From positions 64,269 to 128,268 of the forward strand of contig JALFCF010000003.1 of assembly GCA_022771205.1 (NCBI GenBank): 64,000 nt of DNA. The letters are read 5' to 3'. Source of the DNA: Mycoplasmatota bacterium (GTDB lineage Bacteria; Bacillota_I; Bacilli_A; RF39; UBA660). This document shows positions 1 through 64,000 of this stretch, in pieces (position 1 is the stretch's first letter; each line of letters begins with the position of its first letter). The notes beneath the pieces are model-generated. The model ran no database searches and was not told where the DNA came from. It saw only the letters and a program-made list of their open reading frames with translations. The translations under genes and the position numbers were made by a program.

Positions 1-688
1 CACGATAACTACTCATATCAACTTGAAAAATAAGTAGCGAAATCTTCATAAGAATAAAATAAAAAATAGTTCCTAAAAGAGTAATTAATAATGGAATCAA
101 TAAATCTTTCCAAATAAATTTATTATCAAAAATTCTTTTTATTGAATATAAAGCAATTAAAGTAACAGGAACTGCAAGATATGCTTGATATAAACTCAAA
201 GAAGTACAAATAAGAAAAATAGGAAGAAGATATTTAATAATCTTATTCTGACTATTAGCTAGCAAATAAATACTTAATACACCACATAAGAAAGCAAAAG
301 AATAAGGTAGTGCACAATAATGAAAAAGTAAAGTAGCAGAAACAATAGGACTACTACTGATTACTAACAAACTCAAAGTTTGTACAACTTTATTTTTAAT
401 AGTAAATAAATCTAAAAGTAAAACACTACTAATTCCAAATAAAATAATAGAAAGAAAAATCTCTAAATCTTTAAACACCATAAAACCTTTTAAAAGTCCA
501 AAAATATATAACCCGAATCTCCCTAAAGAAACTTCCCAACTATAACCATCATAATAATTAGCATTTAATAAAACATCAGCCGTTAAAATATCTTTTGTAA
601 ATAATGCCAGATGAATTAATATACTAGAAACAATAAAAAATAAAAGCATAAATCTATATTTTTCTATAAAATTATTTAATTTTTTCAT
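1..688 (-). CDS. polytopic membrane protein, GtrII-type glucosyltransferase-like (partial, C-terminus beyond window)
   Basis: Reading the minus strand from an ATG at 688, preceded by GGTGAT, gives 229 codons that run off the window edge. The product starts with a short basic stretch (MKKLNNFIEKYRF) and then has many hydrophobic segments of about 20 residues. The early loop contains YDGYSWEVSLGRFG, which resembles the conserved GRW/GRF loop of the glucosyltransferase GtrII-like membrane family (glycan or O-antigen-type glucosylation at the membrane). It is not in the ORF track because it is open at the edge. Family assignment is by pattern recall only; a generic multi-pass glycosyltransferase is the alternative. 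It is divergent from the ABC exporter genes. Confidence 0.6.
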   Translation of the reverse strand, partial: MKKLNNFIEKYRFMLLFFIVSSILIHLALFTKDILTADVLLNANYYDGYSWEVSLGRFGLYIFGLLKGFMVFKDLEIFLSIILFGISSVLLLDLFTIKNKVVQTLSLLVISSSPIVSATLLFHYCALPYSFAFLCGVLSIYLLANSQNKIIKYLLPIFLICTSLSLYQAYLAVPVTLIALYSIKRIFDNKFIWKDLLIPLLITLLGTIFYFILMKISLLIFQVDMSSYR

Positions 689-774
689 AATATCACCATC
701 AACATTTTAACATAACTGATAAATATTATACAAATTATGGTATAATCAAAAGAGAAAATATAGAAGGAGTAAGT

Positions 775-1647
775 ATGAAAGAAATATTAAAGATTAGTCA
801 TTTAACAAAATATTATGATAAAACTCTAGCTGTAAATGATTTATCTTTATCGCTAGAAGAAGGAGAAATATTTGGTTTTATTGGGCCAAATGGAGCAGGT
901 AAATCAACAACTATTCGAGCAATTATGAATTTAATTACGAAGACCAAAGGTAAAATTTATTTAAATGGAGAAATACTAGATAAAAATAATATAAATCAAA
1001 AAGAATTAATTGGCTATCTACCTAGTGAAGTACATTTATATGATGATTTAACTGTGAAGGAAATGTTAGATTATCATGAATCATTCTATAAGAAAAATCT
1101 TACTAAACGAAGAAAAGAATTAGTAACTAGACTACAAATTGATGAAACTAAAAAAATAGAAGATTTATCACTTGGTAATTTAAAAAAGGTAGGTATTGTT
1201 TTAGCATTAATGCATGAACCAAAGATATTAATACTAGATGAAGCAACAAGTGGACTAGATCCAGTGATTCAAGAAGAGTTCTATAACTTATTAAAAGAAG
1301 AAAAAAAGAAAAAGACCACTATTTTTTATTCTACTCATATCTTAAGTGAAATATCCAAAATATGTGACCGTGTAGGCATGATAAAAAATGGAACTCTGAT
1401 AAAAATAGAAGAAGTTGCTGAACTTCAAAAAAAAGAATTATCTTTTATTACCATTACTTCATCAAACATAGATCAAATTATAGAAGAACTAAAGATTAAA
1501 CCAATATTAAAAACCAAAGATACCATAAAGTTTAAAAATGTAATAGAAATAAATAAATTATTAAAAATTCTTTCTAAAATAAAGATAGATAAGCTTTTAA
1601 TAGAACCAGCAAACATAGAAGATATATTTTTGCATTATTATAAGTAG
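775..1647 (+). CDS. ABC transporter ATP-binding protein (ABC-2 type exporter)
   Basis: This 290-residue nucleotide-binding subunit would power the permease encoded 8 nt downstream. It shows Walker A (GPNGAGKS, about residues 37-44), a signature loop LSLGN near 131, Walker B followed by the D-loop ([12 protein letters not shown]), and an H-loop (STHILSE). The roughly 70-residue C-terminal tail is typical of drug or bacteriocin-type ABC-2 ATPases such as BcrA/CcmA relatives. The ribosome site GAAGGAG precedes the ATG by 6-7 nt, and a TATAAT lies about 30 nt further upstream. The exported substrate cannot be read from sequence. Confidence 0.93.
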
Positions 1648-1655
1648 GTGATAAG

Positions 1656-2447
1656 ATGTTAAAAAGAGAGTTAAAAGTAAATTTTAAAAGTTTTATAATC
1701 TGGTTATTAGTATTAATAAGTTTATTTTTAGTTATATTTTTAATTTATCCATCTATTGTAAATGGTGATACTATGAAATCTTTAGATGATTTAATGAAGA
1801 TTTTCCCAAAAGAAATACTAGCAGCTTTTAATATGGATATATCATCTATTAGTAGTGCTTTTGGTTGGTATAAAACAGAGGGTTTTGTTTTTATTTTATT
1901 AATAACAGCTTGCTACAGTGGAATATTAGGTTCTAATATCTTACTAAAAGAAGAAAATGATAAAACTATTGAGTATTTAAATTCACTACCAGTAAGTAGA
2001 GAAAAAATAGTAATAACAAAAATGATTAGTGGACTAATCTATATAATTCTTTTGATATTAGGAATAGGTTTATTTAATTATATTGGTCTAACAATAAGTG
2101 GAGATATTGATAATAAATTATTTCTTTTGTTAAGTATAATACCATTATTTCCATCTCTTGTTGTATATTTTCTATGTTTTGCTTTATCCACATTTGCTAA
2201 AAAAACAAGAAAAATGTTAGGACCAACATTTGCTATTGTATTTATAAGCTACATACTATATATGTTTTCTAGTATTGCAGAAGAAGTTGAATTTCTAAAG
2301 TATTTTTCTATTTTCACTTTAGCAGATAGTCGTAATGTCATACAGTATATAAAAATAGAACCAATTACAGTAGCTATAACAATCTTGTTATCAGTTATGT
2401 TAATAGTAATATCTATTATTAGATATCATAAAAAAGAATTAATATAA
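1656..2447 (+). CDS. ABC-2 family transporter permease
   Basis: A 263-residue protein with about six hydrophobic helices, the expected size and topology for an ABC-2 permease. One helix lies near residues 15-35, followed by an extracytoplasmic loop and five helices from about 78 to the C-terminus. A cytoplasmic loop with LNSLPVSREKIV is characteristic of ABC-2 permeases that pair with BcrA-like ATPases. It starts 8 nt after the ATPase stop with the site TAGGTGATAAG-ATG, so the two genes form one transcriptional unit that ends at the hairpin just after the stop. Substrate unknown. Confidence 0.88.
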   Translation: MLKRELKVNFKSFIIWLLVLISLFLVIFLIYPSIVNGDTMKSLDDLMKIFPKEILAAFNMDISSISSAFGWYKTEGFVFILLITACYSGILGSNILLKEENDKTIEYLNSLPVSREKIVITKMISGLIYIILLILGIGLFNYIGLTISGDIDNKLFLLLSIIPLFPSLVVYFLCFALSTFAKKTRKMLGPTFAIVFISYILYMFSSIAEEVEFLKYFSIFTLADSRNVIQYIKIEPITVAITILLSVMLIVISIIRYHKKELI

Positions 2448-2486
2448 AAAGAAATCATAGGTACCTGATATGATTTCTTTTTTTGT
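2448..2486 (+). terminator. intrinsic terminator after the ABC operon
   Basis: AAGAAATCATA and TATGATTTCTT form a near-perfect stem, followed by a run of T. The ORF-track start of the next gene (2470) falls inside this hairpin, which argues for the later start. Confidence 0.85.
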
Positions 2487-2517
2487 CTATTTATATAATA
2501 TGATAGGAGGTGAAATA

Positions 2518-3525
2518 ATGTTAAAAGGAATTGATATTTCTAGATACCAAAATGGAATAAATATTAGTAATTTAGATATAGATTTTGTAATAGTAAAAAT
2601 AACCGAAGGAGTTGGTTATTCTGATCCTAATTATAAAGAGTTTTTAAATCAAGCGCTTAAAAGCAATAAAAAAATAGGACTATATCATTATGCAAGACCG
2701 GATTTAAATAATACTTCAGAAGATGAAGCTACATGGTTTGTATCAAAAGCAAAAGACTATATCAAACAAGCAATATTAGTACTAGATTGGGAAGTAGATA
2801 CCAATAAGACAGACTGGGCATATAATTTTTTAAAAACCGTATATGAAAAAACTAAAGTAAGACCAATTATTTATATGAGTGCATATCCTGCAAATACTTA
2901 TAATTGGACAAAAGTAGTAAATGGAAACTTTGGGCTTTGGATAGCAAGTTATGGTGCTAATACAGGGGCTCCAGGGGCACCACCAACTAATAAATACTGG
3001 CCGTTTTATATCTTATGGCAATATACTTCAAAAGGATATATTAATGGTTATTCTAAAAATTTAGACTTAAATTATTTTTACGGAGATAAAAATATATGGG
3101 ATAAATATGCAAACCCAGTAGGTGAAGTCTCACCACCATCAAAAAAATATGAAGTAGGAGATGTTGTAACTTTCAATTATTTATATAAAAATAGTTATGC
3201 TCAAGGAAAAGTATCCTCACTAGTACACAGTGGAACGATAACGAAAGTTATAAATGATAGACCAGCTCCATATTTAATCAATAGAGGAACTGGTTGGCTT
3301 TCTGATGATTTAATATTAACTGCTACAACAGATGAATTCACAATTGGAACAAAAGTAAAAACAACTAAAAAAGGGAATGCTTCATCAGATGGAACAAGTA
3401 ATACTGCTAAAAAGGGAATTGCAGGAACAATTACTAGAATAATGCCAAATGCTAAATACCCATATTTAGTATCAACAACAGTTCCAATGGGATGGTATAA
3501 ACAGGAAGCATTAGAAAAGATATAA
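2518..3525 (+). CDS. GH25 lysozyme with two C-terminal SH3-like wall-binding repeats
   Basis: A 335-residue peptidoglycan muramidase of glycoside hydrolase family 25. The N-terminal domain (about residues 1-200) has the DISRYQ motif, KITEG and LDWEVD acidic residues, and a WQYTSKG end motif, all typical of the GH25 barrel. The C-terminal 125 residues contain two repeats of about 60 residues beginning YEVGDVV and FTIGTKV and ending in aromatic-Leu motifs, likely SH3-like wall-binding units. I moved the start from 2470 to ATG 2518 because AGGAGGTGA precedes it and the longer version begins inside a terminator. No signal peptide is visible, as in phage endolysins, so export would need a holin or another route. 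Confidence 0.9.
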   Translation: MLKGIDISRYQNGINISNLDIDFVIVKITEGVGYSDPNYKEFLNQALKSNKKIGLYHYARPDLNNTSEDEATWFVSKAKDYIKQAILVLDWEVDTNKTDWAYNFLKTVYEKTKVRPIIYMSAYPANTYNWTKVVNGNFGLWIASYGANTGAPGAPPTNKYWPFYILWQYTSKGYINGYSKNLDLNYFYGDKNIWDKYANPVGEVSPPSKKYEVGDVVTFNYLYKNSYAQGKVSSLVHSGTITKVINDRPAPYLINRGTGWLSDDLILTATTDEFTIGTKVKTTKKGNASSDGTSNTAKKGIAGTITRIMPNAKYPYLVSTTVPMGWYKQEALEKI

Positions 3526-3584
3526 AACTCTTGAAATTTAGTAATATAGCATATATACTTATATATAATAAGAGAGGTTAGAGT

Positions 3585-4349
3585 ATGAAGAAAAATATTG
3601 TAATAGCAATTCTAATAATTGCTTTAGTAGGGGCAGTAGGTTATATTGGATATGATAAAGTATGGTCAGAAAAAAATCCAAAACAAACAAATGAAAAACA
3701 AAAAGAAATAGAAACAGAACCAAAAGAAGAAGTCTTAGAAACAACAGATCAAGTAGTTTTAAATGCCATGAACAAAATTAATTCAGCGTGGGGATATTAT
3801 TGTGGAACAGATTCAGTATATATGACAACAAAGAAAGTAACAGCAGCAGATATTTCTAATGATTTTGCATATGTGACAGTGATGAATAAGCTAGCAACAG
3901 ATACTAATTCACCTGTACCAGCATCAAGATTAGATAAAGCAATTGATGAAATTTTTGGAAAAGATTATCAATTTGAACATAAAAATTATAGTAGTTGCCC
4001 AATGTATTCATATGATGCAGCAACAGGAAACTATAATTTTGTTGGATCAGCATGTGGTGGTACATGTGGGCCAACTAATATAAAAGAAATAGTAAAAGCA
4101 ATCAAAAAAGATCAAACATTAGAAATTTATATAAGAGTTATTTTTTCTAATCCAGAAATAGCAGAAGGTGAGAGATATTCTTATTGTAAAGATTCTAATC
4201 TAGAACAAATAGTTGGATATCTATCATATGAAGATAGAATATATAATGAAGAACAAGTTACTGATTTAGTATCTAAAGGAAGTTTATATAAATTTACATT
4301 TAAACTAGAAGATGGTAATTATGTCTTTTATTCTTCTGAATTACAATAA
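3585..4349 (+). CDS. membrane-anchored extracytoplasmic protein of unknown function
   Basis: A 254-residue protein with one N-terminal hydrophobic helix (about residues 5-23), a charged Lys/Glu-rich linker (about 30-50) and a globular domain presumably outside the membrane. The domain has several cysteines (YYCGTD, SSCPMY, SACGGTCG, YSYCKD) that could form disulfides or bind metal. There is no lipobox. The site GAGAGGTTAGAGT precedes the ATG. A terminator follows directly, so it may be monocistronic. I do not recognise a named family. Confidence 0.75.
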   Translation: MKKNIVIAILIIALVGAVGYIGYDKVWSEKNPKQTNEKQKEIETEPKEEVLETTDQVVLNAMNKINSAWGYYCGTDSVYMTTKKVTAADISNDFAYVTVMNKLATDTNSPVPASRLDKAIDEIFGKDYQFEHKNYSSCPMYSYDAATGNYNFVGSACGGTCGPTNIKEIVKAIKKDQTLEIYIRVIFSNPEIAEGERYSYCKDSNLEQIVGYLSYEDRIYNEEQVTDLVSKGSLYKFTFKLEDGNYVFYSSELQ

Positions 4350-4373
4350 GCCTATATTTTATAGGCTTTTTTA
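4349..4373 (+). terminator. intrinsic terminator
   Basis: AGCCTAT and ATAGGCT form a 7-bp stem with a 5-nt loop, followed by TTTTT. It overlaps the stop codon of the upstream gene. Confidence 0.85.
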
Positions 4374-4401
4374 ATGCTATAATAAAAAAGAGGTGATAAA
4401 G

Positions 4402-5280
4402 TTGATACTTATGATAAGTGGTAGAACTGATATTGTAGCTTTTTACACTCCTTGGCTAATAAATAGATACCAAGAAGGGTATGTAGATGTAAGAAATCCA
4501 TTTAATAAAAAAATGATAAGTAGAATTAATTTTAATGATGTAGAAGCAATTATGTTTTGTACCAAAAATCCAAAACCAATCCTACCATATCTAAAAGATA
4601 TAAAAAAACCCAAATTATTTTATATAACTTTAACACCATACTTAAAAGATATAGAACCAAATTTACCAGCAAAAAAAGAAATCATTAATTCTATCAGAGA
4701 AGTAAGTAACATAGTAGGAAAAGAATTTACATATGTACGATATGATCCCATATTTATTAATGATAAGTATACAATAGAGTATCACATAAAAATGTTTGAT
4801 AGAATGTGTAAAGAATTACATGGATATATTAAGCATGTTATTATATCTTTTTTAGACGATTATAAAAATGTAAGAAAAAATATAAAAGTTATTAATCCTA
4901 AATCTCTAACAAAAGAAGATTATAAAAAAATAGGAGAGAGCTTTTCTAATATTGCTACAAAATACAATATGACGGTCCAAACATGTTATGAAGAAGAAAA
5001 TTTATTAGAATATGGATTTATAAAAGGAGAATGTTTATCTCGTGAACTAGCTTGGAAGCTAACAGGAAAAACAAATTTTAAAAAATGGAAAGCAAGACAT
5101 TGCGATTGTGTAGAAATGGTAGATATAGGAGCATATAATACTTGTAGTCACTTTTGTAAATATTGCTATGCTAACTATGATGAAAAAGAAGTAGAAAAGA
5201 ATAAAAAAATGCACAATCCAGCTTCATCATTACTAATTGGTAATATAGAAAAAGATGATATTATTAAACAGAGAAAATAA
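4402..5280 (+). CDS. DUF1848 family protein (radical-SAM-like, Cys-rich C-terminus)
   Basis: A protein of about 292 residues. The opening SGRTDIVAFYTPW matches the S-R-R-T-D-I-P start of DUF1848 proteins, and the C-terminal C-x-C plus CSHFCKYCYAN cluster is the likely iron-sulfur site of that family. The track start (GTG 4393) lies inside the ribosome site AGAGGTGATAAAG, so TTG 4402 is the better start and gives the usual N-terminal length; ATG 4411 is the fallback. The reaction is not established for the family. No obvious partner gene is nearby. Confidence 0.8.
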   Translation: MILMISGRTDIVAFYTPWLINRYQEGYVDVRNPFNKKMISRINFNDVEAIMFCTKNPKPILPYLKDIKKPKLFYITLTPYLKDIEPNLPAKKEIINSIREVSNIVGKEFTYVRYDPIFINDKYTIEYHIKMFDRMCKELHGYIKHVIISFLDDYKNVRKNIKVINPKSLTKEDYKKIGESFSNIATKYNMTVQTCYEEENLLEYGFIKGECLSRELAWKLTGKTNFKKWKARHCDCVEMVDIGAYNTCSHFCKYCYANYDEKEVEKNKKMHNPASSLLIGNIEKDDIIKQRK

Positions 5281-5328
5281 AGCTTTAAAAAAAATACTTT
5301 TTTTGTTAAAATATAGGTGGTGATGAAA

Positions 5329-5556
5329 ATGTCAGATGAAGAATTAAAAAAAGAACTAGATAAGGCGGCGGGGAACAACCTAATAGAAGGACATGAAATT
5401 ACGGACGAAGAGAAAAGTTTAATATATAGAATTTATCAAAAATATAAAGGTAATTATGGTGAAAAAGCAATTGATTCTTTATTATATGGTGTGGCAGTAG
5501 GTATAGAAGATATGAATAAGCAAGAGGCAACTACATATGGCAAACGTAAAAAGTAG
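5329..5556 (+). CDS. VbhA-like Fic antitoxin
   Basis: A 75-residue acidic helical protein encoded immediately before, and overlapping by 20 nt, a Fic-domain toxin. Near residues 14-25 it has AAGNNLIEGHEIT, which resembles the inhibitory helix (S/T-x-x-x-E-G/N) of class I Fic antitoxins. The Glu-Gly pair is present but Asn occupies the usual Ser/Thr position. The inhibitory Glu is expected to block the gamma-phosphate site of ATP in the Fic pocket. ATG 5329 is preferred over the track start 5317 because AGGTGGTGATG precedes it. Function is inferred from motif plus position. Confidence 0.78.
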   Translation: MSDEELKKELDKAAGNNLIEGHEITDEEKSLIYRIYQKYKGNYGEKAIDSLLYGVAVGIEDMNKQEATTYGKRKK

Positions 5557-6217
5557 ACTAGATGAAGCTTTGACTGAACAATCAAAGTATTGTTATCCAA
5601 ATACTGATGTTTTGATAAATAAATTAGGAATAACAAATCAAGAAGATTTAGATATGGCAGAAAGAAGAATAACAACTCTTATGTTGATGGATTTACAAAC
5701 TACACCATTACCTAAGCCAGGAACTTTTTTTACTCCAGAATATTATTTTAGTTTACATAAAAAAATATTTGAACACATCTATTCTTTTGCTGGAGAAACT
5801 AGAAATGAAAATATCACAAAAGGAAATACGCCATTTTGTAGACCAGAATATTTGTATTCATATATGCGTCAGACTTTTGATGATTTAGCTCACAAACTTG
5901 TAAAAATAAAAGATAAAGAAGATATTTTAGATTGGTTAGCATATAGTTATGGGGAATTAAATATTATCCATCCCTTTAGAGAAGGAAATGGACGTGTTGC
6001 TAGGGAATATTTAAGACAAGCAGTAGAAATGATGAATCAACATTTAGGGTTTAATTATGAATTAAATTTATCATCTGTAACCGAAAAAGATAGTGCTGAT
6101 TTTATGAATGCTTCTATTTTTAGTGCAATGACAGGAAATAATTCTAAATTAAAAGATTTTTTTAGAACTACATTACATGAAAAAACCGATGTAAATTTAG
6201 CGAAAAAAGAAAGATAA
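5537..6217 (+). CDS. Fic/DOC family AMP-transferase toxin
   Basis: A 226-residue protein with the complete Fic active-site motif HPFREGNGRVAR at about residues 142-153. The His is the catalytic base for transferring AMP (or another nucleotide moiety) to a target hydroxyl, often on topoisomerases or GTPases. The upstream flap region and the length match VbhT/FicT-type class I toxins. It overlaps the antitoxin gene by 20 nt, so the two are translationally coupled. A terminator overlaps its 3' end. No signal or transfer domain is present, so it should act inside the cell. Confidence 0.92.
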   Translation: MANVKSRLDEALTEQSKYCYPNTDVLINKLGITNQEDLDMAERRITTLMLMDLQTTPLPKPGTFFTPEYYFSLHKKIFEHIYSFAGETRNENITKGNTPFCRPEYLYSYMRQTFDDLAHKLVKIKDKEDILDWLAYSYGELNIIHPFREGNGRVAREYLRQAVEMMNQHLGFNYELNLSSVTEKDSADFMNASIFSAMTGNNSKLKDFFRTTLHEKTDVNLAKKER

Positions 6218-6232
6218 TTCTTTCTTTTTTTT
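6203..6232 (+). terminator. intrinsic terminator of the Fic module
   Basis: AAAAAAGAAAGA / TCTTTCTTTTTT stem with TAAT loop, overlapping the last codons of the toxin gene, then T-run. Confidence 0.8.
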
Positions 6233-6266
6233 TGAATTTGTTGTAAAATAAACTTGTTACCGATAT

Positions 6267-6341
6267 TGCCCTATAGCCAAGCGGTAAGGCAGTGCGCTCT
6301 GACCGCACGATGCGTTAGTTCGAATCTAACTAGGGCAACCA
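6267..6341 (+). tRNA. tRNA-Gln (CUG)
   Basis: Cloverleaf: acceptor TGCCCTA/TAGGGCA, D-arm GCC-GGC, anticodon stem GTGCG/CGCAC with loop CTCTGAC (anticodon CTG), T-arm GTTAG-TTCGAAT-CTAAC, encoded CCA. The T1-A72 pair and the D-arm sequence resemble Bacillus tRNA-Gln. A glutamyl-tRNA synthetase is encoded 3.5 kb downstream. Whether Gln-tRNA is made by amidation cannot be seen here. Confidence 0.95.
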
Positions 6342-6350
6342 AGATTATTA

Positions 6351-6377
6351 CTCTTGTTGATTAACAAGAGTTTTTTT
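6351..6377 (+). terminator. intrinsic terminator after tRNA-Gln
   Basis: CTCTTGTT-GATT-AACAAGAG perfect 8-bp stem followed by seven T. Confidence 0.9.
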
Positions 6378-6404
6378 GACATTTAAAGAAAAATATGTTA
6401 TAAT
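6376..6404 (+). promoter_or_regulatory. sigma-A-type promoter with extended -10
   Basis: A consensus TTGACA, 17-bp spacer, then TGTTATAAT (TG-n extended -10). It lies about 30 nt upstream of the start of the 712-residue gene and its -35 overlaps the end of the preceding terminator T-run. This is one of the strongest promoters in the window. Confidence 0.88.
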
Positions 6405-6434
6405 ATAACAAATTTAAAAGGGGGGGTATACTTC

Positions 6435-8573
6435 ATGAATAATCGTTTGATCAGCAGTATTATACATGATGATCGCTATACGTATCCTGAAGTAACAGTT
6501 ACAAGAGAAGATAGAGATAATAGTAATTTAGGAAATACATTTGGAACATTATTTTATACAATAAAATACAATGCTAATGTAACTGAAGAAAATAGTAGAA
6601 ATTTATTTTTAGAATTATTAAAAAATAATATTATAAATATATCTCTAAATATTGATGCTAGATTTTTAACTGATGAGATAATTGATGAATTAAATAAGGC
6701 AAAATACTTAAGTGCCATAAGAATTGTTAATGAAGGGTATAAAGTTAACAATGATTTATTAGAGAAACTTGCACCTCATATTTTGGTATATGCTGACGAA
6801 AAGGAAGATAATCTAAAAGAAGAATACCAAGATAGAATAACATTACAACATGGTGTATATAAATGTAGTGTGGGTTCAAGTGAAAGAGAATTAATTTTTT
6901 CATATTTTTTAAATCATGATCCAAGTGATGAAGAATTAGAAATGCTTGTTCAAGAAGTTAATAATAACATACCAGAAAAAAAGGCAGAAATTAATTATAG
7001 ATGTTATAATCCAAAAGAATATAAAAAATTAATTGAACGTTTAAAGAATCATGGCCTACGTGAAGAGGTAGCTATAAGTTTTTTAGGAAATCCATTATAT
7101 GATGATACAACATCTTTTAAAGATATTGATAAAATTTCGAAAAATCCAATTAAGATAGTTTATAACACTTGTCAAGATATGGTAGAAATGTATGAAAAAG
7201 AACCATATGAAACAAATAACCAACACCGTTCAGAAATAGAAGGTGGTGGAGTAACAACACCAGAATCATATCAAGGATTATTAGAAATATTAGATGAGCA
7301 ACAACGCCATATAGAAGAGATGGAATATTCACCACTAGAAGCCACAGTTTATATATATCGTTATTTACAACAAAACTATGCCTATGATCCAGATTACGAA
7401 ACAACAGATGCTATTAACACACTTAGAAATAGACAATTAGATTTATTTGCTGGAAAAACGACCTTAGTGTGTGCAGGATATGCCACTTTATTTTCGGCTT
7501 TGATGAGAAGATGTGATATACCGTTATTTAGATATTCAACAGAAGCACATTGTAGAAATATAGGAAGAATAAAAGATAAAAAATATGACGTAGATAACAT
7601 CTGTGTATTTGATGCAACATTCGATGGATCTAGAATAGATGAAAATGGAAAGTTTCAAGAAAGTAATTCGTTCAAATATTTTATGTTATCACCAGAAGAA
7701 ACAGCTAATTATGACCCATTCATCACAATACCTACAAGTTTAGCAATAGATTATGAAAAAACAGGAGAACGGGCAGGTATATCTAGTGAGTTAAAAGATA
7801 TGTTAGGTTTCTTATCTAATGATAGTTATGAACGACACTTAGATTCAAATTATTGCCCTGATGGATATGCTATTAGAATGTTAGAATTAATGGGATTAGA
7901 ACCAAAGTATACTAGTTATAGTGAATATAGAAATTTCATAAAAGAACTAAATAATACTTCTATATTCGATGAAATTAGTACTTCTACCATAGCAAAAGCA
8001 TACGTAAATGTACTAATGAAAGAAAAGATACTTCCCAAAGATTTATCAGAATTAGATATTGATTTCCGAGAAATGGATACAAGTCTAGACTTACTTAAAG
8101 ATAGAATGTCAAGACAAGAAGACTATCTTGGGCTATTTAGAACAATTAGACTTAATGATAATGAAAGAGAAATATTAGTTTCTTGCTATCCACACAACAA
8201 TACTAGAAAAATTGAAGAATTTGAAACAAAACAAAAAGAAAAAGATGATACGACAAAAGAAGAAAACAAAACAGGTACAAAAGAAAAAACAACATATCAT
8301 TTGACAAAAGATGAAATTATACAAGACTTACCAATAAACTCAAAAGAAAAAGATAGAGATTATAATGGAATGTCTAATGAAGAAATAAGAAATTCTCAAA
8401 TTAAATTAGGATTTATTTCAGAAGAAATGAAAAATAACACAACATATCATTTAACAAGAAATGAAATTATACAAGATTTGCCAATTTATTCTACACAAGA
8501 AACAAGATATAAAGGTATTATGACAGATGCCGAAATAGAAGAATCAAAAGAAAAAATAAAAATAAAACGATAA
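6435..8573 (+). CDS. transglutaminase-like domain protein with C-terminal tandem motif
   Basis: A 712-residue protein with no signal peptide or membrane helix. The first ~270 residues are unrecognised. Residues ~335-400 form a transglutaminase-like core: Cys in VCAGYATL, His in EAHCRN, Asp in VFDATFDG, the Cys-His-Asp order of that fold. The C-terminal 110 residues are charged and contain two copies, about 56 residues apart, of TTYHLT..EIIQDLP, possibly a docking or processing motif. The start is ATG 6435 behind an unusual AAAAGGGGGGG site. A strong promoter and a terminator make it monocistronic. Substrate is unknown; it could be a peptidase, amidase or crosslinking enzyme. Confidence 0.72.
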   Translation: MNNRLISSIIHDDRYTYPEVTVTREDRDNSNLGNTFGTLFYTIKYNANVTEENSRNLFLELLKNNIINISLNIDARFLTDEIIDELNKAKYLSAIRIVNEGYKVNNDLLEKLAPHILVYADEKEDNLKEEYQDRITLQHGVYKCSVGSSERELIFSYFLNHDPSDEELEMLVQEVNNNIPEKKAEINYRCYNPKEYKKLIERLKNHGLREEVAISFLGNPLYDDTTSFKDIDKISKNPIKIVYNTCQDMVEMYEKEPYETNNQHRSEIEGGGVTTPESYQGLLEILDEQQRHIEEMEYSPLEATVYIYRYLQQNYAYDPDYETTDAINTLRNRQLDLFAGKTTLVCAGYATLFSALMRRCDIPLFRYSTEAHCRNIGRIKDKKYDVDNICVFDATFDGSRIDENGKFQESNSFKYFMLSPEETANYDPFITIPTSLAIDYEKTGERAGISSELKDMLGFLSNDSYERHLDSNYCPDGYAIRMLELMGLEPKYTSYSEYRNFIKELNNTSIFDEISTSTIAKAYVNVLMKEKILPKDLSELDIDFREMDTSLDLLKDRMSRQEDYLGLFRTIRLNDNEREILVSCYPHNNTRKIEEFETKQKEKDDTTKEENKTGTKEKTTYHLTKDEIIQDLPINSKEKDRDYNGMSNEEIRNSQIKLGFISEEMKNNTTYHLTRNEIIQDLPIYSTQETRYKGIMTDAEIEESKEKIKIKR

Positions 8574-8598
8574 AAACTACAATTCTGTAGTTTTTTTT
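8572..8598 (+). terminator. intrinsic terminator
   Basis: AAAACTACA-ATTC-TGTAGTTTT followed by further T; begins at the stop codon of the upstream gene. Confidence 0.88.
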
Positions 8599-8686
8599 AT
8601 AATATATTTTGTATATTTATAATCTTTCATTTTTTTATGAAACCATATAATACTATGACTTATAAATAAGAAAGGAAGAATACAAC

Positions 8687-9619
8687 ATGAAAAAAAATAA
8701 AAAATATATAGGAAAAGATGGAATAGAATTTTTTATGTGTCCATTTACAGATATGTATATAATAGCTGGAGTACAAGGAAATGGAAATAAACTACATTTA
8801 GGAACCATGGCAAATGATATTAGAGGATTACAATCAGGAATAAGATATGACTATTATGCACCCTGCAAAATGAAATGTTTAAGAATATATCCAGAAAGTG
8901 GGCAGTCAATGTGGCAATCAGTGAATAAGACTAGATTATGCAACAATAATGATAGCTCATGATGATAGCTTAGATTGTTATGTAGGTCAAATAATAGAGC
9001 AAGGTAGTAAATGGGCCAACATGGGAACAAAAGGAAATGCAACAGGAGTTCATTGCCATATTCAAATATCCCAAAGTAAAGATGCAACTTGGAAGAAGAA
9101 TAGTTATGGCAATTATTGCTTCAATAATGAATATGATACAGATGCGTGCTATTTTGTCGATGATACCAATATCATTAATGGACTAAGAGGAAACTGGAAG
9201 AAAACAACAGATGTAAAATTAGAAACTCCTCCAATACCTACAGATAAAAAAGTCAATCAAATCTTATTTAAAGGCAGTAAAGTAAAATTTAATGGCGTTT
9301 TTAAAGTTGATATTATAAAAAGTCCAATTGCTAGTAATTTATTTGGTTGTACAAAAATAACAGGTTGTACATTCCAAGACTATAAGGCAGGAAGGGCTAA
9401 GGATTATCATTGGATACCAACTAAACCATTTATAGAATGTGATAAAAATGGAACAATTACCAAAGATCAAAAATTAATAGGTGGTACTAGTTATGTAAAA
9501 ACGATACTATATATACAGTAGAAGAAGTTGATAGTAAAACAAACTCTGCCAAACTAAATATAAATGGAAAAGCAGTTTGGGTATTTTCAAACTGCTTATA
9601 TGAAATCTCTAATTCATAA
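8687..9619 (+). pseudogene. M23-type endopeptidase with SH3-like tail, broken by two compensating frameshifts
   Basis: Three collinear frames form one protein. Frame A (from ATG 8687) gives KLHLGTMANDIRG, the H...D part of an M23 metalloprotease. Near 8925-8949 the sense continues in another frame as DYATIMIAHDDS and GVHCHIQIS, which supplies the H-x-H motif. Near 9497-9519 the sense returns to the first frame (TIYTVEEVD ... CLYEISNS) and ends at TAA 9619. One extra A in the A5 run at 9497-9501 would restore the second break (YVKNDTIYTV). The tail resembles a bacterial SH3 wall-binding domain. No signal peptide is seen. A holin-like gene follows, as in a phage lysis cassette. It may be a true pseudogene or an assembly error. 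Confidence 0.8.
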
Positions 9620-9641
9620 TAAATAAAAGTGGAGGTGTTTT

Positions 9642-9809
9642 ATGAAAAGTGTCTGGACAAATTTAAAACCATTTATAACTGTAATAATGACTTTTGCTTT
9701 AGTTGCTTTACTTTTTGTACCAATTACTATAAATAAAGAAGTATTGATGTTATTTAGCACATCTTATGGAGCAATGATTACCTATTTTTTTACAGAACAT
9801 AAAGAATAA
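9642..9809 (+). CDS. small holin-like two-helix membrane protein
   Basis: A 55-residue ORF too short for the track: it begins MKSVWTNLKPF, has two hydrophobic segments (about residues 10-29 and 35-50) and ends with a short charged tail (TEHKE). GGAGGTG precedes ATG 9642 by 6 nt. It sits directly after a peptidoglycan hydrolase gene and before a terminator, the usual place for a phage-type holin that would let the signal-less hydrolase reach the wall. Function is inferred from size, topology and position only. Confidence 0.6.
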   Translation: MKSVWTNLKPFITVIMTFALVALLFVPITINKEVLMLFSTSYGAMITYFFTEHKE

Positions 9810-9837
9810 AAGAACTCTTTATAAAAGTTCTTTTTCT
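9808..9837 (+). terminator. intrinsic terminator
   Basis: AAAGAACT and AGTTCTTT stem closing a 9-nt loop, followed by TTTTC; overlaps the holin-like stop. Confidence 0.75.
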
Positions 9838-9891
9838 TGATTTTTATAGTAATTTAGTTTATTATTAAATAGAAATAAATGAGGTGAGACT

Positions 9892-11550
9892 ATGACAGAA
9901 AAAGAACGTTTAGAATTAGCTGAATTACTTTTTCCAAATATAACAAAAACTAGAGAAGATTATGAAAAAATGTATCCTGAAAGAGATTTACCAGAAGGAG
10001 CAATGGTAACAAGATACGGTCCAAGCCCTACTGGAAGTGTTCATTTAGGAAATTTACTTAGTGCTTTTGCTGACATGGTTTATGCAAAACAGACAAATGG
10101 TAGTTTTTATTTAAGAATAGAAGATACAGACCAAAAAAGAATGATTGATGGTGGAATAGAAAATATTACAAGTGTATTACATGATTTTGATATTTTACCT
10201 AATGAAGGATATTCTTTTGATGGAAACTATGGACCATATCAACAAAGTAAAAGAACAGAAATCTATCAAACATACATAAAAGATTTAATTAAGCAAGGTT
10301 TAGCTTATCCATGTTTTATGACAGAAGAAGAACAAAATAATATCAAAGAAGAACAATCAATTAATAAAGTAAAAATTGGTATTTATGGAATGTATGCGGT
10401 AGATAGAGATTTGTCTTTAGAAGAGGTAAAAGAAAAACTAGCTAATGGTGAAGAATATGTAATAAGATTAAAATCTCCAGGTAATGCAAATAAACAAATT
10501 GAAGTAGTAGATTGTATAAAAGGAAAAATGAAATTTCCAGAACATGATATAGATACAGTATTATTAAAAAAAGATGGAACACCAACATACCATTTTGCTC
10601 ATGCTATAGATGATCATCTAATGCATACAACACATGTAATTCGTGGAGATGAATGGGTATCAAGTCTACCACTACACATTCAATTGTTTGAAGTGTTAGG
10701 ATTTAAGCCAGTAAAATATGCACATATTGCACCAATTACTATTAAAGACCAAGAAACAGGAAATATAAGAAAAATTAGTAAAAGAAAAGACCCATGGTTT
10801 GGAGTTAAATACTATGATGAAAACGGAATTCCAATAGAAGCTCTACATCTTTATCTAGCAACAATAACTAATACTAATTTTGAGGAATGGTATTTAAATA
10901 ATACTGATAAAGATATTTCTGAATTTGAATTCAGTTTTGATAAGCAAGCAATTGGAGGTACTTCATTTGATGAAGCTAAATTAGTGAATTTATGCAAGAC
11001 ATATTTCTCACGTAAAAGTGGAGAAGAAGTATATAATGAAACTTATTGTTGGGCTTTAAAACATGATGAAGAATATGCTAAATTATTAGAAGAAAACAAG
11101 GACTTTATGATTCAATTCTTTAACATTGAAAAAGATGGCCCTAGACCAAGAAAAGATATTGCTAAATATTCTGATGTAAAAGAAGAATTCTCATATGCTA
11201 TCGATTCAATCTTTAAAAAAGAAAATTATTCTAAATATGATGGAGATAAAACATATGATGTAGAATTAATAAAAGAATATGTTGAACAAATAGATCTATC
11301 AGTAACAAATGAAGAATGGTTTAATAAAACAAAAGAATTTGCAATAGAACATGGATATGCAGGAAGTCCTAAAGAATATAAGAAAGCACCAGAAGAATAT
11401 AAAGGACATGTTGGTGATATTTGTGAAGCTCTTCGTGTAATGATTACTGGTAGAACAAAATCTCCAGACTTATTCTCAATTATGAAAATATTAGGAAAAG
11501 ATAGAATTAATAATAGAATAGAACAATATAAAGAATATAGTAATCAATAG
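9892..11550 (+). CDS. gltX: glutamyl-tRNA synthetase
   Basis: A 552-residue class I aminoacyl-tRNA synthetase that charges tRNA-Glu (and possibly tRNA-Gln for later amidation) with glutamate. It shows the HIGH-type motif PSPTGSVHLGN (about residues 43-53), the family motif YLRIEDTD, and a KMSKS-type loop KISKRKDP (about 299-306). The protein is longer than the usual 470-500 residues. ATG 9892 follows GAGGTGAG. A hairpin and tRNA-Pro follow within 20 nt. GluRS identity is favoured over the closely related GlnRS by the RIEDTD loop and overall similarity to bacterial GltX; this was judged by eye. Confidence 0.92.
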   Translation: MTEKERLELAELLFPNITKTREDYEKMYPERDLPEGAMVTRYGPSPTGSVHLGNLLSAFADMVYAKQTNGSFYLRIEDTDQKRMIDGGIENITSVLHDFDILPNEGYSFDGNYGPYQQSKRTEIYQTYIKDLIKQGLAYPCFMTEEEQNNIKEEQSINKVKIGIYGMYAVDRDLSLEEVKEKLANGEEYVIRLKSPGNANKQIEVVDCIKGKMKFPEHDIDTVLLKKDGTPTYHFAHAIDDHLMHTTHVIRGDEWVSSLPLHIQLFEVLGFKPVKYAHIAPITIKDQETGNIRKISKRKDPWFGVKYYDENGIPIEALHLYLATITNTNFEEWYLNNTDKDISEFEFSFDKQAIGGTSFDEAKLVNLCKTYFSRKSGEEVYNETYCWALKHDEEYAKLLEENKDFMIQFFNIEKDGPRPRKDIAKYSDVKEEFSYAIDSIFKKENYSKYDGDKTYDVELIKEYVEQIDLSVTNEEWFNKTKEFAIEHGYAGSPKEYKKAPEEYKGHVGDICEALRVMITGRTKSPDLFSIMKILGKDRINNRIEQYKEYSNQ

Positions 11551-11568
11551 AAAGTGTCATACACTTTC
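11550..11568 (+). other. hairpin between gltX and tRNA-Pro
   Basis: GAAAGTGT-CAT-ACACTTTC is a perfect 8-bp stem starting at the gltX stop codon and ending 1 nt before the mature tRNA. It has no proper T-run, so it may be a processing or attenuation element rather than a full terminator. Confidence 0.5.
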
Positions 11569-11569
11569 T

Positions 11570-11646
11570 CGAGAAGTAGCTTAACTTGGTAGAGCGCTAC
11601 GTTCGGGGCGTAGAGGTTGCAAGTTCAAATCTTGTCTTCTCGACCA
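11570..11646 (+). tRNA. tRNA-Pro (CGG)
   Basis: Acceptor CGAGAAG/CTTCTCG, anticodon stem CTACG/CGTAG, loop TTCGGGG (anticodon CGG), T-arm GCAAG-TTCAAAT-CTTGT, encoded CCA. Confidence 0.95.
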
Positions 11647-11657
11647 TAAAAATAAAT

Positions 11658-11680
11658 AAGAGGGAGTCCCTCTTTTTTTA
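11658..11680 (+). terminator. intrinsic terminator after tRNA-Pro
   Basis: AGAGGG-AGT-CCCTCT stem followed by TTTTTTT. Confidence 0.88.
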
Positions 11681-11708
11681 TTATCTTTCATTTGATAAAA
11701 TAAAATAA

Positions 11709-12017
11709 AGGAGAAAAGAAAATAGATGTAATCATGCTTATATAGCTTATTATGCCGATGTTCCTATAGGTTTTATATCAATAACTAATAAAGATGAATC
11801 TGATCAAATTAGCTATGGAATAAGGCCAAAAAGTATAGGAGAACATTTAGGTGCATTATTATTGCAAGAATTTAGTGAGAAAATGTATGAAATATATCCA
11901 GAAATAGATAAATTAACATTAGTTATTAGTGAAGTAAATGAACATAGCCAAGATGCAGCAACCTTGGCAGGATATACTCAAGAAAATAATACAAGATATA
12001 CACAAAGAAGAATATAA
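11709..12017 (+). pseudogene. GNAT acetyltransferase-like remnant lacking a 5' end
   Basis: An open frame of about 100 codons ending at TAA 12015-12017. It has no ATG, GTG or TTG at its beginning although AAAGGAG lies just upstream. The translation (IAYYADVPIGFISI, then a stretch ending AATLAGYTQENNTRYTQRRI) has the beta-strand/helix pattern and the late G-[FY] motif of GNAT N-acetyltransferases. The N-terminal strand-helix unit is missing. It lies in a cluster of decayed genes around the VirD4-like gene and is probably a non-functional fragment. Confidence 0.55.
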
Positions 12018-12020
12018 GAA

Positions 12021-12046
12021 AAACACATCATCTGATGTGTTTTTTA
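12021..12046 (+). terminator. terminator shared by convergent genes
   Basis: AACACATCA-TC-TGATGTGTT perfect stem with T-run on the plus strand and A-run upstream. It sits between a plus-strand remnant and the 3' end of the minus-strand AraC gene, so it could serve both directions. Confidence 0.8.
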
Positions 12047-12508
12047 TTTAAATATAGATAAACTTTTAGATAAAACTTTTTTTCTATTGTTTTTATAATA
12101 AGTAATAGACTCGTAAAAACTATTAAGTTTAGCTAAACTATTTTGAATAGTAATAATTTCTTCTTCTGAAACATTAATAGAGCGCATTGTAAAATCACGA
12201 TAAATAGAAGGACTAACTCCCATATTTTTTCGAAATATTTCAGAATAATATTCTAAAGAAACAAATCCATGATTTAGTCCAACAGATAAAATAGATAAAT
12301 TATGTTCTCTTAAGTCTTTTAATGAATAAAAAATACGTAGACGATTAATATATTCAGTAATAGTACAATGTATTTCTTTTTTAAATAATCTCATAATATA
12401 ATCTTTATTAAAATAAAAACGTTCACTTAATTCATCCATAGATATTTTTCTATTAATATTTTGATCAATAAAATCTAAAATATCACAGACTAAATCATTA
12501 GAAAACAT
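12044..12508 (-). CDS. AraC-family DNA-binding regulator without effector domain
   Basis: A 154-residue protein made almost entirely of the tandem helix-turn-helix domain of AraC/XylS regulators. The first HTH is near residues 20-55 (MDELSERFYFNKDYIMRLFKKE). The second has the conserved pattern LSILSVGLNHGFVSLEYYSEIFRKNMGVSPSIYR. No sensor domain precedes it; about 45 extra residues follow the HTH region. It is divergent from the VirD4-like gene, about 90 nt away, which it may regulate. The ligand, if any, is unknown. Confidence 0.85.
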   Translation of the reverse strand: MFSNDLVCDILDFIDQNINRKISMDELSERFYFNKDYIMRLFKKEIHCTITEYINRLRIFYSLKDLREHNLSILSVGLNHGFVSLEYYSEIFRKNMGVSPSIYRDFTMRSINVSEEEIITIQNSLAKLNSFYESITYYKNNRKKVLSKSLSIFK

Positions 12509-12601
12509 ATCATCACCAAGTTCATTATACTACAAAAAGTCGTTATTGTTTAAATAAATATTAAAAATATATGATTAACTATAAGTGAAAGGAGAGATAA
12601 T

Positions 12602-13936
12602 ATGCAATATGCAAGATGGGCAACCAAAGAAGAAATAAAAGAAAGATTATTACCAATAAATTTAAAGGAAGGAGTAAAAGAAGTAGGTATTCCACTAATG
12701 TATGAAGGTGATACTATGTATGTAGATAAATATAGAGCTCATACATTACTAATTGGAGCAACGGGTTCTGGTAAAACACAAACAACTATATTACCAATAA
12801 TAAATTTAGCTATGAAAGCAAATGAATCACTTTTTGTAATAGATCCAAAAAGTGAAATGTATAAAAGAACAGCTAATCAATTAGAAAAAGAAGGATATAA
12901 AGTAACAGTTATTGATTTTGAAAATACCACTCTAGGTAACAACTGGAATCCATTATCTTTAGCATACCAAGTATATAAAGAAGGAAATAAAGATAAAGCT
13001 CAAGATATGGTAGAAGAAATTGGGTACTACTTATTTAGTGAAGAAACAAATAAACCAACAGATCCATTCTGGTTAAACGCAACAACTGATTATTTTACAG
13101 GATTAACATTATATTTATTTGAAAACTATGAAGAAAATCAAATTAATTTAAGTAATGTTGTAATGTTATCAAATGAAATATCAGGAGAAAATTCTCTAGA
13201 ATTTTTAGAAAAGTTAGATATACATTCAACAATCTACTTAAATTTAGTAACAACATTAAAGGCACCAGCTGAAACTAAAGGAAGTATTCTATCAGTATTC
13301 CAACAAAGTATAAAACCATATGTTTCTAGAGAAAATTTATCAAATCTGTTATCAACAACAGACACAAGTTATGAAGATTTATTATCAACTAAATCAGCAA
13401 TATTTATAGTAACAGAATCATCAACTATTGCTAAAAGATTAACACCACTATATATTAGTCAATTATTAGAAAGTAAAGACTTATACAACAATAATAAACC
13501 ATTAAATATGTTACTAGATGAGTTTGGCAATATGTTAAAACTTAAAAACTTTACTACATTATTATCACGTGCTAGAGGATTAAATGTAGAAATAACTATG
13601 GTTATTCAAAACTATATGCAACTAGTTAATGTATATGGTAAAGAACAAACAGAAATGTTAAAGCTTTGTTTTGCTAATATTTTATACTTACTATCAAACG
13701 ATATTTATTCATTAGAAGAAATATCTAAAATGTGTGGAGAAGTATCAAAAGATGTTCCTTTAATTACAGTAGAAGAGTTAAAAACAATGAAACAATTCGA
13801 AGCTATTGTACTAACTCCAAGAGTATATCCATATAAAACAAAACTAATACCAAGCTATAAAATAGATTGGGGATACGAAACAGAAGAAAAAGACATACCA
13901 AAAAGAACTATCCAAAAAATATCATATATAAATTAA
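12602..13936 (+). CDS. VirD4/TraG-like ATPase (soluble, solitary)
   Basis: A 444-residue P-loop ATPase of the type IV coupling-protein family. It has YARWATKEEI at the N-terminus (a family marker upstream of the NTPase core), Walker A GATGSGKT (about residues 57-64), and Walker B LNMLLDEFGN (about 301-310) followed by the LLSRARGLN / QNYMQL stretch. Full-length coupling proteins carry an N-terminal membrane anchor; here it is absent. No relaxase, VirB4 or other conjugation gene is nearby. It may be the last remnant of an integrative element or a domesticated DNA-pumping ATPase. GAAAGGAGAG precedes the ATG. Confidence 0.88.
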   Translation: MQYARWATKEEIKERLLPINLKEGVKEVGIPLMYEGDTMYVDKYRAHTLLIGATGSGKTQTTILPIINLAMKANESLFVIDPKSEMYKRTANQLEKEGYKVTVIDFENTTLGNNWNPLSLAYQVYKEGNKDKAQDMVEEIGYYLFSEETNKPTDPFWLNATTDYFTGLTLYLFENYEENQINLSNVVMLSNEISGENSLEFLEKLDIHSTIYLNLVTTLKAPAETKGSILSVFQQSIKPYVSRENLSNLLSTTDTSYEDLLSTKSAIFIVTESSTIAKRLTPLYISQLLESKDLYNNNKPLNMLLDEFGNMLKLKNFTTLLSRARGLNVEITMVIQNYMQLVNVYGKEQTEMLKLCFANILYLLSNDIYSLEEISKMCGEVSKDVPLITVEELKTMKQFEAIVLTPRVYPYKTKLIPSYKIDWGYETEEKDIPKRTIQKISYIN

Positions 13937-13951
13937 TAGGAGAGAAAAATA

Positions 13952-14384
13952 GTGAACGAGATTGAAATAAAAGTGAAAGTTAATAATAAAGAAGAACTAA
14001 TAAAAAATTGCAAGAAAAGGGTTGCGTTTTTTCAAAAGAAAAACATCAAATTGATACTATATTTTTAGATAAAACTGCTAAATATTTTATTATTACACAA
14101 GGAATGATTGTCTTAAGAATAAGAACAGACAATAATGAAAATTTCATAACCTTAAAGCAAAGAAAAGAATAGAAACCAAGTATAAAGAGTTTAATATCTG
14201 TATTGATGAAGTAAAAGAATTAGGAAGTTTTATTGAAATAGAAGTTTTAACAGAAAAAGAAGTGAAGGCTTCTATCTATGAAAAAGAAATGATTAATTTA
14301 TGTAAAGAATTAAAGATTGATACAACAGCAAGAGTAAATTCTCATTATGATACCATGATATATGAATTAAAGAGTAAGGAATAA
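13952..14384 (+). pseudogene. CYTH-domain protein broken by two single-base losses
   Basis: Three collinear frames make one CYTH protein (adenylate cyclase class IV / thiamine triphosphatase fold). Frame 1 from GTG 13952 encodes NEIEIKVKV, the signature E-x-E-x-K motif. Frame 2 continues LQEKGCVFSKEKHQID and IVLRIRTD, ending at TAG 14170. Frame 3 gives KYKEFNICIDEVKELGSFIEIEV, another typical CYTH stretch, ending at TAA 14384. One extra A in the A6 run at 14002-14007 (IKKLQE) and one extra A at 14168 (RKEIETKYKEF) give a single uninterrupted ORF. It starts 16 nt after the VirD4-like gene with GGAGAG. Confidence 0.8.
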
Positions 14385-14386
14385 AA

Positions 14387-14426
14387 AAAGAAATAATATT
14401 AAAATTATTTCTTTTTCTTTTTTTTA
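14387..14426 (+). terminator. intrinsic terminator
   Basis: AAAGAAATAAT / ATTATTTCTTT 11-bp stem followed by T-rich sequence. Confidence 0.8.
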
Positions 14427-14500
14427 AATAGAGTTCTATGCTTAGTTAAGTTTATAATAAAGCCTTATACTTTTAATTTCAATGGAAATTCAATTTTTTA

Positions 14501-15238
14501 TTAATAGATGAGTTTTCCATGAACGACTGTTCTGTCATCGTTTCCTGAACAAGTAGATAAGGTTATAATTTTATCTTGGTTAGTGACAGTACAAGGAAAG
14601 GAATATTTACTTCTGCTTTGTAAAATAGTAAGAAACTTTTCATATTCTTTATTAGTAGAAAAACTAGTTTTTAAATAATAAGTTTCTTTTTGAATAGTAT
14701 AAACACTAAACACTTCAAAAACATAGATTTTGTTTTCTGTATATAAATAGATATAATGAGTATCTTCATGGTAATAACTATCTTCTAACAATTCTTTTAA
14801 ACTACCAAACATAGTTCCTGTTAATCGATTATGCCCATAAATAATTGTATTTTTATCAAGAAAGTTAGGACTATTTCGATAATCCATAAATACCCATCCG
14901 GCATTATTTTCTTCTTTATCAAATGAGTGGTTCAAATAGTATTTATTATCACTTGTTTGAACAACAGGATAAGAGATTTTGCTTCCATCCACAACAAGAT
15001 ATGAAACAGTATCCGCATTTAGCTGTTTTAATCTTGAAAAATCAATATTCATAAATTTATATTTGTCCTCATAAATATCATTAGGATTAATATATTGTTC
15101 TACATCTTCCAAAAGTTCTTCATTATGTTTTTCATTATTGTAACGGGTCCATAAAAAGAATAATGTATAAACATTAAGACCTATAATTAAAAAAACAATA
15201 ATATAAAAAAATTTATGTTTATTTTTTTTCCTTTTCAT
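14501..15238 (-). CDS. class B sortase
   Basis: A 245-residue membrane-anchored cysteine transpeptidase. A basic start and one N-terminal helix (about residues 12-32) precede the sortase barrel. The catalytic residues are visible: His in IIYGHNR, Cys in TLSTC near the end, and Arg in DDRTVVHG. The YPVVQ and N-terminal helical extension are typical of SrtB-type enzymes. I moved the start from GTG 15253 to ATG 15238. It is divergent from a large surface protein whose NPETS signal fits SrtB-like specificity, so attaching that protein to the wall is its likely job. Confidence 0.92.
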   Translation of the reverse strand: MKRKKNKHKFFYIIVFLIIGLNVYTLFFLWTRYNNEKHNEELLEDVEQYINPNDIYEDKYKFMNIDFSRLKQLNADTVSYLVVDGSKISYPVVQTSDNKYYLNHSFDKEENNAGWVFMDYRNSPNFLDKNTIIYGHNRLTGTMFGSLKELLEDSYYHEDTHYIYLYTENKIYVFEVFSVYTIQKETYYLKTSFSTNKEYEKFLTILQSRSKYSFPCTVTNQDKIITLSTCSGNDDRTVVHGKLIY

Positions 15239-15344
15239 AACATAAGCACCCACACTTATTATATTAAAAAAACTAATTTTGGCAAGATATAATTTCGAAA
15301 TTAATTAAAGTTAAAGAAAAAAATAATAGAAACTTAAAATCTTA

Positions 15345-15373
15345 TTGACTTTTTGCAACAAAACCACTAGGAT
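15345..15373 (+). promoter_or_regulatory. probable promoter of the surface protein gene
   Basis: TTGACT, 17-bp spacer, TAGGAT, ending about 30 nt before ATG 15404. A GATAAT overlaps the -10 box but would give a 20-bp spacer. Confidence 0.6.
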
Positions 15374-15403
15374 AATAAGTATTCTTAAAGAAAGGAAGAG
15401 TTT

Positions 15404-18400
15404 ATGAAAGCAGTCAAGCTAAAAAGAAGGCTTAAAGGATTTGCCAAAAAAGCAAGTTATCTAGCTTTAGCGACAGTTACATTTTTTACTCAGTTTAATT
15501 TACCTCTTTTTATTAGTGCTTTATCATCAGATGTTCATTATGATATCAGTAGTGTAGCAGACCCTGATACGCAACACATTGAAAATGATTATACTGGTGA
15601 TCCACAAGATGATGGTAAAATATGGACTGATAAAACAGTAACACATATTGATGAAGACTTATTTGACATAACTCTATCAGCAGTTGGACAGTCTTTCGAA
15701 ACGAAATCAGTTGTTAGCGATGCTAAGAGCGTAGATGTAGTTTTCGTATTGGACATTTCAGGCAGTATGGAAGATAATGGGCGATATATCAGTATGACTA
15801 GTGCAGTTAATCAAGCAATTGGTACAATCATGAAAGCTAATGCAAAGAATAGAATAGGGATTGTAACTTTTAGTGGCGATAGCTCTACACTATTACCGCT
15901 AGACTCTTATCATACTACCGATAATAGTACAAACTATCTAAAACACGGAACAAAAGGTATGTATTTTAAAACTCCATATATTGCAACATCAGATGTCATA
16001 AGAGATAGCAATAATCAAAGAGAAAATGGTAATGTTGAAGTGGTTGGAGGTACCTATACACAAAAAGGTATGGATGCTGCTAAAGACATGCTAGAAGGAA
16101 CAAGCGATACAAAAGATAGAGTTCCTGTCGTTATTCTTTTATCAGACGGGATACCAACTTATGCAACTTCTAAATATGATAATGTTGGAAGTTCAGAATA
16201 TAATTTAGGAAATGGCCAAACAAATTCCTATACTGGAGATACTGGTTATTATACAATCTTAACTGGTATGGATAGTAAAGAAAAAATCGAAGCACACTAT
16301 AATACTGAAAGCAAGTATTATACTATTGGATTGGATATAGTAAATAACTTTGGCAAAGTTGTTTTAAATCCAACTAGAGATAACATTAATCAATTAAGTA
16401 ACAAAGGAAAAGAAGGAGATTTAAAAAATAAGTTAATGTTTTCTCCATATGATTACAATTATACAAATAAAGGTTATGCAGGTAATATGACAGGAGAAGA
16501 ATTAAATTCTATTTTAGAAGAAATCACTTCTGATATTATTTCAGGTACTTCATCTCCATTAGGTTCTAGTGATAATAGGACTATGATATTTACTGATACT
16601 CTTGGAAAAGGGGTGGAGGTAAAAGAAGCACCTAAAGTATTATTTGATGGCAAAGAATATGTTTCAACATCTACAAACAAAACTGAAAATTATACAGAAT
16701 ATGTTTATAATTATGCAGTAATAAATAGTAGTAATGAAGAAGCTAATTTAAGTGACTTACGTGTAAGAGTACATAATAATAATGGAAAACAAACTATTGA
16801 ATTCCAAATACCTAAAACACTATTCCCATTCTTAAATAGAGATAAAAATAATCCAGAAACTAGTGTAAATCCAATTCGTTTAATAACTAGAGTGGGATTA
16901 AGTGATGAAGCAGTGAAAATTGCTAGAACAGGAGATGTATTCTACACAAATGATTTAACAGATGAAGCACGTGTTACGTTCTCACCTGCAAGAGATAATC
17001 CATATTATTATGAAGATGTTGTTTACAATGATGATGGAACAGTAGCAAGTTCAACTCCAAAATATGATAATAAATCACTAGAAAAGAGTGAAAATTTAAC
17101 AGGAACAAGTAATACATATTACAGTACAAACTTCAATCATGAAACAGGAGTTGTAACAACAAAACTTGGTAATAATGGAAAAATGGTATTAATAGATCCA
17201 CAAGAGACTACAGAAAAAACAGTTTATAAAGATTGGCAAGATGGAGATAATCAAGATGGATTAAGAACTCCTATTGAAGTTGAATTATACGCAAATGGAG
17301 CTGCAACAGGTAAGAAAGCAACATTAACAGAAGAAAATGATTGGCAATATACTTTTGAAAATTTGAAGAAGTATACTAACAATCAAGAGATTGTTTATAC
17401 AGTAAGAGAGTTAACTCATATAGATGGTTATGAAACAACATACAGTGAAGATCATCTTACTATTATTAATAAGCATGAAGTGGAAACTATTAATAAAACC
17501 GTAACGAAAATATGGCAAGATAATAATAATCAAGATGGAATTCGTCCTACATCTGTAAGTGTTCAATTATATGCAAATGGTACACCAGAAGGAACACCAG
17601 TTACTTTAAGTGAACGTAATAACTGGCAATATACTTTTGAAAATTTAGATAAAAATGCTAATGGAAAACCAATTTCTTATACTGTAGAAGAAATCAGTAA
17701 CATAGAAGGCTATACTAGTGAAGTAGCTACTACTCAATCAGGAAATTTCAAAATTACAAATACTCATACAACAGAAAAGATTGCCAAGACAGCAATCAAA
17801 AAATGGGATGATAGAAATGATCAAGATGGAATTCGCCCAAGAAGTATTGAAGTTGAGTTATATGCAAATGGAAAAGCAACCGGTAAAAAAGCAACGTTGA
17901 GTACTAATAATAACTGGAGATATACATTCTCAAACCTAGAAAGAAATGATAATGGAAAAGCGATTGAATATTCAATAGTCGAATTAACTGATGTTTCAGG
18001 TTATACTTCATCTTATGAAGACGGCGATATGATGACAATTATAAACAAGCATACTCCAGAAGTTACACAAATAAATGTTGAAAAAAAATGGGATGATAAA
18101 AACAATCAAGATGGAATTCGCCCAAGCCAAATAACAATTACATTACTTGCAAATGGTGAAACCAAAGCTACAAGAGTAATAACAGCTAAAGATAATTGGA
18201 AAACTTCATTTACGAATCTTCCAAAAAATGCTTCAGGCAAAGAAATAAAGTATACGGTTACAGAAAATCCAATTGAAGGTTATACTCTTTCTTCAACTGT
18301 TAAACACGATAATACTATCACATTGACAAATTCTTATACACCAGAAGTAACTTCAAAAACAGTTACTAAAGAGTGGAAAGACAATAACAATCAAGATGGT

Positions 18401-20245
18401 ATAAGACCAGAGTACATTGAAGTACAACTTTATGCTAATGACAATAAGACAGGTTCTCCAGTACAGTTAAATGAAAGTAACCAATGGACATATACTTTTG
18501 CCAATCTTGATAAAAATCAAGCTGGAAAAGAGATAAAATATACTGTAGAAGAAGTAAATGTTCCAAATGGATACACTGTATCTTATAAAGATGATACATT
18601 TACAATTATCAATACTCACTATGCAGATACTATGGATATTCCAGTACAAAAAGTTTGGTTGGATGAAAATAATCTAGAAGGATTTAGACCGAATTCAATT
18701 ACTGTAGAGTTACATGAGAAAGGTTCACAAACAGTAGTAGATACTATTACTTTAGATGCAAGAAGAAATTGGAAGGGCACTTTCCACGATGTAGCTGTAA
18801 ATAAAAATGGTCAAAAAATTGAATATGAAGTAAAAGAAGTAAATGTTCCAGAAACATACAAAGTGTCTTATAGTAAAGACGGAAATACTTTTGTTATTAC
18901 AAATGAAAGAAATATTGAAACTATAGAAAAAACTGTAACTAAAGTTTGGAATGACAATAATAACCAGGATGGAATTAGAGCTAATAGTATTAAAGTTCAA
19001 CTATATCAAAATGGTGTAGCCTACGGTGACGAAATAACTTTATCTGATTCTAACACTTGGACATACCACTTTACTAACTTACCAAAGTATAAAGATGGAA
19101 AGCTAGCCAATTATACAGTACAAGAACTTAGTGAGATAGCAGGATACTATACAACATATAGTGAAGATACTTTTACAATTACAAATACCCACACTCCAGA
19201 GACTACTAATATTCAAGTGAAAAAAATTTGGGATGATAACAATAATCAAGATGGCATTAGACCAAATGAAGTAATCATACTTTTATTAGCTAATGGAGAA
19301 GTAAGGGATAATATTACATTAACTAAAGATAATTGGTCTGGAAGCTTTGAAAATGTTCCAGTATATCAAAATGGAAAAAAGATTATATATACAGTTAGAG
19401 AACAAGATGTACCAACTGGATATAGTGTAGTGTATGGAAATGATCAAGACGGTGTCTTTACTGTTACTAATGTACATACTCCAGAAAAAACTTCTGTAGT
19501 AGCAGAAAAAGTATGGAATGATATGAATAATAAAGATAATCTTCGCTCTGACTATATTACAGTTAATTTACTCGCTAATGGAAAAGTAATAAAAACAATT
19601 TATTTAAGTAACGACAATAATTGGCAAGAACAAATTAATGGACTAGATAAATATTTTAATGGGGAGTTAATTGAATATACATTATCAGAAATATCAAAAA
19701 TAGCAGGCTATGAAACAACCTATAGTAGTGATACATTTACAATTGTTAACAACCATAAAATTATATCAGTAACCAAAGAGGTAGATAAAAAACAAGCAAA
19801 ACCAGGAGAAATCTTAACTTATACAATCACAGTATCTAATGACGGTGATGTTGATGCAGAAAATATTGTTGTAGTAGATAAATTAAATGAAAATTTAGAA
19901 TTTATTTCTAGCACAGAAGGAATTTATGATTCAAGTACTCACACTGTAACTTATAATATTAATTCTTTACTTGCTGGAGATAAAAAAATATTTATTCTTA
20001 CAGTAAAAATAAATGAGAATGTAAAAGAAGATACTTATATTGGAAATGTAGCTTTAGTTTTAGGTGATGATGGGGAAGATGTACCTTCTAACGAGGTAAT
20101 AACTAAGGTAGAAGTACCACCAACAGACGAAGCTTTTGAAAATCCAGAAACATCTGATGATATTAGCATAATTTTACTAACAGGAATATTAAATACAATG
20201 ATGTTTGGTTATCTTATTATAAGAAAAAGATTAAGAAACGCCTAA
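15404..20245 (+). CDS. vWA / Cna-B repeat surface protein with NPETS sorting signal
   Basis: A 1613-residue wall-anchored surface protein, likely an adhesin or pilus-like stalk. In order: basic signal peptide (about residues 1-40), a von Willebrand A domain with the MIDAS motif DISGS near 115, nine Cna-B repeats of about 85-95 residues (about 600-1450), a DUF11-type domain (about 1454-1550), then NPETSD (about 1579-1584), a hydrophobic helix and a basic tail RKRLRNA. Most repeats open with a Lys-x-Trp strand and DNNNQDGIRP-like loop. Cna-B repeats usually form Lys-Asn isopeptide bonds and act as rigid spacers. AAAGGAAGAG precedes the ATG. The adjacent sortase B is the likely anchoring enzyme. 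Confidence 0.95.
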   Translation: MKAVKLKRRLKGFAKKASYLALATVTFFTQFNLPLFISALSSDVHYDISSVADPDTQHIENDYTGDPQDDGKIWTDKTVTHIDEDLFDITLSAVGQSFETKSVVSDAKSVDVVFVLDISGSMEDNGRYISMTSAVNQAIGTIMKANAKNRIGIVTFSGDSSTLLPLDSYHTTDNSTNYLKHGTKGMYFKTPYIATSDVIRDSNNQRENGNVEVVGGTYTQKGMDAAKDMLEGTSDTKDRVPVVILLSDGIPTYATSKYDNVGSSEYNLGNGQTNSYTGDTGYYTILTGMDSKEKIEAHYNTESKYYTIGLDIVNNFGKVVLNPTRDNINQLSNKGKEGDLKNKLMFSPYDYNYTNKGYAGNMTGEELNSILEEITSDIISGTSSPLGSSDNRTMIFTDTLGKGVEVKEAPKVLFDGKEYVSTSTNKTENYTEYVYNYAVINSSNEEANLSDLRVRVHNNNGKQTIEFQIPKTLFPFLNRDKNNPETSVNPIRLITRVGLSDEAVKIARTGDVFYTNDLTDEARVTFSPARDNPYYYEDVVYNDDGTVASSTPKYDNKSLEKSENLTGTSNTYYSTNFNHETGVVTTKLGNNGKMVLIDPQETTEKTVYKDWQDGDNQDGLRTPIEVELYANGAATGKKATLTEENDWQYTFENLKKYTNNQEIVYTVRELTHIDGYETTYSEDHLTIINKHEVETINKTVTKIWQDNNNQDGIRPTSVSVQLYANGTPEGTPVTLSERNNWQYTFENLDKNANGKPISYTVEEISNIEGYTSEVATTQSGNFKITNTHTTEKIAKTAIKKWDDRNDQDGIRPRSIEVELYANGKATGKKATLSTNNNWRYTFSNLERNDNGKAIEYSIVELTDVSGYTSSYEDGDMMTIINKHTPEVTQINVEKKWDDKNNQDGIRPSQITITLLANGETKATRVITAKDNWKTSFTNLPKNASGKEIKYTVTENPIEGYTLSSTVKHDNTITLTNSYTPEVTSKTVTKEWKDNNNQDGIRPEYIEVQLYANDNKTGSPVQLNESNQWTYTFANLDKNQAGKEIKYTVEEVNVPNGYTVSYKDDTFTIINTHYADTMDIPVQKVWLDENNLEGFRPNSITVELHEKGSQTVVDTITLDARRNWKGTFHDVAVNKNGQKIEYEVKEVNVPETYKVSYSKDGNTFVITNERNIETIEKTVTKVWNDNNNQDGIRANSIKVQLYQNGVAYGDEITLSDSNTWTYHFTNLPKYKDGKLANYTVQELSEIAGYYTTYSEDTFTITNTHTPETTNIQVKKIWDDNNNQDGIRPNEVIILLLANGEVRDNITLTKDNWSGSFENVPVYQNGKKIIYTVREQDVPTGYSVVYGNDQDGVFTVTNVHTPEKTSVVAEKVWNDMNNKDNLRSDYITVNLLANGKVIKTIYLSNDNNWQEQINGLDKYFNGELIEYTLSEISKIAGYETTYSSDTFTIVNNHKIISVTKEVDKKQAKPGEILTYTITVSNDGDVDAENIVVVDKLNENLEFISSTEGIYDSSTHTVTYNINSLLAGDKKIFILTVKINENVKEDTYIGNVALVLGDDGEDVPSNEVITKVEVPPTDEAFENPETSDDISIILLTGILNTMMFGYLIIRKRLRNA
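17220..19755 (+). repeat. nine tandem Cna-B coding repeats
   Basis: Coding repeats of about 255-290 bp, each starting with a variant of AAA-x-TGG-GAT...AATAATCAAGATGG. Divergence between copies is high enough that there are no perfect long DNA repeats, but repeats 2, 5, 7 and 8 are the most alike. Repeats 6 and 9 are the most diverged (NLEGFRP, NKDNLRS). Confidence 0.85.
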
Positions 20246-20248
20246 TAG

Positions 20249-20280
20249 AAAGCTCATTCAAATAATGGATGAGCTTTTTT
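20249..20280 (+). terminator. intrinsic terminator of the surface protein gene
   Basis: AAAGCTCATTC / GGATGAGCTTT stem (one G-U) followed by T6. Confidence 0.85.
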
Positions 20281-20285
20281 ATTTA

Positions 20286-20821
20286 AAGTTTATTAATTAT
20301 ATAAAAGTAGTAGATGAAGTGGGTGGTATTACATACTGTTATGATCAAGCTTTCACTACAACACATGCCTTAATATTAAATGATTACAACGACTATGGTA
20401 AGAAAAAATTATATGTAAAAAAAGATGTCAAGAATTAAATGGTATCGAAACTCTTACTGTTGCTCGTGAAAGAAATGCTTTTGTCGGAAGAGATAGAATG
20501 AGACAAAAGAATTGTCAAAAAATTATCATTGCTATTTTTGATAAATTAAAAAGTACTAATTTGATTACAAATTATAATAAAATACTAGAAGCATTAGGGG
20601 ATACTTACTCAACAAACATTCCAAAAGAATTGATAACAAATATTGCAAAAGATACAATGGATGGAGCGGAATGGAAATTTATTACTCAATCAGTTGACGG
20701 TTCTGATAAATGGGATGCAGATATTGCAATATTAAATGATAAGGGTTATGCAATGATTCCAAATACAGATGATGTAGTAAATGCAACAAACAAAATGAAT
20801 GAAATTTTAAATAAAAAATAG
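20286..20821 (+). pseudogene. LytR-CpsA-Psr (LCP) family C-terminal remnant with a frameshift
   Basis: The sequence after the terminator reads KFINYIKVVDEVGG in one frame, then, after TAA 20437-20439, continues in another as KRCQELNGIETLTVARERNAF and RQKNCQKIIIAIFDKL. The GG-I, L-G-x-E-x-L and R-E-R ... R-Q motifs are those of LCP phosphotransferases that attach wall polymers to peptidoglycan. The N-terminal half and signal anchor are missing. One extra A in the A7 run at 20417-20423 would join the two frames. The track ORF at 20498 is just its tail. Likely a decayed 5'-deleted copy next to the surface protein locus. Confidence 0.72.
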
Positions 20822-20845
20822 GAAAAAATTCTTCTATTTTTTTTA
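20813..20845 (+). terminator. intrinsic terminator
   Basis: AAAAAATAG / CTATTTTTT stem with long T-run after the LCP remnant. Confidence 0.7.
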
Positions 20846-20854
20846 TATTATATA

Positions 20855-20883
20855 TTTACATATATTAACACATATGTTAATAT
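20855..20883 (+). promoter_or_regulatory. toxin-antitoxin promoter with overlapping palindromic operator
   Basis: TTTACA, 17-bp spacer and TAATAT form a promoter. A perfect inverted repeat, ATATTAACA-CATA-TGTTAATAT (20862-20883), covers the spacer and the -10 box. This arrangement is typical of type II toxin-antitoxin operons repressed by their own HTH antitoxin. Confidence 0.68.
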
Positions 20884-20931
20884 AGAGATGAGTATGAAAT
20901 GGAGGTGGATGAGTAGGAGAGGAGTGAAAAA

Positions 20932-21270
20932 ATGAATATAATATATACAAAAAGCTATGACAATACGGTAAAGAAATTAAAACGCCGCAAAAAGGAATGT
21001 GATAATTTAGAAGATATAAAGAGCAAGATTACGAATCACAATACATTTAAAGAAATAGAAATGAATCCAATTATGACGACAATTTACGATTTTGAAGCGT
21101 TGAAATATCAAAATAGTGGATTTTGGTCTTTTAATTTAGAAAAACATGGTGGAGTAATAAGATTAATAGTAATGCCATCAGACAAAGAAGACGAAATTAT
21201 TTTTGTATATATAAGTTATGATCATTATAAAGATTTTACTCCTGATAGACTCAAATTTTATGATGAATAA
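20932..21270 (+). CDS. HigB/RelE-like type II toxin
   Basis: A 112-residue protein with the size and pattern of RelE-superfamily mRNA interferases: an N-terminal amphipathic helix (YDNTVKKLKRRKKE), a helix-turn, then strands (GFWSFNLEKHGGVIRLIVMP, IIFVYISYDHY). The family cleaves mRNA on the ribosome. It is followed, with an 11-nt overlap, by an HTH-metalloprotease protein, as in HigBA modules whose antitoxin has an ImmA/IrrE domain. AGGAGAGGAG precedes the ATG. Catalytic residues in this family vary, so the assignment rests on fold pattern plus context. Confidence 0.7.
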   Translation: MNIIYTKSYDNTVKKLKRRKKECDNLEDIKSKITNHNTFKEIEMNPIMTTIYDFEALKYQNSGFWSFNLEKHGGVIRLIVMPSDKEDEIIFVYISYDHYKDFTPDRLKFYDE

Positions 21271-22291
21271 ATTTGGTAAAGAACTAGGCGAATTTTTAGA
21301 ATGTAAAAATATAAGTATAAAAGAATTTGCAGATAGAATTAATACAACCTCTAAAAACTTAATTGATATCATAAAAGGGAATATAGAATTATCCCAAAAT
21401 ATGATTTACAATATTTCTTTCATTACTGATATTCCAGTAAATTATATAGAAAATGTAGAAAAAAATTATAAAATGGATAAAACAATAAATCTTTATTTAG
21501 AAGAAAATAATTTAACAATAAGAAAGTATATTAATAAATTTAATTATAAAGAACTATCTGATAAATATCATGTAGTATATAGAGATTGTAGAAATGATTA
21601 TTCAATTGCAAAAGATATATTAAAATATTTAAGAATTACAAATCCTAATACTTTAACAAAAGAAAATAATGTAATTTTTTATAAAAGTAAAAATGATAAA
21701 CCAGAATTATTAGCATTATGGTTAGAAAGATGCAATAGAATTATAGAAAATCAAAAAGTAGAAGAATATAATAAGGAAAATATTAATATTTTAGTAAAAT
21801 TTATAAAATCAGAAGCTAGTACTAATAGTTTTAATGAAGAAAAATTAATAAAAGAATTTAATAAAAATGGAATATTTTTAGCCATAGAAGATGATTTAAA
21901 AGGTACTAAAGTAAGAGGCGCATTTAAAGTATTAAATGATAAACCAGCAATCTTTCTAACTAAAAAACATAAAAGATACGCTGATATCTACTTTGCATTA
22001 TTACATGAGCTTGCTCATTGTAAAAGTGATTTTAATAGGGCTAAAAGCGGTAGTATTATTGCTTTAAACGATGAAACGGAAACAGAAGATTATGAAATAA
22101 AAGCAGATAAACAGGCTTTAAATTGGATGATTGATGATAAATTGTATGATAATATAAAAATAAATTGTAATAATATAGAAAACTATAATATTGTAAAATC
22201 ATTTTTTGTATATCGCCTAGCAAAAGATAAAATAATTAATTATAGTAATGAATTATATCAAAAATATAATCCATTAATAGATAAAGAATAA
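21260..22291 (+). CDS. HTH plus ImmA/IrrE metallopeptidase domain protein (antitoxin-like)
   Basis: About 343 residues. An XRE-type helix-turn-helix occupies about residues 10-65 (ISIKEFADRINTTSKNLIDIIKG). A zinc-peptidase domain of the ImmA/IrrE (DUF955) type follows around 235-290, with HELAHCKSD (HExxH) and a downstream Glu-rich EIKADKQALNWM as the third-ligand region. ATG 21260 or 21263 overlaps the toxin stop; the track start at 21218 lacks support. It likely represses the operon through the upstream palindrome, neutralises the toxin, and may be proteolytically regulated. Such proteins also occur as phage-repressor cleaving factors, the main alternative. Confidence 0.82.
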   Translation: MMNKFGKELGEFLECKNISIKEFADRINTTSKNLIDIIKGNIELSQNMIYNISFITDIPVNYIENVEKNYKMDKTINLYLEENNLTIRKYINKFNYKELSDKYHVVYRDCRNDYSIAKDILKYLRITNPNTLTKENNVIFYKSKNDKPELLALWLERCNRIIENQKVEEYNKENINILVKFIKSEASTNSFNEEKLIKEFNKNGIFLAIEDDLKGTKVRGAFKVLNDKPAIFLTKKHKRYADIYFALLHELAHCKSDFNRAKSGSIIALNDETETEDYEIKADKQALNWMIDDKLYDNIKINCNNIENYNIVKSFFVYRLAKDKIINYSNELYQKYNPLIDKE

Positions 22292-22313
22292 AATTATAAA
22301 GTACTAAGAATCA

Positions 22314-22350
22314 GACTATTAACAATAAAACTAGTTGATAGTCTTTTTAT
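22314..22350 (+). terminator. intrinsic terminator of the toxin-antitoxin operon
   Basis: GACTATTAAC / GTTGATAGTC stem (one G-U) with a 10-nt loop followed by T5. Confidence 0.75.
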
Positions 22351-22365
22351 TATCTAAAGAAAATG

Positions 22366-22394
22366 TTGAATATTCAAAAAGAAGCAATTATAAT
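22366..22394 (+). promoter_or_regulatory. promoter of the large NTPase gene
   Basis: TTGAAT, 17-bp spacer, TATAAT, ending 17 nt before ATG 22412, with GAGGTG as the ribosome site. It gives the NTPase its own promoter, separate from the toxin-antitoxin operon. Confidence 0.72.
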
Positions 22395-22411
22395 AAATCC
22401 GAGGTGTTATT

Positions 22412-25400
22412 ATGAAAAAGAAAAAAGTAGTAGTAAACGATATTCAGAAGGATTGCCATGATATTATCTCGCTAGCGCCTAAATATGATGAAGATATTAA
22501 ACAATATGAAGACATAATAACTTCTGCATTATCAGAATTAGAACATCCTAAAACAAAAAAGAAAAAAAATAAAAATATCGCAATTACAGGAATTTATGGA
22601 GCAGGCAAAAGTACAGTAATCCGAAGTTATTTTAATTTGAAAGAAGAAGACGTATGTTACGTTACCTTGGGATATTATAGTAGTAAGGAAGATACTAATA
22701 TAGTAGAAGAAACTATTGAAGAAGTAAAACAAGATAAAAAAGAAGTGGAATCAAAGACTATTAAAAAGAAAGTTTATACTGATGATGAAATAGAAAAGGG
22801 TATTCTTCAACAAATTCTATATTCCAAAAGACCAGGAATAATATCCCATTCCAGATTTTCTAGAATAGATAAGTTTGAAGATTTATGTAGTGAACTTCTT
22901 TTTTCGTTTACAGCTGCTTTTTTTATAGTACTACTGATCAATTGGTTCTATTCGTATATATCGAATAACAATTTTATATCATTGCTATCTAAACTATCAT
23001 TTTGGATTACATTAATACTATCCACAATTTTTGGTGGTGTTCTAATCCTAATGATTTTAAGAGGACTATTGAAAATAAATAAATTTACATTCCATAATTT
23101 AGAAATAGGAAAAAATAAAAATGACGAATCTGTATTAAATAATAATATAGATGAATTGCTTCACTTTTTCTTATATAACAAAGAAAGTATTGTGGTTTTT
23201 GAAGACTTAGATCGTTTACCCAATGCGATAGAAGTATTCTCAAAATTAAAAGAAATAAATGCAATTTTAAATTCATCTATAGAAAACAAAACAATTCAAT
23301 TTATTTATGTTACTGGTGATAGTATATTTAAAAATGGAGAAGATAGAACTAAGTTTTTTGATATAATAATACCAATTGTTCCACTAGTAAGTAATATGAA
23401 TGCCAAAAGTTATTTATTATCAAAGAAGATTGATATATTTTCAGATATAGAAGAAGCAAATATAAAGACAGTTAGCAAATATATAAAAGATTATAGACAA
23501 GCAAATGATATCATTAATGAATATAGAATATACTTAAATAATTATATGGAAAGAATAGACAGTGGTTATAATAATAATTTACTCCTTCAAGATAAGAATC
23601 AGTTGTTTTATTTAATAGCATATAAAGTCTTGTATCCATATAATTTTAGTCGTCTATTTGATGATAGAAGAAGTAATGTAATTGATTGTGTAATTTTTGT
23701 TTATTATAATGATACTGAAGAATTTTTAACCAATAAATTAAAAGAAATTGAAGACCCAATAATCATAGAAATGAAAAGTATAGGAAAAGAAATTGAAGAA
23801 AAATCTAAAAAACTTTATTTTGATGGTAAAGAAATAAATCTAAATTTATCTAATCCAACTCAAACTGATGTGAATAAATTTACACTTAAGTTTACGCAAA
23901 ACAAGCCTTTATATTTGGTAAATCTAAATAAAGAAAAAGAAATTATTGAAGAAAAAAAATTATACACGGATTATCAAAAATGGAATTCAAAACTTATTGA
24001 TTATAGATTAAATGAAAAAATTTCAATAATAAATGAAAAAATTACACATTATGAAAACGAAAATAATATTAAGTTTAATGATTTTGAAAAAGAATTGATA
24101 GAAAATAATGTGATAAACGAAAATTATAAAAGATTGTTAACCTATAATTTTGAATCTCTATTAAATCTATCTGATGAAAGATATGTAGAAGAATTGCCAG
24201 TAGGAAATTATATTGATTCTAAATATAAGTTGATAGATGTAAAAAAGGTATATAAAAACTTAACAGATAAAAGTTTTACTTATAACAAAATTTGCGTAGA
24301 TGATTTATTTATGTATATGAATGAAAATAATATAGCAGACGCAGCCTATAAAATGAGAATATTTTTGGAGAATATGAATGACTATAGATTTCAATATATT
24401 TTAAAATTTACTTTAAGCAATGCGAAGAATAGTATAATTAGAAAAAATCCAGAACTAATAAATTATTTATGGGACTATGCAGAGGGATTGAATGTTTCAG
24501 GTGAATTGATAATAAAATTAATAATATTTACTTTGCAATATTGTAAGACGGAAGAAATAGATGACAAAAGTCACTTTTATATTTGTATAAATACCCTCGA
24601 ACATTTAGATGATATATTCGAAGAAAATTTAGATAATATTCAAAGCGGATTATTAAACACATTAGTAAAATTTAATAGGGAATGTGAATATAATCCTATG
24701 AATATAAATTTTCTTAATTTTATTTATGAAAATAAAAGGTTTTATGGAAATATAGAATTAATAATTGCTATTATAAAATCAAGAGGTATTTCAGTTAACA
24801 ATAAAAATTTTATGACAATAGTTTATAATAACAAAGAAGAGCTATATAATTTATATGAATATATAGGACCTTTATTTAAAAAGTTTTTTGAAGAATGTAT
24901 AGACCAAATAATATCATTAGAAAATAGTGATGAAGTAATACAAGATATTCTATCAAGCCAAATTGCTTCAATAGAACAAAAAAGGCGATATCTAAACTAC
25001 GAAAAAGGTAAAATTCATAATTTGACAACAATCGATTATATATTTTTACCATATATAGTAAAAAACAATATATATGAGCTTAATTGGGAGAATTTATTAT
25101 ATATATTAAATGGTAATTATGATAAATATAATGAATTAAATATTTTAGAAAAAACATTTAAAGTTTTACAAGACAACATAAGAAAATTAGTTGTTGAGCC
25201 CTTGTCTGACTCAAAAAAGATTATATTAACAGATATAGTTTTAAATAAAGTCGGTACAGAGACTTCAGAAGCAAAAGAAGTATATCTATCAAACAAAGAT
25301 TTAGTAGTATGCTTGATAAATAATTCATATTTAATAACAGATAATGTTAGCACAGCAGCTCAAATATATAAATTCCAGTTTGAAATAGAAAAGAAACAGA

Positions 25401-25720
25401 TAAACCAATTTTTAAAGAATAGTTTTAAGTATTTTAAGGATAATATTTCTAATAATATTGATGAGAGGTTATTAGAAGATATATTGAGCATTAATCTTTC
25501 AAGACAAAAAAGATTAGATTTTTATCTAAATTATCAACATATATATAATGACAATATAAATAAAAAATTATTTAAAATATTAATAGATGGAGAAAATTTA
25601 AAAATATCAAATAAAAATTTAATAAATATTTTAAGTAGATTTGAATACAAAGAGTACTTTGAAATATCAGAAAAATATCATGATACTAACAAAATAAGCG
25701 ACGAAAATTATAAAGAATAA
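22412..25720 (+). CDS. YobI/KAP-like P-loop NTPase with two membrane helices
   Basis: A 1102-residue protein. Walker A is GIYGAGKS near residues 58-65. An insert with acidic-basic repeats follows, then two hydrophobic helices (about 165-190 and 200-225), then a Walker B-type stretch VVFEDLDRLPN and the sensor-like FIYVTGDSIF. This layout matches the YobI-like branch of KAP P-loop NTPases: membrane-inserted STAND-like ATPases. The remaining ~700 residues are helical and unrecognised. Such proteins are often found in defence islands, and here it follows a toxin-antitoxin pair. Anti-phage function is inference. Confidence 0.75.
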   Translation: MKKKKVVVNDIQKDCHDIISLAPKYDEDIKQYEDIITSALSELEHPKTKKKKNKNIAITGIYGAGKSTVIRSYFNLKEEDVCYVTLGYYSSKEDTNIVEETIEEVKQDKKEVESKTIKKKVYTDDEIEKGILQQILYSKRPGIISHSRFSRIDKFEDLCSELLFSFTAAFFIVLLINWFYSYISNNNFISLLSKLSFWITLILSTIFGGVLILMILRGLLKINKFTFHNLEIGKNKNDESVLNNNIDELLHFFLYNKESIVVFEDLDRLPNAIEVFSKLKEINAILNSSIENKTIQFIYVTGDSIFKNGEDRTKFFDIIIPIVPLVSNMNAKSYLLSKKIDIFSDIEEANIKTVSKYIKDYRQANDIINEYRIYLNNYMERIDSGYNNNLLLQDKNQLFYLIAYKVLYPYNFSRLFDDRRSNVIDCVIFVYYNDTEEFLTNKLKEIEDPIIIEMKSIGKEIEEKSKKLYFDGKEINLNLSNPTQTDVNKFTLKFTQNKPLYLVNLNKEKEIIEEKKLYTDYQKWNSKLIDYRLNEKISIINEKITHYENENNIKFNDFEKELIENNVINENYKRLLTYNFESLLNLSDERYVEELPVGNYIDSKYKLIDVKKVYKNLTDKSFTYNKICVDDLFMYMNENNIADAAYKMRIFLENMNDYRFQYILKFTLSNAKNSIIRKNPELINYLWDYAEGLNVSGELIIKLIIFTLQYCKTEEIDDKSHFYICINTLEHLDDIFEENLDNIQSGLLNTLVKFNRECEYNPMNINFLNFIYENKRFYGNIELIIAIIKSRGISVNNKNFMTIVYNNKEELYNLYEYIGPLFKKFFEECIDQIISLENSDEVIQDILSSQIASIEQKRRYLNYEKGKIHNLTTIDYIFLPYIVKNNIYELNWENLLYILNGNYDKYNELNILEKTFKVLQDNIRKLVVEPLSDSKKIILTDIVLNKVGTETSEAKEVYLSNKDLVVCLINNSYLITDNVSTAAQIYKFQFEIEKKQINQFLKNSFKYFKDNISNNIDERLLEDILSINLSRQKRLDFYLNYQHIYNDNINKKLFKILIDGENLKISNKNLINILSRFEYKEYFEISEKYHDTNKISDENYKE

Positions 25721-25746
25721 CTGTACAAAATGTACAGTTATTATAT
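25717..25746 (+). terminator. hairpin after the NTPase gene
   Basis: ATAACTGTACA-AAA-TGTACAGTTAT is a perfect 11-bp inverted repeat overlapping the stop codon. The T-run is short and broken (TATTATATT), so it may be a weak terminator or a protein-binding palindrome. Confidence 0.6.
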
Positions 25747-25805
25747 TAATTAAAATGATTATAAATATAATATAAGTGATATACTAATAAAAAGGGGAAG
25801 ATACT

Positions 25806-25910
25806 ATGTGGAAAGGAATAATTGTAGTAATTATTATTATACTAGTATTATTTCTTTTCTGTGCCCTTAAATTAGCAAGTATTTCTGATGATAATGATAA
25901 TAAAAAACAA
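25806..25910 (+). other. small membrane-peptide ORF lacking its own stop
   Basis: From ATG 25806 (behind AAAAGGGGAAG) the frame encodes MWKGIIVVIIIILVLFLF and a short polar tail, a plausible small membrane protein of 30-35 residues. No stop occurs before an intrinsic terminator at 25907-25930, and the frame runs on in phase into the exopolyphosphatase-like gene. The track joins the two as one 350-residue ORF. I treat them as separate because the second gene has its own ribosome site. Confidence 0.4.
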
Positions 25911-25931
25911 ATCTGTTTTACAGATTTTTTA
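25907..25931 (+). terminator. intrinsic terminator inside the joined ORF
   Basis: AAATCTG-TTTTA-CAGATTT followed by T. It separates the small membrane ORF from the downstream gene at the RNA level. Confidence 0.75.
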
Positions 25932-25967
25932 TTTTGTATTATACTGAAAACAAGTATGGAGGAAGTT

Positions 25968-26858
25968 ATGAATAAGACATTTTCAATTATTGAAATAGGT
26001 AGTAATAATACTAAAACACATGTATATGAGAATGATAAAGTTTTATATGATACTACAACGACAATAGAATTTAAAAAGAATTATGCTAAAGAAGGAAAAA
26101 TATTAGAAGAAGATTTAAACAAATTATATAAAGTAATAGAACAAGTTAAAAATTATACAGATAATATTTATTTATATGGATGTAGTATTTTTAGAAAATT
26201 AAGTGAAGAAGAGTTAAATACTATAAACAAAGATTTAAAAGATAAATATAATTTAGAAGTAGAAGTAGTATCTCAAGAAAAAGAGGCAGAGTATACTGCG
26301 TTAGGCTGCTATGATGATATTGATTATAAGGACAATATTTGTATATTTATTGGTGGAGGAGGTTCTATTGAACTTATCTTCGTTAAAAATAAAAAGATTA
26401 TTGATAAAAAATATTATAGTTTTGGAGTAGTAGATATTACTAAGAAATTCCCAAGTTTAAAAGATGATAAACCAACTTGTACATTTGATGAAGTATATAA
26501 CTATATTTCTACTTTGATTACTGATATTAATCAAACTGCAGATGTATTAATATTAGCTGGAGGAGATCACTTATATTGGTATAATAATGCAGAATATAAA
26601 TTAGAAAAAAACACTCTATATGATAGTAATAATCAACCATATATGTTAACTAGAGAACAAAGCGATGAATATGATAAGGATGCTTTAATTACATCATTAA
26701 ATAGAATTAGAAATAATAGTGATAATCCTGTATGGTTTGATGGATCACGTGCAATGAAAGTAATAACTAATTATATTTCTCATAAAGTATCTGCTAAATA
26801 TATAATTCCTACTAGAATAAATATGGAAGATGGATTAAAAGATAGTATAAGTGAATAA
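25968..26858 (+). CDS. Ppx/GppA-like exopolyphosphatase family protein
   Basis: A 296-residue protein of the ASKHA fold family that includes exopolyphosphatase and pppGpp phosphohydrolase. It has the phosphate-1 motif IIEIGSNNTKTHVYE at the start, SQEKEAEYTALG (family S-Q-E-x-E-A-x-x), and the glycine loop FIGGGGSIEL. The length matches the N-terminal two-domain core without the C-terminal HD-like domain of long Ppx enzymes. ATG 25968 has GGAGG 5 nt upstream; the longer track ORF starts at an unrelated small ORF. The substrate (polyphosphate or guanosine pentaphosphate) is not resolvable here. Confidence 0.85.
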   Translation: MNKTFSIIEIGSNNTKTHVYENDKVLYDTTTTIEFKKNYAKEGKILEEDLNKLYKVIEQVKNYTDNIYLYGCSIFRKLSEEELNTINKDLKDKYNLEVEVVSQEKEAEYTALGCYDDIDYKDNICIFIGGGGSIELIFVKNKKIIDKKYYSFGVVDITKKFPSLKDDKPTCTFDEVYNYISTLITDINQTADVLILAGGDHLYWYNNAEYKLEKNTLYDSNNQPYMLTREQSDEYDKDALITSLNRIRNNSDNPVWFDGSRAMKVITNYISHKVSAKYIIPTRINMEDGLKDSISE

Positions 26859-26883
26859 AATAAATAAAATTTAATTTTAATAC

Positions 26884-26912
26884 TTGCGTGACTGCTTAAT
26901 TTATGATATGAT
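26884..26912 (+). promoter_or_regulatory. promoter of the tRNA pair
   Basis: TTGCGT, 17-bp spacer, TATGAT, ending 18 nt before the first tRNA. It would transcribe both tRNAs as one unit. Confidence 0.65.
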
Positions 26913-26930
26913 TAAATGGCAATGGAAAAT

Positions 26931-27007
26931 GGACCCTTAGCTCAGTTGGTTAGAGCATCCGGCTCATAACCGGGCGGTCACTGGTTCGAGTCCAGTAGGG
27001 TCCACCA
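26931..27007 (+). tRNA. tRNA with CAU anticodon, probably tRNA-Ile2 (lysidine-modified)
   Basis: Acceptor GGACCCT/AGGGTCC, loop CTCATAA (anticodon CAT), discriminator A, encoded CCA. The anticodon arm and acceptor resemble Bacillus and E. coli minor tRNA-Ile2 (CTCATAA loop), not elongator tRNA-Met. If so, C34 would be changed to lysidine by TilS to read AUA. An automatic annotation as tRNA-Met would be an error in that case. Confidence 0.85.
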
Positions 27008-27016
27008 TTATCATTT

Positions 27017-27100
27017 GCGGGTATGGCGGAATTGGCAGACGCGCTAGACTTAGGATCTAGTGTCCCAGACGTGCAGGTTCAACTCCTGTTACCCGCACCA
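27017..27100 (+). tRNA. tRNA-Leu (UAG)
   Basis: Acceptor GCGGGTA/TACCCGC, anticodon stem CTAGA/TCTAG with loop CTTAGGA (anticodon TAG), a long variable arm as expected for Leu, T-arm GCAGG-TTCAACT-CCTGT, encoded CCA. Confidence 0.95.
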
Positions 27101-27142
27101 CTATAAAATTATTCGATTTTTATAAAAATTCGAATTTATTAT

Positions 27143-27176
27143 AAATCAATCTTTAAAAGATTGATTTTTATTTTTC
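27143..27176 (+). terminator. bidirectional terminator between tRNA-Leu and the LysR gene
   Basis: AAATCAATCTT-TAA-AAGATTGATTT followed by T-rich sequence. A second, imperfect ATTCGA...TTCGAAT hairpin lies just upstream at about 27110-27135. The main stem also follows the minus-strand LysR stop. Confidence 0.8.
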
Positions 27177-28058
27177 TGTAATAATTTTAATAATTTTTCT
27201 TGTACTAAAACTTGGTATATGATTTTTAGATAATGCGATACCTATATATCTATTAGGTATTTTTTCTTTTAAATTCAATTCAAATAATTCTTTATTTTTA
27301 ATAGCAGATTTTACATAGTCACGAGTAACATAACCAATACCAAACCCAATCTTAACAAATTCAGAAACCAAAGAATAACTAGCTAATTCTATATTAGGTT
27401 TTAAAGTAATATTATTAGTTTTAGCCATATCATCTAAGAATTCTCTAGTACTAGATCCTTTTGCTTGCAATAGTAAAGGGTAGTTATTTAACTCATTAAA
27501 AGATAATTCTTGACTAGCTAGACTTTTAAACTTTTCACCAACAACAAAACAATCTTGTATTTTTCTACACTTAATTATTTCAATATCATTCCCATAGTTT
27601 TTATTATTTAAATTTAAAATTAAAATATCAATTAGTCCATTTTTTAATTTAGTCATTAAATCATCTGTATAGCTAGTAACAATTTGAATATCTATTTTAG
27701 GATATAAGTAATGAAACTTTTCTAAATAAGGTAATAAAAACTCTTTTGTTAATGTAGTACTAATACCAATTTTAATACATCCAGTTTCTAAATTAACAAG
27801 ATCACTAAACTTATTTTCAGCATTATAAATATACTCAATAGCTTGACTAATATATTTATAAAATTCTTTCCCCTCATCTGTTAAGATAACACCTCGTTTA
27901 GTTCTAAAAAATAGTTGACCACCTAATTGTTCTTCTAAGTTTTTAATTGATTTACTAATAGCTGGTTGTGATATATTTAGTTCTTTACTTGCTTTAGTAA
28001 TATTTCTATTTTTCGCAACAACATAAAAAATTCTATATAATTCAAAGTCAATGTTCAT
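27168..28058 (-). CDS. LysR-type transcriptional regulator
   Basis: A 296-residue protein of the standard LysR length. The N-terminal winged HTH contains the classic pattern NITKASKELNISQPAISKSIKNLEEQLGG (about residues 18-46) followed by LFFRTKRGVILTDEG. The rest is the two-lobed periplasmic-binding-like effector domain (CIKIGISTTLTKEFLLP and so on). It is encoded divergently from coaE with about 90 nt between starts. Its inducer and targets are unknown; LysR proteins often regulate the divergent gene. Confidence 0.93.
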   Translation of the reverse strand: MNIDFELYRIFYVVAKNRNITKASKELNISQPAISKSIKNLEEQLGGQLFFRTKRGVILTDEGKEFYKYISQAIEYIYNAENKFSDLVNLETGCIKIGISTTLTKEFLLPYLEKFHYLYPKIDIQIVTSYTDDLMTKLKNGLIDILILNLNNKNYGNDIEIIKCRKIQDCFVVGEKFKSLASQELSFNELNNYPLLLQAKGSSTREFLDDMAKTNNITLKPNIELASYSLVSEFVKIGFGIGYVTRDYVKSAIKNKELFELNLKEKIPNRYIGIALSKNHIPSFSTRKIIKIITEK

Positions 28059-28148
28059 AATAACCTCCAGTTATATTAAACATAAGATATATGTATTTTA
28101 ATTATATCTACAAAAGAAATATAATACAAGTAGATGGGAGAAAATGAA

Positions 28149-28706
28149 ATGATAATAGGTATTTGTGGTAAATCTGGTAGTGGTAAAACTACTTTAGCAA
28201 ATCAAATAATAGAAAATCTGCCAACTAAAGCTGTACATTTAGATATTGATAAAGTTGGTCATAAAGTTTTATCATTTCCTGAAGTAAAAGAAGAATTAAA
28301 AAATTCATTTGGAGAATCTATTATAAATCTAAATGAAGTGGATAGAAAAAAATTAGGAGAAATAGTATTTGCTTCTAGAAATGAAATGGATAAATTAACT
28401 GAAATCACTTGGAAATATATGCAAATGGAAATAGACGATTATTTAGAAGAAAATAAAGATAAAGTAGTAATTTTAGATTGGTTATTACTTCCTCATACTA
28501 AATATTTTGATATGTGTGATATGAAGATATTATTAGATATACCCTATGAAGTAAGAAAACAAAGAGCAATAAAAAGAGATAATATTACAGAAGATGCATT
28601 CCTTTTAAGAGAAAGTGCAAGTATTGATGTTAGTGGTTTTTCTTTTGATCATATTTTACAAAAAACTGATAAAAATGAAGTAAAAAGGATAGTGAAATTA
28701 TTATGA
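28149..28706 (+). CDS. coaE: dephospho-CoA kinase
   Basis: A 185-residue P-loop kinase that phosphorylates dephospho-CoA, the last step of coenzyme A synthesis. Walker A is GKSGSGKTT at residues 6-14, followed by a CoaE-like HLDIDKVGHKVL stretch. ILDWLLLPHTK and RKQRAIKRDN (lid region) also fit the family. I chose ATG 28149 with GGGAGAAAA upstream, not 28134. It overlaps coaD by 4 nt (ATGA). Pairing with coaD, the preceding step of the pathway, supports the call; a generic nucleoside kinase-like P-loop protein is the alternative. Confidence 0.85.
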   Translation: MIIGICGKSGSGKTTLANQIIENLPTKAVHLDIDKVGHKVLSFPEVKEELKNSFGESIINLNEVDRKKLGEIVFASRNEMDKLTEITWKYMQMEIDDYLEENKDKVVILDWLLLPHTKYFDMCDMKILLDIPYEVRKQRAIKRDNITEDAFLLRESASIDVSGFSFDHILQKTDKNEVKRIVKLL

Positions 28707-29215
28707 CAAGAGTTTTATATACAGGAAGTTTTGATCCTATAACTAAAGGACATATGAATATAGTAGAACAGGCTTGTAACTTATTTGATGAAGTAGTAAT
28801 TGCAGTTATGCAAAATCCTCTAAAAAAAGATGGCTTATTTACTTTAGAAGAAAGACTAGAAATAATTAGAAGTTTATATCAAAGAGTAAATAATGTAAAA
28901 GTAATTTATGGAACAGGAGCAGCAGTAGAGGTTGCTTTAGAAAATGAATGTAAAGCAATCATTAGAGGTCTAAGAGGTTTAAGTGATTATGACTATGAAG
29001 TTCAACTACAACAGATTAATAAAGATATATCAGATGGAAGAGTAAATACTATTTGTCTATTTGCCGATAAGGAATATCAATTTATTTCTTCTAGTATGGT
29101 AAAAGAAGTCTTGAATTTAGGTAAAGATATTAGTAAGTATGTAGAACCAGTCGTAGAAGAAAAGATGCTAATAAAAAGAAAAGAGAAGGGTTTAACCAAT
29201 GGAAAAACTAATTGA
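28703..29215 (+). CDS. coaD: phosphopantetheine adenylyltransferase
   Basis: A 170-residue nucleotidyltransferase that joins ATP and 4'-phosphopantetheine to give dephospho-CoA. The motif YTGSFDPITKGHMNI (T/HxGH type, residues 6-20), IIRGLRGLSDYDYE and the late FISSSMVKEV are diagnostic of CoaD. Its ATG overlaps the coaE stop, and its own 3' end overlaps the PHP gene by 17 nt, so the three genes are tightly coupled. Typical family length is about 160 residues. Confidence 0.96.
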   Translation: MTRVLYTGSFDPITKGHMNIVEQACNLFDEVVIAVMQNPLKKDGLFTLEERLEIIRSLYQRVNNVKVIYGTGAAVEVALENECKAIIRGLRGLSDYDYEVQLQQINKDISDGRVNTICLFADKEYQFISSSMVKEVLNLGKDISKYVEPVVEEKMLIKRKEKGLTNGKTN

Positions 29216-30062
29216 TATGCATACTCATACTAATTATTCTGATGGAGAGTTATCTCCAGAAGAATTAATTCAATTAGCAATATCTAAAAATATCAAAGCT
29301 TTAGCTATCACGGATCATAATACAATAGAGGGAATTAAAACTATTAATAGAAACTCTAGTTTAATTATAAATAGTGGTATAAATATTATTAATGGTATTG
29401 AACTATCAGCTAAAGTAGATCAAGGAACAATGCATATTTTAGGTTATAACATTGATATTAATAATCCTAATTTAAACAAGAAATTAAGTACTTTAAAAGA
29501 TAATAGTATAAACTCTGTATTATCTATTTTAGAACAAATAAAAAGAGACTATGGTATAGTCTTTTGTTATGAAGATATTAGAAAATTAATTAATGCTAAT
29601 CATAATCTAGGAAGAATAGATATCGCTAAACTTTGTATTAAGTATGGCTATGCCACTACTATAAAAGATGCCTTTAACAAATATCTAATAAGTGCTCATA
29701 ACAAAACCAGAGATATGAATAAAAAAATGAATTATCAAGAATGCTTAATGCTAATAAGAAATAGTGGTGGAATACCAGTATTAGCTCATCCTAAATCCTT
29801 AAATTTATCAGAAAAAGAGTTTTTAGTATTATTAAAAGATATGATTAATTGTGGTTTAGAAGGAATAGAAGTATATCATTCTACTCATACACCAGAAGAA
29901 ATGTCTTATTATCATCAAATTGCTAATCAATACAATTTATTAATCAGTGGTGGTAGTGATTATCATGGTAAAGGTATAAAACCAGATATTGAATTAGGTA
30001 CTGGGAAAAATCGTAATTTAAAAATAAAACAGTTATCATTACTAGATAAATTGCAGTCTTAA
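29199..30062 (+). CDS. PHP-domain phosphoesterase (RNase AM/TrpH-like)
   Basis: A 287-residue metal-dependent phosphoesterase. The PHP motifs are all visible: DMHTHTNYSDG (residues 6-16), ITDHNTIEG, GIELSA, LAHPKS and the late GGSDYHG. Members of this branch act on 3',5'-nucleotide bisphosphates or RNA 5' ends; which applies here is not clear. The start overlaps coaD by 17 nt with GAAGGG upstream. A terminator overlaps its stop codon. Confidence 0.88.
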   Translation: MEKLIDMHTHTNYSDGELSPEELIQLAISKNIKALAITDHNTIEGIKTINRNSSLIINSGINIINGIELSAKVDQGTMHILGYNIDINNPNLNKKLSTLKDNSINSVLSILEQIKRDYGIVFCYEDIRKLINANHNLGRIDIAKLCIKYGYATTIKDAFNKYLISAHNKTRDMNKKMNYQECLMLIRNSGGIPVLAHPKSLNLSEKEFLVLLKDMINCGLEGIEVYHSTHTPEEMSYYHQIANQYNLLISGGSDYHGKGIKPDIELGTGKNRNLKIKQLSLLDKLQS

Positions 30063-30078
30063 CTAAGACTGTTTTTTT
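30054..30078 (+). terminator. intrinsic terminator after the coaE-coaD-PHP operon
   Basis: CAGTCTTA-AC-TAAGACTG perfect stem followed by seven T; overlaps the PHP stop. Confidence 0.9.
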
Positions 30079-30129
30079 ATAAAAGATAATACTATGTTAT
30101 GATATAATGAGACATATAGGAGGTGCTAT

Positions 30130-30699
30130 ATGATTATCGCAACCAACAATCAAAACAAATTAAAAGAGTTAAAAGAAATATTAAATATTGATTTAAAAAG
30201 TTTAAAAGATAAAAATATTGAAATAGACGTAGAAGAAAATGGTACTACTTTCTACGAAAACGCTTATAAAAAAGCAAAAGAAATATATGAGTTAACAAAA
30301 GAAGCAACTATTGCTGATGATTCTGGTCTATGCATAAAAGCTTTAGATGATTTTCCAGGTGTTCTAACACATAGATTCTTAGGTGAAAACAAAACAGATG
30401 AAGAAAGAAATTTAGCCTTAATAGAAAAAACAAATGAAAAAGATGATAGAACTGCTAAAGTAATTTGTAATTTAGTCTATTATGATGGTAAAAACATAAT
30501 AGTAGGTGAAGGTGTAATAAACGGAAAAATAGCAACATCTCCAAGAGGTGACAATGGATTTGGCTTTGATCCTATTTTTGAATTAACAACAGGAAAAACT
30601 TTAGCAGAATTATCAAAAGAACAAAAGAATTCGGTTAGCGCTAGATTTTTAGCAGCTAAAGATTTAAAAGAAAGGCTAATGAGAGAAGGTTTAATATGA
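30130..30699 (+). CDS. rdgB: XTP/dITP diphosphatase (house-cleaning nucleotidase)
   Basis: A 189-residue Ham1/RdgB-family enzyme that hydrolyses non-canonical purine triphosphates (ITP, XTP) to monophosphates. Diagnostic motifs are ATNNQNKLKEL at the start, TFYENAYKKA, ADDSGLCIKAL, PGVLTHRF, and the later GDNGFGFDPIF. AGGAGGTGC precedes the ATG and a TATAAT lies about 25 nt upstream. It overlaps the next phosphatase gene by 4 nt (ATGA). Confidence 0.95.
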   Translation: MIIATNNQNKLKELKEILNIDLKSLKDKNIEIDVEENGTTFYENAYKKAKEIYELTKEATIADDSGLCIKALDDFPGVLTHRFLGENKTDEERNLALIEKTNEKDDRTAKVICNLVYYDGKNIIVGEGVINGKIATSPRGDNGFGFDPIFELTTGKTLAELSKEQKNSVSARFLAAKDLKERLMREGLI

Positions 30700-31232
30700 T
30701 TTATATAACAAGACACGGACAAACTAATTGGAATGTTTTAAAAAAAGTTATGGGAAGATGCAATGAACCACTAAACGAAACAGGAAAAAAAGAAGCTCAA
30801 GAAGTAAGTGAAAAACTAAAAGATACACATATTGATTTAATTATTGCATCACCTCTAGATAGAGCTAAACAAACAGCTCTAGAAATAAACAAAAATAAAA
30901 ATGTAGATATTATTTATGATGATAGAATAATAGAAAGGGACTTTGGAGAATTTGAAGGATTAGAAACAAAGAATTTTGATTTTAATGGTTATTGGGATTA
31001 TTATAAAAATGAAAAATATCAAAGAGCAGAAAATATAAAAGATTTTTTTGAAAGAGTATACAGTTTTTTAGATGATATTAAAGAAAAATATCCTGATAAA
31101 GATATTCTAATAGTTGCCCATGGAGGAATAAGTATACCAGTAGATTGCTATTTTACTAAGAAAATACCTACTGGATCGTTAGTAGAAGCTGGCTTAGTTT
31201 TAGGAAATTGTAAAGTAAAATCATACAAGTAA
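30696..31232 (+). CDS. histidine phosphatase family protein
   Basis: A 178-residue phosphoglycerate-mutase-like phosphatase. The catalytic RHG motif is in ITRHGQTNWN (residues 3-12), with ASPLDRAKQTA, the acid-base Glu in ERDFGEFEG, and the second His in IVAHGGIS. It is coupled to rdgB by an ATGA overlap. The substrate is not predictable: members act on cobalamin intermediates, sugar phosphates or phosphoproteins. A paralogue follows 10 nt downstream. Confidence 0.92.
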   Translation: MIYITRHGQTNWNVLKKVMGRCNEPLNETGKKEAQEVSEKLKDTHIDLIIASPLDRAKQTALEINKNKNVDIIYDDRIIERDFGEFEGLETKNFDFNGYWDYYKNEKYQRAENIKDFFERVYSFLDDIKEKYPDKDILIVAHGGISIPVDCYFTKKIPTGSLVEAGLVLGNCKVKSYK

Positions 31233-31242
31233 AGGAGAGTAT

Positions 31243-31869
31243 ATGACAACAATCTATTTAATTAGACATTCTAAACCAATGAATATGGATATAAAACAAA
31301 TAGCAAACAGTGAATCTCTACAAATAATAAATGAAAAAAACATATTATCAGTAGAAGGAGAAAAAAGAGCCGAAGAATTAAGTAAAATTCCAGGACTTAA
31401 AAATATCGATTATGTAATCTCTAGTAATTATGCAAGAGCTATGGCAACAGCAAAATATATTTGTAGAGAAAATAACAAAGATTTAAATATCGTTGAAGAT
31501 TTTGCTGAAAGAAAATTTGGCATCAATGATTGGAGCGAATTACCAAAAGATTTTGAAAAAAGACAATTTGAAGATGAAAACTATAAAATAGGTAATGGAG
31601 AAAGCCAAAAAGAAGTTGCAAATCGTATGTATAATGCCTTGATGGACGTAGTAAATAAATATCAAGATAAAAAGATTGTAATTGTATCTCATGCAACCGC
31701 AATAACTTTCTTACTAATGAAATTAGCAACATATCAAGACCAAAAGATAGTTTTTAATAACAAATTAATAATGGACGAGACATTTAAATGGAGCGCACCA
31801 GAAGTATTTAAGTTAGAATTTAAAAAAGACAACTTAATAAACATAGAAAATATAAAATGGGAGATGTAG
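31243..31869 (+). CDS. second histidine phosphatase family protein
   Basis: A 208-residue histidine phosphatase with YLIRHSKP (RH motif near residue 8), SSNYARAMATA, RKFGINDW and IVSHATAI. The order and spacing match the family. Ser replaces the Gly of the RHG motif, as in one known subgroup. It lies 10 nt after its paralogue and 1 nt before the nucleotidyltransferase-like gene, so the four genes from rdgB onward likely form an operon. Substrate unknown. Confidence 0.88.
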   Translation: MTTIYLIRHSKPMNMDIKQIANSESLQIINEKNILSVEGEKRAEELSKIPGLKNIDYVISSNYARAMATAKYICRENNKDLNIVEDFAERKFGINDWSELPKDFEKRQFEDENYKIGNGESQKEVANRMYNALMDVVNKYQDKKIVIVSHATAITFLLMKLATYQDQKIVFNNKLIMDETFKWSAPEVFKLEFKKDNLINIENIKWEM

Positions 31870-31870
31870 T

Positions 31871-32884
31871 ATGGAAAAACTAAAAGAAGAGGCCATCAAA
31901 GACATTGTAAATGATTGTACTAGAAAAGTTAATATTACAGATGAAAATCTAATAAATAATACTATATCATCATTATGTTCTTTGAACGAAAACGATGCCT
32001 TAGATACGATTTTAATTTCTTTAAATGATTTATTAAATAGTGGGAGAATAACATTAGAAGACGTTTATGAACAAGTACCATCTATATTAAAATTAAATCC
32101 AGAAAAATATAAATCAGTAGAAGATTTAATAGAAAGATTAAAATGGATAAAATCTATGAATATGGACCATCCAGCTATGCCTTTATCTAGAAATCATCAG
32201 CTAGTAATAGAAGTTTTTGATAATTTCAATGAGCTAATCGCAGGAAAATTTGACTGTTACTATACAGGAGGGTTAATGGGCTATCTAGCAACAAATCATG
32301 AATTAGAAAGATATCATGGTGATTTAGATTTATTTATCAATGAAGAACAATTACTAGCACTAAAAGATCAAATAGATAGTAGTTTAGATTTTCAATTTGT
32401 TAGTAATATGGAACATAAAGAGGTAAATGGGCATGAATACAAAATAACTTATAAAGATACACCAATGTCTATAGGATTGTTTTTATTTGAAAGACAAATT
32501 GATAATAGCATTACTACTAAAGAATATTATTTTGAAAACCAAAATACAAAAGGACAATTATTTGTAGATGAACATCATTTCTCAAAAGATTATACAGATA
32601 TGTCTTTTTCAGATACGATAAGACAACATAATGGAATGTCATATAAAATGATGAGCCTAGAAAGTATCTATAATTCAAAAAAGAATTCTAGACCAAAAGA
32701 TAGATATGACGCATCTATCATTCAAGATGACGTTAACATGCTAATAGATTATAAGTTGGATGCAGAAAAGAAAAATAATTATAACGAAAACCATAAACCA
32801 GTTTCTAATTCTATCATTCATACAATTGAACAATTAATGTCAGAAGATAAATATAGTGAAACAAATAATCCAAAAAAGAGATAA
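31871..32884 (+). CDS. nucleotidyltransferase-fold protein
   Basis: A 337-residue protein. Its middle part has YYTGGLMGYL followed about 20 residues later by RYHGDLDLFI, matching the hG-G ... D-h-D pattern of nucleotidyltransferase-fold proteins. RPKDRYDASII near the C-terminus resembles the R-x-K-D-x-x-D motif of AbiEii/aminoglycoside-type nucleotidyltransferases. An N-terminal helical region of about 100 residues has no assignment. It is coupled (1-nt gap) to the phosphatase genes. No cognate AbiEi antitoxin is present. It may modify a small molecule, tRNA or protein; the role is not known. Confidence 0.6.
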   Translation: MEKLKEEAIKDIVNDCTRKVNITDENLINNTISSLCSLNENDALDTILISLNDLLNSGRITLEDVYEQVPSILKLNPEKYKSVEDLIERLKWIKSMNMDHPAMPLSRNHQLVIEVFDNFNELIAGKFDCYYTGGLMGYLATNHELERYHGDLDLFINEEQLLALKDQIDSSLDFQFVSNMEHKEVNGHEYKITYKDTPMSIGLFLFERQIDNSITTKEYYFENQNTKGQLFVDEHHFSKDYTDMSFSDTIRQHNGMSYKMMSLESIYNSKKNSRPKDRYDASIIQDDVNMLIDYKLDAEKKNNYNENHKPVSNSIIHTIEQLMSEDKYSETNNPKKR

Positions 32885-32918
32885 AAGTATATAAGATAGT
32901 AAAGGAGAAATTTAAAAT

Positions 32919-33220
32919 ATGAAAAAAACGCCTTAGACTTAGACGGAGTAGTATTTGACTCTGAAAATTTATATAGAGTATATACTGAAATATATGATGT
33001 AGACCATCATCATAAAGATACAATAAAAGATAATTCTGAAAGAATATTTCAAAATAGATATAATTGGCAAGAAGAGGAATTTAAAACGTTTTATAAAGAA
33101 AATGCAACTACAGTATTAACAACAGCAAATGTTATGACAGGAGCAGAAGTAGTATTAAATAAACTAAAAGACAAATTTGAGTTCATTATAGTAACAGCAA
33201 GATCAGATGAAGAAACATAA
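32919..33220 (+). pseudogene. HAD-like phosphatase, 5' frameshift and 3' truncation
   Basis: ATG 32919 (after AAAGGAG) runs into TAG within six codons. If the A7 run at 32922-32928 had one more A, the frame would read MKKNALDLDGVVFDSE, the DxDG motif of HAD phosphatases, and continue openly to IIVTARSDEET before TAA. Motif II (TAR) is thus present, but the K and DD motifs that should follow are missing, so the gene is also truncated. It follows the nucleotidyltransferase gene and is likely the decayed last gene of that operon. Confidence 0.7.
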
Positions 33221-33267
33221 GTATTAATTACGAGCTGTTTCGGGTAAAACCTCCACAGAAATGGAGT

Positions 33268-33293
33268 CACGAATAGTTTTATTCGTGTTTTTT
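33268..33293 (+). terminator. intrinsic terminator with an extra upstream hairpin
   Basis: CACGAAT-AGTTTT-ATTCGTG followed by T6. Just upstream, CTCCA-CAGAAA-TGGAG (33251-33266) forms a second small hairpin. Confidence 0.8.
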
Positions 33294-33303
33294 ATAAAAG
33301 AAG

Positions 33304-33692
33304 GGTTATGGCTTAGAAGATATTAATGAATACTTATCTGCAACAACATCACAAAAAACCATAGAGGAACTAAAAAGATATCAATCTTTAATAAACAGAA
33401 CGATTCCACTTGAAACCTTTATTGGTGCTCTATATAATGTTAGAAAGATTGAATTTTATGAAAATCCAGATAAATATAACTTTCCATAGAACAAATGATT
33501 AATACAGTTTGGAATTCAAATAACGATAATAGAAATTATACTAATATTTTAGACTACTTTGATCCTCCAGAAGCTCAAAAAGTAATTTTATCAGCTGCCA
33601 TAAATAAAAATATGGAACAAGAAATTTCACAAATACATCTAACAAAAGTACTACAACTAGTATCTCAACAAAGAACTAACCATAAAACATAG
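33304..33692 (+). pseudogene. remnant of an unrecognised gene, start missing and frameshifted
   Basis: After the terminator an open stretch with no start codon reads YGLEDINEYLSATTSQ... and stops at TAG 33487. The sense seems to continue one frame over as IEQMINTVWNSN..., ending at TAG 33692. One more A at 33486 (CCATAG to CCAATAG) would join the two parts. The product would be a helical protein of about 130 residues without a recognisable family. The track ORF 33495-33692 is its tail. A terminator overlaps the end. Confidence 0.5.
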
Positions 33693-33716
33693 TTTAAACA
33701 TAAACTATGTTTTTAA
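33685..33716 (+). terminator. intrinsic terminator
   Basis: AAACATAGTTTA-AACA-TAAACTATGTTT perfect 12-bp stem followed by T. Confidence 0.88.
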
Positions 33717-33826
33717 TTACTAGAAAACTCATAAAATTGACACAATTTAACATTAGAAAATGAAAAGAAGAACAAATAATAGTCAATAAATGATATACTA
33801 TTCATCACAGGATAAGGTGTGATAAA

Positions 33827-34414
33827 GTGGAAAAAAAATTAAGAAGTTTATGTATAATAGGATTAGGAAATTTACTTTTAACAGCAGCTTATACATTGTT
33901 TGCTATACCTAATAATATTGTAGATGGAGGAGTAACCTCAACCGCAGTATTATTATCGTATTATTTTAATACTAATCTTACTTATACAGTATGTATTTTA
34001 ACTTGTATAATATTAGCATTTAGTTATATAACAATGGGAAAATCATTTTTCTTAAAAACATTATTTAGTAGTCTATGTTATGTTATATTCTTTTCCTTCT
34101 TTAGTTGGTCAGGAGTAACAATAGCAACGAGTACTCTAAATAGTATTTTAATTGCCGGAGTATTAATCGGCTTAGGTCATTATCTTTGTTTAAAAGAAAA
34201 ATCATCGACTCTAGGATATGATCCAGTAGCGTTATTTTGCCATAAGAAAAATAAAAAGTGTTCAACTACATGTATTCTATGGATTATATGTTCTACAATA
34301 CTATTATTAGGATCTGCCTGTTTTGGAATAAAAATTGTAATAATGGGAATAATGTTAGTATTTATAGAAACACAAATAATTTACTGGTGTAGTAATCGTG
34401 GTAGTGAATTTTGA
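33827..34414 (+). CDS. YitT-family membrane protein (short form)
   Basis: A 195-residue integral membrane protein with about five helices. The opening GNLLLTAAYTLFAIPNNIVDGGVTSTAVLL closely follows the YitT/DUF161 pattern (A-x-x-x-F-x-x-P-x-x-I-x-x-G-G-x-x-G). The usual cytoplasmic DUF2179 domain of YitT proteins is missing, so it is the short form. Start GTG 33827 follows AAGGTGTGATAAA. Function of the family is not established; transport has been suggested. Not visibly linked to neighbours. Confidence 0.75.
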   Translation: MEKKLRSLCIIGLGNLLLTAAYTLFAIPNNIVDGGVTSTAVLLSYYFNTNLTYTVCILTCIILAFSYITMGKSFFLKTLFSSLCYVIFFSFFSWSGVTIATSTLNSILIAGVLIGLGHYLCLKEKSSTLGYDPVALFCHKKNKKCSTTCILWIICSTILLLGSACFGIKIVIMGIMLVFIETQIIYWCSNRGSEF

Positions 34415-34420
34415 AAAATT

Positions 34421-34448
34421 TTGCTAAAAGAGTTTTCCATGATATAAT
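34421..34448 (+). promoter_or_regulatory. promoter of transketolase gene
   Basis: TTGCTA, 16-bp spacer, TATAAT, ending about 22 nt upstream of the start. Confidence 0.65.
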
Positions 34449-34470
34449 GAACACATAAGGAGTGATTTTA

Positions 34471-36462
34471 GTGGTAGCACCAAAAAGAGAAGAGAGCGAA
34501 ATTAATGAGAAAAAAATTGTTGATCAAATCCGCTCATTAGGAATTGATATGATTAATGAAGCAGGAAGTGGTCATCCCGGAATTGTATTAGGGGCCGCTC
34601 CAATTATTTATAGTTTATATGCTCACCATATGAAAATAGATCCAGAAAATGAAAATTTTTATAATCGTGATAGATTTATTATGTCAGCAGGACACGGTTC
34701 AGCTTTACTATATGCCACACTATATATGGCAGGTTATCCTTTAACATTAGAGGATTTAAAAGATTTTAGAAAGATAGATTCAAAGACTCCTGGGCATCCT
34801 GAATATAAAAAGACACCTGGAGTAGAAGTAACAACAGGACCACTTGGTCAAGGTTTTGCTACTGCCGTAGGATTTGCAATCGCTGAACGAAATTTAAGTG
34901 CTAGATTTAATAAAGGTAAAAAAGAAATCATAGATTTCAATACTTATGTCTTATGTGGAGATGGAGACTTAATGGAAGGAATTTCCTATGAGGCTGCTTC
35001 TCTTGCAGGAAAATTAAAATTAAATAAATTAATCGTTTTATATGATTCTAACGACACTTGTTTAGATGGGCCAACAGAGGAGTGCTTTACAGAAAATGTA
35101 GCTATGCGCTTTATTGCACAAGGTTGGAATGTAATTACTGTATCAGATGGTGAAGATATTATATCAATTACCAAAGCCATTGAAGACGCTAAAGCATCCA
35201 CTGATAAGCCAACTTTAATTGAAATTAAAACAACAATAGGAAAATACTCTAAGTTTGAAGGTAACCATTTAGTACACGGAACACCCCTAGATAAAGAGGA
35301 TATTACTAATATTAAGGAACAAATGCAAATTAGAGATATTCCATTTACTATCTCACAGATTACAGTTGACGATTTTAGAACTTTTATCAATAACCGTTGT
35401 AAAAATATAACAGAAAAATTTAACAAAACAATAGAAACAATGGACGAAGAAGATAGAGTATTATTAGAAAACTTTATGAATGGAAATAAATCATTTGACA
35501 TAAAAGATATTATCTACGAACCACCACAAGACAAAAAGGAATCTCCTAGAGTAACTTCTGGAAAAATACTAACTTCAATTGTTAATAAATTTCCAAGTAT
35601 AATGGGTGGTAGTGCTGATCTTTTTACACCAACAAAAACTTACATTGAAGGAGTAGGAAACTTTATTCCTGAAAATGAAATCGGAAAAAATATTTTCTTT
35701 GGTGTAAGAGAAAACTGCATGGGAGCTGTGTTAAATGGCTTAGCCTTATGTGGCTTTCATCCTTATGGTTCAACATTTTTAAGTTTTAGTGATTATTTAA
35801 AACCAAGTATTAGAATGGCTGCTATGATGGATTTACCAGTAACTTATATCTTTACACATGATTCTATCAGTGTTGGTCCAGATGGAGCAACACACCAGCC
35901 AGTAGAACAGTTAGCTTCTCTAAGAGCAACACCAAACTTAGAAGTATTTAGACCTGCTGATGCTAATGAGGTAATAGGTGTTTATCGTACAATCTTTGAA
36001 AAAGAGAGTGGACCATCAGTAATAGCCTTATCAAGAAATACACTGCCTATTTTAGAAACGACTAAGATAAATGAAGTGGCAAAAGGTGGTTATACAGTTT
36101 TTGACTCTGAAAGAAAACTATCTGGAATTCTAATTGCTACAGGAGAAGAAGTACATCTAGCAATAGAAGTAGCTAATCGACTAAAGACAAAAGGAATGGA
36201 TGTAAGAGTTGTATCTATGCCATGCATTAAACGTTTCGAAGAACAAGATCAAGAATATATCGATAGCATCTTACCAGTAGAAATTAGAAAAATTGTTATA
36301 GAAGCAGCATCTTCTATGTCATGGAACAGTATCGTTTTTAATAAAAAGTATTTAATAACTTTAGATGAATATGGATGTAGTGGTTCTAAAGAAGATGTAT
36401 ATAAAAAGTATGGATTTGACATTGATTCATTAGAAGAAAAAGTAGAAAACTTATTAAAATAA
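34471..36462 (+). CDS. tkt: transketolase
   Basis: A 663-residue thiamine-diphosphate enzyme moving two-carbon units between sugar phosphates in the non-oxidative pentose phosphate pathway. Visible features are SGHPGIVLGAAPI at the N-terminus, SAGHGSALLYA, the TPP/Mg motif GDGDLMEGISYEAASLAG, EGNHLVHG, and in the second domain THDSISVGPDGATHQPVEQ. The start is GTG 34471 with AAGGAG 8 nt upstream; the track start at 34462 overlaps that site. It is followed by sirA-like and yneF-like genes, the same order as in Bacillus. Confidence 0.97.
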   Translation: MVAPKREESEINEKKIVDQIRSLGIDMINEAGSGHPGIVLGAAPIIYSLYAHHMKIDPENENFYNRDRFIMSAGHGSALLYATLYMAGYPLTLEDLKDFRKIDSKTPGHPEYKKTPGVEVTTGPLGQGFATAVGFAIAERNLSARFNKGKKEIIDFNTYVLCGDGDLMEGISYEAASLAGKLKLNKLIVLYDSNDTCLDGPTEECFTENVAMRFIAQGWNVITVSDGEDIISITKAIEDAKASTDKPTLIEIKTTIGKYSKFEGNHLVHGTPLDKEDITNIKEQMQIRDIPFTISQITVDDFRTFINNRCKNITEKFNKTIETMDEEDRVLLENFMNGNKSFDIKDIIYEPPQDKKESPRVTSGKILTSIVNKFPSIMGGSADLFTPTKTYIEGVGNFIPENEIGKNIFFGVRENCMGAVLNGLALCGFHPYGSTFLSFSDYLKPSIRMAAMMDLPVTYIFTHDSISVGPDGATHQPVEQLASLRATPNLEVFRPADANEVIGVYRTIFEKESGPSVIALSRNTLPILETTKINEVAKGGYTVFDSERKLSGILIATGEEVHLAIEVANRLKTKGMDVRVVSMPCIKRFEEQDQEYIDSILPVEIRKIVIEAASSMSWNSIVFNKKYLITLDEYGCSGSKEDVYKKYGFDIDSLEEKVENLLK

Positions 36463-36511
36463 TCGACAAAAATAGACTCTAATAAAGCGTATAGTAACTA
36501 TAGGTGATACT

Positions 36512-36943
36512 ATGAGAGTCTATTTTATTTTTGATATAAAGGAAGAATTTATTAATCTATATAAAGGAAATGAACGTATATTATATAATATTTTAAAAGA
36601 AATATATTATTTAGAAAAAGAAGAAGTAGAATATGGTTATCATCTGTTTAAACAATTAATTAATCCAATCGATAAAAATAAAGTTGATAGATACTTATTC
36701 TTAAAACTTCACCAAGATATTCCATATTCTAAAAGAAAAAATACTCATTACTATAATAATTTATATCGTGATGAAATAAGCAGATTAGTTGTGAAAAAAA
36801 GTTATATAAAAATAGAAGCAGAACAACTATCATCATCTTTTTTTCAATATCTAAACCAAATAAACCAAAGACTATTTGTTTGTGAATTTAAATACCAAGA
36901 CTACTTTTTCTTAGAAGAATTTGAAGAAAAAGAAACAATATAG
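36512..36943 (+). CDS. sirA: SirA-like sporulation inhibitor of replication
   Basis: A 143-residue protein beginning MRVYFIFDIKEEFINLYKGNERILYNIL, the pattern of the SirA family (YneE). In Bacillus SirA is made at the onset of sporulation and binds domain I of DnaA to block new rounds of replication. Position between tkt and yneF is the same as in Bacillus subtilis, which strongly supports orthology. AGGTGATACT precedes the ATG. The rest of the protein is helical and poorly conserved, so DnaA binding is inferred. Confidence 0.8.
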   Translation: MRVYFIFDIKEEFINLYKGNERILYNILKEIYYLEKEEVEYGYHLFKQLINPIDKNKVDRYLFLKLHQDIPYSKRKNTHYYNNLYRDEISRLVVKKSYIKIEAEQLSSSFFQYLNQINQRLFVCEFKYQDYFFLEEFEEKETI

Positions 36944-36944
36944 C

Positions 36945-36973
36945 TTGTAGAATAATAATTTTTCTAGTAAAAT
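36945..36973 (+). promoter_or_regulatory. promoter upstream of yneF
   Basis: TTGTAG, 17-bp spacer, TAAAAT, about 25 nt before the yneF start. Confidence 0.55.
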
Positions 36974-36997
36974 GTTAAGTAGTAAGGAGATGAAATT

Positions 36998-37207
36998 ATG
37001 TTACATGATATATTAATGGTATTATTAGGATTAGTTATCGGCTTAATTATCGGAGTCGTTGTAGCAAGAAAATTAATGAAAAAATATCTAAAAGACAATC
37101 CTCCTATAACAGAGGAAATGTTAAAAGGATTAATGATGCAAATGGGTAGAAAACCTAATCAAAAACAAATTAATCAAATGATGAAAGCAATGCAAAAATA
37201 TCAATAA
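36998..37207 (+). CDS. yneF: YneF family (UPF0154) small membrane protein
   Basis: A 69-residue protein with one N-terminal helix (about residues 4-24, [18 protein letters not shown]) and a conserved soluble part [31 protein letters not shown]. This is the standard UPF0154 pattern. Function is unknown, but the gene is broadly conserved in Bacilli and Mollicutes. It follows sirA as in Bacillus. AAGGAGATGA precedes the ATG. Confidence 0.93.
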
Positions 37208-37231
37208 GAGAAGAGAAATCTTCTTTTTATT
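37208..37231 (+). terminator. intrinsic terminator after yneF
   Basis: AGAAGA-GAAA-TCTTCT followed by T-rich sequence; the stem is short but GNRA-looped. Confidence 0.65.
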
Positions 37232-37275
37232 TTTTTTAATTTAAGGTATAATAAATTAGGATTGTTGGTGATTTT

Positions 37276-39039
37276 ATGAAAAATTTTAAAGAAAAATTAG
37301 CCTTGGTTCCTACTAAACCAGGTAGTTATCAAATGAAAAATAAAGATGGTGTAATTATCTATGTAGGAAAGGCTAAAAACTTAAAAAATAGATTAAAAAG
37401 TTACTTCACTGGAACAGTAACTGGAAAAACTAGAATGCTAGTAGAAGATATCGATGATTTTGAATATATTGTAACATCAAGTGAGTTAGAATCACTTATT
37501 CTAGAAATCACTTTAATTAAAAAATATGACCCAAAATATAATATCTTATTAAAAGATGATAAAACATATCCATATATTGAGTTAACAAATGAAAAATACC
37601 CTAGATTAAAAATTGTCAGAAACACTAAAAGAAAAAAGACTAAAGACTATTTATATGGACCATACCCTAATGTTGCTGCTGCCAGAAAAACAGTAGAGAT
37701 GATTAATAGGATTTACCCTTTGAGAAAATGTGAAAAATTAAAAAAAGAATTATGTCTTTATTATCATATTAATGAATGTTTAGGTTATTGTGTAAAAGAA
37801 ATAGATGAAGAAACTATTACTTCAATGAAAAAAGAAATTATTTCTTTCTTAAAAGGTGACTCAAAAGAAATTACTGAAAAAATAGAAAAAGAAATGCAAA
37901 AAGCAAGTGATGCTATGAATTATGAAAGAGCATTAGAATTAAAAAATATGCTAGAAGATATTAATATTACATTACGTAAACAAAAAATAGACTTAAATAA
38001 AAGTTATCAATTCGATTTAATAAACTATTACAAAGATGAAAATTATTTATCTATTGAATTATTCTTTATTCGAGATGGTTTGTTATTTGGAAGACATAAT
38101 GAAATTATCCAAACAATGATTGATCCTATAGAAGAGATAACAGAATATATCATTAAATTCTATGATAAACAAGGAATATTACCCAAAGAGTTATATCTAC
38201 CAGAAGAGTTAAACGCTGAACTAATAAGTAATTATTTTAATTTAAAAACATATACACCACAAAAAGGAAAATTAAAAAAACTTTTAGATTTAGCAAAAGA
38301 AAATGCGAAAGAGCAACTAGACTTACAAGAAGAAACTTTAAAAAAAGACGACAATTTACGAATGAAAGCTATTCAAGAATTAAAAGAGTTATTGCATTTA
38401 GACTCTGTATCTAGAATGGAATCTTTTGATAATTCACATTTATTTGGAACTTTTTATGTAGGTGGTATGGTTGTGTTTGATGATTTTCTTCCTCTAAAGA
38501 ATGAATATAGAAAATTTAAAATATCAACGGATGTAAAAGATGATTTAAATGCCATGAAAGAAGTATTATATAGAAGATATTATAAAGTATTAATGGAGAA
38601 TTTGGAAAAACCAGATTTAATCGTTATGGATGGAGGAAAACTACAAATTAGTGTTGCTAAAGAAATTATTGATTCATTAGGATTAAATATTCCAATTATT
38701 GGTCTTGTAAAAGATGATAACCATAAAACAAGTTACATTATGAATGATAAGTATGAAATTTTAAATGTAGAAAAAGATTCCAACTTATTTTTGTTCTTTA
38801 CCAGAATTCAAGAAGAAGTTCATAGGTATGCTATAACATATCACAGAAATATAAAGTCAAAAGGAATGTTATCAAGTGTTTTAGATGTAGTGCCAGGTAT
38901 TGGAGAAGTAAGAAAAAAAGAATTATTAAAACGTTTCGGTTCATTGAAAAAGTTAAAAGAAGCGAGTGTAGAAGAACTATCAACAGTAGTATCTCGTGAT
39001 GTTGCAGAAAATCTTGCTACATACTTAAAAGAAATATAG
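37276..39039 (+). CDS. uvrC: excinuclease ABC subunit C
   Basis: A 587-residue dual-incision nuclease of nucleotide excision repair. Domains in order are a GIY-YIG nuclease (KPGSYQMKNKDGVIIYVGKAKNLKNRLKSYF, residues 14-45), a Cys-containing region, a UVR motif near 200-230 (MNYERALELKNML), the RNase H-like C-terminal nuclease (MESFDNSHL, VMDGGKLQI) and a helix-hairpin-helix end (VVPGIGEVRKKELLKRFGS). TTGGTGAT precedes the ATG. The length is normal. No uvrA or uvrB is in the window. Confidence 0.97.
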   Translation: MKNFKEKLALVPTKPGSYQMKNKDGVIIYVGKAKNLKNRLKSYFTGTVTGKTRMLVEDIDDFEYIVTSSELESLILEITLIKKYDPKYNILLKDDKTYPYIELTNEKYPRLKIVRNTKRKKTKDYLYGPYPNVAAARKTVEMINRIYPLRKCEKLKKELCLYYHINECLGYCVKEIDEETITSMKKEIISFLKGDSKEITEKIEKEMQKASDAMNYERALELKNMLEDINITLRKQKIDLNKSYQFDLINYYKDENYLSIELFFIRDGLLFGRHNEIIQTMIDPIEEITEYIIKFYDKQGILPKELYLPEELNAELISNYFNLKTYTPQKGKLKKLLDLAKENAKEQLDLQEETLKKDDNLRMKAIQELKELLHLDSVSRMESFDNSHLFGTFYVGGMVVFDDFLPLKNEYRKFKISTDVKDDLNAMKEVLYRRYYKVLMENLEKPDLIVMDGGKLQISVAKEIIDSLGLNIPIIGLVKDDNHKTSYIMNDKYEILNVEKDSNLFLFFTRIQEEVHRYAITYHRNIKSKGMLSSVLDVVPGIGEVRKKELLKRFGSLKKLKEASVEELSTVVSRDVAENLATYLKEI

Positions 39040-39066
39040 TATAATGAATAAGAAAGGGTGAAATGT

Positions 39067-39486
39067 ATGAAAAAATTAAATCGTAGGGGATTTACATTGG
39101 TTGAATTATTAGCAGTAATTGTAATTATGGGAGTAATAATGTCAGTTGCTGTTGCTGCAGTCTTTGTTCATCTTAGTAATTCTAGACAACAAGCCATGGA
39201 AACAATTGCTTCTAGTGCCTATGATGGAGCGGTAATGTACATGATGGATAACAACATCATGCTAAATAAAAATCAATCTATTGAAATAGGAATTGATCAA
39301 CTATATGCCGAAAACAGAATTGATAGACCAGGAGACCCATACAAAACATCGGAAGAATGTACAGGTTCAGTAATTGTAAATAATAAAACAACTGATACAA
39401 CAGCAGGTCTTGAAGATTATCAATACACAGTAACTGTAAATTGTTCTGGTAATCACAAAACAACACAAGAATATCCAAAGAAGTAG
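39067..39486 (+). CDS. type IV pilin-like prepilin (ComGC/GspG-type)
   Basis: A 139-residue protein with a class III signal: a short basic leader KKLNRRG, prepilin peptidase site G-FTLVELLAVI with the Glu at +5, and a hydrophobic helix. The C-terminal part is small with two cysteines near the end, likely disulfide-bonded. The start is ATG 39067 rather than GTG 39058. It sits alone between uvrC and mutL with no pilus ATPase, membrane platform or prepilin peptidase in the window, so it would depend on an apparatus encoded elsewhere. Confidence 0.82.
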   Translation: MKKLNRRGFTLVELLAVIVIMGVIMSVAVAAVFVHLSNSRQQAMETIASSAYDGAVMYMMDNNIMLNKNQSIEIGIDQLYAENRIDRPGDPYKTSEECTGSVIVNNKTTDTTAGLEDYQYTVTVNCSGNHKTTQEYPKK

Positions 39487-39495
39487 GGATGATAA

Positions 39496-41268
39496 ATGAG
39501 TAAAATAAAAGTAATGGACGAAATTCTAGCCAATAAGATTGCCGCTGGAGAAGTAGTCGAAAAAACAATGAATGTTGTAAAAGAATTAGTAGAAAATGCT
39601 ATAGATGCTGAAAGTGATGAAATAAAAATAGAATTAATCGATTCAGGGGTTAAAGAAGTAAAAGTAACAGATAATGGAATTGGAATGGATAGAGATGATG
39701 CTACTTTAGCTTTTTCAAGACATGCTACCTCAAAATTAAAAAATTTAGATGATTTATTTAATATTGAATCATTAGGATTTCGTGGTGAAGCATTACCTTC
39801 CATTGCATCTGTCTCAAATATAGAACTAAAAACCTCAAATGGTAAAATAGGAACATATCTTACTTTATCTGGTGGTAAAAACATGCATGTAGAAGAAAGT
39901 GATTTACAACAGGGAACAACAATTACAGTCAAAGATTTATTTTACAATACTCCAGTAAGATTAAAATATTTAAAAAATTTATATGTTGAGTTAGCTAACA
40001 TTACCGAATATATAAATAAAATGGCTTTATCATATCCAAATATAAAATTCACTTTAATTAATAATGATAAAGTTCTACTAGATACAGATGGTAAAGGTGA
40101 TTTACGAAAAGTAATTTATCAGATTTATGGTGCTGATATCACCAAAAAGATGATAGAAGTAACTGGTGAAAATGATGATTACTATATTCATGGATATATT
40201 TCTTATCCAGAAATGACTAAAAGCAATCGTAGTGCTATTACAACTTTAGTAAATGGAAGAGTAATTAAGAATAATGAATTAAATAAAATTATTACTGATG
40301 CTTATCATACTTATATCCCAAAAGACAAATTCCCAATCATAGTATTAAATATAGATGTAGATCCTATATTAATAGATATCAATATTCATCCAACCAAAAT
40401 GGATATCAAATTTTCTAAAATGGATACTCTTAAAGACATAGTATTTGATATAGTATCAAAAGAACTAAAGAGATTAACATTAATACCAACTATTAGTACT
40501 AGAACAGAAGAAGCTTTAAGAGAAACAACTATTCCTCTATATAATGCATACAAAAAAGAAGTTCCAACTCCAAAACAAACATATGAAGAAACTGTATTAG
40601 ATTTTTCTATTAGTGAAGAAAATACAACTACTGAAACAACGAAACCAGAAGAAACAGAAGCTTTAGCACAAGAGAAAATAACTCCAAGAATAAAACATAT
40701 GATACCCAGAGGTATAGTTTATTCTACTTATATTATTGCTGAAAACGAAGATGGAATGTACATAATAGATCAACATGCAGCCGCTGAAAGAATTAATTAT
40801 GAAAAGGTATTAAAATCATTAAAAGAGAAAGTGATACCAATAGATTTACTAATTCCAATCAAAATAGAATTAGCATCTAATGAATTTTTAATCGTTAAAA
40901 ATCATTTAGATATTTTAAAAGAGTACGGTTTTGAGGCTGAAGAGTTTGGAATGAATACTATCATTATTAGAAGTCATCCAAATTGGATTTTTGATGACAT
41001 TGCAGAAGAGTGTATTCGTAAAGTAGTAGATATCATCATTAGTAAAGAAAGTTTTGATTTTGACCAGTTTGTTTGGAGAATGGCTGCAACTATGGCCTGT
41101 CGTATGTCAGTAAAAGCTAATGATTATTTGTCTTATGACGATCAAGTATGGTTACTTGAAACGCTAAGAAATTGTGAAAATCCATTCACTTGTCCACACG
41201 GACGTCCAACAATTATAACTTATACAAAGTATGATTTAGAAAAGCTATTTAAGCGTTCACTTGACTAA
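39496..41268 (+). CDS. mutL: DNA mismatch repair protein MutL
   Basis: A 590-residue GHKL ATPase of mismatch repair. The N-terminal motifs are IAAGEVVEKTMNVVKELVENAIDA, DNGIGMDRDD and FRGEALPSIASV. The C-terminal endonuclease motif DQHAAAERINYE (DQHA-x2-E-x4-E) is present, along with CPHGRPT near the end, so it is the nicking-type MutL found in bacteria lacking MutH. It begins 9 nt after the prepilin gene with GGGATGA. No mutS is present upstream in the window. Confidence 0.97.
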   Translation: MSKIKVMDEILANKIAAGEVVEKTMNVVKELVENAIDAESDEIKIELIDSGVKEVKVTDNGIGMDRDDATLAFSRHATSKLKNLDDLFNIESLGFRGEALPSIASVSNIELKTSNGKIGTYLTLSGGKNMHVEESDLQQGTTITVKDLFYNTPVRLKYLKNLYVELANITEYINKMALSYPNIKFTLINNDKVLLDTDGKGDLRKVIYQIYGADITKKMIEVTGENDDYYIHGYISYPEMTKSNRSAITTLVNGRVIKNNELNKIITDAYHTYIPKDKFPIIVLNIDVDPILIDINIHPTKMDIKFSKMDTLKDIVFDIVSKELKRLTLIPTISTRTEEALRETTIPLYNAYKKEVPTPKQTYEETVLDFSISEENTTTETTKPEETEALAQEKITPRIKHMIPRGIVYSTYIIAENEDGMYIIDQHAAAERINYEKVLKSLKEKVIPIDLLIPIKIELASNEFLIVKNHLDILKEYGFEAEEFGMNTIIIRSHPNWIFDDIAEECIRKVVDIIISKESFDFDQFVWRMAATMACRMSVKANDYLSYDDQVWLLETLRNCENPFTCPHGRPTIITYTKYDLEKLFKRSLD

Positions 41269-41289
41269 AATATAAAAAAATGTTATAAT
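41261..41289 (+). promoter_or_regulatory. promoter with extended -10
   Basis: TTGACT, 17-bp spacer, TGTTATAAT. The -35 box overlaps the mutL stop codon. It serves the methyltransferase-like gene. Confidence 0.82.
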
Positions 41290-41291
41290 AT

Positions 41292-41316
41292 ACCAACAAT
41301 TTAGGGGAGTGTTGGT
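41292..41316 (+). promoter_or_regulatory. inverted repeat flanking the ribosome binding site
   Basis: ACCAACA (41292-41298) and TGTTGGT (41310-41316) are perfect complements separated by 11 nt that contain the Shine-Dalgarno GGGGAG. The repeat begins 3 nt after the -10 box and ends at the start codon. It could be a repressor operator over the transcription start or an RNA hairpin controlling translation. Confidence 0.55.
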
Positions 41317-42120
41317 ATGGGTATTAGTGATAAAAAAGTATATCAAGAAGTATATCCTTTTACAACAGAAAATATTCAGGGATATATGAAAGAACTGGAT
41401 TTAGAAGGAAAAAATGTATTAACAGTGGGTTCTTCTCTTGATCAAGCTTATAACGCATTGGCATTAGGTGCAAATACAGTAAGGGTATTAGATATTAATG
41501 CAAATACAAAAAAATATTGTGCAATGAAATCGAAATTAATATTATCACATGCACGTAAAGACTTATATAGAGCCGTGATGAGCAAACGACCTTTCATGGA
41601 AGAACAAGGTGTAACTTATTCTAATGAACAATTTAATAAAACTAGAACAGAAGCATGCAATTATTATTTACAGAACCAAAAAGCTTACAATAGATTAAGG
41701 CAAAGATTAAATAATCCAGAATCTTTAACAATAACAGAAGGAAATATTTTCAGAATGGATGAAGCTATAGGTGAGGAAAAGTTTGATAGAATATGTTTTT
41801 CTAACGTATTACAGATGCTAGATTATTTTAAAGATAAAAAAGAAACAGCATATGATTTATTAGAAGCACAATTTCCAAATTGGAGTACTCATCTAACCAA
41901 TGATGGAATTCTACAACTATTCTATTTATATTCTTTCAGGCAAAAAGATATTATGACACCAGATAATAAAAATGTAGGATATGATTTATCAAAAGTAGTA
42001 AAATCGATTAGAAAAACAACTCCAGCAGAAGCTGGAACGCTAGATTTAGTTTTTTTTGACAGTTGCACTGGTACATTAGGTTCTACAGATGCTGCAGTAT
42101 TATATACAAAAAGAAGGTAG
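41317..42120 (+). CDS. SAM-dependent methyltransferase-like protein
   Basis: A 267-residue protein with a Rossmann-type methyltransferase pattern: KNVLTVGSSLDQAYNALALGANTVRVLDIN matches motif I and the acidic end of strand 2. EEKFDRICFSNVLQML resembles motif IV. The glycine-rich loop is atypical (VGSSLDQ rather than GxGxG), so activity is uncertain. The substrate is unknown. It has its own strong promoter and is followed 4 nt later by miaA, with which it is likely co-transcribed. Confidence 0.6.
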   Translation: MGISDKKVYQEVYPFTTENIQGYMKELDLEGKNVLTVGSSLDQAYNALALGANTVRVLDINANTKKYCAMKSKLILSHARKDLYRAVMSKRPFMEEQGVTYSNEQFNKTRTEACNYYLQNQKAYNRLRQRLNNPESLTITEGNIFRMDEAIGEEKFDRICFSNVLQMLDYFKDKKETAYDLLEAQFPNWSTHLTNDGILQLFYLYSFRQKDIMTPDNKNVGYDLSKVVKSIRKTTPAEAGTLDLVFFDSCTGTLGSTDAAVLYTKRR

Positions 42121-42124
42121 ATAC

Positions 42125-43003
42125 ATGAAACCAATTATTGTAATTATTGGCCCAACAGGAGTTGGAAAAACAAAATTAAGTATTGAACTAGCAAAGAAAC
42201 TAGATGGTGAAATTATTAATGGTGATTCAGTAGCAGTATATAAAAAGTTGAATATTGGTAGTGCAAAACCAACTCCAAAAGAACAAGAAGGAGCTCCACA
42301 CCATTTAATTGATATTAAAGATCCACTAGAAGAATACAGTGTATATGATTACCAACAAGATGCCAGAAAAAAAATAGAAGAAATAACCCAAAAAGGAAAA
42401 AGAGTTATTATTGTAGGAGGGACAGGGCTTTATATAAAAGCCGCTTTATATAACTATGTATTTACAACAGGAACTACAAATAATAATTATGAAGACTTAA
42501 CTAACGAAGAAATTTTAAATAAAATAAAAGAATATGATAAAGATACAAAAATACATTTAAACAATAGAAAACGATTGGTTCGAACACTAAATAAGTATGA
42601 AAACCAAGAAGAAGTAACAAATGAAAAAGATAAGTGTTTATATCCAATTTACGTAGTCGGTTTAACTGCTCCTAGAGAATTAGTATATGATAGAATCAAT
42701 AAAAGAGTAGATAAAATGGTAGAAGAGGGACTAGTAGAGGAAATAGAGTCTTTAAAAGATGATTATAAAAAATCAAGAGTTTTAAATACAGCCATTGGTT
42801 ATAAAGAATTTATTAATTATTTAGAAAATAAAAAGACATTAGAAGAAGTTAAAGACGAAATAAAACTAAATTCTAGGCATTATGCTAAAAGACAATATAC
42901 TTTCTTTAATCATCAGTTTAATACTAATTGGTATGATGTAAACTTTGAAAATTTTAATGAAACAATAGAAAAAATATATAATGACATAAAAAAGAAGTCT
43001 TAA
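42125..43003 (+). CDS. miaA: tRNA dimethylallyltransferase
   Basis: A 292-residue enzyme that adds an isoprenyl group to A37 of tRNAs reading U-starting codons. The N-terminal P-loop IIGPTGVGKTKLS, DGEIINGDSVAVYK, PHHLIDI and the GGTGLYIKAAL motif are diagnostic. The track start 42089 is too early; ATG 42125 follows GAAGG. The length is slightly below the usual ~310 residues. A terminator overlaps its 3' end and also serves the convergent gene. Confidence 0.95.
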   Translation: MKPIIVIIGPTGVGKTKLSIELAKKLDGEIINGDSVAVYKKLNIGSAKPTPKEQEGAPHHLIDIKDPLEEYSVYDYQQDARKKIEEITQKGKRVIIVGGTGLYIKAALYNYVFTTGTTNNNYEDLTNEEILNKIKEYDKDTKIHLNNRKRLVRTLNKYENQEEVTNEKDKCLYPIYVVGLTAPRELVYDRINKRVDKMVEEGLVEEIESLKDDYKKSRVLNTAIGYKEFINYLENKKTLEEVKDEIKLNSRHYAKRQYTFFNHQFNTNWYDVNFENFNETIEKIYNDIKKKS

Positions 43004-43018
43004 ATTAGACTTCTTTTA
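42990..43018 (+). terminator. terminator between convergent genes
   Basis: AAAGAAGTCT-TAAATT-AGACTTCTTT followed by T on one strand and preceded by A-rich sequence on the other. It spans the stops of miaA and of the minus-strand transglutaminase gene. Confidence 0.82.
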
Positions 43019-43922
43019 ATTCGCTATAAATATTTTGATCAAAAATATGTTCTGTTTGCTCTAAAGCTAAAAGGGTAGAGGTATCTATTAAGAAGAAATT
43101 GTGCTCTAATAAATTCTCACCACTAGAAACTACAGGATCATCCCATGTAAGATCTAAATGTACCCATTTTCCATCAAGATAGACTGCATTCCATACATGC
43201 TGATCACTAGAGATTTTGTAACTCTTAATTCCCATTTCTTCTAAGAATAGTTCCATTGCATCAGTATATCCACCACAAATTCCATACCCTTGAAACAAAG
43301 GTCCATAAGCAATATCTGAATTATAAGTAGTAATATTATAATCACTTCTATTAGAATCATAAATACTATGATTAATAATATAGTCGTGCACTCTTCGAAT
43401 ATTATTGATATCACTATCACCAGGTAAAATTAATTCTTGAGATAATTCATCTATTTTAGACTCAAGCTCTTGTATCTGTTTTTTAGAATAACTTTTTTTG
43501 ATATATACCGTAACTTTTCCTAAAGAGTCATATTGTGTTTCAATATGATTAAAACCATTATAAGGATGTACAAAATTATTAATATGTGAAAGTAAGTCCT
43601 GATCATTAGCTATTTGTTCTACTTCATCTAAACAACTAGAGTAACTATCTGGACAATAGAAAGTAAACTCTTCTTCACCAGAATTAATAATAGTATAAAA
43701 AGTATTTAAAAGTTCTTGTCTATTAGTAGGTTCTAATTTGTCAGTATTTTGTACAAAATCAAAGTCATAATCCCGATAATATTGATTTTTCTTTAAAACC
43801 AATTCACCTTGTGTAAAACGTCTAAGAACTTGATAATAAATTTTTTGTAAATCTTCTTGATATGAAAACAAAACTCCAATAATAATAAATGCAATACCCA
43901 ATATAACTAAAGATTTTTTCAT
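43005..43922 (-). CDS. membrane-anchored transglutaminase-like protein
   Basis: A 305-residue protein with an N-terminal helix (residues 4-22) that serves as signal anchor. The extracellular part has a transglutaminase-like core near residues 200-265. Cys is in YGICGGYTDAM, His in DQHVWNAVYL and Asp in WVHLDLTWDDP, the complete triad in the right order. HDYIINHSIYD upstream is also typical of this clan. Bacterial members are often wall-associated peptidases or amidases. It is encoded convergent to miaA; its partner is unknown. Confidence 0.85.
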   Translation of the reverse strand: MKKSLVILGIAFIIIGVLFSYQEDLQKIYYQVLRRFTQGELVLKKNQYYRDYDFDFVQNTDKLEPTNRQELLNTFYTIINSGEEEFTFYCPDSYSSCLDEVEQIANDQDLLSHINNFVHPYNGFNHIETQYDSLGKVTVYIKKSYSKKQIQELESKIDELSQELILPGDSDINNIRRVHDYIINHSIYDSNRSDYNITTYNSDIAYGPLFQGYGICGGYTDAMELFLEEMGIKSYKISSDQHVWNAVYLDGKWVHLDLTWDDPVVSSGENLLEHNFFLIDTSTLLALEQTEHIFDQNIYSELKEV

Positions 43923-43985
43923 AATTCCTCCAGTACAACAGTTCTATGCTAAAACAATTCTATCGTACTTAAAAAGAAAAGTAAA

Positions 43986-44013
43986 TAAAAAACCAATCAA
44001 GGAATTGATTGAT
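43986..44013 (-). terminator. intrinsic terminator of rpsT
   Basis: On the minus strand CAATCAA-TTC-CTTGATTG is followed by TTTTTT. Confidence 0.8.
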
Positions 44014-44274
44014 TTACATTTCATTTTTCATTTTTGTTAATCTTGATTTTAAACGTGCAGCTTTATTTTTGTGGATTTTACCGCTAGACATAGCTTTGTC
44101 AACTCTTTGAATAGCGATATTATAATTAGTGCTAGCTGCTTCTTTGTTACCTGCTTTAACTTCTTTTTCGAATTTTTTAACGGCAGTTCTCATACTAGAA
44201 ACTACTAAAGTATTTACAGTTGTCTTTTTTGCATTAGAACGTACTCTTTTTTTAGCACTTGCTATATTTGGCAT
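44014..44274 (-). CDS. rpsT: 30S ribosomal protein S20
   Basis: An 86-residue, strongly basic helical protein with the S20 pattern MPNIASAKKRVRSNAKKT and the late KIHKNKAARLKSRLTKM. S20 binds 16S rRNA early in small-subunit assembly. The GTGAGGTGAAA site precedes the ATG on the minus strand. It is divergent from gpr, the same neighbourhood as in Bacillus. Confidence 0.97.
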   Translation of the reverse strand: MPNIASAKKRVRSNAKKTTVNTLVVSSMRTAVKKFEKEVKAGNKEAASTNYNIAIQRVDKAMSSGKIHKNKAARLKSRLTKMKNEM

Positions 44275-44375
44275 ATTTTCACCTCACTTTTATAAACACA
44301 TTAATTCTATCAAATTTTTTACCAAAAAGCAAATATTTTTTCCTTATTTGTAAATATTAAAATTAGGTGAAGAAA

Positions 44376-45413
44376 ATGCATACATTAGATTTAAAAAATA
44401 AAGGGTATAGAACTGATCTAATAATTGATGAGTTAGCAAGGGAAAATAATAAGAATTTAACTCCTAAAATACTAGATAAATCAAAAAATATAACAGTAGA
44501 AGAAGTAATAATAGATAAAAGTAATAAACAGGACTGGAACAAAAAAGAAGGCACATATAAAACTATTTCTTTTCTAGATATTACAGATAAAGATAATTTT
44601 AAAGAAGTAGAAAAAATTGCTATAAAAACATTTAAAAATATGTTAGAAGAACTAAAGATAGAACCAGATGCTAAAGTATTAGTAATAGGCTTAGGAAATG
44701 AATCTTCAACCCCAGATGCTCTTGGCCCCAAAACAATTAATCATGTACTAGTAACAAGACATTTATTTTCTCTAGGAGAAGTAGAAGAAGGCTATAGAAA
44801 TGTTGCTAGTTTTAAACCAAGTGTTACAGGAGTAACAGGGATTGAAACAAAAGATTTAATTGAAGGTATTAAAGAAAAGATAAAACCAGATTTGTTAATT
44901 GTAATTGACGCACTAGCATCTAGTTCTATAGATAGATTAAATAAAACAATTCAAATTACATCAGCTGGTATATCTCCAGGAAGTGGAGTAGGGAATAATC
45001 GCTTAGAAATCAGTAAAGATACCCTAAACATACCAGTAATAGCAATAGGTGTTCCAACAGTTGTAGATGGAGCAACAATTGTAGAAAATACATTACAATT
45101 ATTATTAAAAAAAATAAGTTTTCAAGTAGACAACAAAGATAATGAAAAACTAAAACTAATCCCCAGTATCAATCAAAACTATCTAGAGCATACAAAAGAA
45201 CTAAGTAAAGACCAGAAAGAAGATTTATTAGGAATGGTAGGATTATTAGATGAACAAGAACTCAGATCACTAATATTAGAAGTATTATTACCCGTAAATT
45301 ACAACATGATGGTCACTCCTAAAGAAATTGACTATTTAATTGATAAGTTAAGCTTATTATTAGGAAATATGATTAATAAAAGCCTCCATGCTCACTTCAA
45401 TCCGACAAATTAA
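44376..45413 (+). CDS. gpr: GPR endopeptidase (spore protease)
   Basis: A 345-residue germination protease that degrades small acid-soluble spore proteins when spores germinate. Diagnostic stretches are VIGLGNESSTPDALGP, VTRHLF, GVTGIETKDLI, PDLLIVIDALASSS, the PGSGVGNNR loop and PVIAIGVPTVVDG. The autoprocessing region near the N-terminus is not obvious. The start is ATG 44376 with TTAGGTGA upstream, not 44367. It is followed by spoIIP, as in Bacillus, which supports a working sporulation programme in this lineage or its recent ancestor. Confidence 0.95.
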   Translation: MHTLDLKNKGYRTDLIIDELARENNKNLTPKILDKSKNITVEEVIIDKSNKQDWNKKEGTYKTISFLDITDKDNFKEVEKIAIKTFKNMLEELKIEPDAKVLVIGLGNESSTPDALGPKTINHVLVTRHLFSLGEVEEGYRNVASFKPSVTGVTGIETKDLIEGIKEKIKPDLLIVIDALASSSIDRLNKTIQITSAGISPGSGVGNNRLEISKDTLNIPVIAIGVPTVVDGATIVENTLQLLLKKISFQVDNKDNEKLKLIPSINQNYLEHTKELSKDQKEDLLGMVGLLDEQELRSLILEVLLPVNYNMMVTPKEIDYLIDKLSLLLGNMINKSLHAHFNPTN

Positions 45414-45449
45414 GCAATAAAAAAAGGTTATAGTAACCTTGGTGATACT

Positions 45450-46385
45450 ATGAAAAAGTCTTCTTTTAAAAGACCAGCTTCCAAAAAGAAAAAGGTAAAA
45501 AAGATATTGTTTTTACTTCTTTTTATATTGGGAAGCGTTATCACGTATCAATACTTGGATAAAAGTAGTATTGAAATAGATAATAAAGAATTAGTAGAAG
45601 TATTACTTTCCAATACAAAAGAAACTACAACCTTAAAAAAAATAATATCCTCAATATTTCCAACTAAGAAAGAAATGGTAAAAACACTAATTAAAGCAAA
45701 TTACAAAGGCCTTATCGTAGAAGAACAGCCAAAAGAAGAAGTAAAAAGAGTTACAACAGAAGTAAGTAACCCTCTAATTTATATATATAATACACATCAA
45801 ACTGAAGAATATACCCCCAGTAGTTTTGTTGAATATAGTGTAATGCCAACAGTACAAATGAATAATTATATATTAGAAGAAAAATTTGAAGAAAGAAAAT
45901 ATCAAACTATAGTAGAAGAAAAAAATATAAAAGAAGTTCTCAATAAAAATGGCTGGAACTACGCAAGAAGTTACCAAGCTAGTCGAGTGTTTTTAGAAGA
46001 AGCTAGAATAAATTATCCAACATTAAAATACTTCATAGATGTTCACCGAGATAGTTTACCAAAAGAACGGACAACAGTGACGATAAATAATAAAAATTAT
46101 GCTAGTATTTTATTTATTGTTGGCCTAGAAAATCCAAACTACACTGAAAATTTAGCTTTTACAGAAAAAATAAATAATAAATTAAATGAAAAATATCCTA
46201 ATCTTTCAAAAGGAATTTACAAGAAACAAGGAAAAGGGGTAAATGGCGTCTATAACCAAGATTTTTCACCATATACCATTTTAGTGGAAATGGGTGGACC
46301 TGAAAATAAAATAGATGAAGTTCTAAACACATCATTAGCTTTTGCAGAATGCTTTTTGGAGGTGATAGATGAGTATGAATTATAA
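45450..46385 (+). CDS. spoIIP: stage II sporulation protein P
   Basis: A 311-residue septal peptidoglycan hydrolase (amidase and endopeptidase) that works with SpoIID and SpoIIM during engulfment. A basic start and one anchor helix (about residues 18-36) are followed by the SpoIIP core: PLIYIYNTHQTEEY (first metal His), YFIDVHRDSLP (second His region) and the late ILVEMGG. The protein is somewhat shorter than Bacillus SpoIIP. It sits 36 nt after gpr and overlaps the next small gene by 17 nt. GGTGATACT precedes the ATG. Confidence 0.93.
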   Translation: MKKSSFKRPASKKKKVKKILFLLLFILGSVITYQYLDKSSIEIDNKELVEVLLSNTKETTTLKKIISSIFPTKKEMVKTLIKANYKGLIVEEQPKEEVKRVTTEVSNPLIYIYNTHQTEEYTPSSFVEYSVMPTVQMNNYILEEKFEERKYQTIVEEKNIKEVLNKNGWNYARSYQASRVFLEEARINYPTLKYFIDVHRDSLPKERTTVTINNKNYASILFIVGLENPNYTENLAFTEKINNKLNEKYPNLSKGIYKKQGKGVNGVYNQDFSPYTILVEMGGPENKIDEVLNTSLAFAECFLEVIDEYEL

Positions 46386-46698
46386 AAAAATAGCTGAACT
46401 AGCAATGATGCTACTAATAGTTTTATTTTTAGGTTTGTACATTAGTGGTATGTCTGGATACTATAAATATACAGAGACGAAAAAAAATGTTCTAACAGAA
46501 AATGCGATGGAAAGATTTGAACAAGATATAAAAGCAGGAAAAGAAATTGATGTATCTAATTATTTAGAAGAAACTAAGAATTATAATAACATCTTTTCAT
46601 CTTTAGGACTAAAAATGTCATCTTTAATTGAAAAGGGGTTCAACAAAACAATGACTAGTCTATTTAAAAAATTATCACAAGCTGTAAATAACAATTAA
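46369..46698 (+). CDS. small membrane protein in the gpr-spoIIP operon
   Basis: A 109-residue protein with one N-terminal helix (about residues 12-30) and a helical soluble tail containing FEQDIKAGKEIDVSNYLEE. The start overlaps spoIIP by 17 nt behind an excellent GGAGGTGATAG site, so expression is coupled. Its position equals that of yqxA in Bacillus, but I do not see convincing similarity. A role in sporulation is inferred only from context. Confidence 0.6.
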   Translation: MSMNYKKIAELAMMLLIVLFLGLYISGMSGYYKYTETKKNVLTENAMERFEQDIKAGKEIDVSNYLEETKNYNNIFSSLGLKMSSLIEKGFNKTMTSLFKKLSQAVNNN

Positions 46699-46764
46699 AA
46701 AACTTTAGAATATAATAAAACTATGGTATACTAAAACTATAAGTATAGAGTAGGAGTTAAGTAT

Positions 46765-48192
46765 ATGTATTGTAGTCATTGCGGAAGCAAAAATGAAGAA
46801 AATAGTAAATTCTGTTCCTCTTGTGGAAAAGAATTAATAAAAGTAAAAGAACAAAATAAACAAGATCGCTCAACGGGGCCTATACATAATTCAATTATAA
46901 GAAAAAGTATAAAAAAAGATGCCCAAGAAAAAAATAAAGGCCCACTATATTTAGGGAATATTATTATGTTTACAACGGTAGTAATAACATTAATAATTAT
47001 GGCCGTAAATTTCGGTGAAAAAACAATCGATAGTTCTGGAGGTATTAATTATTCATTAGGACTTACAAACGGTAACTTTGTTGCAACATCAATAATATAT
47101 ATTATTTTAATGGCTGTAATTTTTTATTTCACATTGGGTATGAATAAAGTAAGTTTAGACATCAGTAGAGATAAAAAAACAAGTATTGGTAATATATTTA
47201 AATATCCATTTCAAAATATTAATGTATATCTTAAAGTATTAGCAATAAACATTCTAGTATATCTTTTATTAGAATTATTAACATACATCCCAATAGTTGG
47301 TATTATTTTATATTTAGTATTGGCAATTTATTTAAGTCCAATACTAGTCATAGTTAGCTATATTATGATTGATAACAATAAATTATCAATAACAGAAGCA
47401 ATAAAAAAAGCAATAAAGATCACAAAAGGTAAAAAGGCTACTTACTACGCTTTGATATTAAGTTTTGCAGGCTGGTATTTGTTAAGTATTTTTACTCTTG
47501 GTTTATTAATAGTTTGGATCATTCCATATATGGATGTTGCAATATCTAACTTTTATTTATATATAACTGGCGAAAAAGAATACAACAATGCCACTAAAGG
47601 AATGAGTGATGGTTTGATTATAGGTGTTGCTATCGGTGCATATGTTATATTTATAGTTATTACAGTAATTGCTATTTTAACATTTGCATTCATATATGGA
47701 ATAAAAGAAGGAATTAATAACAGTGACAAAATTATAATAGAAGATAATTCAACTGATTACCTTGATGATTCTATATCTGGTGATAGTGTAAATATTTCAG
47801 GTTTAGACATTTTTATTCCAGACGATTATAAAGAAATTACTTTAGAAAATTATGAAAAAGCATATAGTTCAAAAAAAGGAAATGTAGTAATTGGATTAAT
47901 GACTTACGATATGAGTTATGATATAACCGCAAGAGATTATACAGAGTTTTACAAATCTTCAATTTCTAGCGCATATTCTTGTGGTAATGTACAAACATCA
48001 CCAATTAACTATTACAACTGGGAGACACTAGAATGTGGTGGAGGAAGAGAAAATATCAAAAATTATATAGCAATACAAAACAATAGATTGTATCTACTAG
48101 CAGTCAGCTATCAAGACGAATCACTTCTTGAAGCTAAAGAAATAATGAATCATATAGAGAAAAATTTAAGGTTTTCAAACACAGTAGCATAA
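46765..48192 (+). CDS. zinc-ribbon membrane protein with extracytoplasmic tail
   Basis: A 475-residue protein. Residues 2-21 form a zinc ribbon (YCSHCGSKNEENSKFCSSCG). Basic linker, then about six membrane helices (about 65-320) whose central part (NVYLKVLAINILVYLLLELL ... ITEAIKKAIKITKGKK) resembles DUF975-type membrane proteins. The C-terminal ~150 residues (IDIFIPDDYKEITLENYEKAY onward in character) are likely outside the membrane and contain a Cys pair. TAGGAG precedes the ATG. Function unknown. Confidence 0.65.
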   Translation: MYCSHCGSKNEENSKFCSSCGKELIKVKEQNKQDRSTGPIHNSIIRKSIKKDAQEKNKGPLYLGNIIMFTTVVITLIIMAVNFGEKTIDSSGGINYSLGLTNGNFVATSIIYIILMAVIFYFTLGMNKVSLDISRDKKTSIGNIFKYPFQNINVYLKVLAINILVYLLLELLTYIPIVGIILYLVLAIYLSPILVIVSYIMIDNNKLSITEAIKKAIKITKGKKATYYALILSFAGWYLLSIFTLGLLIVWIIPYMDVAISNFYLYITGEKEYNNATKGMSDGLIIGVAIGAYVIFIVITVIAILTFAFIYGIKEGINNSDKIIIEDNSTDYLDDSISGDSVNISGLDIFIPDDYKEITLENYEKAYSSKKGNVVIGLMTYDMSYDITARDYTEFYKSSISSAYSCGNVQTSPINYYNWETLECGGGRENIKNYIAIQNNRLYLLAVSYQDESLLEAKEIMNHIEKNLRFSNTVA

Positions 48193-48207
48193 AGCTACTT
48201 TTTTTAT
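48183..48207 (+). terminator. intrinsic terminator
   Basis: AGTAGC-ATAAA-GCTACT followed by T6; overlaps the stop codon of the zinc-ribbon gene. Confidence 0.82.
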
Positions 48208-48278
48208 TTAAAAGATATTTTCAAGCTATAAAAAATATGCTATACTCTTATATAGAATATAGAATAGGGGTGCTAGCG

Positions 48279-49073
48279 ATGGAAGAACAAGAAATCGTGA
48301 AAAAATTAAAGTTAGATATAGAAGAACGGGAGCGTTCCTATCAAAAAGAGTTAGCCAAAATAAAAAAAGAAGATGACTTATTAAATTATATTAAAGGAAT
48401 GTTAGATATTACTCAAAACAGCGTTAGTAATTTTCCTTATTATGATGGTGAAAATAAAGATAATGAAGCAGCAGAAGAAGATTTTAATATGATGTTAAAA
48501 TACACTTTAAAAGAAGATAAAATCATAGCATCATTCAAATCAGAAATAAAGAACTTATATTACTTAGAAAAAATTGGATATCAGCACGCAGAACAATATG
48601 CTGAAACAATCAAAAAATTAGAAGAATATCGTCTAAAAATCCAAGATGCATATAACGATTTAATTACAAATGAAACTTTAAAAAAAGCAACCATCAAAAA
48701 AGAAGAAATTTTGAAAAAACTAGATACTGTAAAAGATCATTTAACTGAAACACAAGAAGAAATAGAAAATATTGATAGCTTTTATGAAGGATTACAGTAT
48801 GCTCACTTATCTGAAAGTGAAAAAACCGCTATACTATTATCTATATTTGAAAGAAATATACAGAACGAAAAGAAAAAATTAGAAAAAAGTAACAAACAAA
48901 AATATCTTCCAAGAGAAAGAAAAATAGGAACAATTAAGGAAGAAAATGTTGATAAATTAAAAGAAGCATCTAAAACACTAGAAAATTATTTCCAAATCAA
49001 ATTGACGTATCCTCAAGATAGTAAAAAAATTAGTAGAGTAGAAAAAAACCGTTTCCTATTTGCAGAAATATAG
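48279..49073 (+). CDS. coiled-coil protein of unknown function
   Basis: A 264-residue, highly charged, almost all-helical soluble protein without membrane helices. Heptad-like Leu/Ile spacing is clear around residues 20-60 and 130-175. I moved the start from 48237 to ATG 48279, which follows AGGGGTG, because the earlier ATG overlaps a TATACT promoter-like box. It is the first of a run of unrecognised helical genes and lies 18 nt upstream of the next one. No family recognised. Confidence 0.65.
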   Translation: MEEQEIVKKLKLDIEERERSYQKELAKIKKEDDLLNYIKGMLDITQNSVSNFPYYDGENKDNEAAEEDFNMMLKYTLKEDKIIASFKSEIKNLYYLEKIGYQHAEQYAETIKKLEEYRLKIQDAYNDLITNETLKKATIKKEEILKKLDTVKDHLTETQEEIENIDSFYEGLQYAHLSESEKTAILLSIFERNIQNEKKKLEKSNKQKYLPRERKIGTIKEENVDKLKEASKTLENYFQIKLTYPQDSKKISRVEKNRFLFAEI

Positions 49074-49091
49074 ATAGAAGTGGGTGATAAT

Positions 49092-50843
49092 ATGACAGAA
49101 AATTTAATTAATTTATTAAAAGATGCCATAAATGACAAAAAAAAGGCAGTTAAAGAATATAATAATCATTTAGATAAAAATCTATCTAATAAAATTGAGG
49201 TATTAGAAAATTTAAGAAAAGATATTAATGAAATTACCAAGATAGAAATGTCAATGCTTAATGAAATGGTAGATAGCTTTCAAATATCTGATAAAGATAA
49301 AGATGACATGAAAAAAGAATTGGATATTATCAAAGCACTATTGACTTTAAATCAAAAAGAAAAAACAAACTATACTTTATTACCTAGTCAGTTGACAACT
49401 ATTTCAGCATTTTTGGACAACCTAGAAACATATATAGAAGAAAAAAATATAGAAAAACAAGCAATTGACCCAGAATATAAGAATATTATAATGATAACAA
49501 ATAAATATAAAGATTTATTATATAAAATAAAAGACCCAAATACTAACGAGTTGATCATGGATGTAGACACAATATTACAATTGTTCCAAGATACTAAAAT
49601 AACAGAAGAAGAAAAGCAAATGATTCTTCTAACATTAATTAAATATAATCAAGAAGTAATGCATGAAAAAGAAAATAATCATCAGAAGAAAAGAGTAACA
49701 ATAAAAGAATTAACAGCTATCTTTAGTCGATATGGATATTCTTTTAGTAAACTAGATAAAAAATATCAAGATCAACTAAAAAAGTATGGAACGCTTAAAA
49801 ATATTGAAGATGTACTATCTATTATGCAAAAACTAGAATTTCCTAAGATTGATGAAAAAGAAGAAGGCTTATTACTAGTAACTTATTTAATTGCTACAAA
49901 TAAAGATGCACTAGAAGAAGTAACCGCTTTTGCTCAAGAAAGAGGAATAAACCTTACCGAATTAAAAAATTTAGTATGTGCTTTTATAGCAAATGATTAC
50001 TTATACAATAATAAACATAGAATTGGTAGAAAAGATGACTTTCGCAAAAATATATCACTATTAGTAGAACATGGTATTAGTATTCCTGCAATCATAAATA
50101 AAGGAAAAGATTTACTAATAATCAATAATGAAAAATTACAAAACAATTTAAATTGGTTGGAGTGCTATGGATTATATAGCAGTATGCAAGAAGAATCTTT
50201 ATTAGATGATTTTATAACAGCATTAAAATCCCAAAATATTCCGGAGGTCATAGATTTATGGTTAGAAAATCATCAATTAGGATTACAATATATAAAGAAT
50301 AATTTAAGTATTTTAGCATCTCACATGTCAAATCAAGCAATTTTATTTTATAAATTATATAAATCAGAAAAAGAAAATAAAAACGACGCTTTCCGTCTAA
50401 CAGTTTCAAATGGGATAAAAAAATTAAGCCTACGTAAGGAAATGACACATAATAATATTGATTATCAAGGAATTCATGATAAAGAAAGTGCTCTAACAGT
50501 TACTAGACACCAAAAACCAATTTTTGCAAAAGAAAAAGAATATGAACAAGCTGCTAAAAAGTCATTACACAATAAGATCTCTGATGATATCTTCACAAGA
50601 GAAGAAATTGTTAGCTTAAATCGTTTTAGTGATTTAAAAGAAACTCTTTTATATGATATTAATGGCTTAAAAATTTCTAAATTAAAAGTACTAAGAATCT
50701 ATGATGCTCTATGTAAAAATAATTTAGGTGGAACATTAGAATCATTATTATACTCCATATGCTACAACAAGATTATAACTAAAGAAGAATACGAAAAGTT
50801 AATTATCGATATGAAGCAGACTGTGACTTGGAAAGAGGTGTAA
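49092..50843 (+). CDS. large helical protein of unknown function
   Basis: A 583-residue soluble helical protein. The first ~130 residues look coiled-coil (VLENLRKDINEITKIEM). The middle contains units resembling short helical-hairpin repeats (ISLLVEHGISIPAIINKG, LNWLECYGLYSSM), a little like mTERF-type or other alpha-solenoid repeats. The start is ATG 49092 after GGGTGATAAT. It is followed by a 95-residue protein with the same L-L-x-x-[YH]-G-I pattern. Function unknown; scaffold or nucleic-acid binding are both possible. Confidence 0.65.
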   Translation: MTENLINLLKDAINDKKKAVKEYNNHLDKNLSNKIEVLENLRKDINEITKIEMSMLNEMVDSFQISDKDKDDMKKELDIIKALLTLNQKEKTNYTLLPSQLTTISAFLDNLETYIEEKNIEKQAIDPEYKNIIMITNKYKDLLYKIKDPNTNELIMDVDTILQLFQDTKITEEEKQMILLTLIKYNQEVMHEKENNHQKKRVTIKELTAIFSRYGYSFSKLDKKYQDQLKKYGTLKNIEDVLSIMQKLEFPKIDEKEEGLLLVTYLIATNKDALEEVTAFAQERGINLTELKNLVCAFIANDYLYNNKHRIGRKDDFRKNISLLVEHGISIPAIINKGKDLLIINNEKLQNNLNWLECYGLYSSMQEESLLDDFITALKSQNIPEVIDLWLENHQLGLQYIKNNLSILASHMSNQAILFYKLYKSEKENKNDAFRLTVSNGIKKLSLRKEMTHNNIDYQGIHDKESALTVTRHQKPIFAKEKEYEQAAKKSLHNKISDDIFTREEIVSLNRFSDLKETLLYDINGLKISKLKVLRIYDALCKNNLGGTLESLLYSICYNKIITKEEYEKLIIDMKQTVTWKEV

Positions 50844-50844
50844 T

Positions 50845-51132
50845 ATGGACTTTTTACTAGAATACGGAATTAGTGAAGAAACAATAAGAAAAATAAAAGA
50901 AAATAATGAAGAAAGTACATGTTTTTATTTCATGGCACAAGAGAAAAATGTAAAAGAAGTAATAGAATACTTATCATCAATAAAAGTAGAAATGATAGAT
51001 AATCTATTAATAGATAGAATAGAATTGTTTTTTATACCAAAAGAAGAAATTAAAAATCGTTTTGAAACATATAATATAGATGTTTTAGTACAATTAATTA
51101 ATGAAGATATTAATGTTCTAAATAACGTCTAG
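50845..51132 (+). CDS. small helical-repeat protein
   Basis: A 95-residue acidic protein starting MDFLLEYGISEETIRKI, echoing the LLVEHGIS unit in the protein encoded just upstream. It starts 1 nt after that gene's stop, with AAAGAGGTG inside the upstream coding end, so the two are coupled. No catalytic motif or membrane helix. It might be a partner or detached repeat of the upstream product; that is inference. Confidence 0.62.
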   Translation: MDFLLEYGISEETIRKIKENNEESTCFYFMAQEKNVKEVIEYLSSIKVEMIDNLLIDRIELFFIPKEEIKNRFETYNIDVLVQLINEDINVLNNV

Positions 51133-51155
51133 CAAGAATTCTCTTGCTTTTTTTA
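51131..51155 (+). terminator. intrinsic terminator
   Basis: AGCAAGA-ATTC-TCTTGCT followed by T-rich run, right at the stop codon of the small helical gene. Confidence 0.85.
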
Positions 51156-51193
51156 TTGTAGTATATAAAATAATAACTAAGAGGGAAGAGAAT

Positions 51194-51919
51194 ATGGTTA
51201 AGGAAGAAACACAAATAGATATCATTAATAGACTACTGCCAGGTAGTAAATTAACTAAAACTGAAGAGTATATAGTAGACAAAATATCTTCATTAGATGA
51301 GGAAGATAAAATTGTATATATTGGTTATCCATTGACAGAAGAAGCAAAAAATTGTCTATTACAGGAAGCACATCCATATATAAGTAATCTATTAAAAAAG
51401 CTAGAAGCAAAAAAAAGATTTACTTTTGAAACTTTTGCTGATTGGTATGACTTAAAAGCAGTTTCTTATGAAATAGTCGCTCAATATATTGAAGGAAAAT
51501 CTGCCTATCAAGTATTACATCATAATCTAATAAAAACAGGCGAAACAACAGAAGAAGAAATGCAACAACTAGCCACTAGAAAAAGCAAAAGACTAAAAGT
51601 ATTATTAAAAAGTGGTATGGAATTAGATACTATGTTGCCACTAGAAGAAAAGTTAGAGTTATATCAATCATTAAATATAATAAGTAAAATGCAACAATTA
51701 GAAATGGTTTCAGGTTATAATACTAATCAAACACTAGAAAATATTGGTATATATGGTGGAGCTATGTTATATGCAGAATGGTATTACAAACATCAAGATG
51801 AATATATAGAAGATTATATAAAAGATGTAATAAAAGAAGAAATTAATTATAGACAACAAAATAAAAGCCTAAATAATCAAACCAAGGTATTGATAAAAAT
51901 GGAAGAAAATAAAGCATAA
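51194..51919 (+). CDS. helical protein of unknown function
   Basis: A 241-residue soluble protein, helical throughout, without signal or membrane segments and with no motif I recognise. Features are a Glu-rich N-terminal half, an aromatic cluster FETFADWYDLKAVSYE near residues 78-93, and WYYKHQDEYIEDYI near the end. GAGGGAAGAG precedes the ATG. It lies between two terminators, so it is probably monocistronic. Confidence 0.6.
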   Translation: MVKEETQIDIINRLLPGSKLTKTEEYIVDKISSLDEEDKIVYIGYPLTEEAKNCLLQEAHPYISNLLKKLEAKKRFTFETFADWYDLKAVSYEIVAQYIEGKSAYQVLHHNLIKTGETTEEEMQQLATRKSKRLKVLLKSGMELDTMLPLEEKLELYQSLNIISKMQQLEMVSGYNTNQTLENIGIYGGAMLYAEWYYKHQDEYIEDYIKDVIKEEINYRQQNKSLNNQTKVLIKMEENKA

Positions 51920-51947
51920 AAAAAGCACTAATTTAGTGCTTTTTATT
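51920..51947 (+). terminator. terminator between convergent genes
   Basis: AAAGCACTAA / TTAGTGCTTT near-perfect stem, T-run on plus and A-run upstream that would act as the T-run on minus. Confidence 0.8.
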
Positions 51948-53040
51948 ATTGATATAATTCCTGTCTAATATAATCAAGATTATTATTCATAATATTAATA
52001 TAAGTAAGTTTGTTAGAACGGTCATCATCAGAAAGATTATTTAATTTATGTAAATTCTGACGTTTTAAATCAGAGTAAGTATTTAATAAGTCTTTAGCTG
52101 TATCATTTAAAGAATCACCTTCAAAAGTATAAATATAACTAATATCACCATCTTCAATCATAGCTTCTGCATCGCTAATAGTTTTTGGAGAGGCATCATT
52201 ATCAATACAAATAACATTAAGTCCAAACTTTTCAAGATATTTAAGTGTTGAATTAGCAACAACTATAGTATTATCACTAGCATTTTCAACTGCTAAGCGA
52301 TAATCAGCATCAAGTTCAGAAAGTTCAACTTTCAAATCTTCATAAGCTTTATCAATACTTTTCTTAATATAGTTACTAGTAATATATTCATCTAATCCTA
52401 ATCGAACATTTTGAGCCATCATAAGTAGTGAAGAAGGATTAAGCCATAACTCTTCAGGTGAATAATCAGTTTCTAGTACATAAGCAGTATCAATGATTTT
52501 TAAATCAGGATTTAAATCAAGTAAATCGAAAGCCAAATTACTTTCTTTTTCAATTAATCCATTATAAATAAATAAATCGTATTGACTAAAATCTTTTTTT
52601 TGCTTATTACTAATTTTATATTTAGCAGTATCAACTCCATCTGGATAAACTGCAGTAATACTTGAATGATCACCATATAATTTTTCTGTAATATACTCAT
52701 TAGGGTAATTAGTAACTAATATGCGAATGTCATCCATATCATCTTGTTTACAACCAGTTGTTGCAAAAATTGCAGTAATAAATAATATAAATAGTAATAA
52801 AATCTTTTTGCTTTTCATTCTTTTTCTCCTCACTTTAGGAACCGGATCATAACCAAATTTGCCAAAAGGATGACATCTCAATATTCTTTTAATACCAAGA
52901 TACACACCATAACAAACCCCGTGTATTTCAATTGCTTCAATCATATAATTAGAACAAGTAGGAATAAACCGACATTGTTTGTGAATGTTACTTGGTATTT
53001 TTTGATATATGTGTATAAGTCCAATCAGCATCCTCTTCAT
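51946..53040 (-). CDS. yidD: YidD domain fused in frame to a ZnuA/TroA-like solute-binding lipoprotein
   Basis: One 364-residue frame holds two normally separate proteins. Residues 1-74 are YidD, the membrane-insertion efficiency factor ([33 protein letters not shown], then [13 protein letters not shown]). Directly after it comes a lipoprotein starting [23 protein letters not shown] (lipobox ATTGC) with the fold pattern of metal-binding ABC receptors ([24 protein letters not shown]). The expected metal His residues are missing: [10 protein letters not shown] and ELWLNP replace the P-x-x-D-P-H and D-P-H-x-W-L-x-P motifs. An internal ribosome site suggests the lipoprotein can be made alone. No permease or ATPase gene is adjacent. 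Confidence 0.8.
52816..52832 (-). promoter_or_regulatory. internal ribosome binding site and start for the lipoprotein
   Basis: On the minus strand AGGAG lies 7 nt before an in-frame ATG at 52818. This would start a 290-residue lipoprotein with its own signal peptide, independent of the YidD part. Confidence 0.7.
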
Positions 53041-53150
53041 AACATCACCGATACCTTTATTACATATTTCATTTTACTATAAACAGTATAAAATAGCAAT
53101 TATAAGTATACTAATTTCCAGTTTTTTGTTATACTTATAATGGTGATTAT

Positions 53151-53816
53151 ATGAACGAACTATTTGAAAAACTTAAGATAAAACCAAAAGAAGAAAAACT
53201 TTATAATACAGCTTTTTCTCACAGTTCTTATGTAAATGAACATAAGGCAAAACAAGACTACGAACGTTTAGAATTCTTAGGAGATGCTGTTGTAGACTTA
53301 GTGGTTGCAGATTATCTATATTCAAACAAAAAAGAAACCGAAGGAGAAATGACTAAGGTTCGTGCAAGTTACGTATGTGAAAATGCACTATATGAATATT
53401 CTATGTCTTTAGGATTAAATAAATATATTAAAGTAGGACACGGTGAAGAAAAAGAAGGTGGAAAATTCAAAAAGGCAATCGTTGCAGATATATTCGAGGC
53501 GCTAGTTGGGGCAATTTACCTAGATTTAGGATATGCAACAGCTAGAAGAACAGTTTTAAATATAATTGTGCCATATATTGAAAATCCTAACATTACATTC
53601 TTTAGTGACTATAAAAGTGCCTTACAGGAATATGTACAGACAACACAAAAAAGTTTACACTATGATTTAATTAAAGAAGAAGGACCTGCTCATAATAAAG
53701 AGTTTACAGTACAAGTAAAAATTGACAATATAGTTTATGGAACTGGTGTAGGTGGTTCAAAAAAAGAAGCAGAGCAAGAAGCTGCAAAAGTAGCATTACA
53801 AAAACTAGCAGTCTAA
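53151..53816 (+). CDS. rnc: ribonuclease III
   Basis: A 221-residue double-strand-specific RNase used in rRNA and mRNA processing. The signature ERLEFLGDAVVDLVVADYLY (residues 40-59) holds the catalytic Glu/Asp; a second acidic pair is in DIFEALVGAIYLDLG. The dsRNA-binding domain occupies the last ~70 residues, ending GGSKKEAEQEAAKVALQKL. TGGTGATT precedes the ATG. It is followed by an RNase J-like gene with its own promoter. Confidence 0.97.
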   Translation: MNELFEKLKIKPKEEKLYNTAFSHSSYVNEHKAKQDYERLEFLGDAVVDLVVADYLYSNKKETEGEMTKVRASYVCENALYEYSMSLGLNKYIKVGHGEEKEGGKFKKAIVADIFEALVGAIYLDLGYATARRTVLNIIVPYIENPNITFFSDYKSALQEYVQTTQKSLHYDLIKEEGPAHNKEFTVQVKIDNIVYGTGVGGSKKEAEQEAAKVALQKLAV

Positions 53817-53817
53817 C

Positions 53818-53846
53818 TTGGAAAACTAAAAAATATATGATATAAT
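53818..53846 (+). promoter_or_regulatory. promoter of the RNase J-like gene
   Basis: TTGGAA, 17-bp spacer, TATAAT. The -35 box starts 1 nt after the rnc stop codon. A leader of about 50 nt precedes the gene. Confidence 0.7.
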
Positions 53847-53901
53847 ATCTCTGCTCTAAAAGAAAAAAGACTTTGTAATACAGGAAGAAAGGAGAAAGAA
53901 A

Positions 53902-55554
53902 ATGAGTAAAATTAAAATATTTAGTTTAGGCGGATTAAATGAAAATGGCAAAAATTTATACGTTGTTAATGTTGATAAAGATATTTTCGTTTTTGATGCC
54001 GGTATAAAATATGATAATGACTTAAATTTAGGAATAGATTACATTATTCCTAAATTTGATTATTTAATAAAAAACAAAAAGAATATAAAAGGAATCTTTT
54101 TAACACACGGTCACGAAAGTAATATGGGAGCTATTCCTGACATATTAGAACAAATACCAAATGTTGCTGTATACGGAACAAAATTAACGCTTGAAATGGT
54201 AAAAAATGATTTAGAACCAGGGCAATTAAAAAAGGCAAACCTTAAGGAAATTAAAGCTCACACTAAATTAAACTTTGGTAAAAACTCTATTTTCCCAATT
54301 AGTGTGACACATTCTATACCTGATGCTGTTTGTTACGTTTTATACACTCCAGATGGAGCTATTGTTTATACAGGAGACTTTGTTTTTGATGCTACTATGC
54401 AAGGAGCATATAAAACAGATATAGGAAAACTTGCTTATGTAGGAAAACAAGGTGTATTATGTTTGATGGCAGAATCATTCTATGCTGAAAAAGTAGGACA
54501 TACATCTCCTAATAATAGAGTAGCTGGATTTATTCGTGAAGTATTGGCAAAAAATCCTAATAGAATTATCGCAACAATATTTCCAGCACATTTTTATCGA
54601 ATCCAAGAAATATTCAATGAAGTATCTAAAACCCACAGAAAAATGGTAATTATGGGTAAAGGATTACAGGACATGATTAATAAAGCCATAGAAGATGGAT
54701 ATTTGTCAGTAGATAAAAGTAGAATAGGAACTCTAGCTGATTTAGATAATAAAGATACAGTTATCTTAATTTCTGATGAAAAAGAAAAACCATTTAATAA
54801 CCTAGAACGTATAATTAAAGGCTATGACAAATATATAAAGGTAAAAGAAACAGATACAATCTTTATAACAGAACCAGCATACCCTGGTATTGAAAAAAGA
54901 TCAGCTTTGATTATGGATGAAATTGCCATGTTAGGAGCAAATGCTGTAAGTTTATCAAGTAAAAAGCATCTCCTACATCATGCATCTTGTGAAGATTTAA
55001 TGTTAATGATTAATTTGATGAATCCTAAGTATTATTTTCCAGTAAAAGGAGAATATCGTAACCAATATGCTAATGCTGAAGTAGCAGAAGAAATTGGAAT
55101 ACCAAGAGAAAATATTATCTTGAAAGAAAATGGCGATGTTGCTGAATTCATCAAGGGTCGTCTTACAGATAATAAAGAACATATTGAAGTAGATCAAATA
55201 TTAATTGACGGAAAAAGTCAAGGTGATATTGGAGACCTAGTTTTAAAAGACCGTGAAATGTTAGGTGAAAACGGAATAGTAATCATCAGTTGTACAATTG
55301 ATAAACAAACAAAAGATATCTTAGGTGGTCCAGAAATTTTAACTAGAGGATTTGTTTATGTAAAAGAAAGTCAAGACTTGTTAGAGCAAACTAAATTATT
55401 AGCTAAAGAATCTATAGAAGCAAATATAGAAAAGAATACTAAACGAGTAGATTACGCTAAAATAAAAAATGAAGTAAGAGATCATCTAGGTAAATTTTTC
55501 TACCAAGAAACTGGTTCAAAACCAATGATTATTACAGTTATTCAGGAAGTATAA
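53902..55554 (+). CDS. RNase J family protein with degenerate metal site (RnjB-like)
   Basis: A 550-residue protein with the full RNase J architecture (metallo-beta-lactamase, beta-CASP and C-terminal domains). The key metal motif H-x-H-x-D-H reads HGHESN, so the Asp and third His are lost. In the beta-CASP part the H-x-S-G-H and P-x-H-G-E-Y-R motifs read HHASCED and PVKGEYR. VTHSIPDAV and YTGDFVFD are kept. Bacillus RNase J2 is also degenerate and acts as a partner of J1. This protein is therefore probably a non-catalytic subunit, with an active RNase J1 encoded elsewhere. AGAAAGGAGA precedes the ATG. Confidence 0.88.
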   Translation: MSKIKIFSLGGLNENGKNLYVVNVDKDIFVFDAGIKYDNDLNLGIDYIIPKFDYLIKNKKNIKGIFLTHGHESNMGAIPDILEQIPNVAVYGTKLTLEMVKNDLEPGQLKKANLKEIKAHTKLNFGKNSIFPISVTHSIPDAVCYVLYTPDGAIVYTGDFVFDATMQGAYKTDIGKLAYVGKQGVLCLMAESFYAEKVGHTSPNNRVAGFIREVLAKNPNRIIATIFPAHFYRIQEIFNEVSKTHRKMVIMGKGLQDMINKAIEDGYLSVDKSRIGTLADLDNKDTVILISDEKEKPFNNLERIIKGYDKYIKVKETDTIFITEPAYPGIEKRSALIMDEIAMLGANAVSLSSKKHLLHHASCEDLMLMINLMNPKYYFPVKGEYRNQYANAEVAEEIGIPRENIILKENGDVAEFIKGRLTDNKEHIEVDQILIDGKSQGDIGDLVLKDREMLGENGIVIISCTIDKQTKDILGGPEILTRGFVYVKESQDLLEQTKLLAKESIEANIEKNTKRVDYAKIKNEVRDHLGKFFYQETGSKPMIITVIQEV

Positions 55555-55556
55555 TT

Positions 55557-56024
55557 ATGAAAAGAAAACTTCTAAGTATATTCTTTATATTATTGATAAC
55601 GATATGCTGTACTGGATGTAATCCAGAAACAGGAACAATGACATGCACAATGTCATCTTATCCAACAGATGGTATAAAGTTAAGATCTGTTTATAAAGCA
55701 GATTACAAAAATAACGTAGTTCAAAAATTAACATCTACTGATCAAGTTACAGTAGAAGATAAATCATATTTAGATATCTATGAAGAAAAGTTAAACGAAT
55801 TGTATGAACCATATAAAAATTTGGAGTATTATAAAAATAATATTAAGATAAGGAATAAAACATTAACTAGTACTACTATTATTAATTATGCTAAAATTGA
55901 TACAGATCAATTAATAAAAATTGATGAAGGAAATGGTCAACTAATAAAAAATGGAAAAGTAAATATAGATGATTTAAAAAAAGCCTATAAACAAAATGGG
56001 TTTAACTGTAAAAAGGAGGGGTAA
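55557..56024 (+). CDS. small lipoprotein, DUF1307/YehR-like
   Basis: A 155-residue lipoprotein: signal peptide with lipobox ICCTGC (lipidated Cys near residue 21), then CTMSSYPTDGIKLRSVYKADYKNN, whose pattern resembles DUF1307 (YehR-like) lipoproteins. The C-terminal half is charged with one late Cys. It starts 2 nt after the RNase J-like stop and is followed at 2 nt by the next gene, so all three probably share a transcript. Function unknown. Confidence 0.65.
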   Translation: MKRKLLSIFFILLITICCTGCNPETGTMTCTMSSYPTDGIKLRSVYKADYKNNVVQKLTSTDQVTVEDKSYLDIYEEKLNELYEPYKNLEYYKNNIKIRNKTLTSTTIINYAKIDTDQLIKIDEGNGQLIKNGKVNIDDLKKAYKQNGFNCKKEG

Positions 56025-56025
56025 A

Positions 56026-56394
56026 ATGAAGTATTATAAAGCTAAAGCATATAAAGTAACAGACAAAGGCCAAGAAGACTTTCTTGGTAATGTAATAGTA
56101 GAGAAACATCAAGCCCTACCAATTATAGGAGAAGAAAAAATTACAGATGCAGTCAGTGAATTTTCATACGCAGTATTAACAAAAGATGAAAATGAAACTT
56201 TGTCTGGTCAAAGACCTGAATATATAACAAAAGCGGGTTTTGATATTGGTATTTTTAAAAGTGATATCAACAATCAAAATATCGCAACTATAGATCAAGT
56301 AATGGAATATCATGAACTTTATCCTATAACACCAGTAAGTGAAGAACAAAGTAATCTAAACTTTGGATTAAATACAAAACTAGGACAAAAATAA
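56026..56394 (+). CDS. small soluble protein of unknown function
   Basis: A 122-residue protein starting MKYYKAKAYKVTDKGQEDFLGNVIV. The start is ATG 56026 behind a strong AAAAGGAGGGG site; the track start 55996 lies inside the upstream gene. No membrane helix, signal or known motif is visible. It is the last gene of the RNase J-like / lipoprotein unit, ending just before a hairpin and tRNA-Arg. Confidence 0.6.
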   Translation: MKYYKAKAYKVTDKGQEDFLGNVIVEKHQALPIIGEEKITDAVSEFSYAVLTKDENETLSGQRPEYITKAGFDIGIFKSDINNQNIATIDQVMEYHELYPITPVSEEQSNLNFGLNTKLGQK

Positions 56395-56406
56395 TTATAA
56401 AAAGAC

Positions 56407-56430
56407 AGTTTTACATTTGTAAAACTTCTT
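56407..56430 (+). terminator. probable terminator upstream of tRNA-Arg
   Basis: AGTTTTACA-TT-TGTAAAACT perfect stem followed by TCTT, ending exactly where the tRNA begins. The T-run is weak, so it may also be a processing element. Confidence 0.5.
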
Positions 56431-56507
56431 GTCTTCGTAGCTCAGTAGGATAGAGCAATCGCCTCCTAAGCGATAGGTCGGCAGTTCGAATCTGCCCGAG
56501 GACACCA
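56431..56507 (+). tRNA. tRNA-Arg (CCU)
   Basis: Acceptor GTCTTCG/CGAGGAC, anticodon stem ATCGC/GCGAT with loop CTCCTAA (anticodon CCT), T-arm GGCAG-TTCGAAT-CTGCC, encoded CCA. Confidence 0.95.
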
Positions 56508-56519
56508 CTTTAACGTTAA

Positions 56520-56546
56520 AGACTTAACTTATGTTAAGTCTTTTTA
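56520..56546 (+). terminator. intrinsic terminator after tRNA-Arg
   Basis: AGACTTAAC-TTAT-GTTAAGTCT followed by T4. Confidence 0.85.
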
Positions 56547-56590
56547 TTTAACTAAAAATTATATGATATAATTATAATGAGGTGAACAAT

Positions 56591-59500
56591 ATGAAGGATA
56601 AGATATTACGATTAGAGGAATTTAATCAACTAAAGGAAATTATGAAAAGTATCATAGATGAAGGTATAAAAAAAGTAAGTGAGAATCCAGAAAATGAACA
56701 AGAAATAGAAGAGCAAATTCTTCAACAATATACACTATTTCAAAATTTAATGTTATCACATGACTTAAGTGAGATTTCCTATGAAGCATATAATGATCTT
56801 CGATTAATAGGAGACATTGACTTTTCAGGTACGAAAGCCAATATTGATTTTAATATCTTATCTTTAGATGATGTAGAATCAATAAAAGTTCACGGATGCA
56901 AAGTAAAAAATGTAGATAAAATTCATTTTTATATTCTAAACGAAGAGTCATTCGATGAGCAACAACAAGCAGAAAATCCCAACCTGTTCTTATCTCATAA
57001 TATTCCTAAAGATTTTAGAGCAAAATATTACCAAAATAAACTTACTATGGACGATTTCTTATCTTTAACAGAAGAACAATTAACTGAAATTGAAGAAAAG
57101 GGCTACTACAAAGGAAATAACGGAGACCATGAACATATAACTTTTTATAGAGCCGCTAATGTCAAAACCAATACAATGATTAAAATGCTAGGAATTCCAA
57201 AAGCTGTAAAATTATATAAAGAAAAAAGAGCAGATTTTGAAGAAATGGCAGCGTTATTTTTCCTCAATAGTCCAAGGCTAGAAATAAATTACTCACACTA
57301 TAATTTTATAAATGACCAAACATCAGAAATTTTAAGAAATAATCAAAGTATTGAGTCCTTGAAAGAAAACTTATATCAAATAATAAGAAAAGAACTATTA
57401 AGTGAGTACCACCCAAAGTTAAGAGTTGAACAATTCACACCAGATTTTCTAGAAGCTAATGAGGATATATTTTTACTTCATCAGCCATTACCAAGTGAAG
57501 TAAGAGAAAAATATTATAGTCGAGAATTATCATATGAAGATTTAGAAGAAAATATTAATTGCTTTAAAAACAGCAGATATAGTATTGAGTTAGAAGATAA
57601 TACTATTTCTTCTTTTGTAAAAAAAGTAGGAGAAGAAAAATTCTTATATTTGCTAGAAAAACACAAAGATATTTTCGATTATATACACAGCACACCTTTT
57701 GGTTTTTCAAAGTTAGAAGGATATATTCCTGATTTTGAAACTATAGTAGAAGATTTTCCTATAATAATATCAAAATACATAAGAAACAATAATTCAACAG
57801 AATTATTATATAAAAAGCACCAACTTCCAGAATGGACATCATCAATGAACTATAAAGTTATGCCTGATATCAATACTATAGAAGATCTTTTACAAGTAGA
57901 CAATCATACTTTTATTATAAATGAATCTCAAGCAGAGTTCGTTGGATTATTAGGGGTGAAAAATCTATTAAGATTTGAAAAAGAAAGCGGTTGTATGAGA
58001 AACTCAAACATCAATGTTTATACTTTTATGACAGAAATTACAAAACAACTGCCAAGTTATAATAAATTAAAAATAGTAAAAGAGTATAACGAATTTTTAA
58101 ATATAATCTTTAAAGCATTTAATAAAATGAGAAAAAAATCCTATCATATACCAATATATAAAGGAATAGAAGGACCAATGAGAGAAAAAAACAAAGCTTT
58201 ATTTGTAGATGACAGTATCCCAAAAGAATTACAAGAAGCTTTCTATGAAAATAGCATTAATTTAGCAATGTTAAAAAAATATCGCCAATATATTCCAAAA
58301 TTATTAGGTAAAAATTTTTATATATCTGGGGACTTTGAAGTAACAGCTCAAGATAAAACTATAGATTTTCAAGAATATTACATTGAACAATTTGGTCAAG
58401 AAAAATTCATAAATTTATTATTAAAGTATGGTGTTAATGCTACAAAAATGAATAAAAATATAAACTATAATTTATCTGATGATGAAAAACAGATGGAAGA
58501 AGAAATAAAAAAATCAATCTACCAAAACATTTTAGAAAGCAATCAACCTTATTATAATGACTCACCAGAAACACATGCATTAAAAGAATTTTTTCCTCTT
58601 TTGTTTTTACCAGAAAATACTCCGGACGAAATAAAAGAACTATTCTATAGTAGGAAAATAACAAGAGAAGATTTAATGAAGAGAAAAGACTTAGTTAAAT
58701 ATTTTGAAAATACCAGTATTGTTTTTGGATTGGAAAAACATAGAGAATTTTTATCCCAATTATATAATGATATTAATATACAAGAAGCTAATGAAAGAAG
58801 AATAAACATATATAATTACCTATGCAGCATTGACGAAGATGTAGCTGTTTTAAACGTAATAGAAGAGTATATAAAAAATAATGAATATGATATCGAAAAA
58901 ATAGAAAAAGCAATCACAATTGCTAACAGGGTAGTTCACTCTAATTCTAAAGATATAAGAAATCTTGCTTGTTCTATACTTTCAAATATTATAGATAAAG
59001 AAAATACAGAAGAAAGTTTAGCAAAAATAGAATCTGTATTTACTCAAAATAATTTACCTTTTTTTGTAAAGGTATATTCCTGCTTTCAAATTCTTAATCC
59101 TAACTTAGAATCATTCGACTTGACAAATAATAATAGTATAATGGCACCAGAATTAAAAGATAATAATTTGCCAAGCATCGGAAAAGGATTAACTCCTATT
59201 GAAACCAGAATGCAGATAATTTTTAATGATATCTTAAGAGTAACATGTCATTCAAATAATAGAGATCTAACTAATTACTTAGATAATTTAGAGATAGGTA
59301 CCAAATATTATAATGAAATAACGAAAGGTAATACGCAAACAAGAGTTCTTAGTAAAGAAGAAACTGACGAGTTAACAACTTTTGCAGAACATCTAGAAAC
59401 ACTTTATCGACATACTAAAGCAGGCAAAGAAAGTAAGCTCAATTTTACTACCATGCCTTTAAATCAAAAAATAAAAATACTAGGAGATTTGTTTCAACCA

Positions 59501-61249
59501 ACTAAAACATATGACTTAAAAGATAGAATAGTAAGATCATTTGCATACTACGCTGGAATTGATTCGTTTGAACAATTAAAAAATCTTGCAGTAACTAGTT
59601 TGATAGAGGCTGATAAAAGAGGAAGAGATTATGCAAAAGAGTTAGAAGAAAGAAAGTTTCAATTTGAAGTAGGAGATTTTATACGGTGTATAGGAAATTA
59701 TCAATCATTAGGTGGTTCATTAGAATATGGAAATTTTAGTAAGGAGTTTTTAACTCCTTTAGCTGGTAAAACAGTTGATTCTGATAGCACACCACTGGAT
59801 ATTGATTTAACATTAATAACCCAAGAAAAAGATATCTATCATAGCGTAGAGGGAACACCAACTGGTTTTGGATTTGGAAATATATATATGATTTTAAAAA
59901 AAGATAATCCAATTTTACAACGTACTAGAGATAAAGAGGGTAATGAAATAGAATGCAAATATGATCCATCAAAATCAGAAATTTTTAGGACTGGATTCGA
60001 AAATCATTGGGGAGTGAGAACTGGTATTGGTTTTACAGATGTAGATTATATTATGTATAAAAAGAATATGGAAATAGATCCTACTAACCCGTATGATGAA
60101 AATGGGAATGTAAACTATATTCCTTCTTCAAATAGAAATAAAAATGCATATAATGATCTTCCGGCTATAAAATTTGAAATAGCTAGAAATGGATTTTACA
60201 TTCCAGTTATTGATTTTAGTGGTAAGCTAATATTTACTCCGAAAGAATATGAAGACATTCGTACTAAGATGCAAGGACTTTCACATTATGGAATAAATGA
60301 ATATCAACTTTCCCAAAATTTATCAACTAAAGAAATAGCCGCAACAGCAGAAGAAATTCCCGCAAATAGCGTAGAAAACGCTAAAAAGAAAGAAGTAATT
60401 TCTGCAACTATTAAAAAGGCACTTTCACCATTAGGATTAGAAGTAAAAGAAGAAATGGAAAGAAAACTAACTACAGGAACAGTAGAATTTATTGATACAG
60501 GTTCGACTGCTAGAAATACGAATATTATAGGTCAAGGAGATTTTGATTATATAATGCGCCTAGATAACAGTATCATAAGTGATCATGAACAATTCCAAAA
60601 ATTAAAAGACAGATTAATAGAAGAATTAGGAGAAGAACATAGAAATGAAATAGTAAATGGTAATTTTCGTTTTAAAAATGTAAAAATAGAGGGTCTTAAT
60701 CAACCTATAGATATTGATATCTCCTTTATAGAAAAAACAGACAAAATAGAATATTCATCAGATCAAGCTTTGAAAGATAGACTTCATACAATACAAACAG
60801 AACATCAAGAACAATATAATGTTATTTTAGCTAATATTATAGAAGCGAAAAAGACACTAAAAGAAGGAGATGTTTATAAAAAGCAACAAGGAGGTATCAG
60901 TGGTATTGGAATAGAAAATTGGATATTACAGAATAGAGGATCATTTTTAGACGCTGCTCAATCCTTTTTAGACGCTTCAGAAGGAAAATCAGTTGAGGAA
61001 TTTAAAGAAACCTATTCGATTTGGGACTTTGGAGAAAATCATTATTCTGACGAAGAAAATATCTACCATTACGATAACTTTATAACTAATTTAACAGCAG
61101 AGGGTTATCAAAAAATGAAAACTACACTTTCAAAATATATATCAAAAGCTCACGATAAAACAGAATTAGATGCTATGTTAAATGATTCTACCAGCAAAAC
61201 GACAGCAGTTAGAGAAAACATGTCATCTGTCACTTCATTAAATCATTAA
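56591..61249 (+). CDS. giant protein with helical repeats and a C-terminal nucleotidyltransferase domain
   Basis: A 1552-residue soluble protein. The N-terminal ~700 residues hold four copies of a roughly 40-residue unit with the pattern IPK-x-[FLI]-[RQ]-x-x-[FY]Y ... L (SHNIPKDFRAKYYQNKL, QPLPSEVREKYYSREL, DSIPKELQEAFYENSI, ENTPDEIKELFYSRKI). Around 1030-1210 is a second unrecognised domain (DSDSTPLDIDLTLI, NGFYIPVIDFSGK). Near 1302-1375 is a nucleotidyltransferase core: DTGSTARNTNIIG, GDFDYIM and PIDIDISF give the hGS ... DxD ... D catalytic pattern of the OAS / CCA-adding superfamily. The start is ATG 56591. Substrate and partners are unknown. Confidence 0.7.
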   Translation: MKDKILRLEEFNQLKEIMKSIIDEGIKKVSENPENEQEIEEQILQQYTLFQNLMLSHDLSEISYEAYNDLRLIGDIDFSGTKANIDFNILSLDDVESIKVHGCKVKNVDKIHFYILNEESFDEQQQAENPNLFLSHNIPKDFRAKYYQNKLTMDDFLSLTEEQLTEIEEKGYYKGNNGDHEHITFYRAANVKTNTMIKMLGIPKAVKLYKEKRADFEEMAALFFLNSPRLEINYSHYNFINDQTSEILRNNQSIESLKENLYQIIRKELLSEYHPKLRVEQFTPDFLEANEDIFLLHQPLPSEVREKYYSRELSYEDLEENINCFKNSRYSIELEDNTISSFVKKVGEEKFLYLLEKHKDIFDYIHSTPFGFSKLEGYIPDFETIVEDFPIIISKYIRNNNSTELLYKKHQLPEWTSSMNYKVMPDINTIEDLLQVDNHTFIINESQAEFVGLLGVKNLLRFEKESGCMRNSNINVYTFMTEITKQLPSYNKLKIVKEYNEFLNIIFKAFNKMRKKSYHIPIYKGIEGPMREKNKALFVDDSIPKELQEAFYENSINLAMLKKYRQYIPKLLGKNFYISGDFEVTAQDKTIDFQEYYIEQFGQEKFINLLLKYGVNATKMNKNINYNLSDDEKQMEEEIKKSIYQNILESNQPYYNDSPETHALKEFFPLLFLPENTPDEIKELFYSRKITREDLMKRKDLVKYFENTSIVFGLEKHREFLSQLYNDINIQEANERRINIYNYLCSIDEDVAVLNVIEEYIKNNEYDIEKIEKAITIANRVVHSNSKDIRNLACSILSNIIDKENTEESLAKIESVFTQNNLPFFVKVYSCFQILNPNLESFDLTNNNSIMAPELKDNNLPSIGKGLTPIETRMQIIFNDILRVTCHSNNRDLTNYLDNLEIGTKYYNEITKGNTQTRVLSKEETDELTTFAEHLETLYRHTKAGKESKLNFTTMPLNQKIKILGDLFQPTKTYDLKDRIVRSFAYYAGIDSFEQLKNLAVTSLIEADKRGRDYAKELEERKFQFEVGDFIRCIGNYQSLGGSLEYGNFSKEFLTPLAGKTVDSDSTPLDIDLTLITQEKDIYHSVEGTPTGFGFGNIYMILKKDNPILQRTRDKEGNEIECKYDPSKSEIFRTGFENHWGVRTGIGFTDVDYIMYKKNMEIDPTNPYDENGNVNYIPSSNRNKNAYNDLPAIKFEIARNGFYIPVIDFSGKLIFTPKEYEDIRTKMQGLSHYGINEYQLSQNLSTKEIAATAEEIPANSVENAKKKEVISATIKKALSPLGLEVKEEMERKLTTGTVEFIDTGSTARNTNIIGQGDFDYIMRLDNSIISDHEQFQKLKDRLIEELGEEHRNEIVNGNFRFKNVKIEGLNQPIDIDISFIEKTDKIEYSSDQALKDRLHTIQTEHQEQYNVILANIIEAKKTLKEGDVYKKQQGGISGIGIENWILQNRGSFLDAAQSFLDASEGKSVEEFKETYSIWDFGENHYSDEENIYHYDNFITNLTAEGYQKMKTTLSKYISKAHDKTELDAMLNDSTSKTTAVRENMSSVTSLNH

Positions 61250-61266
61250 TTAAATAAATAATAATA

Positions 61267-61290
61267 AAAGATTCCTTGGGAATCTTTTTT
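61267..61290 (+). terminator. intrinsic terminator of the giant gene
   Basis: AAAGATTCC-TTG-GGAATCTTT followed by T. Confidence 0.88.
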
Positions 61291-61359
61291 CAATGTTATA
61301 TTAAATTGCCAAAAAAACAAAAATGTGAGATAATATGCGAACACGAAAGGGGAAATATT

Positions 61360-62100
61360 ATGAGAAAATTAACGGCTGTAGAAGAACAAGAATTAATAAA
61401 GATGTATAAACAAGTAGAAAAAGGTTTTGAATCATTCACAGAAATAAAAACTACAGAAGATTTATTTCGTTGGAGAGAAAAAGTAAAAGAAGAAAATAAT
61501 GAAGATGGAAAATTACGTAATGAAATTATTGAATAAAGAATAAAAGGAAATCAATCATTAGAGCTTTTATATGCTTGGTCAAAGTTTACTCGTATGGTAA
61601 CTAGAGCCAAAGCAAGTCTTAATTTAGCTAAGAGAAACTGTGGAATAACCAGTTCGAACGCCTACAGATTAAAAGCATCAACTATGTTACATGATCATCT
61701 AGAAAAATCAGAAAAAGCAAGAGAGGATAGACTATTTGGAATCTATAAAGTAGAAGAAATAGGACTAGAAAGAACATTTCCTAACGAAAGAAAATTTAGT
61801 AATTCTCATGAATATGTAAAATCACTAGTAAAAGAAGATGATCAACAACCTTGGCCAGCAGTATTATTTGTAACACTTATGAATGCTTATGGAATTGAAG
61901 CAGAGGATTTGTTAACAGTAGGAAGAGCAGTGGAGAAAAAAGGACGTGAATATGTTGCAGATATAGCAGTAGAACACGAAGCAAAAGCATCAGCCGGAAC
62001 TACTAATAGTTATGGAAGTTTAATAAAAAATAAGAACCAGATGGTTCTTTTTTTTGAAAAACAAAAAAATTATGATAAAATATTAAAAGAAACGAGATGA
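61360..62100 (+). pseudogene. unrecognised gene interrupted by an in-frame TAA
   Basis: ATG 61360 (after AAAGGGG) reads MRKLTAVEEQELIKM to TAA at 61534-61536. The same frame continues without break as RIKGNQSLELLYAWSKFTRMV and on to 62100. The ATG at 61594 that opens the second track ORF has no ribosome site, so this looks like one gene with a nonsense codon (CAA to TAA would explain it). The late part runs through an intrinsic terminator at 62032-62055. One more A in the run 62025-62030 would place a TAA just before that hairpin, so the true end may be near 62034. No family recognised. Confidence 0.6.
62032..62056 (+). terminator. intrinsic terminator inside the annotated ORF
   Basis: AAGAACC-AGAT-GGTTCTT followed by T. 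It lies about 50 nt before the apparent stop of the upstream ORF. Confidence 0.82.
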
Positions 62101-62609
62101 TTAAGATGAATTTAGAAAAAGATAAATATATTATTGTAGAAGTAATACCTACTCATTCTAAAGCAGAAAAAGGTATAATTGCTCAAATATCAGCATTAAA
62201 ATTAGAGGGACTAAAGTTATTAGACAGATTTGATTATCGAGTAAAAGATGAACTAATTGAAAATAACGATTTAAAAGAAGCAATTCAATATGACAAAGAA
62301 GCTTTTACTTATGTAGATAATCCACACTTTATTCCAGAAAAATTCAAATCATGGGCGAAAGATATACCATTATTAATCATAGAAGAATCTTATACCCTAG
62401 ATTATTTAAAAGAATTAAATAATAAAAAAGAACTAATTTATCCATACCTTGATATGGAACATTCTTATGATGTTTTTAATAAGATTATAAAAAAATATAA
62501 TCTAGAACCAAGTAACCATTTAGTAGATTTATTATATGAAGCTATTATTTATGAGAGTAACAATAAACAAAAAACTAATAAAAAAGGAACTAGTAAAGAT
62601 AATAAGTAA
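62097..62609 (+). CDS. DnaQ-like exonuclease-fold protein lacking catalytic residues
   Basis: A 170-residue soluble protein. Its order of segments, YIIVEVIPTHSKAEKGIIAQISALKL at the start and a late KKYNLEPSNHLVDLLYEAIIYE, resembles DEDD-type 3'-5' exonucleases of the DNA polymerase III epsilon class. The D-x-E catalytic pair in the first motif is replaced by V-E-V, so activity is doubtful. The ATG overlaps the upstream stop by 4 nt, giving coupling if the upstream frame is real. Assignment is tentative. Confidence 0.4.
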   Translation: MIKMNLEKDKYIIVEVIPTHSKAEKGIIAQISALKLEGLKLLDRFDYRVKDELIENNDLKEAIQYDKEAFTYVDNPHFIPEKFKSWAKDIPLLIIEESYTLDYLKELNNKKELIYPYLDMEHSYDVFNKIIKKYNLEPSNHLVDLLYEAIIYESNNKQKTNKKGTSKDNK

Positions 62610-62658
62610 TCTAATATTATCAAATTATAAAAGTAATGAAATATAAGGTGAATAAGCA

Positions 62659-63021
62659 ATGAAAATAAGTGAGGTTAGCAAAACATTAAATATCCCGAGT
62701 GCTACTCTGCGTTATTATGAACAAATAGGTTTATTAGAAGAAATTGAAAAGAAAAACGGGATAAGAGATTATAGCAAGCAAGATATAGAACGCATAAACT
62801 TTATTACTTGTATGAAAAAATCTGGCTTTAAGTTAGAAGATATTCAAACTTTTATAAACATGGATATGACTAAAGCAACAGGTCCTAAAGCAAGATTAGA
62901 GATGTTATTAAGACAAAAAGAAATTTTATTACAAGAAATAAAAGAAAAAGAAGAAACACTAAAATTCTTAGATTATAAAATAAACATATATAAAAATAAA
63001 ACGGATAAAAATGATAAATAA
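62659..63021 (+). CDS. MerR-family regulator, AdhR/NmlR-like
   Basis: A 120-residue regulator. The N-terminal winged HTH MKISEVSKTLNIPSATLRYYEQIGLL is classic MerR, followed by the dimerisation helix. A single Cys at about residue 51 (FITCMKKSGF) matches the position of the thiol sensor in AdhR of Bacillus subtilis, which responds to aldehydes and electrophiles. The carboxymuconolactone decarboxylase gene 0.75 kb away has the AdhR-type operator in its promoter, making it the likely target. AAGGTGAATAAGCA precedes the ATG. Confidence 0.87.
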   Translation: MKISEVSKTLNIPSATLRYYEQIGLLEEIEKKNGIRDYSKQDIERINFITCMKKSGFKLEDIQTFINMDMTKATGPKARLEMLLRQKEILLQEIKEKEETLKFLDYKINIYKNKTDKNDK

Positions 63022-63048
63022 AAAAGGAGCCTTTTATGGCTCCTTTTA
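63022..63048 (+). terminator. bidirectional terminator between merR and the collagen-like gene
   Basis: AAAAGGAGCC-TTTTAT-GGCTCCTTTT perfect stem. T follows on both strands. Confidence 0.88.
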
Positions 63049-63052
63049 AAGA

Positions 63053-63646
63053 TTACACTATTCTAGTAATAGAAACAGTAGCTGAATATAAATCATTAGG
63101 TACTAAGCTAATATCAAGGCCTGAAGTATTAATAAAACGATAGCTTGCTCCGGGAAGAGCCTCAAAAATAGCATTACCATTAATTGTTCCAGTATCGCAA
63201 GAGGTAAGTTTATTATGAGTAGATGAATGAGCTATTAAAACATCATCAGGCCAGAATTGATGAAGTTCAATACCTAAGGCTCTAGGTTCACAACTAACAT
63301 TCTTATCGGTATGACGAACATTGATCCACCAATGTATGATATAAATACCTTTTTCAGGAATAGAAAAATCTCCTGTTGCAGGATTATAAGATATCTTATT
63401 AGAGATGTTAGCAGTTTGAAATAAAACTGGTTGTTGATTTGGAACAGTAGAATCTGTTTCATCATGTACCATGGCATAACTATTTAAAGGAATAGCTGGG
63501 GTACCTGCAGGTCCAGTCGGTCCAGTAGGACTTTGTCGATTTTTACATAAACAATCAATTACACGGCAAAGACATTCGTCATTGCAAGTTTAGTTACAAC
63601 ATTCATTAGTAGATAAAACATCATTTAGTTCATTATTATTTTCCAT
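63053..63646 (-). pseudogene. BclA-like collagen-type spore or surface protein with an in-frame TAA
   Basis: From ATG 63646, behind AAAGGAGG, the minus-strand frame reads MENNNELNDVLSTNECCN, a TAA at 63592-63590, then in the same frame TCNDECLCRVIDCLCKNRQ, a short collagen-like tract SPTGPTGPAGTP and a C1q/TNF-like beta-sandwich domain of about 140 residues. This is the layout of small BclA-type exosporium or surface glycoproteins: Cys-rich start, GXX repeats, trimerising C-terminal domain. The track shows only the part from an internal Met (63472). CAA to TAA would explain the stop. It fits the sporulation genes elsewhere in the window. Confidence 0.72.
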
Positions 63647-63722
63647 ATTTCCTCCTTTCATAATATCATATGAAGTTTTAGAAAAAAGAAATGAGCTAAT
63701 AACTATATAAAACAAAAAAATA

Positions 63723-63753
63723 TTGACTTAAAGTAGACTTTAAGAATTATAAT
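63723..63753 (+). promoter_or_regulatory. MerR-type promoter with AdhR-like operator
   Basis: TTGACT and TATAAT are separated by 19 bp, the long spacer typical of MerR-activated promoters. Within it lies a perfect palindrome CTTAAAGT-AG-ACTTTAAG (63727-63744), that is CTTAAAG-N4-CTTTAAG, the operator described for AdhR of Bacillus subtilis. Confidence 0.85.
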
Positions 63754-63776
63754 AAAAAATAGAAAGGAAGATGAAG

Positions 63777-64000
63777 ATGGCAAAACAAACTGCCGGAAGA
63801 GATCAGTTAGGTAAATTTGCTCCAAAATTTGCCGAATTAAATGATGATGTATTATTTGGAGAAGTGTGGTCTAGAGAAGACAAACTATCATTAAGAGATC
63901 GTTCTTTAATCACTGTAGTAGCATTAATGAGCAAAGGAATTTTAGATTCTAGTTTAGAAGCTCATTTAATAAATGCAAAGAAAAATGGAATTTCTCAAGA
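63777..64000 (+). CDS. carboxymuconolactone decarboxylase family protein (partial)
   Basis: The first 74 residues of a protein that runs off the window. MAKQTAGRDQLGKFAPKFAELNDDVLFGEVWSRED is the start of a carboxymuconolactone decarboxylase-like protein, and LSLRDRSLITVVALMSKGI is the conserved family stretch. These are small AhpD-like folds, some with peroxidase activity. In Bacillus the AdhR regulon includes a family member (YraC), matching the operator found upstream. Start is ATG 63777, with AAAGGAAG upstream; ATG 63771 is too close to the ribosome site. Confidence 0.88.
   Translation, partial: MAKQTAGRDQLGKFAPKFAELNDDVLFGEVWSREDKLSLRDRSLITVVALMSKGILDSSLEAHLINAKKNGISQ

Follow-up and report, generated by a model that had tools for sequence, protein, structure and literature searches.

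A predicted MerR-type promoter switch for a carboxymuconolactone decarboxylase gene in an uncultured Bacilli lineage, resembling an AdhR regulon in reduced form

The window, meaning the whole stretch of 64,000 nucleotides analysed here, belongs to the genome of a Mycoplasmatota bacterium, and its last part carries a gene for a MerR-family regulator and a gene of the carboxymuconolactone decarboxylase (CMD) family on the forward strand, with a collagen-like gene lying between them on the reverse strand. The features concerned are as follows.

62659 to 63021, forward strand: MerR-family regulator of 120 amino acids, with Cys51 at the position of AdhR Cys52 (Pfam MerR_1, 4.9e-19)
63053 to 63646, reverse strand: collagen-like/C1q gene, interrupted at codon 19 by an in-frame TAA, most Gly-X-Y repeats missing (translation, C1q match)
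63723 to 63728, forward strand: -35 element TTGACT, invariant in 13 promoters of the genus
63727 to 63744, forward strand: predicted MerR operator, dyad CTTAAAGT-AG-ACTTTAAG, in the 19-bp spacer, its first 2 bases overlapping the -35 element
63748 to 63753, forward strand: -10 element TATAAT, 19 bp from the -35 element, with 97% mean pairwise identity over 13 promoters of the genus
63771 to 64000, forward strand: CMD-family gene of 110 amino acids, which runs off the window and ends at L010:1872 (Pfam CMD, 1.7e-8 for the portion inside the window)

A sequence-only reading of this DNA had put the regulator gene 0.75 kb upstream of the promoter; it does lie upstream, but its end is 0.70 kb and its start 1.07 kb away. 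The same reading had noted the collagen-like gene between regulator and target, and this position stands. The gene, which is intact in relatives (261-302 amino acids), was rejected as a member of the regulon, being on the opposite strand and interrupted by a stop codon in the window genome, and Bacillus spizizenii has no such gene separating its MerR and CMD genes; it is a broken bystander, outside the switch. Another likely pseudogene lies at 61360-62100 on the forward strand, with an in-frame TAA at 61534-61536, and its counterpart in another genome (G005, L254:7376-7951) looks intact at 192 amino acids.

The CMD gene has an alternative start at 63777, and its product is 65% identical over 86 amino acids to the CMD protein encoded next to adhR in B. 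spizizenii. It is devoid of cysteine, which rules out a peroxidase role through a CxxC motif. In relatives the operon consists of CMD followed by NUDIX, flavodoxin and cupin genes, one of the latter three being absent in some genomes. Directly after the CMD gene of the window genome stands an open reading frame of 70 amino acids (L010:1876-2088, forward strand) in which the start of the NUDIX gene is joined to an unrelated end, and this is the footprint of a deletion that removed the NUDIX, flavodoxin and cupin genes and left CMD alone.

The promoter TTGACT-N19-TATAAT, with CTTAAAG-N4-CTTTAAG in its spacer, is present at 63723-63753 just as the sequence-only reading had described it. Specifically, a 19-bp spacer (63729-63747) separates the two promoter elements, and the perfect dyad CTTAAAGTAGACTTTAAG (CTTAAAG-TAGA-CTTTAAG) has arms that reach 8 bp, CTTAAAGT-N2-ACTTTAAG, so that the four central bases given earlier as N4 are actually T-N2-A. 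A dyad operator within a promoter spacer of 19-20 bp is the mark of promoters controlled by the MerR family (PMC5045206), and the window promoter has this arrangement. A literature search for the operator sequence returned nothing relevant. With its 8-bp arms, the dyad in the CMD promoter is one of only seven perfect 8-2-8 palindromes in the window. Perfect palindromes of the 7-4-7 type number 28 there, and this could speak for a palindrome that arose by chance in AT-rich promoter DNA. Against such a chance origin, which is given next to no weight, the operator sequence is expected 0.026 times per genome under a first-order Markov model, while the 1.36-Mb genome holds one exact copy, at the CMD promoter; a scan of the window revealed no further operator site with fewer than two mismatches.

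What rules out the chance origin is conservation among relatives. Across 118 genomes, sites allowing one mismatch at most turned up in 14 of the 16 genomes of the genus, in none of the family's remaining 55 and in a few other members of the class; a reversed control pattern was found in none of the 118. The sequence-only reading expected the palindrome ahead of orthologous genes in close relatives, and 13 of the 15 genus genomes that have a CMD gene indeed keep TTGACT-N19-TATA[AC]T with zero to three mismatches in the operator. Mean pairwise identity over these 13 promoters is 1.00 in the -35 element, 0.85 in the operator and 0.97 in the -10 element, against diverged flanks (0.45 upstream and 0.56 downstream). 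MerR and CMD have likewise stayed neighbours across the genus, and they are neighbours in B. spizizenii too. Taken by its sequence, the MerR-type switch for CMD looks real and under selection, and it is a switch of a kind already known.

The earlier proposal to scan the genome for the operator in 19-bp spacers was followed, and it turned up two sites in addition to a weaker one. Exact matches to TTGACWTAAAGTNNACTTTAA in promoters are two, one at CMD and one at a DUF362 gene (G000:C8:14606), whose promoter reads TTGACA-N19-TAGACT; DUF362 orthologs carry the site in 11 genomes, and also in G007 (L061), where MerR has diverged and no operator lies directly ahead of CMD. The DUF362 operator-promoter (L003:1497-1527) overlaps the last codons and the stop of a flavodoxin-like gene upstream, whose own N-terminus seems to be missing. 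The weaker third site, with two mismatches, lies ahead of the ATPase gene of an ABC exporter (G000:C6:70844; L016:1501) in the promoter TTGACT-N19-TACAAT. This near-operator is conserved in 13 of 14 genus orthologs and is asymmetric in all relatives, most of which have GGTA[GT]AAG as the right half. Apart from this site, none of the genomic near-matches inspected, with two to three mismatches, lies within a 19-bp promoter.

The regulator itself is the sole Pfam MerR_1 (PF13411) protein found in the genome, which is 94% complete, and its score of 68.6 bits, well over the Pfam cut-off of 21.6, places it among MerR winged-helix proteins. Its best NCBIfam match is NmlR (NF041849) at 84.5 bits, under the curated cut-off of 175, which the B. 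spizizenii AdhR also misses with 150.5 bits; three PDB chains (5D8C, 5D90 and 5E01, the last being HI_0186 of Haemophilus influenzae) match it at about 1e-9. In the alignment with B. spizizenii AdhR its Cys51 stands opposite Cys52, which bears out the earlier claim of a cysteine at the matching place, and this residue is kept in every MerR ortholog of the genus that was aligned.

Regulator and operator are lost or changed together. In G008 (70% complete), the one genus genome whose only MerR is non-orthologous (25% identical, from another part of the tree), no MerR ortholog was found and the operator is absent at all three places, that is, at the CMD, DUF362 and ABC genes. In that genome the 19-bp spacer of the CMD promoter holds TTAGAGT/ACTCTAA in place of the operator, with the gene of this other MerR next to it, and the same symmetric AGAGT/ACTCT type of operator stands ahead of MerR genes in G098 and G082. 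Both half-sites thus appear to change together, as those of a dimer operator would, and the natural swaps from AAAGT/ACTTT to AGAGT/ACTCT offer ready test pairs for MerR recognition. The coupling bears on the idea that a different MerR, one that the 94%-complete assembly lacks, binds the operator, and that the neighbouring protein acts elsewhere. G003, the counter-case to the coupling, lends this idea some weight, since its CMD operator is perfect although the syntenic position has lost the MerR gene and none was found in that 71%-complete genome; the same operator is, moreover, read by several MerR clades. The single MerR_1 protein found in the genome, the preserved neighbourhood and the absence of all sites where the MerR ortholog is wanting speak against it, and this explanation is considered improbable.

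With high though not complete confidence, 63723-63753 can thus be described, from its sequence, as a MerR-activatable CMD promoter run by the 62659-63021 protein via Cys51. A dimer of this protein would bind CTTAAAGT-N2-ACTTTAAG within the spacer, over-long at 19 bp, and, when no signal is present, would keep the promoter unproductive. A reactive electrophile or oxidant would then modify the presumed sensor Cys51, upon which the modified MerR could untwist the spacer, allowing RNA polymerase to use the -35 and -10 elements and transcribe CMD. The DUF362 gene is most likely controlled by the same MerR, and the ABC exporter possibly so.

The nature of the inducer is where the proposed mechanism meets its strongest competitor. 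A scan of bacterial genomes for the promoter pattern gave at least 117 stretches, B. spizizenii included, and the 111 genes that follow such promoters belong to very different Pfam families: aldo/keto reductase (15), MerR (11), short-chain dehydrogenase (8), DUF362 (7), transketolase/DXP synthase-like (6), cupin (6) and CMD (5). In one Clostridium sp. (DSM 17811) the operator-promoter occurs three times in some 5.3 kb (L114:153-5472), twice ahead of lipoprotein-like genes. The cysteine at the AdhR Cys52 position is present in 65 of the 92 MerR proteins collected and absent in the other 27, several of those encoded beside the operator carrying His, Arg or Ala instead; as the operator is also common to many MerR paralogs, it does not name the inducer. 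The promoter might accordingly answer, through MerR, to a small molecule or redox state other than an electrophile at Cys51, with CMD, DUF362, flavodoxin and cupin serving metabolism and not stress. The diversity of the genes behind the operator fits this, as does the genome profile search, in which ADH_N (the adhA type), DJ-1/PfpI (yraA) and Aldo_ket_red gave no match in the 94%-complete genome. Cys51 in all aligned genus orthologs and in AdhR, as well as the control of a homologous CMD gene by AdhR, with its Cys52, in carbonyl stress (PMC4776306), point the other way, and a signal of this other kind is regarded as a minority possibility, albeit a serious one.

The same search bears on the aldehydes. 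According to a review and a primary paper, AdhR of B. subtilis activates yraC (CMD), adhA and yraA, its regulon is triggered by formaldehyde or methylglyoxal, and in the presence of formaldehyde a C52A variant failed to produce the transcript of adhA (PMC4776306, PMC11577753). An AdhA/YraA arm in the window genome was rejected, as were aldo/keto reductases, the genes having been searched for and not found, and the formaldehyde arm of AdhR therefore appears to be missing. Together with the missed NmlR cut-off, the position of the regulator in the tree and the wide sharing of the operator, this leaves the earlier suggestion of a methylglyoxal or formaldehyde response unsupported, and neither compound is specifically favoured as the inducer of the window switch.

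If the electrophile-sensing mechanism is followed further, CTTAAAGTNNACTTTAAG and its symmetric variant CTTAGAGTNNACTCTAAG may form a widely shared operator code, used for redox enzymes by a MerR superclade whose members mostly contain the cysteine; the regulon of the one MerR detected in this reduced genome would then be pared down to CMD and DUF362, plus an asymmetric third site ahead of the ABC exporter, and the electrophile it counters would be something other than formaldehyde. This broader proposal is a tentative one. The window switch itself extends the AdhR-CMD switch of B. subtilis to an uncultured, small-genome lineage of Bacilli. That it survives there while the aldehyde dehydrogenase arm is missing suggests that its conserved core targets are CMD and DUF362, and what DUF362 and YraC-like CMD proteins do becomes testable in a small regulon.

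Among known systems, the AdhR (YraB) regulon of B. subtilis, compared here by way of the B. spizizenii locus (L109), is the nearest, sharing the operator, the 19-bp spacer, the MerR gene beside CMD and the position of the cysteine. In that locus adhR (TTGACT-N19-TACCTT) and the divergent CMD gene (TTGCCT-N19-TATACT) both have the operator in their promoters, and a second MerR gene adjoining adhR (L109:6635-7100, reverse strand) appears fragmented. The earlier claim that an AdhR-type operator links MerR to CMD is borne out by this same arrangement, which makes the window system AdhR-like. It differs in that adhA- and yraA-type genes were not found in the window genome, in that the window merR gene, unlike the B. 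spizizenii adhR, has no operator of its own (allowing up to three mismatches), and in that its product is just 37% identical to AdhR and falls outside the AdhR group in a tree made by a quick method with many weakly supported forks. NmlR of H. influenzae, Neisseria and Streptococcus pneumoniae shows a family resemblance and the same cysteine position, but the window protein stays under its curated cut-off and no adhC-type target was found in the genome. The wider Bacillota MerR regulators with CTTAAAGTNNACTTTAAG promoters have the same operator and 19-bp spacing, and their targets differ (aldo/keto reductases, short-chain dehydrogenases, iron-containing alcohol dehydrogenases, DUF362, cupin, flavodoxin and transketolase-like proteins). 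With an AdhR-type operator, a cysteine at position 52 of AdhR and a CMD (yraC) gene that its operator marks as a putative target, the window switch would, judged by its sequence, work as AdhR does; it is best described as a reduced regulon of AdhR-like type, and in the strict sense as no more than a candidate member.
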